A stretch of 57,288 nucleotides of DNA, taken from NCBI RefSeq assembly GCF_017873415.1, contig NZ_JAGGKD010000014.1:1-57288 (forward strand). The letters are read 5' to 3'. The notes below the pieces were generated by a model. The model ran no database searches. It was given only the letters and a program-made list of their open reading frames with translations, and was not told the origin of the DNA. The position numbers and the translations under genes are program-made. Each line of letters opens with the position of its first letter. The stretch's first letter is position 1. Source of the stretch: Methanolobus bombayensis. GTDB lineage: Archaea > Halobacteriota > Methanosarcinia > Methanosarcinales > Methanosarcinaceae. Below are positions 1-57,288 of this stretch, one piece after another.

Positions 1-26
1 ATTTTAATTGGTAATGTCAATTGCAT
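1..26 (-). CDS. Start of a second tnpB gene, cut by the window edge
   Basis: Reading minus strand, an ATG at 26-24 opens M-Q-L-T-L-P-I-K before the sequence ends. From family knowledge, many TnpB proteins begin with a phrase close to this. The assignment rests mainly on context: about 85 bases upstream lies a leader (110-168) matching the leader upstream of the complete tnpB at 51127. Only nine codons are visible, so this is an inference. The rest lies left of the window. Confidence 0.4.
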
Positions 27-109
27 AAAAAATATCTGATTTATATTATGATTTAAGATTATTTAATTGTTAGTATTTGATACTGTTTTTTGATTGGTTT
101 ATGACGCTT

Positions 110-168
110 TCATCCCCTACTTGCCGCTACGTTCCGAGGAAGGGGACTTCTCGCTTTTGAGTTAAAAA
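110..168 (-). repeat. Left-end leader of a TnpB element, copy 1
   Basis: The minus strand here aligns over about 58 bases with 50989-51046, the leader of the complete tnpB. Shared blocks include TTTTAACTC, CCTTCCTCGG and CGTAGCG. Both copies can form an outer stem. Here GTCCCC (147-142) pairs with GGGGAT (117-112); in the other copy GTCTCC pairs with GGAGAT. The C-G to T-A exchange keeps the pair. It marks a transposon end, and the tnpB start at the window edge fits. Confidence 0.65.
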
Positions 169-198
169 GGAAATTAATGTAAGTTTATCTGTAGTATA

Positions 199-232
199 GA
201 ATAAAAAAGGTTGTGTAGACCAGTAGGTCTAC
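199..232 (-). terminator. Terminator of the cimA-ilvBNC operon
   Basis: On the minus strand a perfect 7-bp stem, GTAGACC and GGTCTAC with a 4-base loop (215-232), overlaps the ilvC stop codon. It is followed by ACAA and a T-rich tract (CCTTTTTTATT, 210-200). Stem plus T-run is a strong termination signal right after the last gene of the operon. Confidence 0.75.
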
Positions 233-1236
233 TTTTCGTTAAGCTCACTGTTAAGCCATGGCATCTTGGATCTGATCTCCTTACCAATGACTTCCAGTGG
301 GTGTTCCCTGTCCTGTCTTTCCATTGCAGTAAGGACCGGTCTGTTTGCCTTGCCTTCAAGTACGAACTCGCGTGCGAATTCTCCGTTCTGGATTCTCTCA
401 AGAGCCTCATACATAGCTTCTCTGGAAAGCTCATTGATAACCTGTGGGCCAACGGTCATTCCACCGTATTCTGCTGTGTTGGATACTGAGTACCACATCT
501 TGTCAAGGCCACCCTCATGGATGAGGTCAACGATGAGTTTGAGTTCGTGGCATGTCTCAAAGTATGCCATCTCAGGCTGGTAACCTGCTTCCACAAGTAC
601 TTCAAAGGATGTCTTGATAAGTGAAGCGACACCACCACAGAGGTCTACCTGCTCACCAAAGAGGTCGGTCTCGGTTTCTTCGCGGAATGATGTTTCATAT
701 ACGCCGGCTCTGGTACATCCTACTCCCATTGCGTGTGCAAGCGCGAGCTTCTTTGCGTTACCTGTTGCATCCTGGAATACAGCGATCAGGCCCGGTACAC
801 CTGCACCGTCAACGTATGTCCTTCTGACGAGATGTCCCGGACTCTTTGGAGCTACCATGTAGACATCGATGTCCTTCTGAGGAACTATCTGGTTGTAGTG
901 GATGTTGAATCCATGTGAGAATACGATTGCATTGCCTGCTTCAAGTCCTGGCTCGATCTCGCTGTAGTATACCTGTGACTGTACTTCGTCAGGAAGGAGA
1001 ATCTGGATTACATCTGCCATCTTTGCTGCTTCTACAACTGTCATGACCTTAAGACCATCTTCTTCTGCCTGTTTCCAGCGTCTGCTGCCTTCTCTTAAGC
1101 CCACTGTTACGTCAAGTCCTGAATCATGCATATTCTGTGCCTGTGCATGACCCTGGCTTCCGTAACCCATTACAGCGATCTTTTTACCTTTAAGTAAGTT
1201 GAGATCAGCATCATTATCGTAATACATCTGTGCCAT
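229..1236 (-). CDS. ilvC: Ketol-acid reductoisomerase
   Basis: Converts 2-acetolactate or 2-aceto-2-hydroxybutyrate to the dihydroxy acid with NAD(P)H, the second common step of valine, leucine and isoleucine synthesis in the cytoplasm. The 335-residue length is typical of the short class I enzyme. A Rossmann motif GYGSQGHA lies near residues 24-31, the SHGFNIHY segment near 107, and the metal-binding acidic segments [14 protein letters not shown] and YFETCHELK follow in the C-terminal knot domain. The start is supported by AGAGGT seven bases upstream. It is the last gene of the operon, 66 bp after ilvN, and is followed by a hairpin terminator. Recognition is firm. Confidence 0.97.
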
Positions 1237-1302
1237 TCTATGTACCTCTTTGCGTGAAATTTTTAAAATCTAATATTTAAACACCTATAAGTGCTTTCAT
1301 GA

Positions 1303-1788
1303 TTAAGAACTCTTCTGTCCTCTTTTCAGTGCTACCTTTCCGGTCCTTACCATTTCCTTGATTCCGAATGGTCTGAGCAACTGCTCGATAGCATTTATCT
1401 TACCTTCATCACCTGTGACCTCAATGACCATTGACTTTGAGGCAACATCAATTATTCGTGCACGGAATATGTCTGCTATCTGCATTATCTCGGAGCGGTT
1501 TGTAACATCAGAATTCACTTTAATCAGTGCAAGCTCTCTTTCTACAGAATCTTCTGATTTAAGATCTGTGACCCTGATAACGTCGATAAGCTTGTTTAGC
1601 TGCTTGGTGACCTGTTCAAGGACCTCGTCATCTCCCCTGACCACAATGGTCATTCGGGACATGGTGGGGTCATCGGTGACTCCTACTGTCAGGCTGTCAA
1701 TGTTATAACCTCTTCTTGAGAACATTCCTGCGACTCTTGTGAGTACTCCGTATTTGTTCTCAACCAGAACTGCAAGTGTGTGTCTCAT
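1303..1788 (-). CDS. ilvN: Acetolactate synthase small (regulatory) subunit
   Basis: Regulatory partner of IlvB that carries the valine-responsive ACT domain. The first 75 residues hold the ACT fold ([19 protein letters not shown], then GYNIDSL). The second half (about 80-161) is the usual C-terminal domain of this family, and 161 residues is a normal length. The ATG overlaps the ilvB stop in an ATGA arrangement, which implies translational coupling and equal amounts of the two subunits. An AGAGGA ribosome site lies just upstream inside ilvB. In archaea the symbol ilvH is used interchangeably. Confidence 0.95.
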
Positions 1789-3482
1789 TCTTTCCTCTCC
1801 AGGTCAAGTATTTCATTAATCGCAGCACCTGCCGGTACCATGGGTGATACGTTCTCCTCACATTCAACAACAAAGTCAATGACTGTAGGTCTGCCTGATG
1901 CAATTGCCTGTTCTATTGCAGGGCGAACTTCGTCACGTTTGGTGGCTCTTATGCCCAGTGCACCGTATGCCTCTGCCAGCTTGACAAAGTCGACACTGTC
2001 TTGGATACATGTTGCGGAATATCTCCTGTTATGGAAAAGTTCCTGCCACTGCCTTACCATTCCAAGGTAACCATTGTTAAAGATTGCAACAATGACCGGG
2101 ACATCTTCCTTCACTACTGTTGCAAGTTCCTGTGAGTTCATCTGGAATGAACCGTCACCTGCAATGTCAAATACAACCCTGTCAGGTCTTGCAATCTTGG
2201 CACCAATGGATGCTGGGAATCCATAACCCATTGTACCAAGTCCACCTGATGTGATAAATGTCCTTGGTTCACTGAATTTGAAATACTGGGCAGCCCACAT
2301 CTGGTGTTGTCCTACTTCAGTAACGATGATCGCATCCTTACATGCTTCACTTATCTGCTCAATAATGTACTGTGGTTTTATGCCATCTCCGGTGCCTGGG
2401 GGAACATAGTGAAGAGGATTTGTTTTCTTCCAGTGTGCAATCCTGTCAAGCCATTTTTCAGACTGTGAAGGGTCTGCATATTTTAAGAGTTTCTGAAGGA
2501 TCCACTTTGCATCCCCGACGATTGGTATGTCTACCTTTACATTCTTTGATATCTCTGCAGGGTCAATATCAATGTGAATGATCTCTGCATCGGATGCAAA
2601 AGCCTTGAGTTTACCTGTAACCCTGTCATCAAACCTCGCACCAACTGCAATCAAAAGGTCGGATTCCTGGATAGCATAGTTTGCATATTTAGTTCCATGC
2701 ATTCCCGGCATTCCCAGGAATAGCTCATGTTCAACAGGGAATCCACCCATGCCTGTAAGAGTTGTTGTTACAGGTGCTTTTACTTTCTCTGCAAGCTCAA
2801 TTAGTTCTTTGCTTGCATCTGAACTGATAACTCCGCCACCTGCATATATCACTGGGTTCTTTGCTTTTCCTATCAAGGCAGCAGCTTTCTTGATCTGCTG
2901 CATATTGCCGTGGTATGTTGGATTGTATCCACGCAGGTTTACTTTGTCAGGGTAGTAGAAATCGATCTCCTGGACTGTTACATCCTTTGGAAGGTCGATA
3001 AGTACCGGCCCGGGCCTGCCGGTGGATGCTATGTGGAATGCTTCCTTGATAATCCGGGGTAGTTCGTTTGCATCCTGCACAAGGTAATTGTGTTTTGTAA
3101 TTGGCATTGTGATTCCAGTGATATTTGCTTCCTGGAAGGCATCGTTTCCCAGCAAACTGCTTGGAACCTGTCCTGTGAAGACTACCATTGGTATGGAGTC
3201 CATGTATGCATTTGCAATACCTGTAACAAGGTTTGTTGCGCCAGGTCCGGATGTTGCGATACATACACCGGTTTTTCCTGTTGCCCTGGCATATCCTTCT
3301 GCTCCGTGAACCGCTGCCTGCTCATGGCGGACAAGTATGTGACGGATATCTGCGTCATAAAGCTCATCGTATATGGGGAGAAGTACACCTCCCGGATATC
3401 CGAAGATGGTGTCAACACCTTCTCTGTACAGGCACTCTATGAAGGCTCTGGCACCTGTCATTTTTTCCGTCGCTTTAGTCAT
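1785..3482 (-). CDS. ilvB: Acetolactate synthase large (catalytic) subunit
   Basis: Thiamine-diphosphate and FAD dependent condensation of two pyruvates, or pyruvate and 2-oxobutyrate, the first committed step of branched-chain amino acid synthesis. The catalytic glutamate sits in [18 protein letters not shown] near residue 50. The TPP/Mg motif [16 protein letters not shown] lies in the C-terminal third and an FAD-binding middle domain is present. I chose the ATG at 3482 ([10 protein letters not shown]) because AGAGGA lies five bases upstream. The longer TTG reading from 3503 runs through that ribosome site. The product is 565 residues, normal for the family. It follows cimA by 74 bp and overlaps ilvN. 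Confidence 0.96.
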
Positions 3483-3556
3483 GTAAATCCTCTGAATTGT
3501 CAATTTCTGCGTGTAGATTGATAGTATCTCTATTATAAGTTTCTAATTTCAATTTT

Positions 3557-5035
3557 TCATATAAGGCGATTAATTCCATTGAGGACCGCTTCGACAGATG
3601 CCATTACTATGTCCGTACGTGATCCTCTGGCTGTTACCATCTTTCCGTCCTTTGAAAGTTTTACCAGTACTTCTACCAGAGCATCGGTACCTCCGCTGAT
3701 GGCATCTACATGGTATTCTTCAAGCTGCACATCTGCAATGCCTGAAATACCTTTTCTGATACTTGCAAAAGCGGCATCTACCGGTCCGTCTCCAATGCCT
3801 GCTTCAACAACCTCATTCCCATCAACCTTAAGTTTTACAGAAGCTGTAGGAGTTACACGGTTACCTGAAACAACTGTATATTCTTCAAGGATGACCTTTG
3901 CTTCTTTATGAATGCTGAGGACAGTTTCAGCTATTGCCTGAAGGTCTGCATCTGTAACTCTCTTTCCGTGATCTCCAAGTTCTTTTACACGGTTGAGTAT
4001 TTCATGCAGTTGGGTATCATCAACATCGAATCCCATCTCCTTAACTGCGAGGGTTACTGAGCTCTTTCCTGCATGTTTTCCAAGCACAATCTTTCTTTCC
4101 CTGCCAAGGATTTCAGGCTTTATAGGTTCGTATGTTTCGGTATCTGCAAGCAGTCCATGTACGTGTATGCCTGCTTCGTGGGTAAATGCATTACCGCCGA
4201 TAAGTGATTTGTTAGGAGCCACAGGTAGCCCTGTAAGCCTGCTTACGAGTCTGGAGGTCTTGAAGATCTCCTTTGTATTAATTCCGGTTTTGTATTTGTA
4301 TAACCATTCAATGGTCATCACAACTTCTTCCAGTGCAGTATTTCCTGCCCTTTCACCAATACCGTTGATTGTTACGTGGGCCTGTTGTGCGCCTCCTCTT
4401 AGGGCTGCTATTGTATTAGCAGTGCCAAGGCCGAAGTCATTGTGGCAGTGGATACTCACTGGTGCCTTTACTGCTGAGCAGATATCACTGAAAACAAGTT
4501 CTGTTTTTTCAGGTACAAGTAGTCCCACGGTATCACAGTAACATAACCTGTCTGCTCCGGCGTCGACTCCGTCATTATATAATGACTTAAGGAACTCAAC
4601 ATCTGCTCTGGAAGCATCTTCTCCGCTAAGTTCCACAATAAGACCATGCTCTTTTGCATATTCTGTTACATCAACAGCCATCTTTCTGACGGTTTCTCTG
4701 TCTTTCTTAAGTTTTACATTTATGTGAAGATCCGATACAGGAGCTACAAGATGGATGGAATCCACATCACATGCCAGAGCATAATCTACATCTGGCTTCA
4801 TTATCCTGCAGTAGCTGCATATTTCTGCGTTTAAACCTTCAGCAACCACAGCTCTGATCGACTCACGTTCACCTTCGGAAGTGATGGCAGATCCTGCCTC
4901 GATTACGTTAACACCTAATTCATCCAGCTTGGTGGCAATATCCACCTTGTCCTGACTGGTAAGTGCTACACCTGGTGTCTGTTCGCCATCTCTAAGAGTT
5001 GTGTCTAAAAACCGGACATTTTCGAATAATATAAT
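3557..5035 (-). CDS. cimA: (R)-citramalate synthase / 2-isopropylmalate synthase family, no canonical start codon
   Basis: Condenses acetyl-CoA with pyruvate (citramalate, isoleucine route of methanogens) or with 2-oxoisovalerate (leucine route). The next genes, ilvBNC, favour citramalate synthase. The HMGL-like TIM barrel begins with VRFLDTTLRDGEQTPG and has the metal motif SIHCHNDFGLGTAN. The C-terminal third is a LeuA dimer/allosteric domain ending NGINRLI. The first ATG/GTG/TTG in frame is the GTG at 4945, downstream of the essential TTLRDGE motif. The frame is open only back to a TGA at 5041-5039. Possible starts are ATT 5035, ATA 5032, or TTA 5029, which is spaced six bases from GAGGG. 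The out-of-frame ATG at 5019 runs into TAG. The 5' boundary is therefore tentative; the coding assignment is firm. Confidence 0.9.
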   Translation of the reverse strand: MILFENVRFLDTTLRDGEQTPGVALTSQDKVDIATKLDELGVNVIEAGSAITSEGERESIRAVVAEGLNAEICSYCRIMKPDVDYALACDVDSIHLVAPVSDLHINVKLKKDRETVRKMAVDVTEYAKEHGLIVELSGEDASRADVEFLKSLYNDGVDAGADRLCYCDTVGLLVPEKTELVFSDICSAVKAPVSIHCHNDFGLGTANTIAALRGGAQQAHVTINGIGERAGNTALEEVVMTIEWLYKYKTGINTKEIFKTSRLVSRLTGLPVAPNKSLIGGNAFTHEAGIHVHGLLADTETYEPIKPEILGRERKIVLGKHAGKSSVTLAVKEMGFDVDDTQLHEILNRVKELGDHGKRVTDADLQAIAETVLSIHKEAKVILEEYTVVSGNRVTPTASVKLKVDGNEVVEAGIGDGPVDAAFASIRKGISGIADVQLEEYHVDAISGGTDALVEVLVKLSKDGKMVTARGSRTDIVMASVEAVLNGINRLI

Positions 5036-5051
5036 CCCTCACGATGTTTGT

Positions 5052-5068
5052 CTGCTACTGAGTAGCAG
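5052..5068. promoter_or_regulatory. Perfect palindrome at the predicted cimA transcription start
   Basis: CTGCTACT-G-AGTAGCAG is a perfect 8+1+8 inverted repeat. It covers roughly +1 to +17 relative to a start predicted from the TATA box at 5091-5100. A dyad placed there would let a bound dimer block transcription. A role as operator of the branched-chain operon is inference, and the regulator is unknown. Confidence 0.5.
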
Positions 5069-5087
5069 CCTAAAGGGATACACTGAA

Positions 5088-5104
5088 GTGCTATATATGT
5101 ATAA
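5088..5104 (-). promoter_or_regulatory. TATA box of the cimA-ilvBNC operon
   Basis: The minus strand reads ACATATATAGC with a purine-poor block before it, a good archaeal TATA box. It is the only strong one between cimA and the next upstream gene. The predicted start near 5069 gives a leader of about 35 bases. Confidence 0.55.
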
Positions 5105-5137
5105 CGATTAATTTATCATGATTCATCATGAAAAGTA

Positions 5138-5158
5138 ATGGGGACTCAGTCCCCAAAA
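5138..5158 (-). terminator. Hairpin after the M42 peptidase gene
   Basis: GGGGACT-C-AGTCCCC (5140-5154) is a perfect 7+1+7 stem, 24 bases after the peptidase stop codon. On the minus strand a run of six T precedes the stem rather than following it, so it may act as a stability element as much as a terminator. Confidence 0.45.
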
Positions 5159-5177
5159 AAGATTTGTGAATTTCTCC

Positions 5178-6224
5178 TTAGAAATAATCATTGACACTGA
5201 GAACTGCTTTTGTAATTAAGTCTGAGCAACTCTTAAGGTCTGCAAGATCCAGAACTTCCACGGGAGAGTGTATGTATCTTGTTGCAACACTAAGAACCGT
5301 GGATGGAATTCCTTCTCTTGTAAGGTGAATTGCTGTTGCATCGGTTGTACCACCATCACCGACATCTGTCTGGTATTCAATTTCATTCTTCTCTGCAGTT
5401 TCAACAAGCCATTTGACGACCTGTGGTGCTGCGATTATACCTCTTCCTGCAGCATCAGCTATTGTGATCACACCACCTTTTCCGGTGTCAAGTGCAGATT
5501 CACTCTTACTCATACCGGGATGATCTCCAGGGATCGTTGTGTCAATTGCTATTGCAATGTCTGGATCAAGTCCGAAAGCTGAAGTGCGTGCTCCTTTAAG
5601 ACCAACTTCTTCCTGTACGGTTCCGACAGCATAAATGGTTGCCTTTATGTCCATTTCTGCTAGCTGGCGCATTGCATCGATCATTATTGCACATCCTGCC
5701 CTGTTGTCGAATGCCTTACCGGTTATTTTGTTGTTTGCAAGCTTCTTAACTTCACGGTCCATTGAAACCGGAGTTCCCACAATAACTCCCATTTTCTCGG
5801 CATCTTCCTTGTCCTTTGCACCGATGTCAATGAACATGTCCTTTGACTCAGGTGGTTTTTTCCTGTCGTCAGGTTTCATGACATGTGGTGGTTTTGAACC
5901 TATCACTCCCGGTATTGGTCCTTTTGTTGTGTGGACAATTACTCTCTGGCTGTGAAGTGTTGGGTCATACCATCCGCCAATTGTGACGAATTTAAGAAAT
6001 CCGTCATCATCGATGTACTTGACCATCAGGCCAATCTCATCCATGTGAGCAGCAAGCATTATTGAGGGTCCTTCACCTTTTCTGGTTGCTATGAGATTTC
6101 CCATCTTGTCAGTTCTCATTTCATCAACGTAAGGTTTAAGTTCTTCTTCAAGAATGGTTCTTATATTGCCTTCGCTGCCGGATATCCCATGAGCATTAGA
6201 TAATTTTGTGATTAGTCCTTCCAT
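5178..6224 (-). CDS. M42 family metallo-aminopeptidase (FrvX/glucanase-like)
   Basis: Cytoplasmic di-zinc aminopeptidase of the TET/FrvX type, forming large tetrahedral particles in other archaea and trimming short peptides. Zinc ligands and catalytic residues are visible in order: AAHMDEIGLMV, the KAFDNRAGCAIM segment, the catalytic pair VQEEVGLKGA, AIDTTIPGDHPG, and the terminal histidine in RYIHSPVEV. The length of about 348 residues is normal. Two ATGs lie nine bases apart. I chose the second (MEGLITKLS) because the AGAAG ribosome-like site touches the first. No functional link to the neighbouring operons is evident. Confidence 0.93.
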   Translation of the reverse strand: MEGLITKLSNAHGISGSEGNIRTILEEELKPYVDEMRTDKMGNLIATRKGEGPSIMLAAHMDEIGLMVKYIDDDGFLKFVTIGGWYDPTLHSQRVIVHTTKGPIPGVIGSKPPHVMKPDDRKKPPESKDMFIDIGAKDKEDAEKMGVIVGTPVSMDREVKKLANNKITGKAFDNRAGCAIMIDAMRQLAEMDIKATIYAVGTVQEEVGLKGARTSAFGLDPDIAIAIDTTIPGDHPGMSKSESALDTGKGGVITIADAAGRGIIAAPQVVKWLVETAEKNEIEYQTDVGDGGTTDATAIHLTREGIPSTVLSVATRYIHSPVEVLDLADLKSCSDLITKAVLSVNDYF

Positions 6225-6306
6225 GATTATCATCTTCTGATGTTATTCAGGGAAGTATGGATTTAAAAGAATATAAGTTTTAGAGTTAAATGAATGAAAA
6301 CGAGAA

Positions 6307-6347
6307 TTTAAAAAAGAAAAAATAGGAGTAAGTTAGTTTACTTACTC
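6307..6347 (-). terminator. Terminator of the PEF-CTERM gene
   Basis: GAGTAAG and CTTACTC (6326-6347) form a perfect 7-bp stem with an 8-base loop overlapping the stop codon. On the minus strand it is followed by a long T-rich tract (TTTTTTCTTTTTT, 6320-6308). Confidence 0.75.
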
Positions 6348-6872
6348 TTCCTTACGGCGCTGCATGAAGAATGCAAGACCGATAATTGCAGCTACTGGGA
6401 GTGCAATTGTTGGGAATTCTGGAATAGTTTCAATTGTTCTTGAAGCTGTCTGGAATTCTACAGTTTCTCCACCAGCACCAACTTCTATGTAATAGCGTGC
6501 ACCTTCTGGAGCATTAGCATCTAGTGATACTTTAATTACTCCAGTATCCATGTATGTGCTTCCTCCTGGAATGAATCCATCAGGGTTGTATGCAGTGTTG
6601 AATTCAATTGTTATATCTGTTGGATCAGCTGCTGCAGGGGATCCTGCTCTTACACTTACTTCTTCCACTGTATACTCGAAAAATTCATCATATTCAGCTG
6701 GAATTATTGATGAGGCATAATAACTGAGTACTATTGATTCTCCTGGTTTCAGAAGTACTGGGTTATCTGCGACATTGTTTCCTGCTGCATCATACAATAC
6801 AGCCTGATAGGCTGATGCAGTTCCTGCCATAGCTAGTATGGCTACAAAGAACATTACTAATAGTTTCTTCAT
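6342..6872 (-). CDS. Secreted PEF-CTERM domain protein
   Basis: A small exported protein of 176 residues with a signal peptide (MKKLLVMFFVAILAMAGTASA) and a C-terminal sorting signal: PEF motif in TIPEFPTIALP, a transmembrane helix, then QRRKEE. This tripartite tail is the known substrate mark of archaeosortase ArtC, and an archaeosortase lies at 11023. The mature part is acidic and beta-rich, resembling a small surface or S-layer associated domain; no enzyme motif is seen. The start was set at the ATG at 6872 because GGTGG lies seven bases upstream. The longer frame from 6950 adds only basic residues read from the promoter and leader. Confidence 0.9.
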   Translation of the reverse strand: MKKLLVMFFVAILAMAGTASAYQAVLYDAAGNNVADNPVLLKPGESIVLSYYASSIIPAEYDEFFEYTVEEVSVRAGSPAAADPTDITIEFNTAYNPDGFIPGGSTYMDTGVIKVSLDANAPEGARYYIEVGAGGETVEFQTASRTIETIPEFPTIALPVAAIIGLAFFMQRRKEE

Positions 6873-6927
6873 TTTCGTACCACCTCTTATATTACAAAGA
6901 TTCTTACTGTTACTTCTTCTTTTGTAT

Positions 6928-6952
6928 CGTTTATATATATACTTTTTCAAAC
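6928..6952 (-). promoter_or_regulatory. TATA box and BRE-like block of the PEF-CTERM gene
   Basis: The minus strand reads GAAAAAG followed by TATATATATAAACG (about 6945-6928). A start near 6905 would give a leader of about 33 bases carrying the GGTGG ribosome site. Confidence 0.55.
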
Positions 6953-6999
6953 GTTATAGGATGTCATACTCATTATTATGATGATGTACTCGTACATTA

Positions 7000-9699
7000 T
7001 TACGAGACATAGAATATCCATTCTTCTTTTATGGAGTTGCCTGCCTGATCAACTACAGTTAATTCGACAACATTTTCTCCTTCCAGTAAATCATTGGCCA
7101 GATAGAATAAGGAACTATATCCTATTTCTGTATTTGAAGTGACATCGATTCCATTTACTTTTAATAGTAATTTTGTCTTATCGATTCCAGTCCTGTCATC
7201 AGTGTATGATGCAGTTATTGTATAGGAACCTGAATTAATAGTCTCTCCATTGCCAGGTGAGTAACTTTCGATTTCAGGTTCTTCTCTGTCAATTACAAAA
7301 GTTTCTTCTTCGTAAAGCTGCTCATCATTTACAGTCCTTGCTTTTGCAATGATTCTTGCTACGCCATCGCGCGTGTCATCCTCAATTTCAATATTGTATC
7401 GATATTCATTATCATCTTTGCTTTCATATGTCGTATCAATTACATATCCATATCTATCGATGATGGTAATTGATGGTTCTTTTTCTAAAGCTGCAGATGA
7501 TGATACTCGCAGTTCCGCATTATTTGATACCTTTTCTGGAATTACATCTATTGTCAGTTCTTCTAATGTTTCATCAGTATATAATGTTCCAAATGTGTAT
7601 GCTGTATTGTTGGAATAGTCTGTAGCTATTACTTCAATATCAAATGTATCCTGAACTTTTATCGTAAATTTACTACTCCATATGAAATTGTCTTCTGTAT
7701 CAAGCTTTATTGTTTCTGCGGCGCCAAAATTTTGTGGACTGATTATGCAAGTTACTTCTGATAATTCCTTATTAGCTTCTACTGTTAGATATGTTACGTC
7801 TGTTGCGGGGTTTGGTGTGATATCAAGTTCTATTTCTGGTGCGGAACTATCTATGGTTGTACTTGCATCTGGGTCAGGATTTGTAATTTCCGTATTCAAT
7901 GCATTATCAACAGCTATGGATCTGAAGTAGTATGTTAATCCCTGCTGGCCTTCAAACTCAGCTGATGTCATTGTTGTCTTTGTTATCCAGTTTTTCCATG
8001 TGGTTCCATCAGTAGAATATTGGATGTCATAATAGTAAATACCAGATTCTGAATCTGTCCCATTCCACTCCACAGTAAACTTAGGGTTGCTTACTTTTGG
8101 AAGAGGAAGCACCTTTGATTCCGGAAGTTCAAATTCAACTGTATTATCTTCTTTGATGTAGGGTGAAATTGCTGATTCTGGTATGAAAGTAACTTCGTCT
8201 ATAACCAGCTCAACTGGGTGTAGTAACTGATTTCTTCCCTGTAGTAAAATGAAGGAAAGAGTATTATCTCCTTCCTGAAGTCTGACAGGTATTTCAACAT
8301 GCTGCCATCCTTCATCTTCATTCATACCATCAGCCCATAAGAGTTCTCTGTTAAACACTATTCTCTTTGACTGGGTTTCATCTACATCTGCCATGCCTTT
8401 GGTGTATGTATCTTTTAGGTAAAATGACAGGATTACATTGGCAGACTCATTACTATGGATGACTTGTTGCAGTGTATGAGTGGCAAACTGGTTAATTATT
8501 CCTTCATAACTTGCATTGATAATAAATGCCCTTGATGAGTAGATTCCCGAATCATTCACATAGTATCCTGATGCTATACTTTCATTTGTTGTGGTGAAAT
8601 CCCAGCCCACATCTAACTCCATAGATGGATTTATTATTTCAGCAAAGTCTATTACATCATATTCTTTAGTCTGAACGGGTTCACTACTTATTACCTGGTT
8701 GACCCAGAGGTGCACAGATCTTTCAGCCCGCCCTTCGGATTCGTCTTTAAATAACACAAGTTCAAGCTTTTGTCTTCCTCTCTTGGATTGAGCAGGGGAT
8801 ATGGCAAGCTCTTCCTCCCACATTTCTTCATGATCCAGAGTAATTTGCATCGTATCTAGTGTGTTGCCATCTAATCTGATCTCAAGTGTATAATTCTCTC
8901 TGGCATGCTCAAAGTTCTCAACACCTGCAATAATGTTTATGGGGTCACTTGTTGAGAAATTTTCAGGATAATTCTCGGCTTTGCCATTCGGTCCGAGTAT
9001 ATACAATGTTGTAAATGTTTCCTTTTCTCTTGTGGCTTTTGCGTAAGCAAACATAGAACCTGCAATGATGATGGAAAGTACCATTGCTATTATTAGTGTT
9101 TTTGTGATTTCCGGAGATAATTTATCAGTAGTTTTCAAAGCAGGTTTTTTTGTTTCTTTCAATGATTTATGAATTGAAGAGACTTTTTTTCTGTTTGTAG
9201 CAGCAAAACGTTTGTCTTCAAGATCTTCGTAGCATATTTCCTCATCTTTTTCATTATTGTCGCACTTATCGGTTGTTGTCAGGGAGTGAATAAATTCTTT
9301 GTATGAAAAACTGAATTGCTCTTCTTCAGGAAGGCGTTTTCTTGCCAGATAAGCTATAATGCCAAATATGAATGTTAACAATACAAGGGAAGTGGTTATT
9401 GAGTTTGGCCTGAATTTCCATATAGTAAGGCTGATAAGAAATCCATCAAATACCATAATTACAATACTAAAACCCACACTCAGTGTGAATCTTTCAATTC
9501 CTGAGATCTCTTTGTTTCCTGGGAACATAGCAGAAATAAAAGCATATCCTGGTATGAAAAATATTAATAGCAATGCAAATGGTATTTTTAAAGGAGTTTC
9601 ACTAAGTGGTGGAATCAGGATAAAAATGACTGAAAGCAAAGCTATTAAGAATATTGCTTTTAAGTCCTGAGTGTATCTGCATTTATTTTTGCCAAACAT
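7000..9699 (-). CDS. DUF1616 membrane protein with large extracellular Ig-like region
   Basis: 899 residues. The first 120 are a four-helix membrane block of the DUF1616 type (segments near 14-32, 37-56, 70-92, 98-116). A charged cytoplasmic linker and a fifth helix near 198-218 follow. The remaining 680 residues should lie outside. They contain a jelly-roll-like carbohydrate-binding segment (about 330-510) and several Ig or FnIII-like repeats with phrases such as WNGTDSESGIYYYDIQYSTDG and SYTDDRTGIDKTKLLLKVNGIDV. DUF1616 has no fixed biochemical role that I know of. Its place between a PEF-CTERM protein and archaeosortase suggests envelope assembly. The ATG is preceded by a weak AAGGA. There is no PEF tail of its own. 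Confidence 0.85.
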   Translation of the reverse strand: MFGKNKCRYTQDLKAIFLIALLSVIFILIPPLSETPLKIPFALLLIFFIPGYAFISAMFPGNKEISGIERFTLSVGFSIVIMVFDGFLISLTIWKFRPNSITTSLVLLTFIFGIIAYLARKRLPEEEQFSFSYKEFIHSLTTTDKCDNNEKDEEICYEDLEDKRFAATNRKKVSSIHKSLKETKKPALKTTDKLSPEITKTLIIAMVLSIIIAGSMFAYAKATREKETFTTLYILGPNGKAENYPENFSTSDPINIIAGVENFEHARENYTLEIRLDGNTLDTMQITLDHEEMWEEELAISPAQSKRGRQKLELVLFKDESEGRAERSVHLWVNQVISSEPVQTKEYDVIDFAEIINPSMELDVGWDFTTTNESIASGYYVNDSGIYSSRAFIINASYEGIINQFATHTLQQVIHSNESANVILSFYLKDTYTKGMADVDETQSKRIVFNRELLWADGMNEDEGWQHVEIPVRLQEGDNTLSFILLQGRNQLLHPVELVIDEVTFIPESAISPYIKEDNTVEFELPESKVLPLPKVSNPKFTVEWNGTDSESGIYYYDIQYSTDGTTWKNWITKTTMTSAEFEGQQGLTYYFRSIAVDNALNTEITNPDPDASTTIDSSAPEIELDITPNPATDVTYLTVEANKELSEVTCIISPQNFGAAETIKLDTEDNFIWSSKFTIKVQDTFDIEVIATDYSNNTAYTFGTLYTDETLEELTIDVIPEKVSNNAELRVSSSAALEKEPSITIIDRYGYVIDTTYESKDDNEYRYNIEIEDDTRDGVARIIAKARTVNDEQLYEEETFVIDREEPEIESYSPGNGETINSGSYTITASYTDDRTGIDKTKLLLKVNGIDVTSNTEIGYSSLFYLANDLLEGENVVELTVVDQAGNSIKEEWIFYVS

Positions 9700-9779
9700 T
9701 TATTCACTTTGTCCTTGTAAGTTACGTGTTTACAATATTTTGATGAACGAAATATTTATGAGTTCAATGTAATTATTTG

Positions 9780-9796
9780 CTAAAATATATAAGTAT
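9780..9796 (+). promoter_or_regulatory. TATA box upstream of the HtpX-like gene
   Basis: CTAAAATATATAAGTATAAGG forms a TATA box. A start about 25 bases on leaves a leader of roughly 40 bases before the GAGGG ribosome site at 9848-9852. A second TATA-like string at 9838-9848 is too close to the coding region to serve. Confidence 0.4.
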
Positions 9797-9858
9797 AAGG
9801 TGCCATTGTATATCAGCTTATAAATAAAACATTTTAATTATATATAAGAGGGATTATC

Positions 9859-10764
9859 ATTAAGAACAAGATCTGGATATATCTTCTGTTTACTATAATT
9901 GCCCTACCTGTCATATCAATTGCATACTATATAGGCGGTTTCGTTCCAACAATCCTGAGTTTTATTGTAATTCTCATCTTAAGCAGGGTAGTGTATTTAT
10001 CTTCTTCACGCTTCATTTTGAAGTGGTATGGGTGCAAAGATATGTCGTCAACTGAATTTACAGAACTTCATAATATGGTTGATAAGCTATGCACGATCTT
10101 TTCTGTGAAAAGACCCCAAGTTCATCTATTTGAATCGTCAGTTCCTGTGATTTTCACAGTGGGTTCAAAGAAAAAATCCCATATTATTGTTTCTCGCAGG
10201 TTGCTTGATCTTATGGAAGATGGTGAACTGGAAATGGTTTTTGCCCGTGAGCTGGCTCGAATAAAAGAAGGTAATGTAACCCAGAATACTTTTGTAGCAC
10301 TTGTAGCAGGAATTATTGCCTCATTCTCGACCATTGCTTTATGGATGGCCATGCTCACTGGTTTTGGACAGGAAGATGATCCGGCTCCAAAATTCATAAG
10401 GTTTGTAGCTATGGGTATTGTTATGCTCCCTTGTTCTCTGATAGTTTATGCCGGGGCATCTGATTCGATACTAAAAGCTGATATCGGAGCTGTAAGGATA
10501 ATGGGCAATAATGCTGTAATGTCTTCTGCACTCAAAAGGTTGCATAATGATATTCTCCTTAACTCAATGGAGTACTTCAATCCAGGGCATGTTCATCTAT
10601 ATGCAATGAATCCTGTGAAAGCAAATTCCTTTTTCGATATTCATCTCTCCCTTTTTGATATGAAACCTTCACTTTCAGAGCGTCTTATATCCATTAATGA
10701 AACAAACGTGGTTGCAGGCCAGGATAAAATAGTCAGAAATAGAACAAATTTAACTGAGGTTTGA
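9859..10764 (+). CDS. HtpX-like M48 family protein with the zinc site lost
   Basis: Aligns with HtpX membrane proteases in layout: N-terminal helices, GELEMVFARELARIKEGN where active members have HELAHIK, a middle pair of helices, a segment ILKADIGAVRIMGNN in place of REFAADRGA, and a tail PSLSERL in place of HPPLEKR. Both zinc histidines are arginine and the third ligand, glutamate, is isoleucine, so peptidase activity is not expected. The first ordinary start is GTG 9991, which would remove the first membrane helices. In frame from ATT 9859 the reading KNKIWIYLLFTIIALPV begins six bases after GAGGG, giving 301 residues, the normal HtpX length. Either ATT is used or the start has been lost. 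A regulatory or chaperone-like role beside archaeosortase is inference. Confidence 0.8.
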   Translation: MKNKIWIYLLFTIIALPVISIAYYIGGFVPTILSFIVILILSRVVYLSSSRFILKWYGCKDMSSTEFTELHNMVDKLCTIFSVKRPQVHLFESSVPVIFTVGSKKKSHIIVSRRLLDLMEDGELEMVFARELARIKEGNVTQNTFVALVAGIIASFSTIALWMAMLTGFGQEDDPAPKFIRFVAMGIVMLPCSLIVYAGASDSILKADIGAVRIMGNNAVMSSALKRLHNDILLNSMEYFNPGHVHLYAMNPVKANSFFDIHLSLFDMKPSLSERLISINETNVVAGQDKIVRNRTNLTEV

Positions 10765-10766
10765 TT

Positions 10767-11003
10767 ATGTTTTCGGAGATAAATTATTTTTATACAAGTC
10801 TTAAAGACTGGCAAAAAGCAATGCTTTTCAGTTTCATATCCTATTCCATAATCCTCTTTGGTCTGATAGTGGCTATTACATTCATACTCAAGGATTTTAA
10901 ATTCCTGCTGGTATTTGGGCTTAGTTTTGCGTATATGGGCACAGTTATCATACTGATGCTAATATCTGCTAAAATACTCAAAAAGAGATTGGTAGAACGT
11001 TAG
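10767..11003 (+). CDS. Small two-helix membrane protein
   Basis: 78 residues with two predicted membrane helices (about 20-42 and 48-70) and a basic tail KILKKRLVER. It starts three bases after the HtpX-like stop codon and is surely co-transcribed and translationally coupled with it. No family is recognised. Pairing with an inactive M48 protein suggests a membrane complex partner, which is inference. It ends 20 bp from the convergent archaeosortase gene. Confidence 0.7.
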   Translation: MFSEINYFYTSLKDWQKAMLFSFISYSIILFGLIVAITFILKDFKFLLVFGLSFAYMGTVIILMLISAKILKKRLVER

Positions 11004-11022
11004 ACAACGTTCTTTTCTTTAT

Positions 11023-11847
11023 TCACTTCCTATTGATAAGGTACATGATACCACCTGCAGTGACTGCAAATATCATCCATCCTATGTGGGTATGTACCAT
11101 CATCATGGTATCCATTCCATAAAGGTAAGCAGTGATATACAATATGATTACTCTGATGAGATTGGCAATATATGCGATAAGAACTGCAAAACCCAGCAAA
11201 CCGAATGTCTTCTTGATTTCCATCTTTTCTATTCTTGAATAGCCAGCTACAATACCTATTAAGAGGAACATTGAATAAAGGCCGGAACATGGTCCTCCAA
11301 TGATTATAGTCATAGGCTCTGCGCCATAGAGAATTACAGTCTCTGTAGCTATTATTTCAATTGGTATCCCCAGAAGTTTTATAATTGCTACAGTTGGCAT
11401 CAGGACAAAATAATGGTCAAAAAGGTGCAAGAAATCAATGTCGAAAAATCCGAAGAATGAATAGAAAATCAAGTAAAATATTGTGAACACAGAGGATATG
11501 TAAAATCCAAATTCTCCAAGTTGCTTAATATCTTTTTTCCCTGTACCCATAGCTATCAGGGAAACACCAAGGAAAAATACCATTGAGTCCAGCGTTCCCA
11601 GTTCACTGCTATTTACATAATTGTATATGAGGTCTGCAGCAACTATAAATCCGCCGATCAGAAGGAAATTCCTTGAACTCTGCAATCCTTCATTGCCTCT
11701 TAATTCCATCCTGGATATCAGGATCGCAGCAACTATGAAAAGTATTACACCCACAATCGTAGATCCTTCACTGAGTTCTATTGTTGCTCCCGTGAAAAGT
11801 GCAAGTACTAATAGAATAATAATTATGTTTTTGTTTTCATCTTGCAT
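11023..11847 (-). CDS. artC: Archaeosortase (ArtC type, PEF-CTERM specific)
   Basis: Multi-pass membrane transpeptidase that cuts proteins at C-terminal sorting signals and is thought to attach them to lipid. Catalytic residues of the exosortase/archaeosortase fold are present: cysteine in IGGPCSGLYSMFLL, arginine in ANLIRVIILY, and histidine in MVHTHIGWMIF. About eight membrane helices over 274 residues. The subtype assignment to ArtC is inferred from the PEF-CTERM protein five kilobases away rather than from subfamily scoring. It has its own promoter and converges on the HtpX-like pair. Confidence 0.9.
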   Translation of the reverse strand: MQDENKNIIIILLVLALFTGATIELSEGSTIVGVILFIVAAILISRMELRGNEGLQSSRNFLLIGGFIVAADLIYNYVNSSELGTLDSMVFFLGVSLIAMGTGKKDIKQLGEFGFYISSVFTIFYLIFYSFFGFFDIDFLHLFDHYFVLMPTVAIIKLLGIPIEIIATETVILYGAEPMTIIIGGPCSGLYSMFLLIGIVAGYSRIEKMEIKKTFGLLGFAVLIAYIANLIRVIILYITAYLYGMDTMMMVHTHIGWMIFAVTAGGIMYLINRK

Positions 11848-11876
11848 TTTTTGTACCCATCTACAGAATCATTTAG

Positions 11877-11895
11877 GTGATATATATATTTGACT
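11877..11895 (-). promoter_or_regulatory. TATA box of the archaeosortase gene
   Basis: The minus strand reads CAAATATATATATCACC, a strong TATA box about 35 bases before the ATG. Transcription would start close to the coding region, leaving almost no leader. Confidence 0.55.
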
Positions 11896-11929
11896 GAAGT
11901 CCTCATCATCATCATTTTTTGAGCGGGTG

Positions 11930-11947
11930 CTAGTTTTATATAGTTGG
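11930..11947 (+). promoter_or_regulatory. TATA box leading into the glycan locus
   Basis: AGTTTTATATAGTTGG is a good TATA box on the plus strand. A start near 11965 leaves about 150 bases of untranslated leader before the first gene at 12114. The leader shows a few short T-runs but no clear riboswitch-like fold by eye. Confidence 0.5.
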
Positions 11948-12113
11948 TAATTTATATTTTATTTGGCTTAGTAATCAGATTCAAAGCAGTGTGATATTAT
12001 GCATTAATATCGTTGGATTTCCTGTTCATTACTGCTTAATTATTCCTCAGTTGAATGTGATTACTTTATTGCTTTCCCTAAAAATGATTATTACATGATA
12101 TTGAGGTTCTGTC

Positions 12114-12902
12114 TTGAGAGATTTCACATTAGCTAAATATGAGGAACTTATCGAAGCAATAGGTTCAACAAAATACAAGCCTATGTCTGTTCTTGATTAT
12201 CTTTCATCTCCTGGAGGAAAATGTATAATTCTGCGCCATGATGTGGATCGTGCTGTGGAAAGAAATCTTGCTATGGCAAGGCTGGAAGCGGAATATGGTG
12301 TGAGATCAACTTATTATTTCAGACATGTAAAAGATGTTTTTATTCCTGAAGCCATTGAAGAAGTTGCTGAACTGGGACATGAGGTGGGTTTCCATTATGA
12401 AGTAATGGATAAAGCAAAAGGTGATAAGGACAAGGCTCTGGAAATATTCGGAACTGAACTGGAAGATCTTCGCAAATATGCGGAGGTTACTACAGCATGT
12501 ATGCATGGAAATCCTTTTGCGCGGTGGTCCAACAGGGATCTCTGGAAAGATTGTGATTTTGCAGATTTTGGACTGATGGGTGAACCCTATTTTTCTATTG
12601 ATTATTCAAAAGTACTGTATCTTACGGACACAGGAAGAACCTGGGCGGATCGTAATATACGTGTGAAGGATGTTCTGGAAAATCCGGATAATGAATTGAG
12701 TGCAAAATATGGGAAAACCATAAGGTCAACGGATGATGTTATTAATCTTGTAAAACGTGAAGAGCTTGAACAGATATGTATCCTTGCCCATCCTAACAGG
12801 TGGTGTGACGGAATGCTGGGATGGTCCAAAGAGCTGATCATGCAGAATCTTAAGAATGTAGGTAAGGCGGGAATTATACAGTACAGGAAACTCAAAGAGT
12901 GA
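12114..12902 (+). CDS. NodB-like polysaccharide deacetylase family protein
   Basis: 262 residues with the metal motif of the NodB homology fold, RHDVD near residue 42, followed by a histidine-bearing GFHYEVMD, then MHGNP and LAHPNRW, which match later catalytic motifs in this superfamily. Members remove N-acetyl groups from surface sugars. A TTG start is used, six bases after TGAGGT. No signal peptide, so it should act in the cytoplasm on precursor sugars. It is first in a run of same-strand genes followed closely by the FemAB-like gene, a pairing also seen in bacterial exosortase loci. Confidence 0.82.
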   Translation: MRDFTLAKYEELIEAIGSTKYKPMSVLDYLSSPGGKCIILRHDVDRAVERNLAMARLEAEYGVRSTYYFRHVKDVFIPEAIEEVAELGHEVGFHYEVMDKAKGDKDKALEIFGTELEDLRKYAEVTTACMHGNPFARWSNRDLWKDCDFADFGLMGEPYFSIDYSKVLYLTDTGRTWADRNIRVKDVLENPDNELSAKYGKTIRSTDDVINLVKREELEQICILAHPNRWCDGMLGWSKELIMQNLKNVGKAGIIQYRKLKE

Positions 12903-12944
12903 TCTCTAGGCTGAATTTTTCATAAAAAACTAAGGTGGGAACAT

Positions 12945-14009
12945 ATGTCAGTAGATATTGAATATTTAAATACCATTAATGAACACGAATGGAGGGAATT
13001 CACCGAATCACAAGAAAAGGCAGGTATATGGCACACATTAGAGTGGTGTGATATCCTTGCAAATGAGTACGGTTTTAAATCTAAATATTTGCTAGCTAAA
13101 GACAAAGATGAAGTATGTGGTGTTTTACCATTATTTCAGATTAAAAGTCCTATAACTGGTAATCGTGTAGTATCATTACCTTTTTCTTATCATTGTGGAC
13201 CTGTGGCTACTTCTGATAATGCATATATTGCGCTGGTTCAAGAATCTCAAAAAATTGCTAATGATCTGGGATGTAAGTATGCAGAAATGAAAATGTTGAC
13301 ACCTCTTTCAGAAGATGTTGTGCAAAAGTGCAATCTTACTGAAAATCTTTATTTTCATACAAGTATTCTTGACTTATCCTCAAATCCTGATGACAACTGG
13401 AAAAAACTTGATTCCAGAAGAACGAGATGGGCAGTTAATAAAGCTATTCGATCTGGGGTGACCATACGTACTGAGACTGATATTAATGATCTGAAAACTC
13501 ATCATAAACTCAAAATACAGACACGAAAAAAACATGGTTCTCCGGCTCCTTCATTTAAGTTTTTCAAAAAAATAATGGATTGTTTTGAAGACAAAGGATA
13601 CGTTAAATTATGGGTTGCAGAACATGAAAATGATGTGATTTCAACTCTCATGTTCTATACATATAAAGATGTAGTTATGCCAGCTTATATTGCTTCCAAT
13701 GATGCTTACAATTCCTTGATGCCAAATAACCTTCTTTACTGGAGGTCCATTGAATGGGGATGCAATAATGGATTCAAATATTTTGATTTTGGAAGAACCG
13801 AACCGAACAATGATACCCTACTTCGTTTTAAAAGCAAGTGGGGATGCAATAATTTCAAAATCCCGTACTATTACTATCCTCATCAGCCAAAACTGATGTC
13901 TCAGAATAGAAACGATGCAAAGACAGGTTTCATAAGAAATACCTGGAAAAAGATGCCGGATTCAGTTCTAGAATTACTGGGACCACAGCTTTTGAAGCAC
14001 GTAGGATAA
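12945..14009 (+). CDS. FemAB-like / BioF2-like acyl or aminoacyl transferase
   Basis: 354 residues made of two GNAT-like halves, typical of FemAB proteins: an N-terminal segment with GIWHTLEWCDILANEYG and PLFQIKSPITGNRVVSLPFS, then VAEHENDVISTLMFYTYKDVVMP and FDFGRTEPNNDTLLRFKSKWG. Bacterial relatives add amino acids to cell-wall precursors. Methanogens of this group lack murein, so the acceptor is probably a surface glycan or lipid-linked sugar. RBS AAGGTGGG lies before the ATG. It sits 42 bp after the deacetylase and 14 bp before an aminotransferase. Confidence 0.8.
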   Translation: MSVDIEYLNTINEHEWREFTESQEKAGIWHTLEWCDILANEYGFKSKYLLAKDKDEVCGVLPLFQIKSPITGNRVVSLPFSYHCGPVATSDNAYIALVQESQKIANDLGCKYAEMKMLTPLSEDVVQKCNLTENLYFHTSILDLSSNPDDNWKKLDSRRTRWAVNKAIRSGVTIRTETDINDLKTHHKLKIQTRKKHGSPAPSFKFFKKIMDCFEDKGYVKLWVAEHENDVISTLMFYTYKDVVMPAYIASNDAYNSLMPNNLLYWRSIEWGCNNGFKYFDFGRTEPNNDTLLRFKSKWGCNNFKIPYYYYPHQPKLMSQNRNDAKTGFIRNTWKKMPDSVLELLGPQLLKHVG

Positions 14010-14023
14010 TACTCTGTGATAAT

Positions 14024-15235
14024 ATGAAACCGAATCCTTTCCTGATACCTCGTTTCAATATAGATTATAGTTTAAAGGATATGTTATCTGGTCTCGGTTC
14101 TCTATTTTTAGACAAGGACGCAGACTTGGATTTCATAAGATCTGAATTTTCAGTTTCAGATGTCTATTTTTCAAATTATAGCAGAACAGGTATCAGTCTG
14201 ATTCTTCAGTCACTGAACCTTCCACAAGGTTCTAAAATAGGCGTTCCTTTGTATTCGTGTACGGTTGTTTTTGATGCTATTGTAAATGCAGGCCATGTTC
14301 CCAGATTCATTGATATTGATGAAAATTATACTCTGGACCCTGTTGACCTTAAAGAAAAAGTAAATGATATTGCTGCTTTGATCGTTATACACACTTTTGG
14401 AAGACCTGCAGATATGGATGCAATTAAAGAGGTAGCATCTGATATTCCAATTATTGAAGATTGTGCACATTCTTTATTTAGTGCATATGAAGGTAAGCTT
14501 ACAGGTTGTATTGGTGACTATTCATGTTTTAGCCTTCCCAAATTTCTTTCTGCAGGAGGCGGTGGGATGATTTTTGTCAATAATTCCCGCTCCGACGAAA
14601 TTACACAGCTAATTGATTCTGTTCATTCTCCTTCACTTACAGATGAAATCATTCATTTATTTGTAATGTATGCCAGATCTTTCTTTTACCATAAACCATG
14701 GTTTGGAACTTTTGCATTGCCTGTTGGGCTTAGTCTGGAAGGGAAGATTGATCTTATGGATAAAAAAAGCTTTACCATAAAAAAGATTAATAAATCTGAT
14801 AAATATGTGACTGTTGAGAAGTTAAAAACATTTAAGGACAAAGTCGTTGCACAAAGAAATAATTCTGTGTATCTGCTCAATGAACTGGCAGATACATCCT
14901 TGAGTCTTCCCTTTGAGAAAAAAAATACATTTTGCAATTATTATCTTTTCCCTGTTCTGGTTCCTGAAGGAATTGAAAGGGACAGTATATGTGAATATCT
15001 GAGAAATAATGGTGTGGATACGTCCACATTATTCAGTCAGACTCCTTATATTGCAAGGATGAAATATGGTTATGAAGGTGATTGTCCTTTTACAGAACAC
15101 GTAGCAGAAAGAATCTTAACCTTGCCAAATCATTACAATCTTTCAAAAGCAGAACTATCAAAAACAATCTTCAAAGTAAAGTCATACTTCCTTTCAGATC
15201 AAATAAGGGAATCTAATGAACAACAGAGTAAATAA
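14024..15235 (+). CDS. DegT/DnrJ/EryC1/StrS-type sugar aminotransferase, divergent
   Basis: PLP-dependent enzyme of the family that aminates keto-sugars of nucleotide sugars. The acidic PLP contact IIEDCAHS and a candidate lysine in SCFSLPKFLSAGGGG are visible where typical members have SFHATKxxTTGEGG. The order of strands and the 403-residue length fit the family. The N-terminus (PFLIPRFNIDYSLKDMLSG) is unusual and somewhat longer. It lacks the common glycine-rich start of VioA or WbpE relatives, so substrate cannot be guessed. Confidence 0.82.
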   Translation: MKPNPFLIPRFNIDYSLKDMLSGLGSLFLDKDADLDFIRSEFSVSDVYFSNYSRTGISLILQSLNLPQGSKIGVPLYSCTVVFDAIVNAGHVPRFIDIDENYTLDPVDLKEKVNDIAALIVIHTFGRPADMDAIKEVASDIPIIEDCAHSLFSAYEGKLTGCIGDYSCFSLPKFLSAGGGGMIFVNNSRSDEITQLIDSVHSPSLTDEIIHLFVMYARSFFYHKPWFGTFALPVGLSLEGKIDLMDKKSFTIKKINKSDKYVTVEKLKTFKDKVVAQRNNSVYLLNELADTSLSLPFEKKNTFCNYYLFPVLVPEGIERDSICEYLRNNGVDTSTLFSQTPYIARMKYGYEGDCPFTEHVAERILTLPNHYNLSKAELSKTIFKVKSYFLSDQIRESNEQQSK

Positions 15236-15262
15236 ATTTTAAAGATGCTGTGAGGTCATATC

Positions 15263-15724
15263 ATGGGACTTAAGGCTATTGTAAAAAAAGGAGCTAAATT
15301 CCTTGCATCATTCTTTCCGTCAAATGGAGTCAGAATCATGCTTTACAGACTTGCTTCATATGATATTGGTAAGGATGTCTATATTGGTGACAGCATAATT
15401 ATCATTGATCGCCTGTCCGACAGAAAAAATGTTATTATCGGTGACAGGGCTTCTATTTCATCAGGAGTTACACTTGTGACTTCCTCATCTCCTAACAGCT
15501 CAAGAATAGCTCCATTTGTAAAGACGATATATGGGAAGATAGTTATTGGCAATGATGCTTGGCTGGGTACCGGATCAATTATCCTTCCGGACCTTTCTGT
15601 TGGTGAAGGTGCTATTGTTGGGGCAGGTGCAGTTGTGACCAGAAATGTAGATCCATTTACTATAGTTGCAGGTGTTCCTGCTAAAAAGATAGGTGAGGTG
15701 AATATCCATGAAAGTTTTGCTTGA
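15263..15724 (+). CDS. Hexapeptide-repeat acyltransferase
   Basis: 153 residues forming a left-handed beta-helix. Imperfect hexapeptides run through YIGDSIIIIDRL, VIIGDRASISSGVTLVT and IVIGNDAWLGTGSIILPD to the closing GEGAIVGAGAVVTRNVDPFTIVAGVPAKKIG, the standard end of the maltose/xenobiotic acetyltransferase group. Likely O- or N-acetylates a sugar of the glycan. A short helical N-terminus precedes the coil. Its 3' end overlaps the next gene by 17 bp. Confidence 0.85.
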   Translation: MGLKAIVKKGAKFLASFFPSNGVRIMLYRLASYDIGKDVYIGDSIIIIDRLSDRKNVIIGDRASISSGVTLVTSSSPNSSRIAPFVKTIYGKIVIGNDAWLGTGSIILPDLSVGEGAIVGAGAVVTRNVDPFTIVAGVPAKKIGEVNIHESFA

Positions 15725-16733
15725 TGTGAGTCATCCTAAAGATATCAATGTATTCACTAATGTGATGAATTTATTAAAGGAAAGAGGACATGAAGTGAAA
15801 CTGGTTGCAAGGGCAAAGGAGAACACTATAAAAATAATTAATGAATCTGGATTTACAGCAGAATACGGTCCTCATTATTCTGGTATGATCTATAAAATCC
15901 TTGGTATACCTTTCATTGATTACTGGCTTTTTAAAATAGCCAAAACATTTAAACCTGATATCTTTGTCAGCTTTGGTTCACCATATTCTGCTCATGTAAG
16001 CCGTATATTCCAAAAACCACACATCGCATTTATTGATACTGAAATAGCAAATTTTGCTATTAATCTGATGTTACCTTTCACAGATACGGTATACACGTCG
16101 GATTCGTTTACTCTTGACCTTGGAAAAAAACAAAAAAAATTCAATTCCTATTTAGAACTTGCATATTTGGGACCTTCTTATTTTTCTCCAGATAACTCAG
16201 TCCTAGAGAAATATGCATTAAAAGAAAAAAACTATATTTTGATTCGTCTTTCTGCTCTTTCCTCTCATCATGATATGAATGCGCGAGGCTTTTCATTCAA
16301 TTCGGAGGATGAATTGAAACTTTATGTTGAAGAGATTGCTAAATATGGCAATGTGATCATCTTCTCCGAAAAGGATGAATGGGAAATAGTATCTAAACAC
16401 AGCTTGGTCATAGATTCAGGTGATTTCCATCACATTCTTTTCCACTCTAAAATGTGCATAGGAGAAGGCGCAACAATGGTGTCAGAAGCCGCTATGCTAG
16501 GTGTTCCTTCTATATATGTATCAAATACAAGAAGAGGTTATCTGGATGATCTTGAAAATAAATATGATCTATGTTACACTTTTTCAAATAAGGATGAAGC
16601 ACTCAATAAAGCTGTATCGATCATGAGTGATGAAGATCATCAAATAGAGTGGCAAGAAAAAAGACAACATATGCTTTCGGAAAAAACGGATCTTGTTAGG
16701 TATATCGTCAATGAAATAGAAAGCAATTGGTAG
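15708..16733 (+). CDS. DUF354 family protein, GT-B glycosyltransferase-like
   Basis: 341 residues with a MurG/epimerase-like GT-B layout: N-terminal VLLDVSHPKDINVF, then FGSPYSAHVSRIFQKPHIAFIDTE, and a C-terminal donor half with a glycine-rich GEGATMVSEAAMLGVPSIYVSN. DUF354 is found in archaeal glycan loci. Whether it transfers sugars or isomerises UDP-HexNAc is not established from sequence. It overlaps both flanking genes, so translation is coupled. Confidence 0.82.
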   Translation: MKVLLDVSHPKDINVFTNVMNLLKERGHEVKLVARAKENTIKIINESGFTAEYGPHYSGMIYKILGIPFIDYWLFKIAKTFKPDIFVSFGSPYSAHVSRIFQKPHIAFIDTEIANFAINLMLPFTDTVYTSDSFTLDLGKKQKKFNSYLELAYLGPSYFSPDNSVLEKYALKEKNYILIRLSALSSHHDMNARGFSFNSEDELKLYVEEIAKYGNVIIFSEKDEWEIVSKHSLVIDSGDFHHILFHSKMCIGEGATMVSEAAMLGVPSIYVSNTRRGYLDDLENKYDLCYTFSNKDEALNKAVSIMSDEDHQIEWQEKRQHMLSEKTDLVRYIVNEIESNW

Positions 16734-16744
16734 TTGGTTTTCCT

Positions 16745-17623
16745 ATGGTAACAAACAATTATTTTATTGTGACTCCATGCAAAAATGAAATAGCAAATCT
16801 TCCAAATTTGATAGATTCTGTTGTAAATCAGAGTGTAACACCATCATTATGGGTAATATATAATGACGGAAGTACCGATGGTTCGAGTGAACTGCTAACA
16901 GAACTTGAAAATAAATATGATTGGATAAACATTATTAATGGTGAAGTAACAAGACGAGATCTAAGCTTTCATTACGCAAGGATAGTCGATGAAACTCTTA
17001 AAACAGCAATTGATAAATGCACAACTAAAGGTATCGATTGCCAATATGCTTCTCTGATAGATGCCGATATGGTCTTAGAAAAGACCTTTTTCGAAAAATT
17101 GCTTTCCTATTTCGAACAAGATCCTGAGCTGGGGGTTGCAAGTGGCAGTGTTGTTTATGATTTTAACGATTTGTCAACACTCGAAAAAGGAAGAAACGAT
17201 CTTCCAATAGGCGGATTAAGGATGTGGAGAGTCGAGTGTTTGGTACAATCAAACTTTTTCCCGATAAGTTATTCTGCCGATGCTGTTTCAAATGTACTGG
17301 CAACTCTTAAAGGCTGGAATACTCGAAAATTTGATGATGTCCTGGGTCTGCAGACGCGTAGAACAAGTAGTGCTGAAGGTATGTGGAAAGGTTATATGAT
17401 TAAAGGTGAATCTGATTATTTTAGAGATTATCATCTATTATATGTTATTTTGAAGTTCATGAAATATTGCTTATCTTATCCTTTTTACATCGGTTTATCT
17501 TATAGCTATGGTTATTTTAAAAGTGTTCTTGAGCGAAGAAATAAGATTGATTTGCCGGAAGTAAGAAGATATTATAGAAATAAACATAAAGAAATCATTA
17601 GTTATTATTTAAAAAATGATTAG
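16745..17623 (+). CDS. Family 2 glycosyltransferase
   Basis: GT-A fold enzyme using a nucleotide sugar. The N-terminus FIVTPCKNEIANLPNLIDSVV, the donor motif VIYNDGSTDGS, and the metal-binding DADM in ASLIDADMVLEK are visible. The C-terminus lacks multiple membrane helices, so it probably acts at the inner membrane face as a peripheral enzyme. I prefer ATG 16745 to the TTG at 16727 because family members begin just before the first beta strand, though no strong ribosome site decides it. Confidence 0.88.
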   Translation: MVTNNYFIVTPCKNEIANLPNLIDSVVNQSVTPSLWVIYNDGSTDGSSELLTELENKYDWINIINGEVTRRDLSFHYARIVDETLKTAIDKCTTKGIDCQYASLIDADMVLEKTFFEKLLSYFEQDPELGVASGSVVYDFNDLSTLEKGRNDLPIGGLRMWRVECLVQSNFFPISYSADAVSNVLATLKGWNTRKFDDVLGLQTRRTSSAEGMWKGYMIKGESDYFRDYHLLYVILKFMKYCLSYPFYIGLSYSYGYFKSVLERRNKIDLPEVRRYYRNKHKEIISYYLKND

Positions 17624-17703
17624 TTTTAAATTAGACATATATATGATAGATGAGAATTTAGGTAGATAAGATTAAATTATAAAAACTCGATAAAGGTTGT
17701 ACT

Positions 17704-18705
17704 ATGCTGGAAGCTATAAAGCAAGCAAATACTTATAATAAAACAAAAAGTATGAAATATCTCCTTTTCTTCCTATTAATAGTTCTGAACTTTGTTATCA
17801 GGCTTCCCAGTATTCCTCATGAAAAAGGATATGACTCTTTTTTCATACATGCTCTGGCAAATTCAATATCAACATTTGGAAGTGCTGATTGGTGGATCCA
17901 TTGGCTCTCAGTATTTGGTTTTTATGCATATTCTTATGCAAGCGCTGTTCCTTTTGTTTTGTCCGGCATGCATCAATTGACGGGTATAGAAATGGAAATC
18001 GTAATTCTTATGTATTGCATTTTATTAGGGCTCATTTCAATATTTACAGCTTATGTTTTGGCAGGTAGATTGTATCCCAATTTCACTTTTAAATATGGAG
18101 TAGCTTTGTTCTTTTCCATTGCCCCTGGTGTGATGCTTTTCTCAACATGGGAAGTTAGCACACGAGGTCTCTTCATACTCCTCTTGCCACTGTTCATTTA
18201 TCTACTTTTATCTGAAATTAACATGTTGAAAAAAATATTTTTACTTGTCATATTGGCTATCTTCCAGTTTGCTGTTCACCATTATGGGTTTATACTAATT
18301 CCCATTATTTTCATTTACATAGGCATCAAACTACTTGAAAAAACAAACCATCTCGAAACGCTAAATCCATATTCTCACTATTTGATTGTCTCTTTACTTA
18401 TTGCTTTTATAGGTTTACCTTTTTTGACCAGATCATTGGTTGATTTCGGTTCACGATATGATTGGTTGATAACTTCTGCAATAACTATTGTCAGGCAGGT
18501 TGGACCGTTAGTAATCCTCGCTGCAGGAAGCTTTATTTATCTTTTATTGAAAAAAGAAAAATCTCGTAATGATTTATTTATTCTTTTAATGCTGACATTC
18601 TTTATCCCTACTATATATTCTCATACTTATGGGGCTTTTATGCTGTTGCTTTTCATTGTTCTCTTTATTGGTATTGCTTTTAAAAATAAAACAATCGAAC
18701 AATAA
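17704..18705 (+). CDS. Polytopic membrane protein, GT-C glycosyltransferase-like, possibly 3'-truncated
   Basis: 333 residues with about nine or ten membrane helices. After the first helix comes an acidic loop HEKGYDSFFIHALANSIS, which is where GT-C enzymes of the PMT/STT3 clan carry the catalytic acidic residue and bind the lipid-linked donor. Typical GT-C proteins are longer with a soluble C-terminal domain that is missing here. The frame stops 26 bp before a glycosyltransferase gene that lacks its own N-terminal half, suggesting a deletion joined the two. Substrate unknown. It starts 80 bp after the GT2 gene. Confidence 0.7.
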   Translation: MLEAIKQANTYNKTKSMKYLLFFLLIVLNFVIRLPSIPHEKGYDSFFIHALANSISTFGSADWWIHWLSVFGFYAYSYASAVPFVLSGMHQLTGIEMEIVILMYCILLGLISIFTAYVLAGRLYPNFTFKYGVALFFSIAPGVMLFSTWEVSTRGLFILLLPLFIYLLLSEINMLKKIFLLVILAIFQFAVHHYGFILIPIIFIYIGIKLLEKTNHLETLNPYSHYLIVSLLIAFIGLPFLTRSLVDFGSRYDWLITSAITIVRQVGPLVILAAGSFIYLLLKKEKSRNDLFILLMLTFFIPTIYSHTYGAFMLLLFIVLFIGIAFKNKTIEQ

Positions 18706-18731
18706 GTTATTCTTACATACCGACTTATGCG

Positions 18732-19445
18732 TTGTTACCAGCACTCTTAAAAAGTTCTGATCAATTAATTGTTCATTCATATTTATTCGAAAATTTAGTT
18801 TCTGAAAGATATGGTGTAAAAAATGCAATAGTAATCCCTAATGCAGTTGAAGACTACTGGCATACAGTGGAATATGAACCTGTACCTAAAAAAGAGGGTT
18901 TTTTGGAAATTTTTTATCATGGAAGATTATCTGCAGAAAAGGGGTTAGATTTATTGGTAAAAGGCTTCTACAAATTTCTTTCAAATATGAATAAGTACGA
19001 ATCAATCCTATATATCGCCGGAGAGGGTCCACAAAAAAAATATCTTGAAAGACTAATAGATGATTTGAACTTGAATCATAATGTGATTTTGTTAGGAAAT
19101 TTAAACAAAGATACAATAAAAGGCTATCTCAAAAAAGTGAATGTTGCTATCTATCCTTCATTATGGGATAATTTCCCTCTATCCTACATCGAAGCATTTG
19201 CCTGTGCGAATTGTCCTGTCTATTTCTCTAAAAAAGCAGGTATATATGACTTTGTTGTGATGGATAATAATCGACTGTATTCTTTTGAACCTAATGTTGA
19301 TATTATATGTGATATAATAAAAGACGTATCAAATGGAAATTATGATAAAAGTGTTATCAAAGATCAAAAGATATTTGCAAATAAATATAATTGGGATGAT
19401 GTAGTGGATAATTATATAGAAGCCTATTCGCAATTATTTCCTTAA
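18732..19445 (+). CDS. Family 4 glycosyltransferase lacking the N-terminal domain
   Basis: 237 residues equal to the C-terminal nucleotide-sugar domain of GT4 enzymes: SSDQLIVHSYLFENLV, VIPNAVEDYW, FYHGRLSAEKGLDLLVKGF, then the E-x7-E region YPSLWDNFPLSYIEAFACANCPVYFS. Normal GT4 proteins carry about 130 to 150 further N-terminal residues. In frame the reading stays open only back to 18690 and recognisable GT sequence already begins there. The TTG start has no ribosome site. Most likely a broken gene. A free-standing donor domain working with another half is possible but less likely. Confidence 0.65.
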   Translation: MLPALLKSSDQLIVHSYLFENLVSERYGVKNAIVIPNAVEDYWHTVEYEPVPKKEGFLEIFYHGRLSAEKGLDLLVKGFYKFLSNMNKYESILYIAGEGPQKKYLERLIDDLNLNHNVILLGNLNKDTIKGYLKKVNVAIYPSLWDNFPLSYIEAFACANCPVYFSKKAGIYDFVVMDNNRLYSFEPNVDIICDIIKDVSNGNYDKSVIKDQKIFANKYNWDDVVDNYIEAYSQLFP

Positions 19446-19471
19446 ATTGTTAACTATAATAAAGTGATATT

Positions 19472-20596
19472 ATGTATTCTATGGATAATAAAAGATGCGT
19501 TCTTTCTATATGTGATATTTCACCTTCAAGGATGGGTTCATTTGAAGAATTCCTGATTTACATAACAAAGAAATTAAAAGATTCTGGCTTTGTCCATGTA
19601 ATTGTTTTTCGGGAAGGTCCTATCCTTCCTGTGAAACAAGCTCTTATTAATAACGGTGCCATCATTGAGGTTATCAAACCTTCCAGGTCAAACTTAGTTA
19701 ACTTCTATACTTTTTACTCTTTGATAAAAAGAAGATCTCCCAGTATTGTACATTTTCACTTCTATCCGGCTTATTCTATTTTGAATTATCTCAAGTTCTT
19801 TTTTGATATTCATATAATACATACTGATCATATGGGTGGCAGAAAAGCGAAAAGCCCAATTAAAAAAATATTGCGCAGAATCTATTATTATACAAATTTT
19901 GTATTTTTTGATGTAGGTCTTGATAAAATAGTTTGTGTGTCTGATTTTGTAAAATCAAAATATTTTAAAGAATATGGTATAAAAAGCGATAAACTACATG
20001 TTATTTATAATGGGATAAACGCCGATAAATTTTATAAAAAGGACGATATTGACCCAATCAAAAAGAGGTATGATCTGAAAGATGAATATATTATTTCCTG
20101 TGTAGGTATGAGGAGGGATAAAGGTCCACATTATCTATTAAAAGCAGCTCCTTTAATTCTGAAAGAGATAAATAATGTAAAATTTATTTTAGCAGGTGAA
20201 GGAGAATGTCAAACACAATTAGATTCTATGACGGAAGAATTGAAGATAACTGACAAAGTAATATTTGCAGGAAAAGTTCCAGATCTCTCTGATATTTATA
20301 GTATTTCCTCGGTTGTTGTAATTCCTTCTACATTTGAAGAGGCCTTTTGTTTCGTCGCAGCTGAAGCAATGGCTGCGGAAGCTCCGGTTGTTGCATTTGA
20401 CTCAGGTGCAATTAAGGATGTATTATATGATCCAAATTATATTGTTTCTGTTGATCACAAATTACTTGCAGCAAAAGTGATTGAGTGTATTAAAAATGGA
20501 GCAGACACAGAATCTGCACGAAAGCATGTTATGAATAATTTTTCATTAGAATCTAATGTATCTAAACACTTAGATGTTTATAAGAGTTTATTGTAG
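19472..20596 (+). CDS. Family 4 glycosyltransferase, complete
   Basis: 374 residues with both GT-B halves: an acceptor domain with MGSFEEFLIYITKKLKDSG and HFHFYPAYS, then VIYNGINADKFY, GMRRDKGPHYLLKAA and the donor loop PSTFEEAFCFVAAEAMAAEAPVVAF (E-x7-E). Retaining sugar transfer to a growing lipid-linked glycan is expected. It follows the truncated GT4 by 26 bp on the same strand and faces the flippase gene on the other strand. Confidence 0.9.
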   Translation: MYSMDNKRCVLSICDISPSRMGSFEEFLIYITKKLKDSGFVHVIVFREGPILPVKQALINNGAIIEVIKPSRSNLVNFYTFYSLIKRRSPSIVHFHFYPAYSILNYLKFFFDIHIIHTDHMGGRKAKSPIKKILRRIYYYTNFVFFDVGLDKIVCVSDFVKSKYFKEYGIKSDKLHVIYNGINADKFYKKDDIDPIKKRYDLKDEYIISCVGMRRDKGPHYLLKAAPLILKEINNVKFILAGEGECQTQLDSMTEELKITDKVIFAGKVPDLSDIYSISSVVVIPSTFEEAFCFVAAEAMAAEAPVVAFDSGAIKDVLYDPNYIVSVDHKLLAAKVIECIKNGADTESARKHVMNNFSLESNVSKHLDVYKSLL

Positions 20597-20627
20597 TTGC
20601 ATTTTGATAGAGAAATGAACTTGCAAA

Positions 20628-22046
20628 TCATCTTCCTTTCAAATTTTTTATTAATTTAATATCTTCTCTGTCAAAGCCCTTCAACATCAATACAATTAAT
20701 ACATAAACAATTGTGCCTGTAATTATTTGTATAATCAAATGCATGTTTACGTTGATAACTACTACTCCCATTCCAATTGACGCAAAAATATATTTGAATA
20801 TATCCATTTTCAAAGCTTGTATCATGAGATCTCGGTGGATAAAATAAAATCCAAACAAGTATAAACATACTACTGATATCAGTGTTGCAATTCCGGCTCC
20901 AACATAACTGTATTGTGGAATCAGTATCAAATTTAATATTATATTGATAATAGCACATGCTGAAACAGATATGTTATTCAATTGTTGCTTATTGGCAGCA
21001 ACCAGAAGAGCAGTTTGGATAGAGATCAGTGAATTAAATATTATCGTAAACGTTAATATTTTAAATACCATGACAGAGTTTACAAACTCTTCTTTATAGA
21101 TCATGTATATTATTTCATTACCAAGTATAACTCCACCAATACTTATTGGCAATATAAGCATCAGGATGTACTTGACTCCCAGATTGTACATATAAGCTAA
21201 TTTTTCTTTATTGATGTCGATTTGTCTTGCCATTACAGGCATCAAAGTAGCTGCTAAAGCCCCTGGAATAAACAATACGGATTCTGTTAACTTATAAGCT
21301 GCAGCATAATATCCAACGGCAAAGTCTCCTTGCATAATTGACAACATGAGAATGTCAAACCGGTTATACAGGATCAATAGTCCATATCCAATAACAAAGG
21401 GTAATGATTTACGGAACAAATCTTGGAAAGTAACTCTGTCTATCTGCAATCGATATTTGACTATTTTTTTTGAATAAAGGAAGGAGATAATGGTTCTTGT
21501 GAATTCTGAAAAGAGATATGCAAGGAGTATTTCTTTTAGTCCCAGGTTAATTCTAATTATCCAATACAGGGCAATGACGAAAATGATTTTTGGAACGATT
21601 ATTGATAATGCTGCATATTCCATTTTCATTTTTGCCTGAAATAATGATTCAAATAAGTAACTTAATCCCTGTATCATCAGAATTGCAGATAATAACTGAA
21701 TATAAAATATAGTGTCTGCAGGATATTTCAGTGCACGTATTGTAATTATTGCAAGGAGCATTGCTATCAATGAAGTAAGAATCCGGATTATTGAGGCATT
21801 ACTCATTATTCGATTTGCTTCATCAGGTTTCTTTGATATGTCTCTGATTACAACCGAATCAAGCCCAAACCCTGCTATGAATCCAAATAGCAAAAGATAT
21901 GTTATTATGAAATTGTACTTTCCAAAATCCTCAACACCCAGATACCTTGCGAGATAAATCGCTATTATAAAAGCTATTATTTTAGCAGCAATGTTACTAA
22001 AAGCAACAAAAAAAGTATTTTTAGCGACACTTTTTGCGGTACTCAT
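20628..22046 (-). CDS. Polysaccharide flippase of the MOP/Wzx family
   Basis: 472 residues with about fourteen membrane helices. It opens with SVAKNTFFVAFSNIAAKIIAFIIAIYLARYLGVEDFGKY, abbreviated here as the classic start of Wzx-like proteins (ARYLGVEDFGKY). It should move lipid-linked glycans from the inner to the outer face of the membrane. It lies alone on the minus strand inside a plus-strand locus, with its own TATA box near 22065-22080. A second flippase at 28809 is of a different subgroup, so two export routes may exist. Confidence 0.9.
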   Translation of the reverse strand: MSTAKSVAKNTFFVAFSNIAAKIIAFIIAIYLARYLGVEDFGKYNFIITYLLLFGFIAGFGLDSVVIRDISKKPDEANRIMSNASIIRILTSLIAMLLAIITIRALKYPADTIFYIQLLSAILMIQGLSYLFESLFQAKMKMEYAALSIIVPKIIFVIALYWIIRINLGLKEILLAYLFSEFTRTIISFLYSKKIVKYRLQIDRVTFQDLFRKSLPFVIGYGLLILYNRFDILMLSIMQGDFAVGYYAAAYKLTESVLFIPGALAATLMPVMARQIDINKEKLAYMYNLGVKYILMLILPISIGGVILGNEIIYMIYKEEFVNSVMVFKILTFTIIFNSLISIQTALLVAANKQQLNNISVSACAIINIILNLILIPQYSYVGAGIATLISVVCLYLFGFYFIHRDLMIQALKMDIFKYIFASIGMGVVVINVNMHLIIQIITGTIVYVLIVLMLKGFDREDIKLIKNLKGR

Positions 22047-22059
22047 AAAACAATAATCC

Positions 22060-22358
22060 TTATTATTAATAATATATAATATCTTGTCTCATCAAATCAT
22101 ATATATTCTTAAAATGTCTATATCTCTAAAATGGAATTCATGGTGGGTTTAAGGTTCAGTATCATACAAAATTTTAATTTAATGCGTGTATCTAAATGGA
22201 CTTAAATTTACGGCTTCTCTTAGCATCTATAATACAATGCTAATGAATATAAAGACTATATCCATCAAAATATTAATATGCAAACAAAGATATATAATTA
22301 TTGAAAAACTCGTCCTTTAATAAATAATTCAAAAGGAGATATTTAGTAGGAAGGTAAA
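22060..22358. promoter_or_regulatory. Divergent promoter region, flippase / rfbA
   Basis: The minus strand carries GATATTATATATTATT near 22085-22065 for the flippase. The plus strand carries AAGATATATAATT at 22286-22298 for rfbA, about 60 bases before its ATG, with GGAAGGT as ribosome site four bases before the start. The middle is AT-rich with no ORF and no clear repeat. Confidence 0.5.
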
Positions 22359-23228
22359 ATGAAAGGCATTATCTTAGCAGGGGGGAATGGTACAAGACTC
22401 TACCCGGTTACAATTCCAATATGTAAACAACTCCTACCAATTTATGATAAACCTATGATATATTATCCAATATCGGTGTTAATGCTTGCAGGTATCAGGG
22501 AGATACTTATTATTTCCACGCCCGATGACCTCCCCTCTTTTGAGAAAATGTTTGGTGACGGGTCTAAATGGGGACTTTCTCTTTCATATAAAGTACAGCC
22601 ATCTCCGGATGGCCTAGCTCAGGCATTTATTCTTGGAGAGGAGTTTATTGGGGATGATAGTGTTTGTCTTGTACTTGGCGATAATATTTTCTATGGTCCG
22701 AGATTTTCTCCGCTGTTAAAACAGGCAGCAAATATTGAAAAAGGGGCTATTGTTTTCGGATATCAGGTAAAAGATCCTGAAAGATTTGGTGTGGTAGCTT
22801 TCGATAAGGATAAAAATGTTATCAGTATAGAAGAGAAACCTAAAAAACCAAAATCACACTATGCAGTAACCGGACTATATTTTTATGATAATGATGTTAT
22901 TGAGATTGCAAAAAGCATCAAACCATCTGACAGAGGCGAACTGGAAATTACTTCTGTTAATGAGGAATACCTTAAAAGAGGAAAATTGAAAGTTGAGCTG
23001 CTTGGCCGGGGGTTTGCCTGGCTTGATACAGGTACTCATGATAGTCTCATAGCTGCAAGTCATTTTGTACAAACAATTGAACAAAGACAGGGATACAAGA
23101 TTGCCTGTCTGGAGGAAATTGCTTATAATAACGGGTGGATCACTGCTGAAAAGGTCCGTGAAATAGCAAGCTTACTCAAAAAGAATGATTACGGTACATA
23201 TCTGGAAGGATTACTTGATGAAAACTAA
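22359..23228 (+). CDS. rfbA: Glucose-1-phosphate thymidylyltransferase
   Basis: Makes dTDP-glucose from dTTP and glucose-1-phosphate. The signature [17 protein letters not shown] with the following [15 protein letters not shown] is clear, as are [11 protein letters not shown] and [14 protein letters not shown]. At 289 residues it matches the short RmlA type with regulatory C-terminal helix. Its stop overlaps the rfbB start (ATGAAAACTAA), so the pair is coupled. rmlC and rmlD do not occur in the window; therefore the product need not be dTDP-rhamnose. Confidence 0.95.
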
Positions 23229-24261
23229 TATATTGGTAACAGGTGGCGCAGGTTTCATTGGAAGTAACTTTATTCCATTTTTTCTGGAAAGATATCCCAC
23301 GTACAATGTAATAAATCTCGACTTGCTGACCTATGCAGGCAATATTCATAACCTGAGGGGAATCCAGAAAAATCCACGATTTAAGTTCATCAGAGGAGAT
23401 ATTTGCAATCGCGAATTGGTAGAGTTCATTTTCAATGAATACTCTATCAATGGTGTCATTCATTTTGCAGCAGAATCTCATGTAGATAATTCAATCAAAA
23501 AACCGGATGTCTTCATTAAAACAAACATTAATGGAACTCATACACTTGTGGATGTAGCATATCAGTTCTGGATGGAAAAGCCGTTTGTCTACAATCACAA
23601 ATACAAAAATTCTGTTTCACCTGATAAGGGAACAATTTTTCCGCGTTTCCATCACATCTCAACAGACGAGGTATATGGAACATTAGGCCCAAAAGGACTC
23701 TTTACCGAAAGCACACCCTATGCACCAAATTCACCTTACAGTGCAAGCAAAGCAAGCAGTGACATGATAGTTCGAAGCTATCATCATACTTATGGTTTGA
23801 ATACCATAATCACCAATTGTTCGAACAATTACGGCCCTAAACAACATGATGAAAAACTAATTCCTACTATAATAAGAAATGCTATTAAAGGCAATATAAT
23901 ACCTATCTACGGTGATGGAAAAAATATACGTGATTGGCTTTATGTACTTGACCATTGCAAAGCAATAGATCTTGCTTATCATAATGGAAAAGCAGGTGAA
24001 ACCTACAATATTGGTGGCAAAAATGAAAAAGATAACAATTATGTTGCCATCAAGATATGCCAGATATTGGATGAACTGAAACCAAAACAAAAAGGAAGCT
24101 ACAGGGACCAGATCAAATACGTTGAGGACAGGGCAGGTCATGATCGCAGATATGCCATTGACGCAGGAAAGATAGAAAATGACCTTGGATGGAAGGCAGA
24201 GGAGAACTTTGAAAGCGGAATCTTGAAGGCTGTAGAATGGTATTTAGAACACTACAAATAG
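23218..24261 (+). CDS. rfbB: dTDP-glucose 4,6-dehydratase
   Basis: Converts dTDP-glucose to dTDP-4-keto-6-deoxyglucose, the branch point for rhamnose and amino-deoxy sugars. Extended SDR fold: NAD motif [10 protein letters not shown], the active-site block HISTDEVYG with the T-D-E triad, and YSASKAS containing the YxxxK pair. Length 347 residues, normal. The ATG at 23218 lies inside the end of rfbA, and the longer frame from 23185 would read rfbA sequence out of frame. An insertion-like stretch [15 protein letters not shown] in the middle is family-typical for some archaeal members. Confidence 0.94.
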
Positions 24262-24343
24262 CTAACTGCTTGCAATTATTATTTTTATTTAATAACACCT
24301 TTGCATTGAAATAAAAAAGATAAGTTAATATATGTGCAAAATA

Positions 24344-25489
24344 TTACCCGGGATTAATTTTGTCTGATTTTAATGATTTTAGTATATGTCTAAATTTTTC
24401 CTCTTTTTCTTGAAACTTTTTGATGAAGTATTCTTTGCCATATTCATCTGCAAAAAGAGGGTAATAATATGAGATTACAGTAGATGAAGTTAATGAATTT
24501 ATTTCTATAATTTTGAATCCTTTATTTGTGATTATTATATCAAAACCCAAATATGTTAATTGTGGAGTATAGGATGATATTTCTTCTATTTTCGACTTTA
24601 GATCGTCCCATTTTGGTATTATTATTTCCAAATTTTCGTTTGTATCAGGGTGGACTTTTATATTTTTTAAATCATCGTTAATTATAATGTTTGGATTATA
24701 AATTTTTCCATTTTTCAAATCAATGCCTGCAATAATTCCCCCTGCTACTGGAGTTTCTAAAATTCCACTTTTCTGAGTACCAAATCTAATAAAACTTCCA
24801 ATTATTTTTGGTTTTTTGTTCTCATCCCTTATTACTTGAATTCTTAAAGTGTTTGGAGTTATATCGTATATTTTATTAATTACATCGTGTGCTTTTATGT
24901 ATTCTGTAATCAAGTATCCTTTTAAGCTAGAAAATAATGTTTCAATATCTTTCATCTCGCAGACTTTGGAATTTATATAATACGTGCCATTTGCATAAGA
25001 TAGTTTATAAAAACCTTCCCCCAAAGATCCTGATATTATTTTAAGAGCCAGATTACCTTCTTTTTTGAGAAGCTCTAAAATTCCATTTGTAGTAGAATCA
25101 ATATCTAAAGGACAGTCCATCAATCTCAAAATTTCGTTATCTTCTAGTTGAAAATAATATTTTGGTAGATACTCATCAAATGGACTGAAAATATATTTCA
25201 TTGTTAATTTATCATCAATCCATGCGCTGTATTTGCCATTAATTGGATGTAACTTGTAATAATCAAAATCAGGAATGTGATTTCTATAATTCAACTCATT
25301 TATTTGATATGTGTTTGTTCTTGAAGATAAAAATCCTCTTTTATATGCCCATATTTTTTTTTGCAAACTTACATTTTTATTTTGGATTAGATCTTCTATA
25401 ACCATTTTAGGAATCTTGGATGCAAAATAAGGAGAATACCCCTTCGTGATCATTATTTTCTTCAATAAGTATTTTATTATTTTCTTCAT
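24344..25489 (-). CDS. Sugar-transfer associated ATP-grasp protein
   Basis: 381 residues. The C-terminal two thirds resemble the ATP-grasp family found in polysaccharide loci: LALKIISGSLGEGFYKLS, YLITEYIKAHDVINKIYDITPNTLRIQVI, VAGGIIAGIDL, and the metal-binding end TYLGFDIIITNKGFKIIEINS. The N-terminal 110 residues are specific and basic. Such enzymes are presumed to join a carboxylate to an amine or hydroxyl on a glycan, but no product is established. It is on the minus strand between rfbB and a second aminotransferase, with lower GC than its neighbours, suggesting separate acquisition. Confidence 0.8.
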   Translation of the reverse strand: MKKIIKYLLKKIMITKGYSPYFASKIPKMVIEDLIQNKNVSLQKKIWAYKRGFLSSRTNTYQINELNYRNHIPDFDYYKLHPINGKYSAWIDDKLTMKYIFSPFDEYLPKYYFQLEDNEILRLMDCPLDIDSTTNGILELLKKEGNLALKIISGSLGEGFYKLSYANGTYYINSKVCEMKDIETLFSSLKGYLITEYIKAHDVINKIYDITPNTLRIQVIRDENKKPKIIGSFIRFGTQKSGILETPVAGGIIAGIDLKNGKIYNPNIIINDDLKNIKVHPDTNENLEIIIPKWDDLKSKIEEISSYTPQLTYLGFDIIITNKGFKIIEINSLTSSTVISYYYPLFADEYGKEYFIKKFQEKEEKFRHILKSLKSDKINPG

Positions 25490-25827
25490 AAAAACCTCTT
25501 TTATTCCACAATATAATCTATGTTTTAATTAGCAATCTTTATATATATATCTGTTTATTTATACAGTGATGGAGTAAAATCAACTTATTATATCTTTTTA
25601 GTAGACTTTGTTGAATTCAAAAAATACAACATATATATTCTTTGAGTTCAAAATCAAGGATTGAATTAAAAAATACATAATTTAGCTTTTTAGGGACAGT
25701 ATCTCATTAATCATAACATGTATGTAAGGGGTTATGAATTTTCATCGTTTTGGGTTTGCTAAAAAGTATTTATTCTATAGAGTAATATAATAATCTAATA
25801 TTCCGCGCAACAAAAAAAGGAAACTAT
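25490..25827. other. Promoter-bearing gap with a shared motif
   Basis: 338 bases, very AT-rich, without an ORF. It separates divergent genes. On the plus strand TATTTATTCTATAGAG near 25766 is a possible TATA box and AAGGAAA precedes the aminotransferase ATG. A 22-base motif at 25714-25736 recurs near 33250 and is listed separately. Short near-repeats of TTGAATTCAA type are present around 25608-25670. Confidence 0.4.
25714..25736 (+). repeat. Shared motif TAACATGTATGT...TTATG, copy 1
   Basis: TAACATGTATGT followed by AAGGGGTTATG. The same string, with small changes in the middle, recurs at 33243-33264. CATAAC and GTTATG at the ends form a short inverted repeat here. It lies about 95 bases before the aminotransferase start, where a regulator could bind upstream of the TATA box. 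Confidence 0.4.
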
Positions 25828-26913
25828 ATGATCAATGTAACCAGACCCTATCTTCCTGACAGAGAAAAACTGAACAAGTATATTGACAGAATATATGAAA
25901 CAGCTTGGTTAACTAATAACGGTCCTTTAGTTCAAGAACTGACAGCAAGATTGCAGGAGTATCTTGGTGTTGAGAATCTTCTTTTAGTATCTAATGGAAC
26001 TTCTGCTCTTCAAGTTGCCTATAAAGCTCTTGGTGTATATGGACAGGCAATAACAACACCATTCAGTTTTGTAGCTACTACCAGTTCTTTGGTATGGGAA
26101 AGAATAGAACCTGCTTTTGTAGATATTGATTATGAAACACTTTGCATTGATCCTGCAAAGATAAAAGATGCAATCACATCAAAAACCACAGCAATTGTGC
26201 CTGTACATGTATTTGGAAATGCTTGTGATGTCGAACTAATTGAAAATATAGCATCTAGGTATGGGCTTAAAACTGTATATGATGGTTCTCATGCATTTGG
26301 AGTGCAATACAAGGGTAGAAGCCTCCTGTCCTCTGGTGATGCAGTAACGCTCAGTTTTCATGCTACCAAGCTTTTCCATACTATTGAAGGTGGAGCAATT
26401 ATCTTCAAAAAGAAGGAAGATTATGAAAGAGCAAAACTGATGATTAAATTCGGTATTGATAACTCTGATTCGATTGTTGAGTTGGGCATAAACACAAAAA
26501 TGAATGAGTTCCAGGCTGCAATGGGCTTATGTGTGCTTGATGAAATAGACACTATTTTGGAAGAAAGGGCTAAGATATGGGCCCTATATCAACGAAGTCT
26601 GGGAGACCGTGTACAAATTTTGAGGCTAAATCCGGATTCTACTAATAACTATAGTTATTTTCCTGTAGTATTTGAAAACGAAGAAACAATGCTGGAAGTA
26701 AAGAGTTCAATGAATAATCATCAAATAAATCCAAGAAGATATTTTTATCCTTCACTGGATACACTGAATTATATCAATTCAAATTCAGTATCACAAATTT
26801 CACGAGATATAGCGGCTAGGATACTATGTCTTCCTATCTATCCGGGAATGAAAGAGCAAGAAACAGCAAGTATTATAGAGATTATTGAATCATGTTTGAA
26901 AACAAAAGAATAA
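25828..26913 (+). CDS. Nucleotide-sugar aminotransferase, DegT family (VioA/WecE-like)
   Basis: PLP enzyme that aminates a keto-sugar. The family pattern is clean: opening VTRPYLPDREKLNKYIDRI, SNGTSALQVAYKALG, VHVFGNACDVELIENIA, YDGSHAFG, and the PLP lysine in SFHATKLFHTIEGGAI. 361 residues. Being 1.5 kb after rfbAB, the likely substrate is dTDP-4-keto-6-deoxyglucose giving a dTDP-4-amino-4,6-dideoxyhexose; this is inference. It overlaps the ATP-grasp gene by 22 bp. Confidence 0.9.
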   Translation: MINVTRPYLPDREKLNKYIDRIYETAWLTNNGPLVQELTARLQEYLGVENLLLVSNGTSALQVAYKALGVYGQAITTPFSFVATTSSLVWERIEPAFVDIDYETLCIDPAKIKDAITSKTTAIVPVHVFGNACDVELIENIASRYGLKTVYDGSHAFGVQYKGRSLLSSGDAVTLSFHATKLFHTIEGGAIIFKKKEDYERAKLMIKFGIDNSDSIVELGINTKMNEFQAAMGLCVLDEIDTILEERAKIWALYQRSLGDRVQILRLNPDSTNNYSYFPVVFENEETMLEVKSSMNNHQINPRRYFYPSLDTLNYINSNSVSQISRDIAARILCLPIYPGMKEQETASIIEIIESCLKTKE

Positions 26914-28091
26914 TGGTTCTTGGAGGTTCTAATTTCCAGTTGCCTTTAATAATGCGTGCAAAAGAGATGGGTTTGTATGTGATCAGTTGTGACTATCTGC
27001 CGGACAATCCAGGGCACAAATTTTCGGACGAGTACCACAATGTAAGCACTACTGATAAGAAGGCTGTGCTTGAGCTTTCAAGATCATTGAATATTGATGC
27101 CATTATTACGTTTTCTTCAGATCCTGCCATACCAACGGTTGCATATGTTGCTGATGAATTGGGCTTGAGTGGCCCGTCACCTGAAGCTGTCATAACACTT
27201 TCTGAAAAAGACAAATTCAGGTCGCTGATTTCAAAATTGGGTCTTAATGTTCCGGGGAATTATGTGGTCAACTCTTTAATTATCCCGGAAGAAATAAAAA
27301 ACAGCAAATCCAAATTTGTTGTCAAACCAATTGATTCCAGTGGTAGCAAAGGAATCACTTACTCATCTGCAAATGAGAATGAATTAAGCCATGCAATTGA
27401 ATATGCTCTGCAACATTCAAGAGCGAAAAGGTGTATTATTGAAGAGTATATAGATGGAGATCAAATCCATGGTGATGGTTATCTTCAGGATGGGAAACTA
27501 ATATATCATTATCTTGGTGATCATTTTTTCTATACAAAGTCTAAAAACTTCATCCCAATTTCTACCAGATGGCCATGCAAATATGAAGGCACGGAAATAT
27601 TAAATGTGGTTGTAAGCCAAGTTGAAAGTATATGCAAGGCTGCAGGCTACCGTACCGGTCCTGTGAACATTGAAGCAAGGGTGACAGATTCAGGAAAGGT
27701 CTATATTATAGAGGTCAGCCCAAGAAATGGTGGTAACTATGTTCCCATTATTCAGGAACATCTCACCGGATTTGATTTTGTCAGCAAGATTATATATAGT
27801 TCAATGGGTATGGATGTTAAAATTGATACTTATCTTTGTGAGAAAAAAGTAGGTGCTCACTATATATTGCACTCTGAAACAGATGGTATATTTAAAGGTA
27901 TCAGGATAAGTGATGAAATTAATGGTAATATATTCTTCAGCAAAGTTTTCAAAAATAAAAGAGATAATGTGAAGGAGTATGTGGGGTCCAATACTACTAT
28001 TGGTGTTATTCTAATGAAATTTAGTAGCGTTCAAGAACGTGATTATTTAATGAGTGATATTAAAAATTTTATCCAAGTGGTGACATTATAA
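26892..28091 (+). CDS. ATP-grasp carboxylate-amine ligase
   Basis: 399 residues with the biotin-carboxylase-like layout. An N-terminal Rossmann part (IMVLGGSNFQLPLIMRAKEMG) is followed by the ATP-grasp core with LSEKDKFRSLISKLGLNVPG, FVVKPIDSSGSKGI, CIIEEYIDGDQIHGDGY, and the magnesium site VNIEARVTDSGKVYIIEVSPRNGG. The C-terminal 90 residues are a lid-like domain. These enzymes activate a carboxylate as acyl phosphate and join it to an amine. The gene overlaps a sugar aminotransferase by 22 bp, so attaching an amino acid or other acid to the new amino group of the sugar is a reasonable guess. Confidence 0.87.
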   Translation: MFENKRIMVLGGSNFQLPLIMRAKEMGLYVISCDYLPDNPGHKFSDEYHNVSTTDKKAVLELSRSLNIDAIITFSSDPAIPTVAYVADELGLSGPSPEAVITLSEKDKFRSLISKLGLNVPGNYVVNSLIIPEEIKNSKSKFVVKPIDSSGSKGITYSSANENELSHAIEYALQHSRAKRCIIEEYIDGDQIHGDGYLQDGKLIYHYLGDHFFYTKSKNFIPISTRWPCKYEGTEILNVVVSQVESICKAAGYRTGPVNIEARVTDSGKVYIIEVSPRNGGNYVPIIQEHLTGFDFVSKIIYSSMGMDVKIDTYLCEKKVGAHYILHSETDGIFKGIRISDEINGNIFFSKVFKNKRDNVKEYVGSNTTIGVILMKFSSVQERDYLMSDIKNFIQVVTL

Positions 28092-28170
28092 GTGTTTAGG
28101 GCTTTTATAATTTTTTGCAATCCTATGCATTTACAAAAATTTGTATTTGTTCTGGAAGGAAGTGATTTTG

Positions 28171-28710
28171 GTGGATTTCTCTAATTTCCGTGTTTATTTG
28201 AGGGCTTTTGAGCCAGATGACTATAAAACCACTCATTCTTGGAGGGGAGACAAAGATATACTAAATGGAATTGTTGGCAAAAAATATTTTGTTTCCTGCG
28301 AATATGAAAAAAAGTGGATTATCGATTCAATATTTAATAGTAAATCAGTAAAGCTAGCAATCTGCTTAAAAACAACAAATGAACATATTGGCAATGTTTA
28401 TCTCAACATGATTGATCATGTGGATAAAAATTGTACGTTTGGTATTATCCTTGGAAAAAAGGACTTTTGGGGTCAAGGACTTGGTTCAGAAGCTACATTT
28501 CTTATGCTCGAATATGCTTTTTATGAGCTAGGAATGGTTCGCGTTTCTTCAAGGCAGCTGCTTACTAACCAATATTCTATAAGACTTCATGAAAAATGTG
28601 GATTTAAACACGAAGGAATTCTAAGAAAAGCTGTCTTTAAAAATGGTGAGTATCAAGACTTAAATTTGATGTCTATAATCCGGGAAGATTATGATGAGAT
28701 GCTAAAATAG
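28171..28710 (+). CDS. GNAT N-acetyltransferase (RimJ/RimL, PseH-like)
   Basis: About 180 residues of the GNAT fold. VYLRAFEPDDYKTTHSWRGD at the start, motif A in FWGQGLGSEATFLMLEYAF, and SIRLHEKCGFKHEGILRKAVFKNGEYQDLNLMSIIRE at the end match the group that acetylates amino sugars or protein N-termini (acetyl-CoA donor). Start is GTG 28171 or TTG 28168, both after a GGAAGTGAT ribosome site; the longer TTG start at 28141 runs through it. Context favours N-acylation of the amino sugar made by the upstream aminotransferase. Confidence 0.83.
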   Translation: MDFSNFRVYLRAFEPDDYKTTHSWRGDKDILNGIVGKKYFVSCEYEKKWIIDSIFNSKSVKLAICLKTTNEHIGNVYLNMIDHVDKNCTFGIILGKKDFWGQGLGSEATFLMLEYAFYELGMVRVSSRQLLTNQYSIRLHEKCGFKHEGILRKAVFKNGEYQDLNLMSIIREDYDEMLK

Positions 28711-28808
28711 AATCTAATCCTTAACTTTCATTAAGAATAAAAAAGGCAACTTATATTAAATATACTTGTATTCATTTAAATTAGAAAAAATTATAGGTAA
28801 ATTACACT

Positions 28809-30254
28809 ATGTCACTTGCCCAAAAAACAACAACTGGAATCCTCTGGAACTTTGCTGAACAACTCAGCAAGAGAGGTATTGGCATAGTAGTTACCTTACT
28901 GCTAGCCCGCTTCCTGGCACCGGATGATTATGGTTTAGTTGCTATGATGGCGGTATTTCTGGCTATTGCCGATAGCATTATGGACCTGGGTTTTAACCAG
29001 GCTCTTATTCGTAAAAAAGAGGCTACTGACTCCGACTTCAGCACAGCTTTTTATACAAATTTGGCTTTGGGTGGACTATCTTATTTGTTACTCTTCATTT
29101 CCGCTCCATTTATTGCTATGTTCTATGAAGAACCAAGGCTTGTCATCCTTGTGCGTGTCGTTGGAATTGTCATCTTGATAAACTCATTCCAGATAGTCCA
29201 GAGTGCCATTCTTAGCCGAAATCTAAATTTTAAAGCGCAGCTTAAGGCAGCAGTTCCGGCAACCTTTATCTCTGGTTTATTTGCAGTTATTATGGCCTAT
29301 ATCGGTTTTGGCGTATGGTCTTTGGTAGCTCAAATGATAATTTCTTCTTTGGTCCTAACTGTTTTTTTGTGGTCGATGAACATCTGGCGTCCAACTTTTG
29401 TTTTCAGCAAAGAAGCATTAGCTGAAATGTTTGGATTCGGATCTAAAATATTTTTATCTGGTCTATTAGACACTATTTTTAGGAATATTTATTTAGTAGT
29501 AATAGCAAAAATTTTTACAGCTACAATTGCCGGTCATTACTTCTTTGCAAGTAAAATAAGGGATTTGATTCTTAATCAATTGGTAAATTCTATTCAAACA
29601 GTTACCTATCCAGCACTTGCAACACTTCAGGAAGATGATATTCGATTAAAAGCAGGATATCGGAAAATAATTCAAGTAACAACTTTTTGTCTCTTTCCCA
29701 TAATGGCCATCGTTGCAGCCCTTGCAGAACCTTTTTTTACTGTATTTCTTAATGACCAATGGCTACCTGCTGTACCTTATCTGCAACTGATGTGCATTTC
29801 CGGATTAATGCAACCTCTTCACTCTATTAATTTAAATATACTGAAAGTAAAGGGTAGGTCTGATTTATTTCTTTATTTAGAAATTGTTAAAAAGGTGTTT
29901 ATTGTGGTTGTTTTATCAATTAGCATACAATTTGGTGTTATAGGGATACTTGTAGGAAACATTATAACATCTATATTATCATACTTGCCAAATAGTTATT
30001 ATTCTGGACAGTTAATAAATTATCCTGCAAGAGAACAGATAAGAGATTTCTCCCCTGGATTACTTTTGTCTGGATTTATAGCACTGATGGTATACTTTGC
30101 TGTAAGTATTTCGACTATGCACGCATTAATTGAATTACTTTTCTTTGGTATTATTGCGTTTAGTATGTATTTAATAGCAAGCTATGCATTTAAATTGGAA
30201 GCTTTAAAATTTGCCAGACAACTAGTTAAAGATAAATTAAGGAGGAATGCATGA
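28809..30254 (+). CDS. Polysaccharide flippase, WzxC/TuaB-like
   Basis: 481 residues, about fourteen membrane helices, beginning KTTTGILWNFAEQLSKRG and LLARFLAPDDYGLVAMM, the pattern of the lipopolysaccharide exporter subgroup common in Bacteroidetes and Firmicutes. Exports lipid-linked glycan units. Its last codons overlap the following GT2 start, indicating one operon. The GC content and style (for example AVFLAIADSIMDLGFNQALIRK) look bacterial, which suggests lateral transfer of this part of the locus. Confidence 0.9.
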   Translation: MSLAQKTTTGILWNFAEQLSKRGIGIVVTLLLARFLAPDDYGLVAMMAVFLAIADSIMDLGFNQALIRKKEATDSDFSTAFYTNLALGGLSYLLLFISAPFIAMFYEEPRLVILVRVVGIVILINSFQIVQSAILSRNLNFKAQLKAAVPATFISGLFAVIMAYIGFGVWSLVAQMIISSLVLTVFLWSMNIWRPTFVFSKEALAEMFGFGSKIFLSGLLDTIFRNIYLVVIAKIFTATIAGHYFFASKIRDLILNQLVNSIQTVTYPALATLQEDDIRLKAGYRKIIQVTTFCLFPIMAIVAALAEPFFTVFLNDQWLPAVPYLQLMCISGLMQPLHSINLNILKVKGRSDLFLYLEIVKKVFIVVVLSISIQFGVIGILVGNIITSILSYLPNSYYSGQLINYPAREQIRDFSPGLLLSGFIALMVYFAVSISTMHALIELLFFGIIAFSMYLIASYAFKLEALKFARQLVKDKLRRNA

Positions 30255-31159
30255 TGGATGATGATGAAGAAATTATGGTCAGTATCTGCTGCATAACTTA
30301 CAATCATGAAAACTATATAGCTGATGCTATAGAGGGCTTTCTGATGCAAGAGACAGATTTTAATTATGAGATTATTATACATGATGATGCATCAACTGAT
30401 AAAACCGCAGATATTATTCGATCTTACGAACAAAATTATCCTGGCATAATCAAACCTATTTATCAAAAAGTGAATCAATATTCACAAGGTGTGAAAATTC
30501 TCCCTACTTTTCTTTATCCAAAAGCAAAAGGAAAATACATTGCTCTTTGTGAAGGAGATGATTATTGGACCGATTCTAAAAAGTTACAAATACAGTTCGA
30601 ATGTCTTGAAAAGAATCAAGATGCCGTGTGTTGTTATCATAGTGATTATATATTAGGCGAACGTGGTCTTAAAAGGGAATCCAGATTATCGTCTCAAGAT
30701 CAACGGGATTATAGCAGTTACGAACTGATGGCATGTCAGACTCATATATTACCACTGACAGCTTTTTTCAGGAATGTGGATGCTCTAAAGGATTATCCTC
30801 AAGAAGCAAAATATGTAAAAAATGGAGATACATTTCTTTTTTCAATATTAGGTCAGTATGGATCTGGAAAGTACCTACCAATGATAGAACCAGCCATCTA
30901 TCGGGTTCATGAGGGTGGTATATGGTCCATGAAATCTGATAGAGAACAGAAATCCATGCAAATGAACACTTGGTTTTGGCTTTCTGAATATTATTCCAGA
31001 TTAGGAAATCAGAAACTAAAAGAAAAGTTCAAAAGCCGATGTATTAATATAGCTATTTCCGGATTAAGTAAAACTCAATTATTGTCTATATTAATCAAAA
31101 TGTGCTTGCCATATAGCCTAGTTAAAATGATTAAAAAAATCTTTGAAAAGACTCTTTGA
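30251..31159 (+). CDS. Family 2 glycosyltransferase
   Basis: 302 residues. VSICCITYNHENYIADAIEGF and IIIHDDASTDKTADIIRSY give the nucleotide site, ALCEGDDYWTD the metal-binding acidic pair, and a later HEGGIWSM the typical end of this bacterial-type subgroup. AGGAGG lies just before the start, which overlaps the flippase stop. Two ATG codons are adjacent; either may be used. Peripheral membrane enzyme adding one sugar. Confidence 0.9.
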   Translation: MMDDDEEIMVSICCITYNHENYIADAIEGFLMQETDFNYEIIIHDDASTDKTADIIRSYEQNYPGIIKPIYQKVNQYSQGVKILPTFLYPKAKGKYIALCEGDDYWTDSKKLQIQFECLEKNQDAVCCYHSDYILGERGLKRESRLSSQDQRDYSSYELMACQTHILPLTAFFRNVDALKDYPQEAKYVKNGDTFLFSILGQYGSGKYLPMIEPAIYRVHEGGIWSMKSDREQKSMQMNTWFWLSEYYSRLGNQKLKEKFKSRCINIAISGLSKTQLLSILIKMCLPYSLVKMIKKIFEKTL

Positions 31160-31247
31160 AAGTATTATTTTTGCTTACTTTATGAAAGGAATGCATTTAT
31201 AATAATTAGTACAAATTTTACTAAGATAAGTTATTTAGGTTATGATC

Positions 31248-32030
31248 ATGACAAAAGAAACAAACACAATTCTGTTTTCTCCTCACTCTGATGACATAGC
31301 TTACTCTCTGGGTGGGGCTTTATTGTTAGATTATTTCAAAAATCCCTTAATGGTTACTGTCTTTACAAGATCTACTTTTTCTCCAAGGATTAAATTAAGT
31401 AGTGAGGAAGAAATTACTCTAAAAAGGAAAAAGGAAGATGAAGCGTTTGCTGAAGCCGTAGGTTTATCTTTGAAAACATTACATTTTCCTGAACCACCTT
31501 TGAGAGGTTTGGAGACAGATGAAAAGATATTTACCTCAAAAGCAATGTGTGATCCAATCTTTGAAGAAGTTTCTGAACATATATATGAAATTATTTCTTC
31601 TTTTCCGGGAACTCTTGTAGTTTCACCACTTGCTCTGGGAAATCATATAGACCACCAAATAGTTTTACTGAGCTGCATTAAAGCTTGTAAGGATTTAGGA
31701 AACCCTATTCAATTTTATGAGGATCTCCCTTATGCTTCCTGGTTCACTTTCAATCAGATAAAACAACATATAATGGAAATTGATCCCAATTTAACTCCAA
31801 CTAAATTAGAAGTTACTTCTGTTTTCAAAAACCGACTAAAAAACCTGCATTTGTATTCTACTCAAATAGGAAGAAAAATCCCTGCAGGTGTGTATACTCA
31901 TTCAAAAAGATTGAATTATGAGGATGAGGATTTAATAGATAAATTGTGGGTGCATTCTTGCTTTAAATCTCTATTTTCTTATTATGCACGGCTGGACAAC
32001 GGTCCCAGATATGAATGTATATGGAAATAG
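31248..32030 (+). CDS. PIG-L (LmbE) family deacetylase
   Basis: Zinc-dependent N-deacetylase fold. The metal motif FSPHSDDIAYSLGG and the later NHIDHQIV supply the ligands. Relatives deacetylate GlcNAc-linked precursors such as GlcNAc-phosphatidylinositol, or malonyl-amines. 261 residues from the second ATG, chosen because AGGT lies seven bases before it; the first ATG is six bases upstream. It sits between two GT2 genes, so it probably removes an acetyl group from a sugar in this glycan. Confidence 0.88.
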   Translation: MTKETNTILFSPHSDDIAYSLGGALLLDYFKNPLMVTVFTRSTFSPRIKLSSEEEITLKRKKEDEAFAEAVGLSLKTLHFPEPPLRGLETDEKIFTSKAMCDPIFEEVSEHIYEIISSFPGTLVVSPLALGNHIDHQIVLLSCIKACKDLGNPIQFYEDLPYASWFTFNQIKQHIMEIDPNLTPTKLEVTSVFKNRLKNLHLYSTQIGRKIPAGVYTHSKRLNYEDEDLIDKLWVHSCFKSLFSYYARLDNGPRYECIWK

Positions 32031-32202
32031 AACCCAATTTGTACAATCTGTCAATTAATTTTATTGACTTCGCATACTTTTATAACCAAGGGAACCTTAA
32101 TATATTTAGTATATGATAGATACTATGTGTTATACTTGATAAATGAATAATAGGACTTATTAAAAGATATTATTTGTATATTATATATTGTAGGTGGGTT
32201 TA

Positions 32203-33186
32203 TTGACTGATATAGAAGTTTCTGTTGTGATTCCTACACGTAATAGGTGTCATTCTTTAAAAGAGACGTTAGAATGTCTTTTAAAGCAAACATATTCTCA
32301 TGATAAATACGAAATAATAGTTTGTAATGATAATAGTTCAGATGATACTGAAAAAATAGTCAAGGATTTAATTGAGAAAAACATTTGTAATCTAAGATAT
32401 TTCAAAATCGAAAGCGACATTGAAGGTCCTGCAAAAGTTAGAAACTTCGGAATTATCAATGCACAAGCTCCCATTATAGGATTTACTGATGATGATTGCA
32501 TTTTACCCAATAATTGGATTGAGCTTGCAATGCAACGTTTTAAAGAAAATCCAGGTATATGTGGATTGTATGGAAAGGTAGTTACTTTTGGTACATGTAA
32601 AGATAAAAAATTTAAGATAGCACGGCGTGTAGACGTTCTTGAAGATAATGGCTCGTATGTCACTCCAAATGTCTTTTACAAAAAAGATATTCTTGTAGAT
32701 GTAGGTATGTTTGATCTTGAAATGCGATATTTACAGGATATAGAATTGGGATGGAAGGTTAGAAAAAAAGGACCAATTCTCTTTGAACCCTTACTTTTGG
32801 TTCATCATAAGGTGCATTGTGCCTCAATAAAAAACTATTTAAAACGTCAAAAAAAACATCAATATTGGGTTTTGATGTATAAAAAGCATCCAGAAAATCT
32901 AGAAAAAGATGGACTTATGTTGGGACATGTCTATAATAAAAGTGTATTTTTGGTTCTATCTTTAGTACTTGTGCCCTTTATTTTTGCAGTTATTCCAGAC
33001 TTATTATTCCCCTTCTTATGTTTGTCATTTTTGTTGTATCTATGGGCACATGTTCTAGTAGATAAAAATATCAAAAAATATCCTTTAAGAATTTTACTTT
33101 TTCCTAGGTTTGTCATTGCTGATATAATTCGATTTTTAGTATCAATAAAGGCAAGTATTAAATATAGATTTCTTGTTTTGTTTTAA
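32203..33186 (+). CDS. Family 2 glycosyltransferase with C-terminal membrane helices
   Basis: 327 residues. VSVVIPTRNRCHSLKETLECLL and VCNDNSSDDTEKIV begin the GT-A domain. The metal-binding FTDDDCILP and DIELGWKVRKKG (ED motif) follow. The last 85 residues hold two or three membrane helices. The TTG at 32203 is preferred because GGTGG lies five bases before it; the GTG at 32194 sits within that site. It has its own probable promoter near 32085-32110. Last glycan gene before the large surface protein. Confidence 0.88.
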   Translation: MTDIEVSVVIPTRNRCHSLKETLECLLKQTYSHDKYEIIVCNDNSSDDTEKIVKDLIEKNICNLRYFKIESDIEGPAKVRNFGIINAQAPIIGFTDDDCILPNNWIELAMQRFKENPGICGLYGKVVTFGTCKDKKFKIARRVDVLEDNGSYVTPNVFYKKDILVDVGMFDLEMRYLQDIELGWKVRKKGPILFEPLLLVHHKVHCASIKNYLKRQKKHQYWVLMYKKHPENLEKDGLMLGHVYNKSVFLVLSLVLVPFIFAVIPDLLFPFLCLSFLLYLWAHVLVDKNIKKYPLRILLFPRFVIADIIRFLVSIKASIKYRFLVLF

Positions 33187-33617
33187 AGTTAGAGAATAAT
33201 TTGACTTTGCAGAAATCTTTATTTTGATGACAAATATGACCTTAACATGTATGTTAAGGTTATGCATCAATATATTGGGTTTGACATCATTTTCTACAAG
33301 AATCTTTATAATTATTAATTTTGAGATGTGTGTTTTTTGTAACAAGTAAACTTCGGGGATTTATTATCTTTAGATTGAATTTTTGTTCTGCAATAAAATC
33401 GGAAGTAGATTTTCTACAAAGTCAATAATTTTAATTTTTATATTTAGCACTATTTTGCACATGGTTAATTGTTTACACTATATAGTAATGATACAATTTA
33501 ATTATTATTTATTTGTTCATTTTTATCTCAATTGTGTTCATACGCTTTATGTCAATGTCCATGGCATTTTTAATTTATACGATTAATAATATGATAAAAA
33601 CGTCAAAAGGTGAAAAA
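33187..33617. other. Long AT-rich leader region of the cohesin-dockerin gene
   Basis: 431 bases with no credible ORF. It holds a perfect inverted repeat at 33239-33260 and several TATA-like strings (for example near 33300-33320 and 33475-33490). The frame of the downstream gene stays open for 35 codons before its true start but has no ribosome site there. Confidence 0.45.
33239..33264 (+). repeat. Perfect inverted repeat and copy 2 of the shared motif
   Basis: ACCTTAACAT-GT-ATGTTAAGGT is a perfect 10+2+10 dyad. The part TAACATGTATGTTAAGGTTATG matches the motif at 25714-25736. There is no T-run after it, so an operator is as likely as a terminator of the preceding glycosyltransferase. Confidence 0.5.
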
Positions 33618-36600
33618 GTGAAAATCAAATATTTTGTGAGTATATTACTAATGCTTTTTTTATCATCTAATATCGCTACGGCAGAAGAGATAATTATCCA
33701 TCCAATTGAAGATTCATACGTTGATAGTAATAGTGTAAATACGAATTTTGAAACATCTAAAACTTTGTATTCTCATTCAAGCACGTCTATAACACAATAT
33801 ACTTATTTAACATTCTATGTACCTGAATTTACAGGATCTGCCCATCTTAATATGTTTGTTACAGGTGGTTATGGTTCAAGCTCAATTGCTTTAGCAAGGA
33901 TATCACCTGACTGGAATGCCGATGAAGTCACTTGGAATTATGGAAGGCCAAGTGTAGAAAAATGGCAGGATTATACAGTAGATTACGCTCCTTATTCTGT
34001 TGGCGAATGGGTTACATGGAATATTAGTTCAGTTATTAATGAACCTGGATATTATGCATTCCAAACTCGTTCTTCTCACGGTCAGCATCATAAATTCAAT
34101 TCAAGTGAGGCCGGTGTAAATGTTCCACATCTTATTGTAGAAACACGTGAACCTGATGTGGATATTGGATACAATACTAAAACTAATAATGATAGTTATG
34201 CATTCACAGTTGAGACTGATGAAGAAATAATGTTTTCAATAACAGAAAAAAATGTTCTATCTTACAACTGGTTTGTAAATAAAGTAAATCAAAATATTAA
34301 TTCTGACTCTTTTACATTTAGAGTTCCAGAAGGAGTTGAAGGCCAGCCCTCATCAGAAATATGGGAAATCAGGGTAGAAGGGACATATGAAAACGGTTCG
34401 GCAGTCATCAGAGAATGGTTAATTTCAAGTCTCCCAGAAGAAGAAGCACCCGATTTCATTGATTACTTTACAGATATGAATAATGTATGGCGAACAAGCT
34501 ATACAAGTGACCCTTGGGGAAGAGAATTACCATATTATAATAATCAGGAAAATCTCGTTTCAAAAGGGTTTTTATCTGGAACATCAACCGGTACTGGAAA
34601 TGTATTATCAACTAAATTTAATATCACGGATGGAACGTTTAAATATAAAATTAGAAATCCTGGTGTAAAAAATATATATTATTTTCAAGTCTTTGACACA
34701 AACGGTTACAGCTGGAGATCAGAATGGCAAAGCAATGAATTTCATGATTATTTCTCAATATTAAATGAACATGGATACATACCTACATCACGGCGCTGGT
34801 TGGGTCAAGCTCCAGGTGTCCATAACTGGTATAATGATGATTGGCTAGATATAACAATCATCAAAACAAGTGAAGGGTGGTGGACAGTATATGTTGATGG
34901 GGCAATGATGCCTCATGTTCATGCAAACTTTGAAGATGCCCTGTCTAGTGCAAGTAAGTTATCATTAGCTGCAAACAGTTTGCTAGAATTGGACTGTATT
35001 GAGGTATATAGTGATAGATATGTATATCCACCCACAACAATAGAATATGGAACATATCCGAAATGGTGGGAAACAGGGGAAACGACTTATGGCAGACTTG
35101 ATCCGGTTGATGAAACTGGAATAAAGGTATCTGGTAAAAATGTAACTTTGAAACAAATTGCCGATGCAATTGATAATCCAGATTATATTACATATGATTC
35201 TAACACCCGAACTGCAATACTAAAAACAAATATCGCCTTGTATGATGGCAGTGAATTAATAATTGACAACGAAAAATTGATTGTTGATACTTCTTCACAA
35301 TCTTTAAGCATAAATCCCAAAGTTGGAGTAAAGCTCAGCATAACTGATTCAGTATTAACAGCAACTAATAATCCTATGATATGGAACTTTGCAAGTTCAA
35401 TATCTGAAAACGTCTACAATCCAGATGTTTCAAGGAACAATGATGCTAAAACATCACAACCACGAACAAATCATATATATGATTTCCGTGGTCAATTCAT
35501 AGTTGAGAATTCAACGATTGATAACACAGGAAATCTTTTCCTGGATGCTCCTTACGAAGTCACAATAAAGAACGCGATATTCAGTAATCATAGTTCAATA
35601 GATTATGGAGATTATACCTTACGAGGTCCTTATGAAAATCATAATCAGAAAAAGAGGCAATCTTATGGTGACAAAGGACTCTGGATAGTACCAAGGATGG
35701 ATTTAGTTGATTATGTAGTCGAAAATGTAACCTTCGTTGAACCAAAGACTGATATCAGTCTGAAGGTTATTGGAGGTGAGTGGATACAGAACGCAACAAC
35801 AATTCGTGACAGTGATCTTCGTGGTGTTGATATCAGTGTTATGAAGGCATTAAAGTATGAGTACTATCAGAACTATTGGATTAAAAATGAAAAATCCACA
35901 TTTGCTTTATTAAACATTCTCTACGACCTAGAAAAGATTTCAATAGATGGTCATCCGCGAGTTGGTGGAGTATACCAATATGATGAAGCTGAGATCGTAA
36001 CCAAGTATTATCTTGATGTTATCTTAAAGGATTCATTAGGTAATACCGTATCAAATTCAGATGTATTTTTCGAATCATCGAATTCAAAATATCCAGCAGA
36101 ATCATTGTATGAACATAGGGAATATATTGCAGACAAATATGGCCCTGGAGAAGGTGGGGTCAGTGGATATGGAGTTGGTTATTTCGATGAAGATGGTAAT
36201 CTTGTAGGAAATATGCACAACATAACTTATTCTGGTGGAACCCACACGCGATGGTACAACGCCCTCCCTCTAGGATCAGCTACAACAGATTCCAGTGGGC
36301 AAACAGCCTTACCGAATTCAGGTGATCCAGAGAACTCTATTGTCCTCATAGACAATGTCTATTCCAGTGATGATACGGGCAATTTGAATAAAGAGTCTTT
36401 GACATACACTATGAATGTTGATGCTCCTGATGGTCAGTCAGTGATTCTAAGTGGAATCTCCCCAGATGAGAGCTGGTATCGTGAAAATCCAGATGTATCT
36501 TCATATACTATCACAGCAGTTGTTCCAGAAGATGCAAATAGTTTGGCAATCACAGGTTTTGCACCATCAAGTGATAATGTATTCCAGGTAGGACAAAGCA

Positions 36601-38201
36601 AGACATTCAAAGTATGGACTAACGAAGAACTTGTATCGACAAAATGGTTTGTAGATGGAACACAAGTTTCATCAGGTTCAATGGAATATGACTGGACAGC
36701 AGTTGAAGGTTCACACTTGATTACTTTCACGGGATCCAGTACAACAGGTACTGTAGTACAAACCTGGGATTTGTATGTAACTGAAAGTGCTTCTTCTGAA
36801 TCTCCTGTTTCTTCTGGAACAGGAATTTCATTCACTCCATCAGTTTCTTCCCTGACAGCAACAACAGGTGAATCCACGACATTCTCAGTTGATTCAGGCC
36901 AGGACTTCACAAGTGCAGTCTGGTCTCTTAACGGTGTAGAGGTTGAAAGTGGCACAACCGAGCATGTTGAATCATGGACAACAGCAGGTACTCACACAGT
37001 AACCTTTGAAGGCACTGCAGATGCAGGAACCATTAATAAAGCATGGACAATAATTGTGTCTTCAGCTGAACATTCCAAAATATCCATTTCCCCATCAACT
37101 ACAACAGTAGCTCCGGGAGAATCCTTCACATTGGACGTGTACATAGATCCAACCCAGGATCTTACCGGCTCACAGTTCGATCTGCATTACAGCCAGCTTG
37201 CGAGTATCTCTACTGTAAATGAAGGTGATCTGTTCACAGCAAGCGGACTTTCAACAACCTTCCAGTATGATAATATTGACAATGCAGCAGGACTTCTGGA
37301 CAATGTCTACGCAGCCATAGTAGGTAGCGGAACCATCACCTCTCCGGGTGTAATGGCAACAATCGAGATGGTAGCAGGTAGCAGCTCAGGTATACTTGAC
37401 CTTGGGCTTTCACATGTGATCCTTAGTGATGCAAACTCCAATCCTGCAGGATACAATTTGTCCAACGCAACCGTTCTGATTGATACAGCTCCGCAGTTCT
37501 CATCTGTTTCTTCACAAACAGTAGAAGAAGAGCATAGCCTGAGTTTCGCAGTGAGTGCAACAGATTCAGATGGTGATGATCTTGAATATTCTGCATCCTG
37601 GATTCCTTCAAGTGCATCCTTTAATGCAGATACTGCCATCTTCAGCTGGACACCTTCTGAAGGAGATGCAGGTTCCTACGAAACTTCATTTGAAGTCACA
37701 GATGGATATCTCACAGATACAGTAAGTGTGAACATAACAGTCACACCAACAAATCATATTCCGGAGATTACTCTCCTTGAACCTGCAGATGACTCTACAT
37801 TTGAAGAAGGTTCAACCATTGATGTGAACGTAGCTGCGAGTGATGCTGACGGAGATTTTTTAAGTTACATCATTGAGATTGACGGTGTACAGGTTAGCAC
37901 ATCCACCAGTTACTCATGGGAAACAGACTATGACTCTGCCGGAACACACACCATTAAGGTAACAGTAAGTGATGGAACTGAGGAGATCAGCTCATCAAGT
38001 ACAATAACCATTACTGATCTGCAGCCAAGATGGGATGTAAACGAAGATGGAGTTGTCAATGTACTTGACATCACACTTGTAGGTCAGAACTATGGTGAGT
38101 CCTATGAAACAGATTTACCTCGCTGGGATGTAAACCAGGATGGAACTGTAAATATTCAGGACCTTTCAATAGTTTCAGGTCACTTTGGTGAAACCGTTTA
38201 A
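33618..38201 (+). CDS. Giant secreted surface protein with cohesin and dockerin modules
   Basis: 1527 residues from GTG 33618, five bases after AAGGTG. Signal peptide (MKIKYFVSILLMLFLSSNIATA), a DNRLRE-like domain (about 25-190; VTWNYGRPSVEKW and FQTRSSHGQHHKF are typical), an Ig-like linker, a concanavalin/LamG-like part (about 300-480), and a beta-helix-like middle (about 500-900). Ig-like repeats with GxSxTFxVxxxxxxTxxWxxxG follow, then a cohesin domain (about 1152-1285; ISISPSTTTVAPGESFTLDV), a cadherin-like Ig, another Ig, and a dockerin at the end with two calcium loops, DVNEDGVVNVLDI and DVNQDGTVNIQDL. It probably binds sugars at the surface and links to partner proteins by cohesin-dockerin pairing. 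No PEF tail. The last 1.4 kb is visibly less AT-rich than the first part. Confidence 0.9.
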   Translation: MKIKYFVSILLMLFLSSNIATAEEIIIHPIEDSYVDSNSVNTNFETSKTLYSHSSTSITQYTYLTFYVPEFTGSAHLNMFVTGGYGSSSIALARISPDWNADEVTWNYGRPSVEKWQDYTVDYAPYSVGEWVTWNISSVINEPGYYAFQTRSSHGQHHKFNSSEAGVNVPHLIVETREPDVDIGYNTKTNNDSYAFTVETDEEIMFSITEKNVLSYNWFVNKVNQNINSDSFTFRVPEGVEGQPSSEIWEIRVEGTYENGSAVIREWLISSLPEEEAPDFIDYFTDMNNVWRTSYTSDPWGRELPYYNNQENLVSKGFLSGTSTGTGNVLSTKFNITDGTFKYKIRNPGVKNIYYFQVFDTNGYSWRSEWQSNEFHDYFSILNEHGYIPTSRRWLGQAPGVHNWYNDDWLDITIIKTSEGWWTVYVDGAMMPHVHANFEDALSSASKLSLAANSLLELDCIEVYSDRYVYPPTTIEYGTYPKWWETGETTYGRLDPVDETGIKVSGKNVTLKQIADAIDNPDYITYDSNTRTAILKTNIALYDGSELIIDNEKLIVDTSSQSLSINPKVGVKLSITDSVLTATNNPMIWNFASSISENVYNPDVSRNNDAKTSQPRTNHIYDFRGQFIVENSTIDNTGNLFLDAPYEVTIKNAIFSNHSSIDYGDYTLRGPYENHNQKKRQSYGDKGLWIVPRMDLVDYVVENVTFVEPKTDISLKVIGGEWIQNATTIRDSDLRGVDISVMKALKYEYYQNYWIKNEKSTFALLNILYDLEKISIDGHPRVGGVYQYDEAEIVTKYYLDVILKDSLGNTVSNSDVFFESSNSKYPAESLYEHREYIADKYGPGEGGVSGYGVGYFDEDGNLVGNMHNITYSGGTHTRWYNALPLGSATTDSSGQTALPNSGDPENSIVLIDNVYSSDDTGNLNKESLTYTMNVDAPDGQSVILSGISPDESWYRENPDVSSYTITAVVPEDANSLAITGFAPSSDNVFQVGQSKTFKVWTNEELVSTKWFVDGTQVSSGSMEYDWTAVEGSHLITFTGSSTTGTVVQTWDLYVTESASSESPVSSGTGISFTPSVSSLTATTGESTTFSVDSGQDFTSAVWSLNGVEVESGTTEHVESWTTAGTHTVTFEGTADAGTINKAWTIIVSSAEHSKISISPSTTTVAPGESFTLDVYIDPTQDLTGSQFDLHYSQLASISTVNEGDLFTASGLSTTFQYDNIDNAAGLLDNVYAAIVGSGTITSPGVMATIEMVAGSSSGILDLGLSHVILSDANSNPAGYNLSNATVLIDTAPQFSSVSSQTVEEEHSLSFAVSATDSDGDDLEYSASWIPSSASFNADTAIFSWTPSEGDAGSYETSFEVTDGYLTDTVSVNITVTPTNHIPEITLLEPADDSTFEEGSTIDVNVAASDADGDFLSYIIEIDGVQVSTSTSYSWETDYDSAGTHTIKVTVSDGTEEISSSSTITITDLQPRWDVNEDGVVNVLDITLVGQNYGESYETDLPRWDVNQDGTVNIQDLSIVSGHFGETV

Positions 38202-38216
38202 GTAAATTGATAGTAG

Positions 38217-38243
38217 GCCCCTTTCGGGGCACACTTCTTTTTA
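38217..38243 (+). terminator. Terminator of the cohesin-dockerin gene
   Basis: GCCCC-TTTC-GGGGC (38217-38230) is a tight 5-bp GC stem, 15 bases after the stop, followed by a T-rich tract ending CTTTTTATT. A clear intrinsic-type terminator. Confidence 0.75.
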
Positions 38244-38730
38244 TTCCAATTGTTGTTCTCTCTTTGAACCTGTCAGTTCCTGAAAGATAGTTACTGTTTT
38301 TTCTTTGCAGATAATCTGTGTATGAATCAGAATGAATTGCTTTTCATGGTTTGAGTGAAGCTGCCCGAAAGGCAAATTCTGAAGTACCAATTAATGGAAA
38401 TCAGTAACTTTCAATAACTGCACTATTTCAATTGTCTTCAGGACAGTAGCAAAGGAACGTGCCTCCTGAGGCGTATGGTTGCATTGTTCTTTGTCTGTCA
38501 ACTATTTTTGCAGGCTATCAGAAACACAAGGATCCAAGGGAGAATAAGTTTGACTAATCGAAAGTTGTAGATAACCAAAACCATCCCTGAGGGTCCGGCG
38601 AAGCTGGCACGATTCGAAAAGATGCAATAAAATAATCTGCCTTCAATTGTGACAAGTGTACGATGGCACGAGTCATCCAATGAAGATTTCGACAGAGCCC
38701 AAATTTTTTAAACTACCAGAATACAGTTAT
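38244..38730. other. Unexplained gap, richer in GC than its surroundings
   Basis: 487 bases with no credible ORF; a 60-codon minus-strand frame (38498-38680) looks accidental. Several GC-rich patches occur, among them GCCTC-CT-GAGGC (38461-38472) and CCCTGAGGGTCCGGCGAAGC (about 38586). It may be a relic of a former gene or element, or a structured RNA. Nothing recognised. Confidence 0.3.
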
Positions 38731-39711
38731 TCAAAATCTTCCAGGTAGCAATACACCAATTGCACAGAATAGCATTGTAAGTGCATACATGGCTCTTGTG
38801 GCCTGCTTTTCAGTTACTCTGCGATAGTATGGCAGAATCCATTTCAGTGTAAGTGCGTTTGGAACTTCCAGGGTACCATCTTCTCTTTCTTTTCCAAATT
38901 TGGCAACAGGGAACTTCTTGACTCTCCAGTAGACATACATAAGGAAATTGATCGTATGAGGGATCAGCATAACAAATCCGCTGATGATGAATCCCTGTAC
39001 AACTATTATCGTACCTATGGCTGCTCCTATGGTAAGTGAACCAACGTTACCCCAGAATATCTGGGAAGGGTACCTGTCGTACAGATAGTATCCAAGTGTT
39101 GCACCGGTAATGCTTACAACAGCAAATATATTGTCCACATCACCGATCAATACCGATTTTATGATCAGGGCGATAAGCACGATTACCGATAGTCCCGAAG
39201 CAAGACCGTTAAATCCGGAATGCATGTTCACAAGGTTGGAAGCCACAAGGACATATGTGGGCACAATGAACTGCAGGTAAAGTATTCCCATTTCGATATT
39301 ACCAACACTTGGCAGGTTGAATGCAGTGTGGGTAGCATACTGGATAAGTGGATATGAACAGTAGTACATGAGAAGTAACTTTGTTACCCTGCCAATGTCC
39401 ACCATGTCATCAAGTATTCCGAAAAGACCGAACATGGCAATGACTATAAGGACCACATAATTTGTAGAGGAGAATTTAAAGAACAGGGTGTTCAGGGAGA
39501 AACACACCATGGCCACGAGGATGATGGCTATACCTCCCCTTTCCGGGATCATGGTAACTTCCCTCTTATAATAATCCCTGGCAGTTATTCCCTTTTCTGT
39601 AAGCTTTCTGATAAAATAGGGCATTGAGATGTATGTTGCCAGAAATGGCACCAAAAATGTGCTTCCAAGAACCAGGGCTAAAAGTGTTGAAGGTGAATCC
39701 ATGTCCAGCAT
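38731..39711 (-). CDS. MraY-like GlcNAc-1-phosphate transferase (AglH/Alg7 type)
   Basis: Ten-helix enzyme of the PNPT family that moves a HexNAc-1-phosphate from UDP to a dolichyl or polyprenyl phosphate, the first step of N-glycan or other glycan assembly. The magnesium motif DDMVDIG near residue 100, the NLVNMHSGFNGLASGLS loop and FWGNVGSLTIGA are diagnostic. 326 residues. The ATG follows GAGGA at seven bases. It lies alone on the minus strand, near the UDP-sugar operon. Confidence 0.92.
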   Translation of the reverse strand: MLDMDSPSTLLALVLGSTFLVPFLATYISMPYFIRKLTEKGITARDYYKREVTMIPERGGIAIILVAMVCFSLNTLFFKFSSTNYVVLIVIAMFGLFGILDDMVDIGRVTKLLLMYYCSYPLIQYATHTAFNLPSVGNIEMGILYLQFIVPTYVLVASNLVNMHSGFNGLASGLSVIVLIALIIKSVLIGDVDNIFAVVSITGATLGYYLYDRYPSQIFWGNVGSLTIGAAIGTIIVVQGFIISGFVMLIPHTINFLMYVYWRVKKFPVAKFGKEREDGTLEVPNALTLKWILPYYRRVTEKQATRAMYALTMLFCAIGVLLPGRF

Positions 39712-40108
39712 TGTTCAAATCCTCATAATTACAATATATTTGTATATTATTATATTATCTTGATGTGGGCAATTGCATTAAAAGCGAACCTTCATCAGCT
39801 CATTAAGTTTAATCATTTATTATATATGTACTTACTGCTGTGCATTCACCACATTATGAAATGCATTTTTGCAGCTATCGGGCTTGTTTTCTGAAAAGGC
39901 TTCATTTTATATAATAATGTTTTCCCTTGACATAAAGCATTGTTATATGCTCATAATTATGAGCATGATTTATTGCATCAAACATAAATTTATATAGTAT
40001 CATCGGCCACTTAGAATTGACAGTTGGGTTATGTCACAACATAATAGTTAATGCTCCGATTTGTACGATACTTGTCGCTATATTTCGGAATTATTTACAG
40101 GTGGTACA
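39712..40108. other. Divergent promoter region between the MraY-like and zinc microprotein genes
   Basis: Holds AT-rich promoter sequence for both sides: on the minus strand TATA-like strings near 39730-39760, on the plus strand AATTTATATAGTA at 39988-40000. A perfect 20-bp palindrome (39947-39966) lies 25 bases before the plus-strand TATA box. The leader of the microprotein gene is about 85 bases. Confidence 0.45.
39947..39966. promoter_or_regulatory. Perfect 20-bp palindrome, operator candidate
   Basis: ATGCTCATAATTATGAGCAT is its own reverse complement over all 20 bases. Its place just upstream of the TATA box of the zinc microprotein gene is where archaeal activators or repressors bind. 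The regulator is unknown. Confidence 0.55.
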
Positions 40109-40267
40109 ATGAAATTGGTAGAGAAACAATGCGCAACGTGCGGTAGTCCTATATATGTTTACGAGAACTATGCCCGTGAGGAGATGTTCTGCACTCTTCA
40201 CTGCATGGAACATGCAACATTCGGGACTGTCTCAGGGGACTTAGAACAGTTAAAGACTGTATGCTAA
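40109..40267 (+). CDS. 52-residue zinc-ribbon-like microprotein
   Basis: MKLVEKQCATCGSPIYVYEN starts a tiny protein with CATCG and FCTLHC cysteine pairs, spaced as in a treble-clef or ribbon zinc knuckle, and a final cysteine at the C-terminus. GGTGG four bases before the ATG gives a strong ribosome site. The longer frame from 40061 has none. It has its own promoter and a T-rich tail after the stop (40274-40302) that should end transcription. Function unknown; small zinc proteins often act in transcription or RNA binding. Confidence 0.75.
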   Translation: MKLVEKQCATCGSPIYVYENYAREEMFCTLHCMEHATFGTVSGDLEQLKTVC

Positions 40268-40273
40268 GTCCGG

Positions 40274-40302
40274 ATTTTTCCTTTTTTGTCTTTAGTTTTT
40301 AG
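40274..40302 (+). terminator. Oligo-T terminator of the microprotein gene
   Basis: Three T-runs within 29 bases (TTTTTCC, TTTTTTG, TTTTT), directly after the stop codon and without a hairpin, as is usual for archaeal termination. Confidence 0.5.
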
Positions 40303-40395
40303 TTCTTATAGTTCACATTTTTGCAACTACTTATCTGGTATACTATGGGTACTATGAATTGTAATTGTAAATAGAAATTCATACCTTGCATTGAT

Positions 40396-40412
40396 TAGTA
40401 TTATATAGCAGG
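40396..40412 (+). promoter_or_regulatory. TATA box of the epimerase gene, leaderless spacing
   Basis: TATTATATAG centred near 40404 lies about 27 bases before the ATG at 40431, and no ribosome site is present. The transcript probably begins at or next to the start codon. Confidence 0.55.
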
Positions 40413-40430
40413 CTTGCAATCATTACAACT

Positions 40431-41330
40431 ATGACGCAGGTCCTTATAACCGGTGGTATTGGCCAGTTGGGTAGTTATCTTGTTGACAGCATGAAAGATA
40501 GTTATGAGGTTACAGTGCTGGACAACCTTTCCTCTGGCAAGGAGCCTGATCTTCCTTCAGATGTAACTTTTGTTAAGGAAGATATAAGGTCACCACTTGC
40601 TAAGGAACTTGCATCCAAAAGTGATATCATAATTCATACGGCAGCACAGATAAGTGTTGCAAAGTCCATGTCAGAACCTGTCTTTGATGCCGATAACAAT
40701 GTTTTTGGAACATTGAACCTTCTGGAAGGTGCAAGGTCAGGGGATATCGAAAGATTTGTTTACATCAGTTCTGCTGCTGTTTATGGAAACCCTGAATACC
40801 TGCCTGTGGATGAGAAACATCCTCAGTATCCTATGTCTCCATATGGTACCAGCAAGCTCTGTGGTGAGAAATATTGCAGTATGTACTATCAGGCATATGG
40901 TCTTCCTGCTGTCAGTATAAGACCATTTAACATCTACAGCCCGAGACAGGACCCTTCTAATCCATATTCTGGAGTTATATCAAAATTCATAGGAAGGGTA
41001 AATGAAGGACTTCCACCTGTGATATTCGGTGATGGATCAAACACCAGGGACTTTGTTTCTGCTCATGATGTGGTGAACATGCTCACTCTTCTGGCAAGCG
41101 GGGCCGGAGATGATGGTGAGGTCTATAATGTCGGGACGGGGATGGTCACACGCATAGATGAACTTGCACAGATAGTTCTGGATATATTTGGCAGTTCCAT
41201 GGACATAGAGTACACAGATCCGATGCCAGGTGATATCAAACATAGCTCATCCTGCATAACAAAGGCTAAAGCTATTGGTTTTGAACCTAAGGTTAATCTA
41301 TACCAAGGTCTTGAAGAAATAATTGGTTAA
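40431..41330 (+). CDS. NAD-dependent epimerase/dehydratase (UDP-sugar 4-epimerase-like)
   Basis: 299 residues of the extended SDR family. The N-terminus VLITGGIGQLGSYLV carries a GxxGxxG-type NAD site, then ISSAAVYGNP, the catalytic SPYGTSKLCGEKYC (YxxxK), and FNIYSPRQDPSNPYSGVISKF. UDP-glucose or UDP-GlcNAc 4-epimerase is most likely; archaeal GalE relatives are of this short type. It stands as the first gene of a plus-strand pair with the VanZ-like gene. Confidence 0.9.
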   Translation: MTQVLITGGIGQLGSYLVDSMKDSYEVTVLDNLSSGKEPDLPSDVTFVKEDIRSPLAKELASKSDIIIHTAAQISVAKSMSEPVFDADNNVFGTLNLLEGARSGDIERFVYISSAAVYGNPEYLPVDEKHPQYPMSPYGTSKLCGEKYCSMYYQAYGLPAVSIRPFNIYSPRQDPSNPYSGVISKFIGRVNEGLPPVIFGDGSNTRDFVSAHDVVNMLTLLASGAGDDGEVYNVGTGMVTRIDELAQIVLDIFGSSMDIEYTDPMPGDIKHSSSCITKAKAIGFEPKVNLYQGLEEIIG

Positions 41331-41372
41331 ATGACCGGATAACTATTTTAGCCTTGTAAAACATTTATAAAA

Positions 41373-41996
41373 ATGAACAATATGCAGAGTTTTCTTAAAA
41401 ACAAATATATTGCTACCCTGGTCCTTTACTTCCTTTATCTTGTACAGTTCATCCTGGATCAGGTTTCAAAAGCACAAAAATTTGATTACATGAAACACAA
41501 GAAAGATATTCTGATAGCTCTGACAATACTTTATGCGGGTTTTATCTTCTACTTATCTTCTCAGTCTAACCTGAGCATACCAGCTTCTATTTTTAAGATT
41601 CCTATAATGTATGAGCTGGCTGACATCGCAAAGAACCTGGGTCTTGGTTTTATAATAGACATTGCGGAATATGCCCATGAACACATGGATAAAGTAGCTC
41701 ACATGTTACTGTATTTCGGTCTCGGTTTACTCCTGCACCTGACGTTTAAAAACTCGGATAACGTCATACTCAGAAGATATGCAGCTATTTTTGCGGTAGT
41801 TGTTGGTGTGATATACGGAATCTCTGATGAATATCATCAATCATTTGTTCCCGGTCGTTCTTCCAGTGTACATGATATTCTTGCTGATGGTATAGGAGTA
41901 ACCATAGCACAGATAATTTTTTTGCTGCTTATTCTGATAAATCTGCGCAGGAAAAAAGAAAATGGTGACCGGGAAACAAGTCCCGGTGAAAAATAG
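41373..41996 (+). CDS. VanZ-like membrane protein
   Basis: Up to 207 residues with five membrane helices and the conserved VanZ features: IFYLSSQSN, a histidine in DKVAHMLLYFGLGLLL, and YGISDEYHQSFVPGRSSSVHDILADGIG. The role of this family is unclear; in bacteria it is linked with teicoplanin resistance and surface lipids. The first 39 residues add one helix. An internal ATG at 41490 matches the usual family start, but neither has a ribosome site. Its stop lies two bases from the convergent dehydrogenase gene. Confidence 0.85.
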   Translation: MNNMQSFLKNKYIATLVLYFLYLVQFILDQVSKAQKFDYMKHKKDILIALTILYAGFIFYLSSQSNLSIPASIFKIPIMYELADIAKNLGLGFIIDIAEYAHEHMDKVAHMLLYFGLGLLLHLTFKNSDNVILRRYAAIFAVVVGVIYGISDEYHQSFVPGRSSSVHDILADGIGVTIAQIIFLLLILINLRRKKENGDRETSPGEK

Positions 41997-41997
41997 G

Positions 41998-43434
41998 TCA
42001 CTGGCCAGCTATCTGGTGGCTATTCCTGTCACCGCGACCGATTCCTTTGTACACAAATCCTGAATTTATGAATGCATCAGGATCGATAACATTCCTGCCA
42101 TCTATGATCACAGTATGTGCTTTGCCTGTTAGCTTCTTTATATCCTCCGGTTTCAGAGTGAAGTATTCTTTGTGACCGGTAAAGATAACAACCGCATCTG
42201 CTCCTTCCATAACCTCATCTGAACTTTTCAGTATCTCAACGTCAGGGTAGTTGAGCACATGCGGGTCATGTACTTTAAGTTCTGCTCCTGCTTCCAGCAC
42301 CATATCCCTGTAGGGTTCAGATGGCGGATTACGTGCATCATCGGAGTCGTTGATAAAAGCCCATCCAAGCATGGCGATCTTTGCTCCCTTTATGTCCGTG
42401 TTAATTCTTTTAAGAGCTGCAACTGTCAGGTTGTACATATGCACAGGCATGAAGTCATTGACCCTGCGTGCAAGTACGTATATCGACTCCGCATCCTGTG
42501 GATAATCAAGAGCTTCGGTTCCCAGTTTCACACCACGCTCCAGGTGATAGGTATCTTTTGTAAGGCAGTGTCCTCCGACACCGGCACCTGGCCAGAGTAT
42601 GGCCCTTGTTATACCTTCGCCTTTGAGGCTGTCGATACCGGCCCTTACATCATAGACATTGATTCCCATTGCCTCACAATATAAAGCAAGCTGGTTTGCT
42701 GCTGCGATCTGCAAATCCCTGAACGTGTTCTCTGCTGTCTTTGTAACCTCAGCAGCAGTTGCACTCATTGATATTACTTTGCCTTTTGTCAGAACCGGGG
42801 AATAGAGTTCCACTGCCCTGTCGGTACTTGGCTGGTCGATACCACCAACGATACGGTCATGTTCCTGGATATTGCGGAGAAGTCTTCCCACCATTACTCT
42901 TTCAGGAGCATGTGCCAGTGCAAAATCCTCTCCTGCTTTAAGACCGGATTCTTCCTCAAGAATCTCCGTTGCCATACTTTCAGTGGTTCCCGGAGTGATT
43001 GTGGATTCGAGGACAACCAGAATTCCAGGTTTCAGATGTTTTCCTACATTACGGATGCCTTCCTTGAGTGCTCCAAAGTCAGGTTCCAGTGCTTTTGGAT
43101 CTGCAAAAGGTGTCTGGATAGCCAGTGTTACAGCATCAAGTTCTGATATTCTTGAAAAATCAGGGGTGCATTCAAATTTACCTGCATCGGTAACCTTCTT
43201 AAGAAGTTCTTCAAGGCCGGGTTCTTCACCTTTGAGGGGACTTTCCCCATGGTTGAGCATATCGATCTTATAACCTGAAGAAGGAGAATCCCTCTGGAAT
43301 CCAAGCACATGGTCAAATTTATCTGAATCTGCAAAAAGAGCTGCTGCAGGAATACCAACATAGCCCATACCTATTACGCCTATTTTTTTGATAGGACCCT
43401 TTTCTTTTAATATATTTTCGAGTTTCTGGCTCAT
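41998..43434 (-). CDS. wbpA: UDP-GlcNAc 6-dehydrogenase (WbpA/WbpO-like nucleotide-sugar dehydrogenase)
   Basis: Oxidises the 6-hydroxyl of a UDP-HexNAc to the uronic acid with two NAD. Rossmann site KIGVIGMGYVGIPAA, then ESTITPGTT, APERVMVG, and the catalytic cysteine in GAGVGGHCLTKDTYHL. The C-terminal UDP-binding domain ends HTVIIDGRNV. The start at 43434 follows GAGTGATC, six bases after the stop of the upstream gene. With the next three genes the set matches the Pseudomonas wbpA-B-E-D route to UDP-2,3-diacetamido-2,3-dideoxyglucuronic acid. It is last in the operon. Confidence 0.92.
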   Translation of the reverse strand: MSQKLENILKEKGPIKKIGVIGMGYVGIPAAALFADSDKFDHVLGFQRDSPSSGYKIDMLNHGESPLKGEEPGLEELLKKVTDAGKFECTPDFSRISELDAVTLAIQTPFADPKALEPDFGALKEGIRNVGKHLKPGILVVLESTITPGTTESMATEILEEESGLKAGEDFALAHAPERVMVGRLLRNIQEHDRIVGGIDQPSTDRAVELYSPVLTKGKVISMSATAAEVTKTAENTFRDLQIAAANQLALYCEAMGINVYDVRAGIDSLKGEGITRAILWPGAGVGGHCLTKDTYHLERGVKLGTEALDYPQDAESIYVLARRVNDFMPVHMYNLTVAALKRINTDIKGAKIAMLGWAFINDSDDARNPPSEPYRDMVLEAGAELKVHDPHVLNYPDVEILKSSDEVMEGADAVVIFTGHKEYFTLKPEDIKKLTGKAHTVIIDGRNVIDPDAFINSGFVYKGIGRGDRNSHQIAGQ

Positions 43435-43439
43435 GATGA

Positions 43440-44378
43440 TCACTCTTTTATATCTATCATTTTTTCTTCTTTGTATGAACTGATGGCTGCAAGACTGACC
43501 TTAAGTGCATGTTTTCCGTCATTTCCTGAAGGTTCTGGCTGCTTGCCATTATTAATGCAATCTATGAAATATTCAAGTTCGTTCTTTAGTGGTTCCTTTT
43601 GATCTATCTTTGCTTTCCTGACCCAACCACTGTCATGCAATTCTACAGTCTGGTCCATATAATCAAGATAGGCAACACCCTCGACACCAACTGCTGTGAG
43701 TTTTCTCACTTTATGGGGTGTGAGCCAGTTTACCTCAACCAGCCCTGAGAACTCATGATCGTATCTCATGTGTATGGTGGCGTGATCCTCAAAGGAATGG
43801 ATATCTGCTCCGGCCACTGTATATACCTGGTTGACACTTCTGCCATAAAGATATGATATTACATCGATATCATGAACACCGATGTCCAGAATTACACCGA
43901 CATCTCTTATCCTTGGATTATAAGGTCCTACCCTTGTGGTTGATATTGATACGATCTTACCAAGAAGTCCGGAGTCGATGATCTCTTTCAGTTTTATTAC
44001 AGCAGGATTGAACCTTTCAATATGTCCAACCATTACCAGGCGTTCATTCTCTTTCGCCTTATCAATGATATCATTGGCGTTTTCCACCGTGTCAGCAATA
44101 GGTTTCTCAACAAGCACATGTGCACCTGCCTCTATGGCATCAATGGCCACCTGACGATGCATCTTTGTAGGGACTACGATGCTCACTGCATCCATTCCTG
44201 ATGCAAGCATTTCTTTGTAATCTGTAAAGGCTTTTGTATCGTATTGTTGCGCAAGGCTCTCCACAAGATCTTTGTCTATATCGGAAATACCAGCAAGTTC
44301 CACATCCGGCATTTCACTATAAATTCTGATGTGATTCTTACCCATGGCACCGGCGCCGATAACGCCTACTTTTAACAT
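43440..44378 (-). CDS. wbpB: Gfo/Idh/MocA oxidoreductase (WbpB-like)
   Basis: Oxidises C3 of the UDP-HexNAc uronate to the 3-keto sugar, supplying the next enzyme. N-terminal VGVIGAGAMGKNHIRIYSE is the NAD fold; the catalytic motif EKPIADTVENAND (EKP) follows, then GHIERFNPAV and the substrate region DIGVHDIDVISYLYGR. 312 residues from ATG 44378, which overlaps the aminotransferase stop by seven bases; the longer frame would begin inside that gene. Coupled translation with both neighbours. Confidence 0.91.
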   Translation of the reverse strand: MLKVGVIGAGAMGKNHIRIYSEMPDVELAGISDIDKDLVESLAQQYDTKAFTDYKEMLASGMDAVSIVVPTKMHRQVAIDAIEAGAHVLVEKPIADTVENANDIIDKAKENERLVMVGHIERFNPAVIKLKEIIDSGLLGKIVSISTTRVGPYNPRIRDVGVILDIGVHDIDVISYLYGRSVNQVYTVAGADIHSFEDHATIHMRYDHEFSGLVEVNWLTPHKVRKLTAVGVEGVAYLDYMDQTVELHDSGWVRKAKIDQKEPLKNELEYFIDCINNGKQPEPSGNDGKHALKVSLAAISSYKEEKMIDIKE

Positions 44379-45457
44379 TCTGATCCACTCCATTCTTTTA
44401 TTGTAGTACAAATTGTCTTGATGTTGTCCTCAGTGACTCCCGGGTGCACAGGTAATGAAAGCACTTCCCTTGAGGCCTTTTCAGTTATCATCAGACTATC
44501 ATTGTATCCAAGTTCTTTATAATACGGTTGTCTGTGAATGGGTATAGGATAGTATATTCCGGATCCAATTCCATTTTCTTTCAGATGATCGGAAAGTTGG
44601 TCCCGGTTTCTGGTGCGAATTGTGTATTGGTGGAATGCATGCCCGCAATTCTCCCTTATGACAGGACACTCTATATCATCTATACCTTCCAGTCCTTTAG
44701 TTAGCAGTTTTGCATTTCGCTGCCTTGCATGTATATAATCCGGCAGTCTTTTCAACTGAACCATTCCTATGGCAGCGGATATATCGGTCATTCTCAGGTT
44801 GTAGCCCAGCATCTCATGAAGATAGCGCTGCTTAGAACCGTGTGCCCTTATCATGCGTGCTTTTTCTGCAATTTCCTTATTGTTAGTAGTAATGATGCCA
44901 CCTTCACTTGTGGTCATGTTCTTGGTGGGGTAAAAACTGAATGCACCCGTTCCAAATGATCCGGCTTTCTTTCCATTGTAAGTGGCTCCATGTGCCTGGC
45001 ATGTATCTTCAATAATGGCAAGACCATGATCCTCTGCAATCTCAGTTATTATCTTCATGTCCGCAGGATGACCATAAAGGTGGACTGGCATGATGGCTTT
45101 TGTGGCAGGTGTTATTTTCTCTTCTATAAGTTCCGGGTCCAGATTGAAACTATCGGCGCTTATATCTGCAAACACAGGTCTTGCGCCGGTAAAAATAACT
45201 GAGTTGCCTGTGGCTATGAAACTGAAAGAACTTGTGATGACTTCATCACCCCTGCCTATCCCATGTGCAAGCAGAGCAGCATGGAGGGCTGCAGTTCCTG
45301 AATTCACTGCCACTGCATATTCAGTTCCGGTGTACTCGGCAAAAGCCTGTTCAAATTCTGTAACACGTGGGCCCTGGGCTATTATTCCTGAACGCAGAAC
45401 GTCGCTTACAGCTTCTATTTCAGCTTCATCAAGCTGTGGTTTTGCAATAGGTATCAT
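44372..45457 (-). CDS. wbpE: UDP-3-keto-sugar aminotransferase (WbpE-like, DegT family)
   Basis: PLP enzyme that aminates the 3-keto sugar made by the WbpB-like enzyme using glutamate. MIPIAKPQLDEAEIEAVSDVLRSG, VNSGTAALHAALLAHGIG, VHLYGHPADM, IEDTCQAHGA, and the PLP lysine in SFYPTKNMTTSEGGII are all present. 361 residues, normal. The ATG follows AGTGATATC. The order acetyltransferase, aminotransferase, oxidoreductase, dehydrogenase is consistent with one operon transcribed from 46200. Confidence 0.93.
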   Translation of the reverse strand: MIPIAKPQLDEAEIEAVSDVLRSGIIAQGPRVTEFEQAFAEYTGTEYAVAVNSGTAALHAALLAHGIGRGDEVITSSFSFIATGNSVIFTGARPVFADISADSFNLDPELIEEKITPATKAIMPVHLYGHPADMKIITEIAEDHGLAIIEDTCQAHGATYNGKKAGSFGTGAFSFYPTKNMTTSEGGIITTNNKEIAEKARMIRAHGSKQRYLHEMLGYNLRMTDISAAIGMVQLKRLPDYIHARQRNAKLLTKGLEGIDDIECPVIRENCGHAFHQYTIRTRNRDQLSDHLKENGIGSGIYYPIPIHRQPYYKELGYNDSLMITEKASREVLSLPVHPGVTEDNIKTICTTIKEWSGSEC

Positions 45458-45507
45458 GATATCACTGATCTCTGAGAATCGATAAAATGCTGTGAATTTA
45501 ATTTAGG

Positions 45508-46173
45508 TTATATATCATTCAATGTTTCAAGTTTTTCAGGAAGGTCAATTATCTTTGCCGGACACCCGATGGCAAGTTTCCATGCCGGTACATCCTTTGT
45601 AACCAGTGCTCCTGCAGCTACCATTGCGCCTTCCCCTATTTCTATTCCCGGCACAAGCGTAGCATTTGCACCAATTGACGCCCCCCTTCTTATGACCGGC
45701 CCTTCCGGATGATATTCTCCTCTTATGGGATACTTGTCGTTGGCAAGCACTGCACAAGGTCCGATAAATACTCTGTCTTCAATGGTCACATGCGTGGGAA
45801 TGTACACATTTCCCTGGATACTGACACTGTTTCCAATATTGACTGTACCATCTATTATCACATTTGTTCCAATGAGCACATTATCCCCTATTGTGGTGTT
45901 CTCCCTGACCATGGCATTGTGCCCGGTTTTGAAGTTATTACCCGTACAGACGTTGCTGAATATGGTTGTGCCTGCTCTGAGGAATGCATTATCACCTAAG
46001 GTAGCACCTGGCTGTTCATAGGCCTCTATCTCAACGCCTGCTTTTGTTATCTCCATGAGTATGCTGTGTTCAGGATAGCCGAGTATAACATTTTCAAGTA
46101 CCACCGAGTCTTTACCTACGCTGCTGGAACCATAAAGCTTAGCAGATTTATGAATATATGTATTGTTTTGCAT
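45508..46173 (-). CDS. wbpD: Hexapeptide N-acetyltransferase (WbpD-like)
   Basis: Acetyl-CoA dependent transfer to the 3-amino group of UDP-GlcNAc3NA, completing the diacetamido uronic acid. 221 residues of left-handed beta-helix with many I/V-G-x4 turns (VGKDSVVLENVILG, IGDNVLIGTNVIID, IEDRVFIGPCAVLAND) and the usual end GEGAMVAAGALVTKDVPAWKLAIGCPAKII. An inserted loop MEITKAGVEIEAYEQPG lies near residue 40. AGGAAAC lies at the ATG. First gene of the operon, with its own TATA box. Confidence 0.9.
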   Translation of the reverse strand: MQNNTYIHKSAKLYGSSSVGKDSVVLENVILGYPEHSILMEITKAGVEIEAYEQPGATLGDNAFLRAGTTIFSNVCTGNNFKTGHNAMVRENTTIGDNVLIGTNVIIDGTVNIGNSVSIQGNVYIPTHVTIEDRVFIGPCAVLANDKYPIRGEYHPEGPVIRRGASIGANATLVPGIEIGEGAMVAAGALVTKDVPAWKLAIGCPAKIIDLPEKLETLNDI

Positions 46174-46194
46174 GTTTCCTGTGAATATTATGCT

Positions 46195-46215
46195 TTTATG
46201 TTTATATATATTTAT
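46195..46215 (-). promoter_or_regulatory. TATA box of the wbpD-E-B-A operon
   Basis: The minus strand reads GAATAAATATATATAAACAT, a very good TATA box about 35 bases before the wbpD ATG. It lies between the end of the histidine kinase gene and wbpD, so the two are transcribed separately although on the same strand. Confidence 0.55.
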
Positions 46216-46243
46216 TCAGATTATATTGATTTGGTTGCAGGAT

Positions 46244-49200
46244 TTAATGCTCTTTATCAAAAAAGTGTTTAAGATACTCGATTTCTTCCTCCAGCTTTTC
46301 CAGGAGAGCAGGGAGATCATCTGGATCATCTTTTGTAGAATTTTCAATATCTTCAGCAGCAGATGCGATGAGATTAAAGCCGGTGTTAAGTGCAGTTCCT
46401 TTTGTTTTGTGTGCTATGGTGGCTATAGTATCCATTTCGTTTTTTGAAAAAGCAGCAGATATTTCCTGATGGCTCCGGTAAAAGGATCTCATGGCCATGG
46501 ATGCAAGTTCATCATGTAGCTTTTTGCTTCCATTTGTATTTTCAAGTAACCAATCAGAATCGAAGTGGACAGGATTGTGTGGATTTTCCTTTTGTTTTCC
46601 ATTCTCTTTTCTTATATTGTGTTTAAACAGCCATTTGTCAAACAACTGTCTGATCGTATCAAAAACAATGGGTTTTGGGATGTAGTCATCCAGACCTGCT
46701 TTAAGACACTTTTCTTTCTCTCCTCTGTAAGTTCCAGCTGTGAGGGCTATTATCGGTGTGTGAGTTCCTGTTGTTTTTTCAATATTCCTTATAATGGCGG
46801 TGGCATCGTACCCGCTTGTTTCAGGCATCTGGATGTCCATCAGAATAATGTTCGGTCTCTCTTTCCTGAATATATCTACAGCTTCGTTCCCATTCCTGGA
46901 TCTGAATACTTCTGCATCAGGCAGGATTCTGGAAACAATGGTAGATATAAGAAGCATATTTGTCTCATTGTCCTCGGCAATAAGTATTTTGTAGTTTTCA
47001 TCATTACTGCTCTCCGGCGGCTCGAACACTTTATTTCTATCTGGAATACAATTATTAATGTCTGAAAATCCGTGATTGATTATTTCAAGTAATTCTCTTT
47101 GTTTTACAGGTTTTATTATGCAGGCAGTTTTCCCATGTGTGACTGAGTTATCTTCATCTGTATTTTCATCACTTATGTCTGTAGAATCCTGCATTATGAT
47201 AATGGGCAGATCATGGGAAAAATAAGTATTTCCATCACGTATTTCTTTTACCAGCTCATCACCGCTCATCAGGGGCATGTGTCTGTCTATTATCATAAGG
47301 CCGATCTCATCAGCCATATCTGCCAGATTCTTCAGTGCTTCATCGGCAGAATATGCCAGTTCAGTTTCAATTCCGTAAGTTTTGAGAATAGAACTGATTA
47401 TCTGGCAGTTTTTCTCATTGTCATCAACGATGAGGGTTTTTCCAAAAACAGATATCCTATCATCAGATATTTCTGTATTTTTAATACTGAGATCCACAGA
47501 AAAGCTGAAACAACTTCCTTTTCCTTCTTCGCTGGTCAGTTCAAGTTCAGAATCCATTTTTTCAAGCAGCTTGTTTGAGATGCTAAGTCCAAGTCCAGTT
47601 CCTCCGTATTTTCTGGAAATTGAACTGTCAGCCTGTGAGAATGAATCATAAATATCTGTCTGTTTGTCAGGTGGAATACCAATTCCTGTATCCCTGACGG
47701 AAAAGGTTATGTCTGCTTTACCCTGGGAATCTGTTTTCCCGACCACAACTTTAAGTTCCACTTCCCCTGAAGGTGTGAACTTGATCGCATTACCAAGAAG
47801 ATTTACAAGTATCTGTCTTAATCTCATACGATCGGCAACGATATATTCAGGAAGCTGTGGTGGCAGGTTTGTGAGAAGCTCCAGTCCTTTAGCATGTGCA
47901 CTGTACTTCAGCATATCTGTTATCTGCTCGCAAAGTTCACGCAGCTCAATTCTTTCATTTTGGAGTTCAAGTTTACCTGCTTCGATCTTTGAGATATCAA
48001 GTACATCGTTTATCAGGTCAAGAAGCGAATTCGCAGATGCATTTATTGTCTGTAAATATTGAAGTTGGGAGGAACTTAGCTGAGAATTCATGAGGAGGTC
48101 TGAAAAGCCGATGATACCATTAAGAGGTGTGCGTATCTCATGGCTCATGTTAGCCAGGAAATCAGACTTTGCCTGGCTTGCTGCTTTAGCTTTTTCTTCT
48201 GCCTTTTTATTCTCATCTATACTGATGTGAGTTCCGTAAACATGGAGTGCTTTTCCATTCTCATCAAAACCGGCAACTCTTCCATGTGCACGTATCCATA
48301 CCCAGTTCCCGTTTTTATGCAGCATTCTGTATTCTGCCACATAATGATCATTTTTTCCACTGGCAGTATCTGAAAATTTACTGATGACCTCTGCTGCATC
48401 ATCCGGGTGGATCATTTTTATCCACATATCCAGATTGTACGATGAAAAATCATTGTAATCATATCCGGTTATCTCTTTCCAGCTTTTAAGTCCCTGCAGT
48501 TCAATATTCCCGGTCAAAAGATCTACATCCCAGATGCCTGCACAGGTGGCCTCAAGAGCGATATCCAGTAGCTGTGTCCTGTTCTGTAATTGTTCTTCTG
48601 AAACTTTTCTTTCGGTAATGTCCTGAAGTGTTCCTACAACTGTGTTACTTTCAGGGTAATATTCTGCTACAGAACTTATATGACATATTTTGTTATCTAT
48701 TGGTCGAAGGATGCTGAACTCTACATAATAGGGTTTATTTGACTCTATAAGGTCCTTTAGTTCCTGGTCCAGAGCGGGTCTGAATTGTGGCAAAACAAGA
48801 GCCTGGACTTCCCGGATGGTAATACTTGTGTCTTCTATGCCGTATATGTTGAAAGCTTCCTTTGAAGCATGCACCATTCCGGTGTTCATATCGAATTCCC
48901 AGCTACCTGTGTGTCCTATTCTCTGGGCTTCACTGAGTCTTTTTTTCTGAATCTGCAGTTCTTCCCTTTCCGCTTTTTTTTCAAGTGCACTGGATATTAT
49001 TCCGGCAAGGACTTTTAGCAGTGTTATCTGCTCTTCTGACCAGTTCTGTTTGTTAATTGAATTAAAGCCAATGAAACCTGTAACTTCTGACCGTTCTTTT
49101 AGTGGTATGTGCAGTGCTGACTTGATCGAATATTCTTCCCACTTGGTTCTTTCAGTTACTGCTTCGGGAGGGAGTTCTTCTATATCAGGCACATACATGT

Positions 49201-50035
49201 GATCCTGTCCAAATATTTCCTTTTCAAACCATGGATAATCACCAAGCTCAATTCCGATGATATCCTGGAGATTTTTATTGCTTCCCTCTGCACATTGTTC
49301 GTATCCTTTTTCCATTTTCTTTCGATCATCGGAGAAAAGAAAAAGGTATGCTCTTTCCACATCAAAAAGTTCCCTGCACATTTTAAGTGCTTCATCTATT
49401 GCATTATCAATTTCATCATCAGGAATACTCAGAAACTTTGAGCTGATATCGGATATCATTTTCTGGTAGTTGAACTGGAACTGAAGTTTTTCCTCGGTTT
49501 TTTTCCTTTCCAGCAGCAATCCTATCTGGCGGGAGAATACTTCTATGAGTTCTTCATTAACAAGCTCTTTTTCCCTATTATAGATCAGAATAAAATATCC
49601 CAGGTTAAGATTATTTCTGAATATGTTAGCAACAATAGTCTGGCCTGCATTGAACGTCTTCTCAATAGTTGTTATCGGTGCTTTGGGGAATAATCCTTCT
49701 GTAAGTTCGCGGATTGATGAGAAATGTGTGATGATATTGTCCTTTATTCTTTTTTCGAAGGCACTGTTCCTTTCCCAGACCTGACCCTGAATTTTGAAGT
49801 CAAGTATTTGACAGGCTTTTTTGATATGGTCTCCGTTGCCCTGGGCACTTTTTGTAATATAGGTGTTTGTCTTATCATCAAAAAGTATGAAAGCAGCGTA
49901 TTTTGCACCGGATATTTCCTTCATGAGGTATGTTATCCGACCATAGTCGATCTTGCCTGCCGAACTCTGAAAAAGTTCTTCAGAATAGGAAACCAGCTTT
50001 TTTAGTCGTATGTTCTCTTCATAGTTCTTAGTCAT
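46244..50035 (-). CDS. Hybrid sensor histidine kinase with two receivers and an HPt domain
   Basis: About 1263 residues, no membrane helices, so a cytoplasmic sensor. Order by eye: GAF-like (about 25-190), GAF (about 210-355), PAS (365-480), PAS/PAC (495-620), HisKA with phosphorylated histidine in [19 protein letters not shown] (about 655), HATPase with [14 protein letters not shown] and [14 protein letters not shown], receiver 1 ([11 protein letters not shown]; aspartate in MIIDRHMP), receiver 2 ([22 protein letters not shown]), and an HPt domain with [13 protein letters not shown]. All phosphorelay residues are present within one chain. The start was moved to the second ATG because AGGAT lies just before it. 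Signal unknown. Confidence 0.93.
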
Positions 50036-50111
50036 GTATCCTGCCATTTGCTACAAAGCACGGTTTCGTAGCACTATCCTCACCCGTTAATGTTATGATA
50101 ATGTATTCCTA

Positions 50112-50134
50112 TATAAATATATATTATTTTTTCA
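50112..50134 (-). promoter_or_regulatory. TATA box of the histidine kinase gene
   Basis: The minus strand reads AATAATATATATTTATATAGG, about 85 bases before the coding start. A short dyad TGCTAC...GTAGCA (50049-50073) lies in the leader. Confidence 0.45.
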
Positions 50135-50231
50135 GTTATGTTTGGCTTTAATACTTGAAAACATTTGTTGATGCTAGTGAAATTGTTCATATTATTCAAT
50201 ATAGTCCATAATTTCATTTTAGTACCGGACT

Positions 50232-50774
50232 TCAATTTTTTCTCTTAAGATATTTGCTATATACCAGTGGAAATGTGCTGAAAATCAACAATGCACTTAT
50301 TATAAGTAAGCCCAGGATCTCTGAAAGGAATACAAAGCTCATTGATGGTGTATATGCGTTTTTGAATATGCTGAGGAAGTAGTCAAGAATTCCTGCTGAC
50401 TGGTAGCCGTCGGGAAACTGCCACCCCATCAGAGGCCACAAAAATGTTTGAGGTGTCATCCACATCCTGTCTTCAATAAGGTGCATTAAAGAAGCTGCGG
50501 GTATTATTAACAGATCATGGTTGTTTTTCTTTTTGTAGAAATAGTATGCTGTTGCCAGGATAATTAATGAAAAAATTAGTGTGTGGCCGAAAATCCTGCC
50601 GTTTGCAAGTGAATCTGCAAAAATTACTTCTCCAAGAGGCTTATCAATGATATCAGGAAGTATGGCCCCGAATGCTATTAAAGGTATGTTCAGGTTTATT
50701 TTTGAGAAAACTGGATGTTTTCTTATGAGGATGAATATCCCAAGGGTGATTCCGATGTGACCGAAAATGAACAT
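50232..50774 (-). CDS. YdjM/DUF457-like membrane-bound metal-dependent hydrolase family protein
   Basis: 180 residues with four or five helices. The family pattern is clear: N-terminal FGHIGITLGIFI, LIAFGAILPDIIDKPLG with paired aspartates, GRIFGHTLIFSLI, and SLMHLIEDRMW, giving conserved H and D residues that may bind metal. In bacteria YdjM is an LexA-controlled inner membrane protein of unclear role. A C-terminal helix near 155-175. No link to neighbours is evident. Confidence 0.83.
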   Translation of the reverse strand: MFIFGHIGITLGIFILIRKHPVFSKINLNIPLIAFGAILPDIIDKPLGEVIFADSLANGRIFGHTLIFSLIILATAYYFYKKKNNHDLLIIPAASLMHLIEDRMWMTPQTFLWPLMGWQFPDGYQSAGILDYFLSIFKNAYTPSMSFVFLSEILGLLIISALLIFSTFPLVYSKYLKRKN

Positions 50775-50890
50775 ATGAAACTATTATTGTCTTATTTTGT
50801 TATTGTCTTTTGTGGTTTTGGTGTAGTATATTACAGGTAGATGTATTTAAGAACACTATATTTATATAATTTTAATTAGTATATTAATCC

Positions 50891-51046
50891 ATGCCTTATC
50901 CAGCATTTCATCTGTCCTTTTTTATTTTCTGTGTTTCCCTGGTAGGATTCTTTGCGATAGCTGGAAGTGGTTTTACAAAGGAGATGAGTTTTAACTCTAA
51001 GCCGGGAAGTCTCCTTCCTCGGAGCGTAGCGACAGGTGGGAGATGA
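50891..51046 (+). CDS. Short membrane-peptide ORF running into the insertion sequence
   Basis: MPYPAFHLSFFIFCVSLVGF and FAIAGSG form a hydrophobic peptide, in frame for 51 codons; the last 19 or so codons are already insertion-sequence leader. A TATA box (CTATATTTATATAATT, about 50854-50870) lies right before the ATG. It may be the 5' piece of a gene broken by the element, or a chance frame. No match is recognised. Confidence 0.3.
   Translation: MPYPAFHLSFFIFCVSLVGFFAIAGSGFTKEMSFNSKPGSLLPRSVATGGR
50989..51046 (+). repeat. Left-end leader of the TnpB element, copy 2
   Basis: Aligns with the minus strand of 110-168. An outer stem GTCTCC (51009-51014) with GGAGAT (51039-51044) is kept in both copies by a paired change. 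The loop carries the shared CCTTCCTCGG and CGTAGCG. It ends 80 bases before the tnpB ATG, so it might be a DNA hairpin for transposition or part of the tnpB leader. Confidence 0.65.
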
Positions 51047-51126
51047 GGGGCGTACTATCTGGGTATGACCTTTCTTAATCTAATTTTACGAAAACTATAA
51101 GTATTGTAAAAATATTATAAGATATA

Positions 51127-52245
51127 ATGCTTAAAGCCTATAAATACCGTCTTTATCCAAATAAAGAACAAGAGGAACATTTCATGCAACATATCGGTGC
51201 ATGTAGGTTCACTTATAATTGGGCTTTAGAGCAAAAAATCAAAGCATACGAAACGGAAAAGAAACATCTTTCCAGATTCGATTTACAAGAAATGGTAGTA
51301 AAAGAATTGAAAGTAACATACGAATGGTTAAAGGATGTAAACTCTCAATCATTGCTAAATGCACTTATCAATCTCGAATCTGCATTTACTAAATTTTTCC
51401 GTGAGAAAAAAGGATTTCCTAACTTCAAATCAAGAAAAAATCCTTTACAATCGTTCCAGATTCCACAACATTATACTGTAGATTTTGAAACAAATACTAT
51501 CAAGCTCCCTAAAATAAAGCAACCAATTAAAGCTAAATTACATAGGAAGTTTGAAGGTAAACTTAAAACCGCAACTGTTTCTAAAACTGCTACTGGAAAA
51601 TTCTATATCAGTGTCCTTGTTGATGATGGAAAAGAAAAACCTGATACACAATATTTCGATGATAATTCTACAATCGGAATAGATGTAGGTATCAAGGATT
51701 TTGCTATCACGTCAAATGGTGATAAAATAGATAATCCAAGACACCTTAAAAACTCCATGAAGAGACTTAAAGTTCTATCAAAACGCTTATCTAAAAAACA
51801 GAAGGGTTCAAAGAATAGGGCAAAAGCACGATTAGCAGTCTCAAAACTTCATGAGAAAATAAGCAACCAAAGAGCAGATTTTTTGCACAAAACTTCTTCT
51901 AAAATTATAAGCGAGAACCAAGCAATCGCAATAGAATCTCTTAATGTTTCAGGTATGCTTAAAAATCACTGTTTAGCCCAATCTATAAGTGATGTTTCGT
52001 GGAGTATGTTCTTCAATCAACTAGAATATAAAGCTGAATGGTACGGAAAAACAATTCTCCGCATTGGACAATTCGAGCCAAGTACAAAAATCTGTAATGT
52101 ATGTGGATTTCATAATAAAGACATAACTCTAAAAATTCGAGAATGGCAATGCCCTACCTGTAACACCCACCACGATAGAGATATAAATGCCGCTATCAAC
52201 ATTAAGAAATTCGCATTACAGAATCAAAATTTGATAATCACATAA
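51127..52245 (+). CDS. tnpB: RNA-guided endonuclease TnpB
   Basis: 372 residues, intact. The N-terminal half (MLKAYKYRLYPNKEQ, ACRFTYNWALEQ) is the helix-turn-helix and wedge part. The RuvC catalytic acids are D186 in IGIDVGIKDF, E270 in IAIESLNVSGM and D352 in HDRDINAA. A four-cysteine zinc finger CNVCG...CPTC lies between the last two. TnpB cuts DNA under guidance of an RNA read from the element's own right end, helping the element persist after excision. All active-site residues remain, so it is likely functional. No clear ribosome site precedes the ATG. Confidence 0.93.
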   Translation: MLKAYKYRLYPNKEQEEHFMQHIGACRFTYNWALEQKIKAYETEKKHLSRFDLQEMVVKELKVTYEWLKDVNSQSLLNALINLESAFTKFFREKKGFPNFKSRKNPLQSFQIPQHYTVDFETNTIKLPKIKQPIKAKLHRKFEGKLKTATVSKTATGKFYISVLVDDGKEKPDTQYFDDNSTIGIDVGIKDFAITSNGDKIDNPRHLKNSMKRLKVLSKRLSKKQKGSKNRAKARLAVSKLHEKISNQRADFLHKTSSKIISENQAIAIESLNVSGMLKNHCLAQSISDVSWSMFFNQLEYKAEWYGKTILRIGQFEPSTKICNVCGFHNKDITLKIREWQCPTCNTHHDRDINAAINIKKFALQNQNLIIT

Positions 52246-52359
52246 GACACCCTCGGAACGAGGGGAAGAGCCTGTGGACTTGCTTCCAATAGGAAGGGGA
52301 ATGAAGCAGGAAGCTCCTTGCGTAAGCTAGGAGTAGTTCACAAAGCATTTGTAGTAAAA
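52170..52359 (+). ncRNA. Probable TnpB guide RNA (omega/reRNA) at the element right end
   Basis: By analogy with studied elements, the guide RNA overlaps the 3' end of tnpB and runs to the element end. The visible folds are CCCTCG-GAA-CGAGGG (52250-52264), a pairing of CTTGCTTCC with GGAATGAAGCAGG (about 52278-52311), and CTCCT with AGGAG (52314-52333). The scaffold ends at GTAGTTCAC (52341). The following bases AAAGCATTTGTAGTAAAA would be the guide matching the present flank. The 5' end is unknown. Confidence 0.55.
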
Positions 52360-52389
52360 ATCAAATATCGTTATATTTAACTATTATTT

Positions 52390-52740
52390 ATGGTCGAGCA
52401 GATATTTATGATAGGTTGGGAAGTAGAACCACCTCTCGTTATTGGCAGGGATGAAGAGATAGAAAAGATCAAACTTGACACTCTAACTTCTTCACAGAAC
52501 AATGTAATAATTGGTCCCCGAAGAATAGGTAAAAATCCTTGCTGAAGAATCTGAAGAACAATGTTCACAATGAGGTTCTTTTTGCTTCGGTGAACTGTCG
52601 AAAGATAACCGATATTGCTGATCTTTTCAAGCTAACTACCTGGTCGCTGCTAATATCATATGAGGAAAAACACAGGATAAGGGGAATCGCAAAAAAGTTC
52701 ACTAATAAGTGTCATTCTTTTAGGGAGGTGGTTATCTTTA
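52390..52740 (+). pseudogene. Relic of an AAA/STAND-type ATPase
   Basis: MIGWEVEPPLVIGRDEEIEK and NVIIGPRRIGK show the N-terminal part of an archaeal ATPase with a P-loop GPRRIGKT. At the next codons the frame breaks: a one-base slip converts the expected T-S-L-L into N-P-C-stop. The sequence goes on in another frame as LLKNLKNNVHNEVLFASVNC and decays after about 60 codons. It directly follows the TnpB element and precedes the TPR gene. Confidence 0.7.
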
Positions 52741-52766
52741 TTTGTTTAGGGTTTATTAGGTTACAT

Positions 52767-55094
52767 ATGTCACAACAGAAGATCGATACCATTACTCGGA
52801 AGATGATCACAGCTTCAAATCATTTTCAGAAGAACAATTATAAGAAGGCCCTGAAGGTTCTGGAAGAGGCAGAGGTTGCTGCAAAGGAGGAAAACCTCCC
52901 TGATCTGGTCTCCAGAACCTTAATATTAAAAGGTAATGTTTTAGAGGCGGATTTTAGTATAAATGAAGCTTTAAATACTTATGATGAGGCTTTTAAGATC
53001 TCATCCCGTCTTTTTTTAGAAAAACCTGATAATTATGATCGCCAGATGATCCTTGAAGGAAGCATCACCGGAATTAGGGATACTCTGCATTCTACAGATG
53101 ATATCGAAGAGGCAGTAAGGATATGTGAAAAACATGAGGCTGTTCTTCTAAGAGTATGCGATGTATTAATGGAGCACGATCTTGGTAGTGAAGAGGACAT
53201 CGATTATCATCTTAATTATGTAGAAGCCCTGAACAATATTCTCATATGTTTTGGAATGGCTCAGATCCCAATAATAAAAGCTACATACGTATTGAAGGTC
53301 ATGGAAAAATACAGCCAGATATCATCAATGGATCCTGATCATTCTGATTTTGAGATGCTTGTACCGAGAATGGCAACAATGTACGGGGACTTTTTCATTT
53401 CCAACGAGGCTTTCGATGCTGCAAAGCAGGTTTACGATAAATATTTTGAACTGGCAGATAAGAGATATAGAGACGATCCCAATGATATGAACAATTTCAT
53501 ACCCTGGATCAGCTCACAGACATTAATAGGGGATTATTACAGCATTACCGGCCAGACAGATGATGCATATTCCTGTTTCTCTGAAATACGGGAACAACTT
53601 GCATCTCACTGTGAAAATGAGCCTGATAGTTCTGATCTTACTATCTGCAATATTATGCTTGCCAAAACATATGAAAAAACAGCATTGCTTTTTGAAGAGG
53701 AAGGAGACCTTGAACAGGCAGCTTCATATTTTGAGAGATCATTGCTTGTTTTTGAGCAAATGCAGAATCTGCCATCGGAATTTCTTTCAATGCAAGCTGA
53801 TGACATCAGTTCATTAGACCACATAGCTAAGTTCTTTGAAAATGTCGAAGACCTGGATAAAGCTGAAAGGGTTTATTTATTTGAAATAGGCATCTATGAA
53901 AGTCTGCTCAAAGCAGGAATAGATGAGACCGATAATAAATTATGCATTGCTGAGACCTTTGATCAGTTAGCTGCACTGTTTGATGAAAATGCCAGATCAG
54001 ATAAAGCAGAGGATTATTTCCAGAAAGAAATCGATATATACAGGGATCTGCGTGAGGAAGACCCTGATAAGACTGATTATGATGAATTCCTTGCAGGGAC
54101 TTTAAGGGAACTGGGAAGACTGTATTTTGAAATTGATTTTGAAAAGTCTCTGGGTTTTTATGAAGATGCCCTTGAGATATTTGAAGATCTTGTGGAACTG
54201 GACGAAAGTTTTGTAATAGGCTTTGCTAACACCCTTAAACAAATGGCTGTGCTTTATGCAGCATATGGGCAATTTGACGTGTCCCTGGAACATTTAACTG
54301 AATCTTCAGATGTACTGCACAGCTTATCAGATGAAGACGGAAGTACTGACTACGCTGTAGCCAGAGAGCTGGCTGATATATATTTTGCTATGTCTGGCAT
54401 CTACGAAGAGCTCGATGATCCTGAAAGTGAACAGGAATACTTTTTGAGTGCAGTTGACAGGTATGCAGGTATTCTTCAGGATGCTGATATTGACACTGAA
54501 AACAAAATGATTGCGACTATGGGGATGATGCTAAAAGAGCATTATTATATGGAACTGGAAAAATACGATAAGGCAAAGAACTTAGTCGAGCTTTATCATG
54601 AGTTCTACGAAGACATGTTTGAAAATGATACTAAGGATGATCCGGAGCTTCTCTTGTCCCTTGTTGCCTCCAATGAGGATCTTGGCAGAATCCATTACCA
54701 CTCCGGAGCATTTGATAGGTCAATTGAGTACTATTTAAGATCGATATCCTTATTGGAAGAGATCATGGAATCACATCCTGATGATATCAGATATCTGGAA
54801 ATGATGGCAATTATCAGTATTACGCTTGGTATTGTTTCTAAAGCAAAAGGTGAGCCCGATCTTGCAAAACAGTGTTTTGAAAGGTCTCTGGAGATCCAGG
54901 CCAGAATGGTCGAAATTGAACCGTCCGTCAATATCTTTGATATAAAATGGGAGATCACCTGTTTAGAAGGATATGCAGATGTTCTGGAAGAACTGGGAAT
55001 GCGCGATGAGTCTAATGACTACAGGACCCTGGCTGAGGAAAAGCGCAGAATACTAGAGTTAGGGTCAAATGGTGATCTCATTGGTCCTGAATGA
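52767..55094 (+). CDS. Tetratricopeptide repeat protein
   Basis: 775 residues, nearly all helical, acidic, without signal peptide or membrane helix. TPR-like units recur about every 40 residues, for example NYKKALKVLEEAEVAAKEEN, GDLEQAASYFERSLLVFEQM, ARSDKAEDYFQKEIDIY and GEPDLAKQCFERSLEIQARM. Serves as a protein-binding scaffold. I chose ATG 52767 (MSQQKIDTIT), preceded by TAGG at six bases. The 76 codons in frame before it belong to the broken ATPase, so the longer frame from 52539 is a chance fusion. The ATPase and this gene may once have worked together, since STAND ATPases often carry TPRs; that is inference. Confidence 0.85.
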   Translation: MSQQKIDTITRKMITASNHFQKNNYKKALKVLEEAEVAAKEENLPDLVSRTLILKGNVLEADFSINEALNTYDEAFKISSRLFLEKPDNYDRQMILEGSITGIRDTLHSTDDIEEAVRICEKHEAVLLRVCDVLMEHDLGSEEDIDYHLNYVEALNNILICFGMAQIPIIKATYVLKVMEKYSQISSMDPDHSDFEMLVPRMATMYGDFFISNEAFDAAKQVYDKYFELADKRYRDDPNDMNNFIPWISSQTLIGDYYSITGQTDDAYSCFSEIREQLASHCENEPDSSDLTICNIMLAKTYEKTALLFEEEGDLEQAASYFERSLLVFEQMQNLPSEFLSMQADDISSLDHIAKFFENVEDLDKAERVYLFEIGIYESLLKAGIDETDNKLCIAETFDQLAALFDENARSDKAEDYFQKEIDIYRDLREEDPDKTDYDEFLAGTLRELGRLYFEIDFEKSLGFYEDALEIFEDLVELDESFVIGFANTLKQMAVLYAAYGQFDVSLEHLTESSDVLHSLSDEDGSTDYAVARELADIYFAMSGIYEELDDPESEQEYFLSAVDRYAGILQDADIDTENKMIATMGMMLKEHYYMELEKYDKAKNLVELYHEFYEDMFENDTKDDPELLLSLVASNEDLGRIHYHSGAFDRSIEYYLRSISLLEEIMESHPDDIRYLEMMAIISITLGIVSKAKGEPDLAKQCFERSLEIQARMVEIEPSVNIFDIKWEITCLEGYADVLEELGMRDESNDYRTLAEEKRRILELGSNGDLIGPE

Positions 55095-55140
55095 TAGTCG
55101 GTTTTGAGGGAAGATACAAGTCAACTACCCCGAAGCTAAA

Positions 55141-55257
55141 CAGGTTGTCCGACAATTACTATTGGTAATAATAAAAACCTTCATTTTCGATTTAAAGGCT
55201 TTAAATCCCTTCTTTTTCATATGATTTTGCCATAAAATGAAATTATCGGACAGCCTG
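55141..55257. mobile_element. MITE-like element, 117 bp, with TAAA target duplication
   Basis: The ends CAGGTTGTCCGACAATT and AATTATCGGACAGCCTG form a terminal inverted repeat of 17 bases with two mismatches. Both sides are flanked by TAAA (55137-55140 and 55258-55261), a 4-bp direct repeat as made by a transposase on insertion. The inside is AT-rich with no ORF. A non-autonomous element mobilised by a DDE transposase outside the window is the best reading. Confidence 0.7.
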
Positions 55258-55305
55258 TAAAGACCAAGGGGTTTTACGCTCCATTTATAAACTTTCTAGG
55301 TTTGA

Positions 55306-55521
55306 ATTCATCTTCTTTCTAATCCTGCATTTAAAGGAGCATTTAATGCATATATGGGCAGGGCTACTGGTATATCAATATTTGTGATGTCAGCGGAGGA
55401 GGGCTTCTTCAGATCTTTTTGGCACCAGTGGACCGGGTGCTTTATTGTTGTTCTTGTATCTGCGCTGATCTTCTGTTTTATCAGTGGCAAGAACTTGATC
55501 GAAAAGGGAATGATGATCTAA
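55306..55521 (+). pseudogene. C-terminal relic of a membrane transporter-like gene
   Basis: A 71-codon open frame reads SNPAFKGAFNAYMGRATGIS, then IFVMSAEEGFFRSFWHQWTG, then a helix CFIVVLVSALIFCFI and the tail SGKNLIEKGMMI before TAA. The helix and basic tail look like the last segment of a permease (MFS-like is a guess). No start or upstream part remains, and the MITE-like element lies 45 bp before it. Confidence 0.5.
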
Positions 55522-55552
55522 ATAGCATTAATTATGGCAGAAAAATGCCTTG

Positions 55553-56869
55553 TCAATTAGAGAGCAACCAGTACCATAGCGGAATGTACCTGATCTTCCC
55601 ACCATTAACCTTTTCCTCTCCAAAAACATCCGCTGTGATAATAGTTCCCTCTTTGATCCTGAATTTCTTCATCCCTGCAAGAAGGCCTTTTATCTCGCGC
55701 TTTTTTGTTTCCGGATCGGACATATCTGAGCAGACCTGTATCAATTCACTGGGTTCAAGTCCTTCCTTAATTATGAAATCTACCTCAAGACCTTTCTGAT
55801 CCTGCCAATAGTAGGTCTCTTTACCGGAGCGTAGAATATGCAGGAAGGTGATGTTCTCATATAGTCTTCCGATATCAGATGACAACTTAAATGAAACTGC
55901 ATTGATCATGCCTGTATCAATGCAATAGAGCTTTTTTGGCTTGTTCATTTGCTGCTTAAGGGATTCCTCATAGTGGGTTAAACTGAAAAGCAGGAAAGCG
56001 TCTTCAAGATATGCAATATAATCTATTATTGTATCTGTACTGAGGGAGGAGTAATTGGCAAACAAACGCCTGAGAGAGTTATATGTATGTGGTTTTGCTA
56101 TATTGGAAATACAAAAGAGCGCCAGATCCTTGAATATAAGGGGATTGCGTACACCGTACCTTGAGATGATATCGCGGTAAATTATATCGTCAAAATAAGA
56201 CTGCAATGTTTCACGATGCTGGACCGATGGATAAACAATTGTTTCGGGGAAACCTCCTTTTTCAAGGTATTCATTGAACATGCGTTTCATTTTTGGCTTG
56301 TCTTCGGAATAAGGAAGTGTTTTCAGGTCATACTCAACTTCATGATAATCAAGAAACTCTGCAAAACTGAAGGGGAACATTCTGGTACTGATATGTCTTC
56401 CAGTAAGCAATGTAGATATATCCTGGGATAACAGAGAGGCGTTGGAACCACTGATAACCATCTTTACATTTTGTTTCCTGTCATAGGTTCCTTTAACCCA
56501 GCGTTCCCATGAAGGAAAGTTCTGGACCTCATCAAGGAAAATATACAGAAGATTTTCTTCAGAGATCTTCTGAATCTCGCGAAAAGTCTCTATCAGTAAC
56601 TGGAGCTCATCACCATTTAAAGGTTGAAGACGGTCATCATCAAGGTTAAGGTACAGTATATTGCTTTTTGGCACGCCCTTATCAATCAGTTCGCAGATCA
56701 ACTGATACATGTAGTAGGTCTTTCCACATCTTCTTATGCCCACTATGTCATTTATATGGGGAGCATCGATGTTAAGGCCATACCTGCGCTTGTGCAGCAA
56801 TGGCAATGCTCTTCCCTGCCAGTCAATAATGGCACTTTTCAGCTTTTCCCTTGAGTCCACATATAACAA
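55553..56869 (-). CDS. AAA-family ATPase with DUF4143 domain
   Basis: 438 residues. An AAA_14 ATP-binding part carries the P-loop VGIRRCGKTYYMYQL (about 43-57), Walker B LLYIFLDEVQNFPSWERWV, and the sensor-like VISGSNASLLS; it is followed by the winged-helix segment (YNSLRRLFANYSSLSTDTIIDYI) and a DUF4143 nuclease-like C-terminus with WQDQKGLEVDFIIKEG. The chain ends IRYIPLWYWLLSN as usual. Such ATPases are very common in archaea; a role in DNA or toxin-like processes has been proposed but is not settled. The gene is intact, in contrast with the relic at 57040. Confidence 0.9.
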   Translation of the reverse strand: MLYVDSREKLKSAIIDWQGRALPLLHKRRYGLNIDAPHINDIVGIRRCGKTYYMYQLICELIDKGVPKSNILYLNLDDDRLQPLNGDELQLLIETFREIQKISEENLLYIFLDEVQNFPSWERWVKGTYDRKQNVKMVISGSNASLLSQDISTLLTGRHISTRMFPFSFAEFLDYHEVEYDLKTLPYSEDKPKMKRMFNEYLEKGGFPETIVYPSVQHRETLQSYFDDIIYRDIISRYGVRNPLIFKDLALFCISNIAKPHTYNSLRRLFANYSSLSTDTIIDYIAYLEDAFLLFSLTHYEESLKQQMNKPKKLYCIDTGMINAVSFKLSSDIGRLYENITFLHILRSGKETYYWQDQKGLEVDFIIKEGLEPSELIQVCSDMSDPETKKREIKGLLAGMKKFRIKEGTIITADVFGEEKVNGGKIRYIPLWYWLLSN

Positions 56870-57039
56870 GTATAGTATTTTTATTTATATACTTATCGAG
56901 TATGATCGATAAAAAATGCATATTTTGTTAAATATATTCGATATATTTGAGAGAGGATATATTTTTTTATTTTTCTTTTTTTTAATTACAAATTTCATAA
57001 TAACGGAGAGCGAGAGTATCACACAGGTAATTCAGGTAA
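56870..57039. other. AT-rich gap upstream of the DUF4143 gene
   Basis: 170 bases, holding the probable minus-strand promoter of the ATPase gene (TATA-like TATACTTGTTATATG around 56865-56880 and further strings near 56930) and then long T-runs near 56960-56985. No ORF. Confidence 0.35.
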
Positions 57040-57192
57040 CCCAGAGATTGCAGGTCTCTCCTAGAAGCTATGGACAGATACAAACTATCTGAAGGTCTTA
57101 TACTTACAGAAGACACAGAAGATCTTTCTGAGAAAGATGGCCCGAATATAATTGTGAAGCCTGTCTGGAAGGTTGCTGGAGTAAGTACTTGA
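57040..57192 (+). pseudogene. C-terminal relic of another DUF4143-type ATPase
   Basis: After a stop at 57037 the frame reads SLLEAMDRYKLSEGLILTED, then a charged loop and NIIVKPVWK before diverging to VAGVST-stop. That is the usual last strand and helix of DUF4143 ATPases, which normally end VWKWLL. Only about 45 codons remain. The break point lies within ten bases of the TnpB element end at 57195, so insertion there probably removed the final codons. Confidence 0.6.
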
Positions 57193-57194
57193 TA

Positions 57195-57288
57195 GTGAAC
57201 TACCCCTCCCTGCCAGCCTTCGGCTGTCGAGGAAGGAGCTTCCTACGAGTGTAAGTCTCATTTCGTTATCATTCTGTTGGGAATGATT
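57195..57288 (-). mobile_element. Right end of a third TnpB element, cut by the window edge
   Basis: On the minus strand the sequence runs GTAGGAAGCTCCTTCC, a stem-loop around GCCGAAGGC, GGGAGGGGTAGTTCAC and stops at 57195. This matches the right end of the element at 52341 in GGAAGCTCCTT and GTAGTTCAC. The tnpB of this copy should lie to the right of the window, reading toward it, and its guide would match 57194 and lower. Confidence 0.6.

Follow-up and report, generated by a model that had tools for sequence, protein, structure and literature searches.

An HtpX-like M48 protein that has lost its zinc ligands and is linked to archaeosortase C in Methanolobus bombayensis: a candidate accessory subunit for protein sorting

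Archaeosortases and exosortases are widespread, and little is known of the proteins that help them to find, hold and clear substrates. Archaeosortase C (ArtC) has been described as recognising the PEF-CTERM signal (PMC5244752). Among M48 proteins, the E. coli protease BepA also acts in a chaperone-like way that depends on its edge strand, and a protease-dead BepA mutant keeps this function only partly (PMC8423444). M48 is not mentioned in a 2024 review of inactive metallopeptidases (PMC11266112), and the literature searched yielded no account of the ArtC/PEF-CTERM system that counts an M48 protein among its components, whether active or inactive.

The window analysed here is a stretch of 57,288 nucleotides from Methanolobus bombayensis, the genome of which comprises 35 contigs and 3.12 Mb. 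The following features of the window were annotated.

6342-6878, minus strand: PEF-CTERM protein, probable ArtC substrate (TIGR03024, 36.7 bits, cut-off 23)
7000-9699, minus strand: DUF1616 protein, a conserved neighbour (Pfam PF07760, 213 bits)
9848-9853, plus strand: Shine-Dalgarno-like GAGGGA, about 5-6 bases upstream of the ATT (from the sequence and its relatives)
9859-10764, plus strand: HtpX-like M48 pseudoprotease, 301 aa, with R130, R134 and I204 at the zinc ligand positions; ATT start, TGA included
10246-10260, plus strand: RELAR codons at the HExxH position, residues 130-134 (by alignment)
10360-10404, plus strand: loop GFGQEDDPAPKFIRF joining TM3 to TM4 (residues 168-182), predicted to be extracytoplasmic and a hallmark of M48 proteins associated with ArtC
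10468-10470, plus strand: Ile204 codon at the third zinc ligand position (by alignment)
10767-11003, plus strand: two-helix partner, 78 aa, ATG at 10767, two bases past the M48 stop (helices from hydropathy)
11023-11847, minus strand: archaeosortase C (artC), 274 aa (TIGR03762, 346 bits, cut-off 100), with Cys/Arg/His kept

The M48 gene is an open frame from 9859 to 10761 that ends in the stop codon TGA at 10762-10764, and its 301 residues comprise four predicted membrane helices and the M48 domain. The length of the frame and the position of the partner ATG, two bases past the stop, bear out an earlier note on this DNA, which described a frame of normal length with a coupled two-helix gene. 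In some relatives the partner likewise has a coupled gene of its own; in Methanosarcina and others it is joined to the M48 protein at the C-terminal end. In L111 (2218-3522), on one short contig, the partner is apparently fused to DUF1616 through a KTNEI-repeat linker, and in L160 (Hydrothermarchaeota, 4663-5400) the partner frame continues into a membrane domain that by eye is VanZ-like. Residues C187, R232 and H252 of ArtC are invariant in all 82 sequences compared. The genome contains 13 PEF-CTERM signal matches, one of which adjoins the M48 locus.

The M48 frame lacks an ATG start, and its best start is the ATT at 9859. The next in-frame ATG, GTG or TTG codon is the GTG at 9991, and a start there drops both N-terminal membrane helices. 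GAGG or GAGGG is kept at similar spacing upstream of the M48 starts of relatives. ATT, ATC or ATA occupies the start position, about 6 bases past the GAGG, in 26 of the 40 copies in the family, and ATG in 4. In L063, a TGA immediately precedes the ATT of the M48 frame. This pattern points to a putative conserved non-AUG start, which would perhaps give low or regulated translation. Nothing of use on AUU starts in archaea was found in the literature searched.

The window protein matches the Pfam Peptidase_M48 profile (PF01435) with 47.6 bits (cut-off 20.3) over profile positions 3-184 of 186, and falls below the cut-offs of the NCBIfam HtpX equivalog models (best 111 bits against 369). The profile match and the M48 fold with membrane helices place it in the M48 family by descent. 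The HExxH motif and downstream Glu of an active HtpX are absent, with RELAR and Ile204 at these positions. Two other M48 paralogues in the same genome both have intact sites (HELAH/HELSH, REFAAD). When the window protein is aligned with them, R130-E131-L-A-R134 stands in place of HExxH, the catalytic Glu131 is retained, and Ile204 lies four residues ahead of the conserved D208. The alignment with these intact paralogues thus confirmed what the earlier note had read from the letters, namely an HtpX layout with RELAR for HELAH and isoleucine at the third ligand. Because one residue is deleted nearby in the Methanolobus copies, the third ligand position may fall opposite an alignment gap, and no ligand is present either way. 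The R/R/I pattern is present in other species and is therefore not a sequencing error; a sequencing error or a single-strain mutation is also ruled out by the loss of the zinc site in all 18 copies of the genus.

The state of the site differs among relatives. In Methanosarcina and in g5, a related genus, the motif reads HEIGH and the Glu ligand is intact, with the partner as the C-terminal domain of the M48 protein, and the possibility that all relatives are dead is ruled out by Methanosarcina and many others. REIGH, with the remaining ligands kept, is the usual form in Methanococcoides and two other genera; these REIGH proteins may keep weak metal binding, and they are classed as inactive with less certainty. 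Within Methanolobus, the first His is absent from 18/18 copies and the second from 17/18 (G059 retains the second), and the third-ligand Glu is found in 0/17 full-length copies.

A search with the partner also retrieved this arrangement from families elsewhere in the class and phylum. Its carriers include Methanophagales (ANME-1), ANME-2, Argoarchaeum and one Hydrothermarchaeota genome. Archaeosortase C was reported absent from ANME-1 in a 2017 review. In four Methanophagales (ANME-1) loci (L152, L158, L159 and L164) an ArtC-like protein adjoins the M48 gene, the assignment being by likeness and not scored against the curated cut-off. Of 77 such M48 proteins, 48 lack at least one catalytic residue, through differing substitutions that include YEIAH, HEMSR, HELVL, YELTH, HELIR, DM..H and FQ..H, and HN..Q has a deletion at the third ligand. 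For L154, L156 and L157, the HExxH found as a text pattern lay elsewhere, and by alignment L154 and L156 are intact and L157 has YELTH.

A maximum-likelihood tree was built from 79 proteins (77 ArtC-type M48 proteins and 2 housekeeping HtpX), of which 31 have an intact site and 48 do not. The site changes state about 9 times on this tree (bootstrap 8-10), at least 6 changes being forced by well-supported branches; some branches are long, so the placement of single changes is unsure, and L068 may represent a regain. The cutting activity that an intact site would allow looks ancestral and repeatedly lost. In the two very close Methanococcoides loci L066 and L068 (dS 0.09), the codon of the first ligand is CGT (Arg) and CAT (His), respectively, a difference that could be a recent loss, a regain or a binning artefact.

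Across the 22 aligned proteins of the family, whether their site is live or dead, Glu131, Asp208 and NPGH do not vary. The persistence of Glu131 and NPGH, inactive proteins included, would suit a residual enzymatic or metal-dependent activity, in which Glu131 and the NPGHxH histidines, or the Arg and Lys that replace ligands, make a different site. We consider such an activity quite unlikely, since in one further family, the locus of which is conserved, Asn takes the place of the Glu and NPGH has been lost, and since the ligands replaced vary from lineage to lineage, a pattern that does not point to a single new site.

Among 112 genomes of the family Methanosarcinaceae, an M48 orthologue was found in 40 and artC above the cut-off in 39. 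Both were present in 37 genomes, ArtC only in 2, M48 only in 3 and neither in 70 (Fisher P = 1e-23, a value that overstates the evidence because the related genomes are treated as independent). At the class level, the corresponding counts for the partner and ArtC are 56/6/7/169 (P = 2e-39, genomes again treated as independent). Across the 40 M48 loci, artC lies within 32 and DUF1616 within 37, and several of the loci without artC or DUF1616 stop at a contig edge. Linkage to artC and co-occurrence with it make the M48 protein a candidate component of the ArtC/PEF-CTERM system, and both this association and the pseudoprotease state are well supported. The earlier note had claimed a dead HtpX homologue beside an archaeosortase, which these counts uphold; relatives never found near artC, the outcome that it had set against its own claim, were looked for and not found, adjacency being far above chance.

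Several observations count against a shared machinery. The artC gene is on the opposite strand and so is not in one operon with the M48-partner pair, two genomes hold the pair without ArtC, and PEF-CTERM signals also occur in genomes without an above-cut-off ArtC. In G039 (L075, 7321-7928), the M48 gene and its partner are missing between DUF1616 and artC, and a search of this gap gave no convincing remnant of them (best chance-level E 0.05). G039 retains ArtC, DUF1616 and PEF-CTERM proteins without M48 or partner, so the pair is not always needed and its role is not essential everywhere. The M48 dN/dS, which exceeds that of artC, and a stop within the M48 frame of G052 weigh on the same side.

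The surroundings of the locus include glycosyltransferase- and polysaccharide-type frames (identified by eye) that are outside the sorting system, as would be expected if the M48 pair were merely carried along in a surface-protein cluster with no role in sorting. The pair and ArtC have been gained and lost together over many lineages and the loop changes upon ArtC loss, and linkage of this kind without function is highly improbable.

Nei-Gojobori dN/dS values are 0.13-0.32 for pairs of inactive Methanolobus M48 genes, 0.10-0.23 for pairs of intact Methanosarcina and g5 genes, and 0.05-0.14 for artC, and the M48 value is above that of artC in every Methanolobus pair compared. The L066/L068 pair gives 0.47, and at a dS of 0.09 it is too close to carry more than little weight. 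The M48 protein is constrained, somewhat less than ArtC. This comparison, suggested by the earlier note, indicates purifying selection; the combination of close relatives with an intact site and a copy under relaxed selection was looked for and not found, all 18 genus copies being without the site. The open frame and the dN/dS of 0.13-0.32 rule out a simple pseudogene for the window copy. With its catalytic residues lost and its gene under purifying selection, the window protein is by sequence a pseudoprotease.

In G052 (L056, 9192-10076), an in-frame TAG interrupts the orthologue, and the artC, DUF1616 and partner frames are open. This TAG, the loss of the pair from G039 and the excess over the artC dN/dS in every genus pair are what slow decay would produce, with the gene gradually disappearing from Methanolobus and the signal of purifying selection left over from earlier use only. 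Against slow decay, the site is missing from 18/18 genus copies whose proteins differ down to about 40% identity, 17/18 frames are open, the dN/dS stays at 0.13-0.32 and the conserved motifs persist; we regard it as very unlikely.

The loop between TM3 and TM4 has the consensus GFGQxxDPAPxxIRF, and nearly all lineages retain it, whether the zinc site is inactive or intact. It was found in 0/30 housekeeping HtpX copies, of which 30/30 have intact sites (both strands read). Hydropathy and charge indicate that the loop should lie outside the cell, and archaeosortase A is listed as acting on the extracellular side (PMC9263693); the loop may meet ArtC there. Where artC has been lost, in two Methanococcoides, the loop sequence has changed to VFGRENNPIPK or VFGKENNPIPK, and one of these two genomes, G025, has no PEF-CTERM signals and a stop in its partner. 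The Phe of the edge strand (PxxF) is retained in 48/50 inactive rows. An AlphaFold2 model built for the window protein has a mean pLDDT of 85.9; its structural matches include ZMPSTE24/Ste24, the HtpX domain 3cqb and BepA, with Z 12.4 and 6.8 A over 205 residues for Ste24 (4il3) and Z 8.9 and 2.9 A over 97 residues for 3cqb. The model of a fused Methanosarcina-type protein (pLDDT 68.3) is too weak to place the docking of the partner.

A retained substrate edge strand and two intact M48 paralogues in the same genome are also compatible with a regulator or decoy of proteolysis, which would form mixed complexes with active HtpX or other proteases, or shield PEF-CTERM proteins, and so control turnover and not sorting. 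The linkage is, however, with ArtC and DUF1616 and not with housekeeping htpX genes, and conservation is strongest in the loop, which is absent from housekeeping HtpX, so that we judge this role unlikely.

Our best explanation, which we hold to have about an even chance of being right, is that the protein is a membrane pseudoprotease of the M48/HtpX fold and a non-catalytic accessory subunit of the ArtC/PEF-CTERM sorting machinery. It would function as part of a membrane complex that also contains ArtC, DUF1616 and the two-helix partner. The edge strand by the former active site would bind a PEF-CTERM substrate, or the tail left by the ArtC cut, without cleaving it. The loop, predicted to face the side of the membrane on which ArtC acts, may tether the M48 protein to the sorting signal, to DUF1616 or to ArtC, and where the site is intact the protein could additionally cut. 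We infer the complex, the bound target and the escort or holding role; the target most likely lies in the ArtC route because the gene pair, the fusions and the loop track ArtC, and the idea of an escort comes from the retention of the edge strand and the loop and from the divergence of the loop where artC is lost. Because the zinc site was lost repeatedly and separately, the M48 protein probably aids the sorting enzyme otherwise than by proteolysis, and the simplest account is that its binding role matters more than its cutting role. Of the interpretation in the earlier note, the dead state and the artC linkage stand, and the proposed escort or regulation of archaeosortase substrates may reasonably be inferred from sequence comparison.

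More tentatively, and with somewhat less than an even chance, ArtC in methane-metabolising archaea may work in a membrane complex with an M48 subunit in which the protease activity is optional and was independently lost in several lineages, the dead fold being a substrate receptor or escort. If true, a non-catalytic protease fold serves a protein-sorting transpeptidase as receptor or escort. The M48 protein, the two-helix partner and DUF1616 around ArtC are concrete helper candidates. Repeated loss of the zinc site in one family is also a natural experiment, in which intact and dead lineages separate binding from cutting.

Compared with HtpX (M48, PF01435), the window protein shares the fold, length, membrane layout, sequence profile, edge strand PxxF and the Asp of ExxxD, and differs in its lost zinc ligands, its own loop GFGQxxDPAP and NPGH, its partner and its linkage to ArtC and DUF1616. 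BepA has the same M48 fold and is a precedent for non-proteolytic M48 action through the edge strand, but it is periplasmic and keeps its zinc site. The iRhoms belong to an unrelated, eukaryotic family of serine-protease ancestry. Their likeness is by analogy, as dead membrane proteases that bind membrane proteins and alter their trafficking (PMC11266112). As for the archaeosortase C/PEF-CTERM system, its transpeptidase and a probable substrate are both present at this locus.
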